Assembly: GCF_020382885.2 (NCBI RefSeq)
Contig: NC_058493.1
Coordinates: forward strand, 21,635,499 to 21,699,498
DNA: 64,000 nucleotides
Direction of reading: 5' to 3'
From: Scatophagus argus
Taxonomy: Eukaryota > Chordata > Actinopteri > Scatophagidae
Part shown: one piece after another, positions 1 through 64,000 of the stretch
Layout of the letters: each line of letters opens with the position of its first letter
Numbering within the stretch: position 1 is the stretch's first letter
The notes under the pieces: generated by a model
Databases searched by the model: none
What the model was told of the DNA's origin: nothing
What the model saw: the letters and a program-made list of their open reading frames with translations, nothing else
Translations under genes and position numbers: made by a program

Positions 1-908
1 AAGGAATTATCGTTGGCTAGTGTGGCTGAAAATTAACCACAACGAAATGTTTCATTTCACTCTGTATCGATGAATATTTTTATTTTGAAATGGCTTATTT
101 TCACTTTTTTTTACTTAACTACTTCATTATGAATTTAACCACTTTTTTCTTTTAACATCTTAGTTTTAATTAAAAGGTTATTTAATATTATTGAAATTAC
201 GGGTTTAAGAACTTGCTAATTTGTTAGGTTTCTCTTTGATTTGATTCTGTAACGGACTCATTTATGTCATTATTATTACCGTTGCAAACCAAGACAATGT
301 CTGTGGATGATTATGAAACTGCTCACCAGCAGCTGAACGCAAGCAGCAAAGTGTGGTTGTTGTGAAGTGACTTTCACTATAGTCACCCCCAATCACAAAA
401 CTGCCATCCTGGTGGGCTACTCACATATCCAGACCACACACATCGTTTCAGCTCTGCGCAGACCCATCCTTTCTCATTAACTATTTCCTCACCGCCTGCA
501 CTCAGTTACTTGTTTTTCTGTCTTTCTCTTGTCTTACTGTTTTTTTTTTCCTCGTTGTTGTGTCACAGGTCGCTGACACAGCTGAACCACACACACATGT
601 TGAATGACTGGCTGTTTGCACGTCGCTCGTATATCAAGGGATATAACTGACGGTTTATAAGCCAAAGCATATTTGTTATGTAGTTCCACTGTAGGTTATA
701 TACAGGTTGATATTTACCAACAGGGTATTAACATATTACTGTAAATAACCCAATGGGGGTAATGCTTTGCTTTTTGACATGGTCAGCTAGCTTTCTGGAA
801 ATGTTGGTGTACCCCCTACTGGCCACAAGGGGGAAGAGTGCTCGCTGAATGAGTACAGTCCATATTACAGTATGTACAGAAAATCCATTATAGGCTGTTG
901 TTGCTTAC
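1..908. other. Left edge: ercc3 intron, no exon seen
   Basis: The ercc3 exon at 909-1005 ends in a good donor (gtaagc, minus strand), so this stretch is the start of the next ercc3 intron. I looked on the minus strand for the following helicase exon (in human it begins with the VGDTSFDLPEA region) and did not find it. The sequence is AT-rich with short T-runs and no recognisable gene or repeat. Confidence 0.6.
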
Positions 909-6035
<5,127 letters not shown>

Positions 6036-6789
6036 TTTACAAATTCTTGAGCTGGTAATGTTTTTCAAGGCATGTCATGCATATCTTTATAATTTGCCCA
6101 ATGTAGTCATAAAATCCGGCAAAGACAGACTGTGCGGTGTGATGCAAAAGTTGCTGCGACACCGTACTATATTCTAGCACGCTAAAACGATACAGAAACA
6201 AAACGTCCGGACTCAGCTTCAAAATAAAAACCTGAGCCTGCGATTAAAACAGTTAAAAGTTTTTTTGTTTGTTTGTTTTTACAAATGTTTTGTCCACATA
6301 ATACGTTGACAAATAAGTTAGTGAATTTATTTGTTTCATTTGTTTTCGAAGCAAAAGCTAGTGTGTATTACTTTACTCATCCATTTATTTACAGCCTAAG
6401 GTACAAACATGAAATCCAAGAACAAATTCACAACTGTTATCTATAGAGATACAATAATCAATCATAAACTAACATAATAACTTGTTTTTAATTAATGGAC
6501 ATCAGAAATCTTATACATATATATCGAAATCGTATCGAAATGTAACCATCAACAATCCCAATATGCAAACTCTTGTGCTTTTATTCTGGCAGCACGATAG
6601 CTGACTTCTGGTTTTAGTGTGACTATCTTCAGCTAACTTGACAAAACGTTCTGAAGCCCTCACTGTTTACTTCCGGTGTAAAAGTTCAAATTTGCTCTGT
6701 GTTTCTGTGGTTTATGGGGCAGCGTTTTTTGCTTTTTCAGAATTTGCCAAAACTGAATAACCGAGAAAGCTAAGTTGTCAGTGTCAAAT
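6036..6789. promoter_or_regulatory. Shared promoter region between ercc3 and gpalpp1
   Basis: The two start codons point away from each other and are 754 bp apart. Near the gpalpp1 side the sequence ttacttccggtgt (about 6665-6677) holds an ETS-type ACTTCCGG core, common in housekeeping promoters. I see no TATA box at either end. The middle (6240-6600) is AT-rich with no recognisable element. Transcription starts are not determined by sequence alone. Confidence 0.55.
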
Positions 6790-8655
6790 ATGTCATCTGA
6801 TAAAATAATCGGACCTGCCTTACCCCCAATGTTCATACAGGAGGAGAACGATAAAGATTCTGATAACGAAAAAGGATGTAAGTCGGTTATAAGACAGTAT
6901 ATCTTTTCGCATGGACTATAAGCTACCTTTACTTTCGAATGAATGCTATATAACTCAGTTAAAATTCGTATCAGGTTGCTTTTTCTTCTTGGTAATTCAT
7001 GCTTTTCTTCTCTCATCTTGTAGTCGTCGCTGGCCCCGCTTTGCCTCCCGGTTATAAACGGGGAGAGCCGTCGAGCTCCTCGGATGAGAGTGAAGAGGAG
7101 GTGGCGATCAAAAAAGCAAAAACAAGACACACAACTGCAGACAGATCTGCAGAAAAGTAGGTTGATTAATGGACTAAAAGTTATAGAAGTAAGTGTCTCA
7201 ATAGACAAAACAGTAACAAGGGTCTTTTGAACAGGGTAGGGAGTACAGTGGAACAAGAAGATGATGATGATGGTTTCTTTGGTCCAGCCCTGCCACCAGG
7301 ATTTAAGAAACAACAGGGTTCACCAGAAAGGTGAGCTCATCAATTCTATACTATATTTCAGTTTATGATACGTGGTGGAAGCAGTTAGTTAAAATAGCTA
7401 ATTATGAAAGCTGTAACCTTATAGTGTTCCCTCAGGCCACCTGTGCTGGGACCAGCTTTGCCTCCTGGGTTTCGCAGAGCAGCATACGAAGATGACGACG
7501 ATAAAGACGGTGAAGATAGAGAGGATTTCCCAGGGCCTGCCCTTCCTCCAGGCTACCAGGCTGAGTCCTCTAGCAGCGAGGATGAAGATGTGATTGGGCC
7601 CATGCCCTCTAAGGGGCCTGTTCAAGACTCTGTGGCTCTGGACTTTGAGCGTCGAGCGCGAAAGATGAGAGAGAAGCTGACACAAGACGTAAGTTCCCAT
7701 CTGCCCCCAGTTTTATCTGCGTAGTCAACACCATACAAACTTTTTCATCAAATGCAGACCTCTCAACAAGAAAAAAATGTTGAATGTAGAACACAGAAAC
7801 ACAGCAACAATATAAGTAAAATTGGTAAGGTTGAGCTTAGGTTTCCTTTTTCATGCATTTTAAAGTTTTTCTCCTCTGCTGTCTGAATTATTCCTCTGTG
7901 TATTTCTGTGTAAACAGGAAACTCCTGAGGTCCTGACCAGAGAAACATGGATGACAGAGCTCCCACCAGAACTGCAACACATTGGCTTGGGGGCTCGAAC
8001 TTTCAAGAAGAGGTCAGGTCCAGAGAATAAGGATCGCTCCATTTGGACGGATACGCCAGCGGACAGGGAGCGCAAGACTAGGGTAGTTATTGAAAATAAC
8101 TTATCCCTACACTTATCATTATTGTTATTATTATTATCATTATTATTATTATTAGCATTCACGTTTGTGGCCTATATATTACTTCCATGTATTTCATGAG
8201 TTTATTCTTGAGCAATAGGAACGCCTTGAGGGAAAGAAGAAGGGTGATGTGGGGAAAGATGATGTCCCACAACTCTCCCAGAAGGACTTGGAAATGGCAG
8301 AGAAAGTGTCTAAGTATAATGTAAGTGGTCTTCCCTCAACATACTTTTTCCCTAAATGTCCCAACATAGTATAAATGCCTGACGTAATGTGCATTTTAAA
8401 AGGGCTAAAATTTCTCTACCCACTCCTGATTATCAGGACACTAAACGCGCTGAGTCTCTGATGAGTTTGCACACGAAGAAGATGAAGGAGAAAGCAAAGG
8501 AGAAGGCAGACCAACCAGTGGAGAGGAGACCATTCGATCGAGAAGCAGACCTGCAAGTGAATCGATTTGATGATGCTCAAAAGCAGCGACTGCTGAAGAA
8601 ATCTCAGGAATTGAATACACGTTTCTCCCACAGCAAAGACCGAATGTTCCTGTAA
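6790..8655 (+). CDS. gpalpp1: GPALPP motifs-containing protein 1
   Basis: Seven coding exons: 6790-6877, 7024-7156, 7235-7330, 7436-7688, 7918-8082, 8219-8320, 8437-8655. All junctions keep frame, giving 351 aa (human about 340). The motif GPALPP appears five times: at the extreme N-terminus (IIGPALPPMF), in exon 2, in exon 3 (FFGPALPPGFKK) and twice in exon 4, followed by the variant IGPMPSKGP. Acidic serine tracts (SSSSDESEEEV, SSSSEDEDV) separate the motifs. The C-terminal half carries the conserved DUF3752-type region, with TWMTELPPEL, DRSIWTDTPADRERK, PFDREADLQVNRFDDAQK and ELNTRFSHSKDRMFL, and ends at the TAA. Molecular function of the family is poorly established; a nuclear role is only inferred from its composition. 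In human this gene also sits next to GTF2F2. Confidence 0.96.
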
Positions 8656-9272
8656 TTGTCATAATGTAAAAAAGGTGTTTGAATGTGCAGACTTCAAGTC
8701 ACAGTCTGGCTGGTGGCATTTTTGTGGAGGGTTTGTATAATATGATCAATGTTTCTATGGATGGTCATGTGTTAAACAAATGGACATAAAATGGAGTTGT
8801 ATGCTGGCCCAAGAGGTGACTAAAATGGACTTAAGACTACAAATACATGGCAGACGTGTCTATGTATGGGAGCTCATGTTGCTGACTGGGAGCAATGCTA
8901 CAGCATATGTTTCAATCAAAGCAGTAGCCATTGGAGCTTGTATTTTTCCAGGAGACACTTTACTAGGGCTGATGATATGAAAGAAAAGATACAAATAAAT
9001 GAAATATTTTTCCAACACTGATATACAGTTTACCAGGTTCTCTTTTGAGAATGTAGAATGTAAGAAATTTTGCTGTAAAATGCGTTGTTATGCTGTAGCG
9101 ATACAGCAGTGTCCAATATGCTTTTGCCAGTTTTCTTTAAGTTGATTAAACATTGGTTTTTAACCTTCCATGTGCATCTTTACTATTAAGCGTATTGGTC
9201 ACATATTGGTCCAAAGTTAAAGACGTTAAAGTGATATGAACTTTCAGAGTTGCCATACTGTCGTCTTTCTTT
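8656..9272 (+). other. gpalpp1 3' UTR and intergenic spacer
   Basis: This spacer follows the gpalpp1 stop codon. A canonical AATAAA is at 8994-8999, about 340 bp past the stop, and is the likely poly(A) signal. No other gene or repeat is visible. Confidence 0.6.
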
Positions 9273-9290
9273 TGCGCATGCGTATGGCGG
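9273..9290 (+). promoter_or_regulatory. gtf2f2 core promoter: NRF1-like and YY1-like sites
   Basis: tgcgcatgcg at 9273-9282 matches the NRF1 palindrome, and atggcgg at 9284-9290 matches the YY1 core. Both sit 40-55 bp upstream of the gtf2f2 ATG. This combination is typical of TATA-less housekeeping promoters. Confidence 0.6.
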
Positions 9291-9327
9291 TTGTGTCGAT
9301 AAGCTAGCAGAGGCATCATCTTAAAAC

Positions 9328-12300
9328 ATGTCAGAAAAAGGAGAAGTTGATTTAACTCGTGCCAAGCAGAATACTGGTGTTTGGCTTGTAAAGGTGCGTA
9401 TATAATCCTCTTCGTAACGCTAGTTCTCGGACTATAGGAACAGTTACTAATTAATAAACAACAAAGGCTAAGGTAATTTAGCATCTGTGCTTCAATGAAT
9501 AACCGTGCGTTGTAGCTAATGCTGGCTAAGTCAACTGTTAGTGAGCTAAATTAAACTGGAAACTACTCATATTATATTATTATTATTATGGGCATTGCGC
9601 CATAATCCGTTCATTTAAGCACAGATCATCTTTTGGCAACCAAATTAAACAAAAGGTGATGCAAGTAGTAGTAAAAGCGTCTGGCGTGAGGTGCACTCTG
9701 CATGGAGCAATGTTTGGTAACAGTTAGTAGGGAATTAATAACGGTTTACCTCACATGTTTTTCAAACCGTTTAAATTTAATGTCGTATTTTAGTGCCAAC
9801 ATTTGCAGAAATGAGAGTGAGTGAGGTTTCAGACACATAAGACACATAGCAGCGCTTAGATTAGTTTGGCATTGTTTGTTTAGAGATTTGGTCAATAGGC
9901 GTTGAAAACGACCGCACATGAAAGGGAGATCTCCAACATTTATGTTTACACCATCAGACCCTTCCACTTTCGTCAAGTAAATATCCATATTTCTCATGCA
10001 GGTGCCCAAATACCTCTCTCAGCAATGGGAAAAAGCGACTGGCAGAGGCGAGGTCGGGAAACTCAGAATATGCAAGTATGTGAAATGGTATCAGTGAAGT
10101 AGCAGAAGCCAGCCAGTTTAAGTTATTTGTGTGTTGATTGTGTATAAGTCAAGTGTATCAGTGCTCAGAATGTGACTGTACAACTAGAAGTGGAAGAGTG
10201 AAAACTTAGTGTGCTGATGGATGGTTGCTGATGATAAAATTACACAATTAGTGCTGCAAGCATGTCAAATTAAACTGCTTTGTTAATCTTGCAATTTCCA
10301 ATCAATTAATTCAAATGTTGCTCCTTTTTATCTCCAAGGAAAGGAAACCAAGGAAAAGCAGAGGTAAGTGCTGTCACTTACAAGGCCATGCACAGTGGAA
10401 ATATCTCGGTTAAATTTCATAGTCATTTTATTGGGATGCCATTCTTCTTTTACGGCCAAGCTTAAGGATGGACAACTTGTGGAAGAATAAAAATATCACC
10501 TGGGTTGGATTATTCTTTGCCTGTTGTGTATAAGAGGACCTCACATTAATTTCTGAGTCATTTTGCCTACATGTGGCAGTTCATTTTGGTTGCATATTGA
10601 ATTCTGCATATTTAAATGTAGTATGTCTTGGAGTTCATTGTTTTGAAAGAGACAATGTATGATAGGTAGCAAAACATAAATTAATTAGTATCTCACTTTT
10701 TGTTTATGGAATTTATTATTACATACTAAAACTATATATATATTATTTCTCTAGTCAAAGCCAGTCAAGTATGGTTCCTCATGCTGAATTCTATTGATGT
10801 GTGCATGTCCTCTTGTGCTGGTGTGCAGGACACAGGAACATATTAAACATGGATGTTACTCATCTTTACAGGTGTCTTTCACTTTGAACGAAGAGCTGAC
10901 TGTCATCGAGGGCTTAGAAGATAAGACAGTGTCTGCACCTCGTGAGCACCCGTTCACCATGCAGTCAGTGGGAGGTCAGACGCTGGCGGTCTTCACTGAG
11001 ACGTCATCAGGTGAATTTCTGTTTTCATCAGCCAAGTGTCCGCTTTGAATGCCTCCACTGCAAGATGAGGTGTTAATGACAATCCACAAATTGCATTTTA
11101 AGCTTTCTGTGATGTGAAATTTGCTAGAACCAAAAGGTATATTCTGTGTGGCCAGATGGTGGAGATGCCCAACCTTCTGCTCTTTGTACAGCTTGCTGTC
11201 TTCATGCACAGAATTTCTTTTGCCTGCCTTGCTTGTTTTTATGTGTTATGAACTCTAAACAGTGTGATGTTGTCCACAGTCCTATCAGAGTACACATAAG
11301 GAATGTAGTGTTTGGGAACAGAGGAGATCTGGTTTGTTGGAGATTTGTCTTTGTGCAGACTGATTTGTGTTTCTGTCTCTATCTGTAAGGGAATTTTATT
11401 TTTGGTGTTTGATCTTCTTTCAGTCATTTGTTTGTGGTTTGATTTTTTTCAGTCCACTGCAATACCCTCAGCAAAATGGGTATCTGATCAGGCACAATGG
11501 CGCCATTTGGAATTCCTTTAACATAGAGTAGATCAATATCAACACAAATCACTGATGAATTTGGAGTTGATTTAACTTTGTGCATGTGTTTCTTTGGTTT
11601 GGTTTGAACATCACAGCCTTGTCTGCCCTCTGAATGTGATGTAGGTGTTTTGTTGCTATGGGTGCTGGTGAGCTTGTGCTACTATGCCTTCTTTGGGATA
11701 CCAACTTGTGTGTGTGTATGTGTGTTTTAGGGCTGCACAGTCAAAATGTTTTTTTTTAACCATACAGACATTGAATAAATACATGAATCTTATTTTTCAA
11801 TGGAGATATGGCCAAGGGGGTAGCTACTAAAAAGGATGCACATAAGGCATCGCAACGAATAAATTTTAAATAAAAAGTTCAGTATTTGTGCAGCCCTGTT
11901 GTGTGTATTTGTGATTGGACAGGGTTTCTGTGCTTGCTTTTTGTAAGCGCATGCTTGCTTTTCTCATCCTCACGCGTGTGCACTCATCAGATTACACCGA
12001 GAACTTCTGTGTGATCAAAAGTTTTCGTCTGCGACTAAACCCTCGGTGTGGTTTTTATTGATCAATCCCCTCCTCCCTCCATCCCCTGTATTTTCATGTT
12101 TACCATCCCTCCCTCCCTTCCTGTAGGCCAGTCAGAAGAGAGATCTGATGGCAGCAGCTCAGGTTCGGGGGCGGGGGCAGGTCCAGGTGAGTCCTCTGTT
12201 TTTTGCCAGTGAGTGACAAAGTTGAACCACTAGGAATCAGACAGTGTCTGATATTTTTGTTACTAAATTTTCTTTGTAATAATACAAATACATGCTTGAG

Positions 12301-14457
12301 AAAGATGCATGTATTGGTATCAAAAGTGTCCTCACATAGCGCCCTGTTTTGCCTTGACTGGCCTTTTCTCTTTTTGAGCTCAATTGTACACTTCATTGGA
12401 GCATCTGCACTCAGTTGGTATCATCTTGGCTTGACAGTGGAAAAGAGAGTCTGTGGTTGAGAGGAGAGTGTTACCGGCTCGTGGGGATGGTTTTAGGTCC
12501 AGTTGTGACTTTGTGTTGGCAAAGATAATTAATGTCTGGCTGTTCTACATGTTAGTTTTGAACTGATTTTACTCTATAGAACACTGGCAAACCTCTCTCA
12601 AATTTACATATAAATAAGCTTTGACTGTGTGATAAATGGACTATTTGATACTTGATACCCTTTGAAGGTATTGGCCGATATACCCCAGTACTAAGTAGCA
12701 TCAAGACTTGTCCATTCAAACAATACATGCATTTTGGAAATCTTGTACCCAGATTGGAAAAAAAAGACTGTTTGCGTGGTTTTGATTACATCCAGACAAC
12801 ACAAGCATTCGTCAGTTTAAAGCTGCATGTGGCAGGTCGACTACCACATCAGCTACTGCCCATACAGCGTGGTGTGTCGAGCATGGCGTGTTTGACAGAA
12901 GCAGGCGGTTCTGCGTGCTGAGGTCCCACGAAAACATTTGAAAGGATGGCTATACTACACACCTGTGAGCAAATGAATGCCTCTGCTCACATGATGTGAA
13001 TGGAAAGAACTGGAAAAATTGGTATTGATATCACTATTAATTTAAGGTTATTGGTAACATACTTTTTTTTCTTTTTTTGGGAGAGGGTTTTTTTCTTTTG
13101 GTAATAACTGGAAATAATTTGGGAATAATAGTAAGAGCACACTTGATAAGACTTTCAGAAGCTGACCTTTCACTACTCTGACACATTTCTTTCAACTTTA
13201 GCAAAGAGTCTGGACTAAACTAGATGTTTACTAGCAAAATAAAACCACTTCCTGAGAGTACTGTTTTCTATACAAACATTATCCAGTCGTTCATTCATGG
13301 TGTCTTCTCTCATCCAACTTATATTAGGGTTTTAATTGGCTCTTCTCTCTCTTGTTTCTTGTTTTTTTAATAGATAAAATAGCCTTGGAGGGAGTGGTAG
13401 TTCAGAGAGCAGAGTGCAGGCCTGCTGTCAGTGAAAACTATATGAGGCTAAAGAAGTGAGTATTGAAAAGAAAAAAAAAAAAAAGAAATCCAAGGTTCAT
13501 TTGCACTATTTGGTGAACAGCAAACTTGACAACTTGGCAAATAAAGTAAATCTTATGTTCTCACAGGTTACAAATTGAGGAGTCCTCCAAGCCAATCAGG
13601 CTGTCACAACAGCTGGAAAATCCTGTCACCAACAACTACAAACCTGTGGCCAACCATACTTACAATGTAAGGAAAAAAAGTCCTATCCAGGATTGTTTGT
13701 TTACATTAATCCCCTCAGGTATTTTTTTTTTTTCATGCATTCAAATAAAATGTAGGCACACACTTTGTGCAGGCTACACATCTGACCAATACATTTAAGA
13801 GCACATATTGTTGATGTTATTATATATAATATTGTTATTATATATTTCACTTAATCACCACATATAATTGACATTACTGCTAAGCATATTGTTGATTACC
13901 CTAAGGATGACTTCCTTACCTCAAACAAATTTCTAGAGGAATTCATTGTATTCTTTAGAAAACATAGGTAGTACTTCACCTCTGTGAGGTGTATGCCTGT
14001 ATGTGATACCTGACTTGTGTCTTTTTACTTTTTGCTGCAGGTAGAGTATGAGAGGAAAAAGAAGGAGGAGGGCAAGAGAGCAAGAGCTGACAAACAGCAG
14101 GTGTTGGACATGTTGTTTTCTGCTTTTGAGAAGCACCAGTACTACAACATCAAAGACCTGGTGGATATCACCAAACAGCCTGTGGTAAGACTGAAGGGCA
14201 ACATGAGGGCTTTGGTGCAGATTTTTCTTGTGAGAATTTTTGATGATCTGCACTATGTGCAGTTATTATAGCTTTTGGTCACATAGATGAATAAAATGCT
14301 CTCATTCTATATTTGACATTTGTTCTTCTCCCAGATTTACTTAAAGGAAATTTTGCGTGATATTGGCGTCTACAATGTGAAGGGAACACACAAGAATACC
14401 TGGGAGCTCAAGCCAGAATACCGACATTACCAAGGCGAGGAAAAGACTGACGAATAA
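9328..14457 (+). CDS. gtf2f2: General transcription factor IIF subunit 2 (RAP30)
   Basis: RAP30 pairs with RAP74 to form TFIIF, which escorts RNA polymerase II to promoters. Coding exons: 9328-9393, 10002-10075, 10339-10363, 10872-11010, 12127-12186, 13374-13455, 13567-13666, 14041-14184, 14335-14457. Total is 813 nt, 270 aa; human is 249. The protein begins MSEKGEVDLTRAKQNTGVWL. It contains the N-terminal RAP74-dimerisation domain (SAPREHPFTMQSVGGQTLAV) and the C-terminal winged-helix DNA-binding domain (about residues 195-265: LDMLFSAFEKHQYYNIKDL, NTWELKPEYRHYQGEEK). The extra length comes almost wholly from the 60-nt exon at 12127. Exon 3 is only 25 nt. KCTD4, which lies inside a GTF2F2 intron in human, is not seen in these introns. 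Confidence 0.97.
12127..12186 (+). other. gtf2f2: gtf2f2 symmetric 60-nt Gly/Ser-rich exon
   Basis: The exon has a long pyrimidine tract ending ctgtag and a consensus donor gtgagt. It is phase 1-1 and exactly 60 nt, so it can be included or skipped without changing frame. It encodes a hydrophilic insert (SEERSDGSSSGSGAGAG core) between TETSS and DKIALEG, where the human protein reads directly SSSDKLSLEG. Inclusion in mRNA is inferred, not shown. Confidence 0.75.
12640..12720. repeat. Possible degenerate interspersed repeat in gtf2f2 intron
   Basis: gatacttgatacc and ggtattggccgatat resemble words from an abundant fish repeat family, but the copy is too decayed to delimit. The rest of this 1.2-kb intron shows nothing recognisable. 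Confidence 0.2.
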
Positions 14458-15745
14458 TTTCTGACCCACCTTTTGTTAGCCTACTGTCCAACATCTTGGT
14501 TGTACCTCGGAGCCCTCTCCTGATTTCTTTCCATTGGGTCTCAAAACACACTGGATCATAAGTTTGAGTTTTAGAGGGAGAGGTTGTTGTATCTCCTTGT
14601 TATTTTGTGGGAGACAAGAAATGGTACTGGAAAACTAATTGGGGTTTCACATTCAAGTATGCACTGTCTTTTCCTGGTGTATGTCACAGCTCCAGAACAC
14701 CCGTGAGGAAAAACCCATTTATATTTGAATTAGTTGTTCTACCCATCAGAGGCACAGGACATGGCACGCTGATTTTTAGTGTTGACATGTTTTAATACTC
14801 GGAAACAAGCACATCCAAAGGTAAACGTCAAATAGAGGAAGGATGTGACACAGGTAATGCCACTCACCACTGAGTGTGTTGAGTTCTTTTTCTAGACTTT
14901 TTATAATCTGGCTTTTTTTTTTTGGACATGACATGGTGCTTTTAAAAACACAACAGGTTTCTGCACTATGACATATTCAACCTGAACTTGCTTTGTCTGT
15001 TTTAAGTGCGGTACCATTGCTGTATCCCTTTCTAAATATGCTTCAGGTGTCTTCACATTAGCTCATTTTCACTGTAATTTTTAATTGTCTTATGCAATAA
15101 ATGTGCTTAGTAAATAAAACTAGAAATCCCATCTTGCAGTTGTATGTTTCCATGCACCAGTCAAGTTGCCGTTTACATCCATTTCTGTCCAGACTCACAA
15201 TACATGTAATGAATGATTGAGAGCCTCATCACATGGTGCAAAGACTAATCGCCTGAATATCAACAAAACCAGTCAGCTAGTGGTGGACCTACAATGCTTC
15301 AAATATGGATACCGCTGAAGAAGCTACAAATTCTAAAATGTGGATGCTTCACACATCTTCAGCCAGGAGGCGCAGTTTGAAGGTGGACACCCAAGATTAA
15401 TGTCACCAATGAAGTATCTGACCAAATGTGAAATATGTTCACAATCTCCCCCTTCTGCTTTTGATGGTGTTGACTAATGAACAGAAGAGTGTTTTTTTTG
15501 CAGAGTATTATGATGTCACGGTGAAGTTGACCTTTGGCCTTTTTGGATCTTAAATGTGAAATTTTAACAGTTTAACAATTAAGGTGACCTCTGCATCACT
15601 GAACGCCTCACATGAAACAGGGCATTAACCAACCACATTCGCCTGGTTTTTGAATCAAATCCTGTAGAATCTGCAGTATGACCCTATATTGCTCTGTTAA
15701 CCTGTTATCACTTAATGTTTAAATAAAGGTGTTACTTTTCATACA
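14458..15745 (+). other. gtf2f2 3' UTR with several poly(A) signals
   Basis: After the TAA there is no coding exon. AATAAA hexamers stand at 15096-15101, 15113-15118 and 15722-15727, so short and long 3' UTRs are possible. The last one sits close to the predicted 3' end of the minus-strand snoRNA host unit, so the two transcripts converge tail to tail. Confidence 0.55.
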
Positions 15746-16402
15746 ATGTAATGTGTACATTATACTTTAATTTACCACTGCTTCAAACCATTAGTACTCT
15801 GTACAGTATTTAAGTCAATGGTTCAGACTTATGTTTGCTTTAACTGCATTCTGGTAGAGTAGCTAAAAATACAGTTTGAAATGCTTATTTTAACTTTCAA
15901 CTTTAATCACACGGTTCAACATCATGCTAAAAGTTCAAACTTTACAAGAATGCTTCCATACTGAAAAACTATTTCTTTAAAGACAAAGTAGCATCAGTTT
16001 GACATAGTTCATGTACAGCGTGCCAACTGATAGCATTGTCATATGCAAGAAAAACTGCTGGCAGATTTAAAAACTGCTAGTGATAAAATACAGCAAAGAG
16101 TATGTTTGGCATCACATGAAACTGGACAAAAATAACCCATTGGTCCAGCTTCCCTCAGGTGTTTTCAGTGCCTTGCTTATTACCTGCAAGCAAAAATATG
16201 GAAAAAAAAAATAAATAAAAAATTAGGGTGCATCACAGCACACAATGGCACACCGTTACAGACTAGAACGTTAGTTTGATGCACCAGTATGATCAACATC
16301 TACTGTCTTAAGTCCAGAAGCAGTATGCAGGAAATAATGTTCAAAATTTAGAGGGTAAAATAAAAAAAATAATCACACTTAAAATCTGAAATTGGAAAGC
16401 TT

Positions 16403-16540
16403 ACATGTATTCCTCAATTCAATCCGTGCTGCTATAGAATGTAGCAGTCAGAAAGCGCAAGGAAGCTCATTTTAGCATCTCTGTGCAAACCCAGAAGCCA
16501 ATGATGCCTGCTTCAGGTCTATCAGTGGATGCAAACTGAC
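16403..16540 (-). ncRNA. H/ACA-box snoRNA candidate A
   Basis: The minus-strand sequence folds as two hairpins. The 5' hairpin closes with GCATC/GATGC (16475-16532) around an inner GAAGC/GCTTC stem. The hinge reads AAATGA, fitting the H box ANANNA. The 3' hairpin closes with CTTCCT/AGGAAT and has an inner CTGCTA/TAGCAG stem, leaving an internal loop with TGCGCTTTCTGA on one side and CGGATTGAATTG on the other. ACA at 16406-16408 is followed by three nucleotides to the presumed 3' end. It lies in the last intron of the host unit. By synteny it may be the fish SNORA31, which I could not confirm by alignment. Confidence 0.72.
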
Positions 16541-16785
16541 GCCAACTCAGACAACATTATAAGTGCTCACCTGCAAGAGCGTCGCTGAAACAGCTGCTGA
16601 AAAATCTCCCCAGGTTCATCTCCAACCTTGAGACTGGAAAAGGGAGGAATACATTAATAGAGGCTCTTTACAAAATGGTATCTATTCACATAATAGTATA
16701 CAGAAATAAAAAGGTTATGCGTTTAGAAGCAAGTGTTTCAATATGAAGCAGTTCAGATGAGCTACAAGTTAATCAGATGTTTTTG

Positions 16786-16922
16786 ATTTATCCTCCCCTA
16801 TTCAATCCGAGACGCCATGGAAGTGAGGCGGGCAGAAAGCGCAGGGACATTTAATATTGCATCTGAAATAATAAAACCCAAGATATCTCACGGCAGAGAG
16901 CCCAGGCTGTCAAAGATGCATG
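16786..16922 (-). ncRNA. H/ACA-box snoRNA candidate B, paralogue of A
   Basis: It has the same architecture as candidate A. The 5' hairpin is closed by GCATCT/AGATGC (16859-16919). The hinge ATATTA fits ANANNA. The 3' hairpin has a TCCC/GGGA outer stem and shares both pocket strands with A (TGCGCTTTCTG and CGGATTGAAT) although stems and loops differ. That pattern suggests selection on the guide pocket. The terminal box appears to be ATA instead of ACA, a tolerated variant. It lies in the intron upstream of the exon 16571-16633. Confidence 0.66.
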
Positions 16923-17339
16923 TTGTGACCAGACTTGATCGGTAAAACCTAAGCGCACGTTTCCACAACACTTTACATACATTTCTGTACATGGCTTGAT
17001 GCAGACAGCGGGAGCCCTTTTCTCAGAAGTAATCATCCTGCTATGGCAGACTGTTGTGTTGAAACAGCACTGTCATTACTGAGACTTTCTGCAGAAGCTC
17101 AAACACAGCCATCATCCTCCATCTGGCTCATACAGGTGTCCGCCACACTGCACATGATCCGCTAGGGTAATGGAGGAGAAGAAGGGTTATTTTAGGTACA
17201 GCTTATATAAAGCAGAGACTTGGTTAAATTCAGTCCAGTCAACATGGTGCACTTTCAAGGCCAGGTTTCTAGAGTCATAGCTCCATTTCTGACACAACAG
17301 CACATTAACACAAGTTACACAAGCTGTCAACATTAAAAA

Positions 17340-17372
17340 CACAAAAAAACTAAAAAAAAAAAAAAAAAAAAA
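17340..17372. repeat. Poly(A) run
   Basis: An A homopolymer of about 20 with short interruptions, in the first intron of the snoRNA host unit. Around it (17040-18350) I see no further clear exon or snoRNA. Confidence 0.6.
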
Positions 17373-18476
17373 CAAGTTATCCACAGCTGTAGGACAAACT
17401 GACAGCACCTCTTCAAATTGGCACTATTACTGCAGCATATAACCAACATATCTGCTGTAACATTAGTTCAGAAGTATTAGACTGTTGAATACATATTCTA
17501 CTACTTGAGACAAAGTTACTGATCGGCTATCAGCCGTAAAATGTAACTGAAACACGTGTATTCAGGTCTTGTACTTAGAGGAACTTGCTCTTCAGTATTT
17601 CCACTTTTAACTTTATAATTGTACTTCGCTACAGCTCAGAGGCAAATTTAGTACATCTTCAGAGAAACCCTTCCTGCCCAAAGAAAACTAGTCTGGTGAT
17701 GTTTTGATTGCAGGTCTTATACAAGTAGTGAAACATTTTTACAGTTGGGTGTTGCTGCTTATAACTTCTATCTATCTATCTTAAGTCATGGAAACTGAGA
17801 ACTCTTACTCCACCATCCAGCCATGACTGCACTAAGGAGTAACTGGGGAGCGATGAACTTATTCTTGCTTTATGCCTTTGTACAGCGAGCCAACGTGGGT
17901 TTATAAAGCTAACAAGTTATAATAGCATTACCTACTGTACTAACTAATACAACTCATTATCCATCAGCTGCGGACAGCCACAACACACTAATAAACACCA
18001 GTTTCCCATTTCACCCCCTGAAACCCTAAGATTAAGACATTTACTGCTAGCTAACGCTACATGTGATAGCAATGAAGCATTTCCGGTGCAATGCTAAATT
18101 TTGTCTGTTAAAATGTGTTCTCCCTGCCTGAAAAACCCCTACTGGACCTTATTTTGGTGACATGTATGACTGATCTAATTCAGTAATTTAAGTGTTACAC
18201 GGGCTAATGTTGAAATTCACCGAAACTGTCTCAAAAGGGATTGAAACGTTGATAGAAAATGGCACCACCTAATTCACACGTGTCCGCAGACCACCACGAC
18301 TCTAAACCCTCCGTCAACGGTTAAGTTTGCTTCTCTTAACAGTGAGAGATGTGGTATACTTACACCAGAGCATGGCGGTGGAGATTTCTGAACCAACGAG
18401 GCTGTTTTGCATTTTATATTTAAGATGATTTCCACGCCTTAAACATCCACCATCTGCACAAAGTGGGTGAAAAGAG

Positions 18477-18525
18477 CGAGTGACGCGTGGCTTCCAGATT
18501 AAATAGGTTACCGTTCTGACTCATT
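18477..18525 (-). promoter_or_regulatory. TOP-type promoter of snoRNA host unit
   Basis: On the minus strand a TATTTAAT box (18498-18505) is followed 29 bp later by CTCTTTTC (18469-18476), the spacing and pyrimidine start expected of a 5'-TOP gene. An AP-1-like TGACTCA palindrome lies at 18517-18523. TOP genes are usually controlled through mTOR/LARP1 at translation; that is family knowledge, not shown here. Confidence 0.55.
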
Positions 18526-18539
18526 TCCGCCCTCCTGAG

Positions 18540-19440
18540 GTCAAATGGGAACGTTTATTTACATTGTCGCCCTCTGTTGTTCACAGCATAATTCATGTTA
18601 CCACAAATAAAAGTGTTTACTTTTTAAACCATTTAAACCACCCCCCGTGTAAAACGATGTTAATGCTTTCATCAGTCTTCGATGCAAATAACATTTTGCC
18701 TTGTAGCTCAAAAATGTTATTTTAACAAATTTTGAATCTGGATCAGCTTTATTGGCCGTGTGTAGATAGAAGGAATGTGACTCCGGTTTGTCGTGCTTTC
18801 AGTGCAGGCTAACGAACGACAGGAAACGGATTGAACCTGGCATAGTTTACAGCTAAAAACAAATAAAGCTGAACAAAGATGAGTGAAACATTTACCACTA
18901 CATCCATATTATCTCTATAGGTTACATGAAACTGTAATTTCCCATTCATGGGACTAACAAAAGATTATCTTATCTTAAATAAGTTTATCTACAGTAGGAT
19001 CTACAGGTGCTTCAGGATTTATTTGGCAATGATGATATGTAGGTCACACGTTAAAATAAAAAGTCTGTATTTTTACTTTAAACGCTTAATGACATGCATG
19101 AATTTTAAATATGCCAAAGTCAACTTAAGCCAGTGTTATGTAAACCAGTGCAGTCAACACAGTTTCACTTAGTGTCAGTCTATTAATTGTGGCGATGTTA
19201 CAGCTGTATAGCGGCAACAATGAAGCTCAAACAAAAAAAAGGCCTATTGAGTAGTTTAAAAGAAACAAACGGGCGAAAACAAAACGTTAACTCGAGGGCG
19301 CGTTAAATGCGGAACATAAGACAAACACGCATGTGCACAGCGCGCGCGCTCGCCCGACTCCCCATCCAGGGCTGTGAGTTGAGGAGGTGCAGCACTTCTT
19401 AATTGGACTCCGCTTGTTTAAGTGGTCCTTCCTCCATCAG
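18540..19440. other. Intergenic spacer between host unit and tanc1
   Basis: Mostly AT-rich, without recognisable exons. At about 18740-18765 the phrase gatcagctttattggcc matches a frequent fish repeat word. A short GC-rich block (19300-19345, with gcgcgcgcgctcgcccgactcc-like composition) precedes the tanc1 5' exon and probably belongs to its promoter. Confidence 0.4.
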
Positions 19441-19494
19441 CCTCCTGTGGATTTACGTGAAGCCATGCAGGCACCCACGAAGACTTAAGAACAG
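19441..19494 (+). other. tanc1: Probable tanc1 5' UTR exon with a short uORF
   Basis: The sequence ends gaacag followed by the donor gtaaat at 19495. It contains ATG CAG...TAA at 19465-19488, a seven-residue upstream ORF. The next exon (from 19765) carries the main start. The 5' boundary of this exon is a guess. Confidence 0.45.
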
Positions 19495-19793
19495 GTAAAT
19501 TAAACTGAGGCTTCCAATTTAGGATGACATCGCGTTTTTTTGTGTGTGATTACCCTTATGTGCGCTAATGCTTAATGGGAAGAATGGCTCATTGTTTAAG
19601 ACTAAATAGTTATCATAGTCTGAAAAAAAAACAACCAAAAAAAAAAAAACCCAGCAATTAATTCTGCTTCCCCAGCAGCCGAATTAAGAAATAACAGTGA
19701 GGGTAATGGTGCCTGAAATGATGTGTTCCTAATTCAAATTAACATTTTGCTTAGTCTTCCACAGGCGGTAGATAGTGAAGCAACAGCCCAGCT

Positions 19794-51430
<31,637 letters not shown>

Positions 51431-53320
51431 GTATGCGTAGTTTATCAAAGCACAGATAGAGGCTGTTTTCAACAGACTGTGTCTCACATAAAGGTAGCAA
51501 GGGGGTCGGGTTTGAGAAAAGCTCCCTTCTCCGAGCCTGTCGTGTAGAGTTATGCTGCTGTACTGCATTTACAATCTAGAACCAGTGTTCAACTCAGGCT
51601 ACTTTGCTTTTGCTTACATGTCTACAGTTACACTAGTGTAATCAAGAAAACCAGACATACCTTAAGTAGGGGTTTTAAAAAAATAAGTAGAATATTGTCT
51701 AAACTTTGAATTTATTATTTCAAATCTAGAATTCAGAGAAAGCTTTGTGCACGAATATAAAAACCTCATGCTATTAGTTGCAGGATATGACCATTACTAT
51801 TGTCAAGTGTCTTCTAAAAAAAACATTTATATTTGTACGGTGTACACTATATTTGCTTATTATATATTTCCCTGTAAGTGGTTATCTGTCAGCATTACAG
51901 GCTTCAAAGGAACATTTTCTTGGTACATGACATTGTTTGAAAATTTATTGTAATAATCAAATACTGAATTGATTGCTTCAATATTCACTGTACATGTTAT
52001 TTATTTTTGCATAGCAGAGAACATATTCATATGAAGTGTTTATTGGTTTATTTAGACCGAGAGAGCATTTACATGAGCAACATTCGAGGATAACAAATTT
52101 TAAGAGACTTCTTACATTGCTATATTTCCATAGTCGGAAGGAGTACATTTCTACATCTACTTCTTGGATAGTATAACCCACAAAATGTTGGCTAAGCTTC
52201 AGAGTGTGTATGGGTGGATAAAAGGTCTTGTCGTTTGACACTACAACACAACTTGTCTAATTTGACATTTAACAAAGCCATGGAAATAAACTACTTGTAT
52301 AAATATGTGCAAATTGCAGTTTCTGAATATTGCAGAAATGTCTTCAGTTAAGTCATCTATTTCATTAAGAGGAGCATGTGAGCTTCTACAGCACTATTCC
52401 CTTCATGTTTGCAATAAGAAAGGCCCTGAAATGTTCAGGCAGTCCAAAAAAAAGAAACAAAACACACACACACACACACACACATATATTCACTGTATAT
52501 GTAATGCTGATTAGAAGATTAGGGAATAGCGTTTTTCAGTAAGACGACCAACGTTTTCACCTACAGCTGCATTAAGCTATATTTCTAGGAGTTGTTAGTA
52601 CTGCTGGTCCAACTGCAAATCAACACACCAGTATGTAGCTCTGTATAGCTTTCAGACTCTCACAGCTTAGTAATATATAATAAACACACACAACACTAAA
52701 GACCATGAAAGTTTTTTTCATGATCAAGCTTGTTTAAGGCAAAAGGTGACTAAATTACCAGAAAAGGTGAACTTGTTTTAAGTAATCAAAATTTCTGTAC
52801 AGCTGACCAAGTAGATTAAAGGCAAGTGAATATTAAACCTGTCATAACTGATCATTTGGCCACTTGGGGACAATGGAAACAAGTTGTGAGCCTAACATTG
52901 ACATGTCAGCACAGTTTTAGTTGATATTGTGAACTTATTAGCAAACAGTTGCCTATTTATTTTTGCTTGTGTAAGTTCAATGCTCATTCTCTATTTGTGG
53001 TCTCCTCCAACTCCTTTGAGAAATAGCTGCCTCTGGCTGCTAAGTCAAATCATGCAGACTACAGTTTATACACCAATTTACAGTACTCTGCACTTAACCC
53101 ATCCAAATGTTGGAAGCAGTGGGCAGTCGCTGTGCAGTGTCCAGTGACCAAGTTCAGCTCTAAGGAAGTGCTTTGGTCAATGGAACTGACAGGAGATTTA
53201 ACCTAACATACATGTTTGTTGAAGGTGGACTAACTGGAGCACACGGGGGAAAGCCACGTCCCTGAACTTTCTTTGCTGTGAGGCAGCTGTGCTAACCACT
53301 GACCCACCACATTGCCATGC
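51431..53320 (+). other. tanc1 3' UTR and intergenic sequence
   Basis: AATAAA hexamers at 52285-52290 and 52679-52684 are candidate tanc1 poly(A) signals. On the minus strand an AATAAA at 52956-52961 could end wdsub1, so the two 3' UTRs may come close or overlap. A (CA)n run is at 52464-52484. Confidence 0.5.
53140..53320. repeat. Degenerate dispersed fish repeat
   Basis: acacgggggaaagccacgtc, then ttgctgtgaggcagctgtgctaa-type wording and accactgacccaccac resemble the end of a widespread fish repeat (gctgtgaggc...gctaaccactg...ccaccgtg). The copy is decayed and its left edge uncertain. Confidence 0.45.
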
Positions 53321-53781
53321 TCTACTATGTTTACCAACGTGTTGTGAACTGTGTCTGCTGTCGGGTGCTGAGCAAAGGAGTGTAGTGTCCAGCAGGTTTT
53401 TAGAGTTTCTTCGCTGAAAATGACCCTATGAGAGCAGCGAGAGTGAACCAAGACAGTGGATGGGGGCTGGACAACAAAGATTACCTCAAACTTGCTTTTT
53501 GTTATCATTAAAGTATTGATTATAGCCACTTGAAACTTCTATAGGTGGCCCAAAAGGAACGCGTCACCGGGTATGTGCATGTTGCTCCGCATCTACTTGA
53601 TGCATAAAAAGGCAGCTGACTGCCAACATTTCGGCCATATTTACTTTATGAGCTGAAAGTACATTTAGAGCTGTTGCTGCAGTTTTGCCTTTCTGCTCCC
53701 CAGCTGTCAGCGGTGCACCTGACATACTGTGGCACCACTGTGAGCACTGGTTTCCACTTAAAAGGAAAGTGGCTTCAGGTG

Positions 53782-56700
53782 CTAGTGGCTGGTCTTCCAC
53801 CGGCCAATCGCCATCTTCAGGGTGTGGTTAGGGGTGAGCAGTGTGGTCAGTAAGGGAAGGTTGGTCATGGGACTGGAGCGGTTCTTGGTGTTAATCCAGC
53901 TCTCGATAGCCTCTCTTTCATATGAGTATCCATCTGTTGGAAGATGTTCACAGTATAAACGAATTACACTTTAGAAACATTAACCTAACTTTGTATGTTG
54001 TGTCATATATGTCAGCCGTGTTAAATGGAAAATATCTGATCGTCCCGTACCAGCAGCAATGACTGGTTCCCTCATCAGCTCTCTGGTGATTGGACAGAGG
54101 AACTCATCAGGAATGCCTGAACACACTGATTCACCCTTCAGCTCTTCCACCTTCCTCAGGAGTTTGTTCCGCAGGCCAACTGACTCTACGGACAAAACAC
54201 GTGCACAAGCAAGCGAATAAGGAAATGAGAAACAACACCACTGGGATGCCAAGTGAAAGAAGCTGGACCGGTGCAAACACTAACACGCTAATATCAACAT
54301 CAAGGTTTTGAGCAATTATTTCAATTCCTGCATTTATCACTTTTTCCCTCTTGGATGGCGAATGCGAGCGTGGGTGTGACTGAACATGGTGGGAGGAGAT
54401 CATGTCTGTTGACTGTCTGTGCAAATACTAAATACTAAGCAGGTGCTCGAGCACATTTTGATATGAATATTGTTGTTTTAATAACATTGTATAACTGCTA
54501 GAGAAATTAGAAGCAGCACAAAAATGAATGATCTCATACAATAAACAGCCAACTCCAACCGAACACAAACACACTTTGTAGACTCTCTGATCATCTTACC
54601 GGTACATCAGCTTTTATTTTGTCAGGCTGCCTCTTTAGAAGAAAAGCACACTTTATTGATTTCACTCCCACCTTGGAAAAATATACCAGTTTCTCAGTCT
54701 TTTGTTGCAGCAGATAAAATGCATCGCTGCTCAGCACTGTTTTCCAAGTTCGGCTAAAAAAGGTGGGATTTCATGCATAGTTACTAAAAACAGAACAATG
54801 TGAACTGAACACAAGCTGTGTAAACTGAAGAGTGATTGACAGCGACTGTGGGATGGAAATGACGGCATGGCAATACAACAAACATTTGCTGACAAGTACA
54901 TGACGAATGCTGGCTGAGCTGGTAGACTGACATCAACAACATAACACTCCTACTTTAGCAGTTGCAAACCTTTTTTTTTTTTTAAAGGCAGAGTTATAAA
55001 GTCAGATGTACTAAAAAACATTTCAGACAGACTCTAACCAAGAAGGTTTAATGATATTAGGTGTAAATCCACTTTATACCTTATGGGAAATTCTGTTTTG
55101 GGGATTGAGTTATGTAACTGATGAAGTGCTCCAGATTAAAGTCAGAACTGCTGAAGCCCCAAAGCTGAGTACTTTTGCAGTGCAGCCTAATATTATGTAA
55201 TCTTATTGAGTAAAACCCCCATCAACAATCATTCATTCCTTCACCCTTACTTTAATTTAATGTGTCGCCTTTTATCCATGTAAACAGGCACAAAAATCCT
55301 AATCCACACACGTCCATGTTCGTTCTTACAAGAGACCAGACTGGTAATACCCATAAGACGGGCTTTACATTCTTAAATTGTGGACGAGAGCATTAGCATC
55401 GTGAGAGAACGAGGGACTGAAGAAGTGGCGCCGCACTCGCTGAGCAGTGTGTGTTTGTCTTCCTCACCTATGTGCAGCTCTGACGCCAGTGTTTCCTTGG
55501 TGAGACTGAGCAGTTCTGTCCCATCTATGTTGTTGGCTGCAAATTTGTCCACCAATCCCTCGAGGCCTTCCTCCACCAGCCACGCCGACACATCCTCCTC
55601 CGACCAATCGCTGACCAGCAGCTTCGATCGGCCCGCTGAGGTTCTCCCTTCAGAGGGTGAATCAAAGCAAGACGGTCAGTCCTTGACAGCTGCAGCAGCA
55701 CCTTTTGAAAAACGGCCAAATATTCTCTATGCAATATCCTGGAATCCTGCAGACTAACTATTGATTAAGGTTCTGCGGCCAGCACGGCTTGTATTATATA
55801 ATATAAATGAACGTTAGAGGTTTCTTCGACATTTTCACTGACACAAGATGAAACCAAAAGGTGAAAAAAAGCTTGTGCATTCCAGATAGAAATGCCAGAC
55901 CAAACTTGGACTTGGCAACTACAAGTGAACGCATTATTTTTGTGTACATATTACAGGAGGACTGGTGTCAACTGATTTTTACTGATACATTTTACTTATT
56001 CAACAGTAAGGCATATTTTCTTCCTTCCTACCATCACTTGGCGTCAGTGCAGACTTCTCTGAAACACACACAAAAAAAAGGAATAAGTGACTGTAAACAT
56101 GAGCAATGCAATGCAATCTTTGAGCAGACTTGCAATACTTGAGACTGAAGGGAGATTAAGGGAAAGAGAGCACTCTGACACACAGCACCTGTGTCCTTCA
56201 CCACAAGATGAAAGTGCTTTACAACGCACGACATCTCAACACACAGATGAAATAAGAGCAACTAGTTTTGATGTGAAACTCTTCTGATATCACTGCCAAA
56301 GTGAAACTGACTACAGTTGACAGCCCTTGTTAGAATAGCCATATGTGGCTGGAAATATAAGCAGCATCTTAAAGATTTTCTGCAGACTTTTCAGAGCTGG
56401 CAAACAAAATGCTGTCTGGGAAGGAAGACAGGAGCAATAAAACTGCTGAAAGCTGTTTGCTGTTATTTAGTGTACATTTGGCATCGCAAAAACAACTTTT
56501 TCTCTTCCTCTGAAAAGTCAAGTGTGAAAAAATTACTAAATAAATAAAACTCACCAGGAAGCGACCTCCCGCCTTTTCCTTGGAGATAAAGTGGAGTAAA
56601 GAAGGCAAACAAAATTATAGATTACAAGACTAAACAAATATAATCAATCGTCAAAATACACATGACACTCTGTCGGAGTGATGCGTCTTTTTCCTGTTTT

Positions 56701-59700
56701 TCCTACCACGGCCGCTGCATCCGTCCTCCAGCCTCCAGATGTTTACTGTCTTATCCATAGATCCTGTAGCTATCAGTGGTGAAGTCGGACAGAAGGAACA
56801 CGCCGTCACGTACCTGCAGCGCAGGACAGTAATCACCTGGATGCCCGAGATTCATCAATGAAAGGCAAACAGCCTCATGTCAATATATTAATTAAAAAGA
56901 CAAAGCGAGAGGACTGGAGAAACAAAGAAAAAGCTGGACAGCAAGTGAGTTTAAAGATAACAGTGATTCCTCAAGCAGTCAAAGCAATCAGAGGCCCATG
57001 CCTGAAGCTGCAGTTCGGCCCTCATGGGGTTAAAAGGTGGGCACTACGGCTCATTACCAGACCTAAATATATTGCAGTGATGGAAATGGTCTCCGTCAGA
57101 GGACCAATTCAGTGATGGCTTACCGCGTCAAAGGCTGCACTGAAATCTCAATAAGGATTGAAATCACATTTCCAGTGGATTCAAGAAAGTCAAGGAAATG
57201 TTAATGAGGACAATCTCTCTGAAACCTAAGCTGGATTGCTCAGAAATGTTGATCCACAAAAGTATCTTGGTTTCAAACAGCATCTCTAGAAACCTCCAAA
57301 AGGAACTCAGTCAAAGGCGAGCACTAACACCAACCTGAAGATACACTGCTACATCATCAGTTTGTCTGTAGTCAAATGAGTTTCCTGCAGATATTTTGTC
57401 AAGTGTTGTGATTCATTTATTTTATCCACTTTCTCTCAACTTGTCACATCTACTTCCACTTCACTTTGCGATTTTCCAAAATGACTTTCATTTGCCCAAC
57501 CGAAAGGAAATGAGCTCTCAGCCTTTCAATCACAGGTGGCTCTATGGACTTAAATGGCTCATAAGTGATCATTCAGCAGTAGCTTATATGTACGTGTGTG
57601 TACGTACGTGCGTGTGTGTGTGTGTGGGGGGGGGGGGGGGGCGGGGGGCTTTGCCTTCCTTACCGATGATATTTACTTCTCATGTTTAATATAAATGTAA
57701 CGATTTGGGGAATTAAAACCGAATAAATGCAAAATCCACCACGAATACCCTACACTTTGCAGTGGATTTTTACCCAAAACATGTCCAGAACTTGAACAGA
57801 ACTTGTGTATATATGCAGAACATGTTTGTACCATCAGTCACCAGAGAAACTGTGTGCAAGCCCTCTTTTTTAGAGTTATTTTATGTGAATATACTATAAT
57901 TTTGACAGAAATGTGTTTTAAGATATTCAGTATCTCACAGTATCAGTATCTAACAGTAAACAAAACATAACCACATAAATATAAGTGAGTGTTTACCTCT
58001 CGTGCTGGTTCAGTGTGTAAAGCAAAACTGCGTTTGCCTGCAAACACACAAAGCATGCAGCAAAACAAAACATGAACATTGTGTTATGAATGAATGGATG
58101 AATAAATAATACTAATAATCAATAAAAAAAGGTGTACTTACAGCATCATAGACTGTAACAGTTTTGTCCACAGAGCTGATGACAATTGAAATTGAACTAC
58201 GTTAGCAATATTTAAAGTAACAGACTATTTGGCGCTGCATGTTCAGAGTCATTGTCACTCATCGAGAAATAATGCGATCTGTGTCTCCCCCCAGTGGTTC
58301 AGATGGAGTACTGCACTCTTACAGTTGTGCCAATGATGGCCTACTTAAAAATCCAGGCAAGCAATCTAACCTCTTGATCGTAAATAGATCAACCCATGGA
58401 TACTGACATATTTAGATCAAGACATTGATGTAAGATATAGATTTAGCATATGGCTACCAACCTCAGCAATTTCAACCGGATTTTCTTCAGGGAATCAGAG
58501 TGCTTAAACGTGTCAGTTAAAGGGACATACAGCTGATTTTTGCATGTTTCAGATACAACTTGAATAATGAAACAAGTGAACGTTTTATTGTCCGAGAACT
58601 CTTATTATTGTATGATAAAGCAGATGTCTTCTTTTTTTGCTTTATCCATCGGGCATGTTTCTATAACCCACCCAGACACAAGCAGCTGTCCATCTAAGGA
58701 GTACGCACAGGAGAGGACTGGAGCTGATTGGCCAGTTAATGTGTGCAGGAGCTGCATTTTATAGGCTGCGAAAGAGAGAGAGAAACAAGTGCAGTTAAAC
58801 ACACCAATGAATGAAATATGCCCTCCGACTGATGTCAAACTGACCAACAGGGTCGCGTATCACTTGAAAAAAACTACGATACTATTAACAATACTAGTAC
58901 CCCTAATGTGGTACAGATGCCAAAAGAGTACTTCATTTGATATCTTGGCACCACAATCTGCTTTTTTGATTAAATACACTGCACTCAGTTTCACCACACT
59001 GTAGACTGTATGGGTTGTCACTGCTGTAGCAGTAGACCAATCACATGTCACATTAAATCGAAGAACGTTTGCTGTGACTGGCTGTGAGCAAACCACACAA
59101 AAAACTGTTTTTATCTGATCTTGGTACAAAAAGAATAACATTCGAGTATCGTTTTGGCTGGACAAGTTTCCATACCACTTGTTACTGGGTTATTTCAGTC
59201 AATACAGTTCTCACTATCTTAAAGGTAATGAGAACTGAAAGCCAGCCCTGTTACGTATGCTACGTTGATTTAAAAACCACAGAAGAGCAGTGGGAAAAGG
59301 CTTCCAAAATGACTCGCCAACAACAGACAGAAAACTAAAGGTGAGCTGTTGAACAAGAAAATGTAACGTGCTAAATCTGTGCACAAACACAATACAAACA
59401 GTCTAATCTCACGACTTTCTCATGGCGCAGAAACACTCTACCTCCGTCGCTGCACTTGTTAATGGCCCAGATCTTCAGGTGACTGTCTTGGCCACATGAT
59501 GCCAGACGAAACTGCACGACTTTGCCATCTGAAAGACACAAACAAACAAAGGAAAAAAAATCTGATGTGATACGTAAAAACATATCACAGTGTTTCACAA
59601 AAACACAACCAGCCCTGATGTAAGGCGACCAGTGGGAACTTATTGTCCCCCACAGTGAATTTAAAGGTCACAGCTGTAGCTGTGCTGCATTTATTTGGCG

Positions 59701-61231
59701 TGATTTTGCTCGGAAAATGGCCGATTGCGATGTCACAGAAATGTTACCTTGTACACTTCCTTCTTCATCTTCTATGAAGGGACAGCATGTGTGAGACATG
59801 ATACACCAGTGAGCTGACGTAGTGATAACAGCGCATAGCAAGCAGTTTCAAGCGCAGCTGATCCTCAGTTCTCTTAGTTACAGTTTAATATTTGCAAATT
59901 TATCAAAATTCAATTCATAGTAATTCATTTCCAGTGAATTTCCGATCAAACTCTAATGTTAATAATGCATCTTATATTTACTGTTCCTCTGATATTTGGT
60001 TGATTAACTGTTCAATCGTAAAACATCCTGTATGTGTACATATCTCTGACAGACGTTTTAATGATCAGATTTGAGGGATTCCGGCCACAAATGTTTACAT
60101 TCCAATCAATATTTCATTCAGATATTATCCTTATGATTCTGTTACTGGCTACAAACACCTCACCAACCCGTGTGCCTTAAGGCAGGTAATGAACACCCGA
60201 CAATAATTCTCACCGCTGAGGATGGTGGGAGCGAAGGTGCAGCAGGTGACCCCCAGGTCGTGAGCGTTTTTCTCCGCATGGAGCTGCTTCATGTCCAGGC
60301 TCCACAGACGCAGGTCTCCATAGGTGGAGCCGGTCATGAACACCTGACTGCAGTGGCTGAAGGAGCAGGCTACCATTGTCGTGTCATTCACTGCTCCAGT
60401 CCTTTACAAACACAACCCACAGCAGCTGCATCAACAGGCACATCTGTTTCCAATTCTGCTTTATTGCCATGGCTCAAGTAAAACAACGCGTGGAACTGGA
60501 TGCTGTCCAACCATGTAACTGCTAACAGTGGTGTGAGGAGAGCTGTTTGCAAAGGCTTTTAGCTCCTTTTGTCAACATGAGAGAGACTTGTACTGTCCTG
60601 AATGTCTGTATAAATAAGCCTGCAGTTACTTAATTATTTCCATCATCTGCTGGGTATTCTTCCACTTAATGTATCAATCATTTAGTGTATAAAATGTCAA
60701 AACAAATTTTACATTTTCTGAAGCCAAACCAACACTCTTAATGTTAATTGGTTAACAATATTCTTGTCAAGTAATTTCCTTTTCAATCCTCTCATCGTTT
60801 CATCTCCATAAAAATGTAAAGCTATCAACTTACCTGCGCAACTGTTTGGAGGGGAAGTCCCACAGAGCCAATGTGCCATCAGACGCACCAGAGACCAGGT
60901 GGGCGGAGTCAGGAGAGAGCGCACAGATCCTCACAGGACTGCGACCAGGATGTTCCAGGACAGCATCGATCTCACCTGTGTCCATGGACCAGACCAGTAT
61001 GGTTGCATCAGTCGAACATGAGGCAAGGAACTGTCCACAGGGGCTGAAGCAGCAGCAGTGAACGCTGTAGCCATGTCCCAACAGAGGTGAGAAAGGCAGC
61101 TCCGAGAAGTCACAAGTGTTGTATATCCTGACAGTTTTATCCCCAGAACACGTGGCCAGAAGTTTGCCGGAGAAGGCGCACCAGTTGACATCATCTCGAT
61201 GGTCTTGTAAAGTGCAAATCAGAGAAGCCAT
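53782..61231 (-). CDS. wdsub1: WDSUB1, WD40-SAM-U-box protein
   Basis: WDSUB1 is a predicted E3 ubiquitin ligase; substrates are not known to me. Coding exons in transcription order: 60834-61231, 60214-60401, 59442-59528, 58672-58765, 58142-58175, 57997-58037, 56707-56813, 56555-56578, 56032-56058, 55468-55635, 54051-54185, 53782-53933. They total 1455 nt, 484 aa (human 476), all in frame. Start is [22 protein letters not shown]40 repeats fill about residues 1-315 ([51 protein letters not shown]). A SAM domain follows (about 340-395: [39 protein letters not shown]). The C-terminal U-box is at about 410-484 ([33 protein letters not shown]). Two microexons of 24 and 27 nt form the WD40-SAM linker. 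Neighbourhood with tanc1 matches human 2q24. Confidence 0.96.
57040..57330 (+). repeat. Possible degenerate retroposon fragment
   Basis: The stretch containing gcgtcaaaggctgcactgaa, gtcaaggaaatgttaatgag and aacctaagctggattgctca recalls phrases of a common fish retroposon. No clear ends or reading frame remain. It lies in the wdsub1 intron between 56813 and 57997. Confidence 0.35.
57597..57648. repeat. (GT)n followed by G-run
   Basis: A tacgtacgtgcgtg start passes into about eight GT units, then about 16 consecutive G, then gcgggggg. It lies in the same wdsub1 intron, on the non-transcribed strand. Confidence 0.85.
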
Positions 61232-61239
61232 TTGGACAG

Positions 61240-62436
61240 TCGGCCCTACGTTTCACATAGAGGGAATGAGAAAACATTATATAAAGAAAACAGTTCATTC
61301 ATATCTGAACACCTGTGAGACAGGACATAGCTATATATTCAGACAACACAGGAGCGACTCAGCAAATCTTGAATTTTAAAAAGCCATAAGAATACACAAA
61401 TGATTAACTTCATTATGGATTCCTTAATGATTAGCTCATATTGTTCCCCGAACCAGAGCTGTTTCAAACTTTTGTGGCAAGTCTCAAGTCCCATATGAGC
61501 AAGTCTAGGTCGAGTCACTCTTCCTCTGGCCAGATTGTCAGTAGTGCTCTGTGCCTTTGCTTTCCAGCGACCCGAGGCTGAACCCGAACCTTAACCTGCA
61601 CACCTGCCTGTACCCTTTACCTGCCTCATTTCTGTTTGGACCTGTTACCACTGTCTGTGAGTTTATGCAACATCACTTCACCATTAAAGCACCATTTGGG
61701 TCCTTTTCCTTATTGCTTACCACACAAAACAAAACATCACCTTGGGCTTCTGGATGATGTGCACTTGTTTTACTATATTCTGAATAAATGGATTAAATAG
61801 TAAATCAATTGACTGTTAAGAAAAAAAAAAGAAAATGACTATTAGTTGCAGCCCTAAACAGCAAGTGAACATTTTCCTTGGACAGGTCTAATAACTGAGT
61901 ATGTTAGGTTGACAGATTATACCTGCATGTTACTGACTATTTTATATTGTTAAAGACTTTTACCATGTTAAAAGTAAAAAAAAAACAAACAAAAAAAATG
62001 ATATTTTTACTTTTATTCTTAGAGTCAAGTTTCAAATGGGCTTTTGAGCCCCTTGCTTCAACATAACAATAACCGTTGGCGGTCTAAACAAACTGTTTGC
62101 ACAGCATTTCAAAGTTTACAGTTGGATCATTCAAGTTCAACAGCTGACTAGGAAACGAGAAAAATCCATCATAGGTTTCCTTTATTAATGTAGAAAATAA
62201 ACTGTTAGGTCACTTCAGCAGACAAACAGCCGTGAAGTGATGTGTTTATAGTTACTGTCGGTAAGGCTAATGCTAACGGTGCCCCAGAGGAGAGAAACGG
62301 CTCACTAACTCATGTAATAACGTCACATTTTATTCGCCAGCGCTACAGGACGTAACAAAACAGCCCAAACTCGCAAACTCATACGGTAGATGCAATGAAA
62401 TCTAACTGTAACTTCAACTAAAGCAGTATATTGTAC
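61240..62436 (-). other. wdsub1: wdsub1 first intron
   Basis: The coding exon appears to start at an acceptor tacgtag-type site near 61246, and the 5' exon donor lies near 62436. Between them no exon is seen. Confidence 0.5.
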
Positions 62437-62475
62437 CTTTCTCCGTCGCGCTGCCTGGTCAGTCGAATGCTGTTT
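62437..62475 (-). other. wdsub1: wdsub1 5' UTR exon
   Basis: On the minus strand gcgcgacggagaaag is followed by the donor gtacaa. It lacks an ATG in frame with the CDS, so the main start is the one at 61231. The exact 5' end is unknown. Confidence 0.5.
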
Positions 62476-62600
62476 AGTTCCTCATTGGTCACGTGATCGG
62501 GACGCACTGCGTGTTACGTCACCCTCATTCTGTCTAATTGGTGCGTCTGTGAAGAGCTCTCAAGTCAGGCCCAGAAGTTAAGTGGCTGAACGCGACCATT
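62476..62600 (-). promoter_or_regulatory. wdsub1 promoter: E-box, CRE and CCAAT boxes
   Basis: CACGTG at 62490-62495 (USF-type E-box), TTACGTCA at 62514-62521 (ATF/CREB type), and ATTGG (inverted CCAAT on the plus strand, so CCAAT on the gene strand) at 62484-62488 and 62537-62541 are clustered within 60 bp just upstream of the 5' exon. Confidence 0.6.
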
Positions 62601-64000
62601 TGGAGTCCACTGGAAACTGATGGGTTTGCATGTTTCATATCTATTTGCATGAATATTCTTGACTTTTTTATTGAGAATCGTTTATACCCCAAGGAGAGTT
62701 AACAGATGCACATTTGTCTCCTTTCACATACCCATAACGTGAGAGTGTGCCTGTTGAATTCAGCATGAGTAAAGCAGCATGATGGAAAATACATTTATTC
62801 AAGCACTTTTAGTTAGTACAGTTTCGAGGTATTTCCACTGTGTACAATGAGATTCTCAGTGTAGGGAAATATTGTTTTTACTCCTCTACAAGGGAGGGTA
62901 AGACAGACACAGATGGCCACACATAAAACATAAAGCTCAGTTTATAAAGTATGCCATACCTGAAATCACCCCATATTATATAAAGTTGTCAAATTTAGCT
63001 TAATCTCGACAAAATGCAACATTAAAATGCTGAACATGTTAAGGCATCACATTTTAACACCGACATTGTCCATTCTGAATGAAAATTAAAACTTTTTCCC
63101 CCAATGCTTCTCCACTTTCACTTAAACTAAAGTGAAATTATAAAAGCAGGAGTCGTAGTTGTACTGGAGAATTTTTCCAGTTTGGTATTGCCTCTTTTTT
63201 TTAGCCTAAGTAAGCAATCTAAATGCATTTTCCACATGTGACTTTATGCATTTTAGCTGAGATTTGCATCCAGTAGACTACAACCTGGAAAACGGGAACT
63301 TGACATATTTGCCAGCTGTGTTTGTCAGGCTGATCAATTACTTTTCCTTTCTGCTACACTTCTGCTTGCAGTTTAGTTTGTCCCATGCCTTTGTTAGCCA
63401 TATTTTAAAATTTACACAATTTAATGAGCTGCCACTACTTCCACAATTACATGAAAACTAAATTCTCATCTTCTTATTTTAAATAAATCTCACTGAAAGT
63501 GTATTAAATTTCCTCTGAGGCATTTGTGGCCAATCCAAACATCCTTGTCAAGTTAATGGTTTTGTTATTTTCACAAATTTAAATTTGCATTGTTTTAACC
63601 AGGATCTCTATGCGGGTTTACATTTGTGTTTTTGGCAGCAGTCTTAGATAGGTATTAGATAAAACTGCTATACAAACTTTTGGCTGTTAAGCTTGAAAAA
63701 ATATGCCCATAAGCAATAGTCTACTCTTTTGAAACTGAACACAGAATGGGACTGCGGCCATGAATATGACAATTTCTAATTTGACAGAATAAACCACGTC
63801 GATCCACATATCTCCCACAACACCTTTCACCAAAGGTGGCTCTGTAGGATGGAATAGAAGTGAAACAAGTCCGAGTCATTTACGTTGAAAAACATCCTTT
63901 TAATAGGTCCGTGCCACACACTAGTGAAAAATAAAGTTCTACAAAAGAATGATACTTTTCTTCCACAATATCTTAAATAAAATAACTTCAAGTACTCTTG
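62600..64000. other. Right edge: no coding exon; possible 3' UTR of a minus-strand gene
   Basis: AT-rich sequence with no ORF of family resemblance. tttatt at 62792-62797 is AATAAA on the minus strand, so a minus-strand gene located to the right could end near 62780. In human the next gene after WDSUB1 is BAZ2B, which would fit, but nothing in this stretch proves it. Confidence 0.3.

Follow-up and report, generated by a model that had tools for sequence, protein, structure and literature searches.

The window analysed here, the whole 64-kb stretch of Scatophagus argus DNA (64,000 nucleotides), holds at 15760–18525 a unit that was read on both strands and that contains a gene candidate on the minus strand. 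Its neighbours and the candidate itself are arranged as follows.

2.3–2.8 kb, minus strand: helicase piece, presumably of ERCC3
8383–8655, plus strand: C-terminal open frame with a DUF3752 match (7.7e-16), which we take to be GPALPP1
14014–14457, plus strand: last two exons of GTF2F2, open frames, TFIIF_beta matches (4e-12 and 1.9e-11)
15760–18525, minus strand: the gene candidate
33.9 kb onward: AAA-domain gene (domain match), presumably TANC1 (TANC-like)
55.4–61.3 kb, minus strand: gene with WD40 and SAM domain matches, presumably WDSUB1

The candidate is placed tail-to-tail with GTF2F2, which runs on the plus strand and ends at about 14457; 3' of the GTF2F2 exons, AATAAA occurs at 15096 and 15722 on the same strand. 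In other vertebrates, TPT1 and GTF2F2 run towards each other. The candidate takes up the position of TPT1, beside GTF2F2 and with GPALPP1 farther on. In cat the order is SLC25A30, TPT1, GTF2F2, KCTD4, GPALPP1 and NUFIP1 (PMC10969784), and in chicken TPT1, KCTD4, SLC25A30 and GTF2F2 are found in one 1-Mb bin, in which the genes are unsorted and GPALPP1 is not included (PMC7402339).

Three further observations concern the surroundings. The first is that the longest stop-to-stop frame in 8656–20984 is 134 amino acids, i.e. no KCTD4-sized frame, though cat and chicken pair KCTD4 with GTF2F2; KCTD4 may have been lost or moved in the lineage of the window. The second is that within 18500–64000 the AAA and WD40/SAM genes stand where tetrapods have the SLC25A30 flank of TPT1, which suggests that a rearrangement had its breakpoint upstream of the promoter of the host. 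The third is a pair of plus-strand segments, 23081–23495 and 43757–44004, whose translations, in partly different frames, share ..HAW..LCTYCF..FKF.TTDLI; they are apparently copies of a dispersed repeat.

From its start to its 3' end, the candidate has the following parts, all on the minus strand.

18499–18505: TATA-like box TATTTAA (sequence motif)
18466–18476: TOP-type start CTCTTTTCACC, with C18474 or C18476 as the likely first base
18364–18474: predicted exon 1, 111 nt, donor GGT/GTAAGT
16981–17161: predicted exon 2, 181 nt, acceptor CTCCTCCATTACCCTAG and donor AAT/GTATGT, moderate scores
16786–16921: second SNORA31 (copy 2), within predicted intron 2 (score 39.5 bits, E 0.0012 over 64 kb)
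16571–16633: predicted exon 3, 63 nt, acceptor CCCTTTTCCAG and donor CAG/GTGAGC
16403–16534: first SNORA31 (copy 1), within predicted intron 3 (score 74.7 bits, E 8.4e-12 over 64 kb)
About 15760–16183: predicted last exon, ATTAAA signals beginning at 15907 and 15771

An earlier note on this DNA had placed TATTTAA 29 bp ahead of a CTCTTTTC start, and this is indeed the distance from the box (18505–18499) to the C at 18476; counted from the first base of TATTTAA to the C of CTTTTC (18474), it is 31 bp. By sequence the start is of the TOP type, with a C followed by a pyrimidine run. The three 250-base bins of 18250–18999 have CpG observed/expected ratios of 0.83, 0.90 and 0.71, compared with 0.41 across the 64-kb window, and this CpG richness gives independent support for a promoter. 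In human and mouse, Tpt1 is tabulated with a TATA box and with GCCTTTTCC as its start (Perry 2005, PMC554972, Table 3); the same source also gives a CTTTTCC start for mammalian Tpt1. The start of the unit, CTCTTTTCA, equals the mammalian initiator GCCTTTTCC at six of nine positions (PMC554972). In zebrafish, the output of snoRNAs is tracked better by C-start than by purine-start initiation (PMC6954239).

The TATA/TOP pair was rejected as stand-alone evidence. A loose TATA-plus-pyrimidine-start pattern has four matches in the 64-kb window, compared with a mean of 0.9 (range 0–3) in 30 simulated windows, and at least three of the four are therefore unrelated to the proposed start. Separately, a CpG-rich segment (observed/expected 1.05) at 19250–19499 on the plus strand ends in CAG/GTAAAT at about 19494; it may be exon 1 of the adjoining gene, divergent to the promoter of the SNORA31 host and at most about 1 kb away.

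As in the earlier note, GT-AG exons can be drawn on the minus strand. Four are predicted, and three of their six splice sites are strong according to a simple frequency matrix. With this matrix, donor 16570 ranks first of 198 GTs, acceptor 16633 second, behind a poly-T site, and acceptor 16183 third. The other three are moderate, namely donors 16980 (6.0) and 18363 (5.8) and acceptor 17161 (6.9, rank 7), and some unused sites outscore them, e.g. donor 16404 (7.5) at the 3' end of copy 1. The predicted introns measure 1202, 347 and 387 nt, the second being 16980–16634 and the third 16570–16184; the snoRNAs lie 59 nt (predicted intron 2) and 36 nt (predicted intron 3) from the donor. The predicted spliced RNA is 779 nt long.

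The snoRNAs were identified by a scan of 4227 Rfam families over the full 64-kb window. At E values up to 0.5 there are two matches, and both are to SNORA31 (RF00322) on the minus strand of the unit. The gathering threshold of RF00322 is 40 bits; copy 1 exceeds it and copy 2 falls 0.5 bit below, so that with the curated Rfam cut-offs copy 1 alone is reported in the window. The earlier note had listed two intronic H/ACA candidates, had named SNORA31 as a family to test for one of them and had made a failure of both covariance-model scores one ground for refuting its proposal. Copy 1 passes this comparison, both candidates give covariance-model matches to SNORA31, and SNORA31 is the best match of each.

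The boxes of the two copies, read by eye against the pattern ANANNA plus ACA three bases from the end, are not equally preserved. Copy 1 has the H box AAATGA and the 3' end ACATGT with its ACA; copy 2 has the H box ATATTA and the 3' end ATAAAT, in which the position of ACA reads AUA. AUA is a variant of the ACA box. The z-scores of fold stability against shuffles separate neither snoRNA well from shuffled sequence (copy 1: whole −1.55, hairpins −1.68 and −2.07), and the fold of copy 2 is no more stable than that of shuffles (whole −0.28, hairpins −1.45 and −0.58). In a blastn comparison of the two snoRNA regions, the sole significant match is 54 nt long (76%, E 4.6e-6); as the copies can barely be aligned outside the 3' half, their introns are no longer alike.

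The guide pockets were matched to 18S and 28S rRNA sequences. We take GTGCATTTATCAG to begin at 18S position 213, which presumably puts U218 between GTGCA and TATCAG, and we take AATTCAAUGAAGCGC to be the 28S U3713 site. Against these sequences, the 5' hairpin of copy 1 carries CTGATA and TGCAC, which match the flanks of 18S U218, and its 3' hairpin carries GCGCTT and TTGAATT, which match the 28S U3713 site. In copy 2 the 28S pocket is present (GCGCTT and TTGAAT) and both halves of the 18S guide are gone. Human SNORA31B lies inside a TPT1 intron. It is located at 13q14.13 in the same direction as TPT1 (PMC6028756), and two SNORA31 copies at the locus are thus common to the window and human. 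The host of human SNORA31 is TPT1 and its targets are 18S U218 and 28S U3713 (PMC3766210). A search of viral contigs for rRNA, with two exact patterns, gave no match.

All 16 model pairs of the 3' hairpin can form in copy 1; in copy 2 two are broken and 14 form. At three stem pairs the copies differ in both partners, with U-A in one and C-G in the other, so that pairing is compensated; for this comparison the row of copy 2 was placed by hand from the covariance-model alignment. Such a pattern fits an old duplicate in which the 28S half would have remained under selection.

No ORF of the predicted 779-nt RNA exceeds 40 codons, a length that is reached or surpassed in 265 of 500 shuffles; the predicted RNA thus has no long ORF, as expected of a noncoding host. 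With the human TCTP protein sequence as the query, tblastn remains at chance level in the 64-kb window (best E 2.1), in the 6.5-kb region 14501–21000 (best E 0.54, outside the unit) and inside the unit itself (E 2.1 at 15914–15949 on the plus strand, E 3.1 at 16192–16133 on the minus strand). The last exons of GTF2F2 were recovered by the same program at 2.8e-36 (14077–14451). Of the 21 minus-strand open pieces that reach 30 residues, 10 were compared with Pfam, and these match no family. Local alignments on both strands were no better, 169 of 200 simulated queries scoring as high as the human TPT1 CDS and 47 of 200 as high as its 3' UTR. A 12-base match to this 3' UTR, GGACTTAAGACA, had been seen by eye and was dropped, since it does not yield the best alignment there. 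By these searches the unit does not encode TCTP, and the statement of the earlier note that no TCTP exon is visible holds throughout them.

Human TPT1 has six exons, whereas four are predicted in the unit. This difference, together with the lack of any TPT1 sequence found in the unit, would suit a noncoding SNORA31 host that predates tpt1 or has an independent origin and that was always a separate neighbour of it, tpt1 itself having moved or been lost in the lineage. We regard such a host as unlikely. Human SNORA31 is hosted by TPT1 (PMC3766210) and SNORA31B runs the way of TPT1 (PMC6028756), the TATA/TOP promoter type is common to the unit and mammalian Tpt1 (PMC554972), and no second host stands beside TPT1 in the gene lists of cat (PMC10969784) and chicken (PMC7402339), which may omit noncoding genes. 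An unrelated host gene had been the other reading offered by the earlier note; the position and orientation of the unit, its promoter class and the presence of SNORA31 in two copies now speak against such a gene.

Decay may also have gone further, leaving a dead locus in which an untranscribed tpt1 pseudogene carries snoRNA fossils. Copy 2, which is under the gathering score and without the 18S pocket and ACA, could be taken for such a fossil. Nevertheless, copy 1 retains both pockets, the H box and ACA, the pairs in copy 2 are compensatory, CpG is retained across the promoter region and splice signals, three of six strong, lie on either side of both snoRNAs; a dead locus is quite improbable. 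An outright loss of TCTP in the lineage, with no duplicate and with the snoRNA part left behind, agrees with the absence of TCTP from the 64-kb window by tblastn but is scarcely credible, since TCTP is described as strongly conserved and as expressed ubiquitously throughout the eukaryotes (PMC3337558), which makes its loss without a second copy improbable.

The reading that we favour, and that the sequence makes probable, is a TOP-type noncoding snoRNA host derived from a former tpt1 locus whose protein has been lost. In one of its two readings, the earlier note had derived such a host from a tpt1 duplicate of the teleost genome duplication. The core of that reading, the origin from tpt1, has gained from the SNORA31 matches, two copies, the TATA/TOP promoter and the position by GTF2F2 and GPALPP1. 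What counts against it is that the searches found no similarity to TPT1 itself, that four exons are predicted where human TPT1 has six, that three splice sites are moderate and that copy 2 is weak in score, ACA box and fold; the part played by the genome duplication stays tentative. In the favoured tpt1-derived host, RNA polymerase II would start at CTTTTC, approximately 30 bp below the TATA box, and the host transcript would be spliced, its exonic RNA being noncoding and presumably short-lived. Both SNORA31 RNAs would be trimmed from introns 2 and 3. Copy 1 would then serve as a pseudouridylation guide for 18S U218 and 28S U3713, and copy 2, the diverged sister, for 28S U3713 alone.

The unit would sit at the ancestral seat of TPT1, given that it adjoins GTF2F2 convergently, shares the promoter class and likewise carries SNORA31 twice. 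Most likely, the coding exons of tpt1 were lost to decay, whereas the promoter, splicing and snoRNAs stayed under selection, and another tpt1 would survive elsewhere. Conceivably, although we put this forward with less than even confidence, the teleost genome duplication split a composite TPT1 gene: one copy would have kept the protein, and the copy in the window would have become a coding-free rRNA-modification gene with a second SNORA31 that guides 28S only, the small RNA having kept the duplicate alive.

The snoRNAs act here as a molecular label that names the lost gene although coding similarity was not found. If the favoured reading is true, a duplicate can owe its survival to an intronic small RNA, and a route to more such genes would be to look for snoRNAs at conserved positions that lack the host protein. 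SNORA31 is also medically relevant, in that an association of human variants with herpes simplex encephalitis has been reported (Lafaille 2019, as described in PMC12205218).

Several known systems can be compared with the unit. The tetrapod TPT1 (TCTP) gene is similar in its SNORA31, present in two copies, in its TATA box and TOP start and in its neighbours GTF2F2 and GPALPP1. It differs in that no TCTP coding exon was found in the unit, KCTD4 is not seen and an AAA-domain gene is at the SLC25A30 side. Noncoding TOP snoRNA hosts are already known, gas5 and U17HG among them (PMC554972). GAS5, U17HG and UHG resemble the unit in their TOP start, intronic snoRNAs and lack of a significant ORF, and in splicing, which is predicted for the unit; unlike these, the unit stands in the place of a coding gene, one that in human hosts the same snoRNA. 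No title among the matches listed in the open-access literature deals with a fish gene hosting SNORA31, or with tpt1 in that role, which is not proof of absence. As for lncRNAs derived from coding genes, those that arose from duplicated and then pseudogenised genes are far harder to quantify, and the word 'snoRNA' is absent from the main text of the source (Hezroni 2017, PMC5577775). The lncRNA fossils of coding genes resemble the unit in that the coding potential is gone and transcription is presumably kept, whereas the element retained in the unit is an intronic snoRNA. The unit would thus unite two known kinds of gene: noncoding snoRNA hosts and lncRNA fossils of coding genes.
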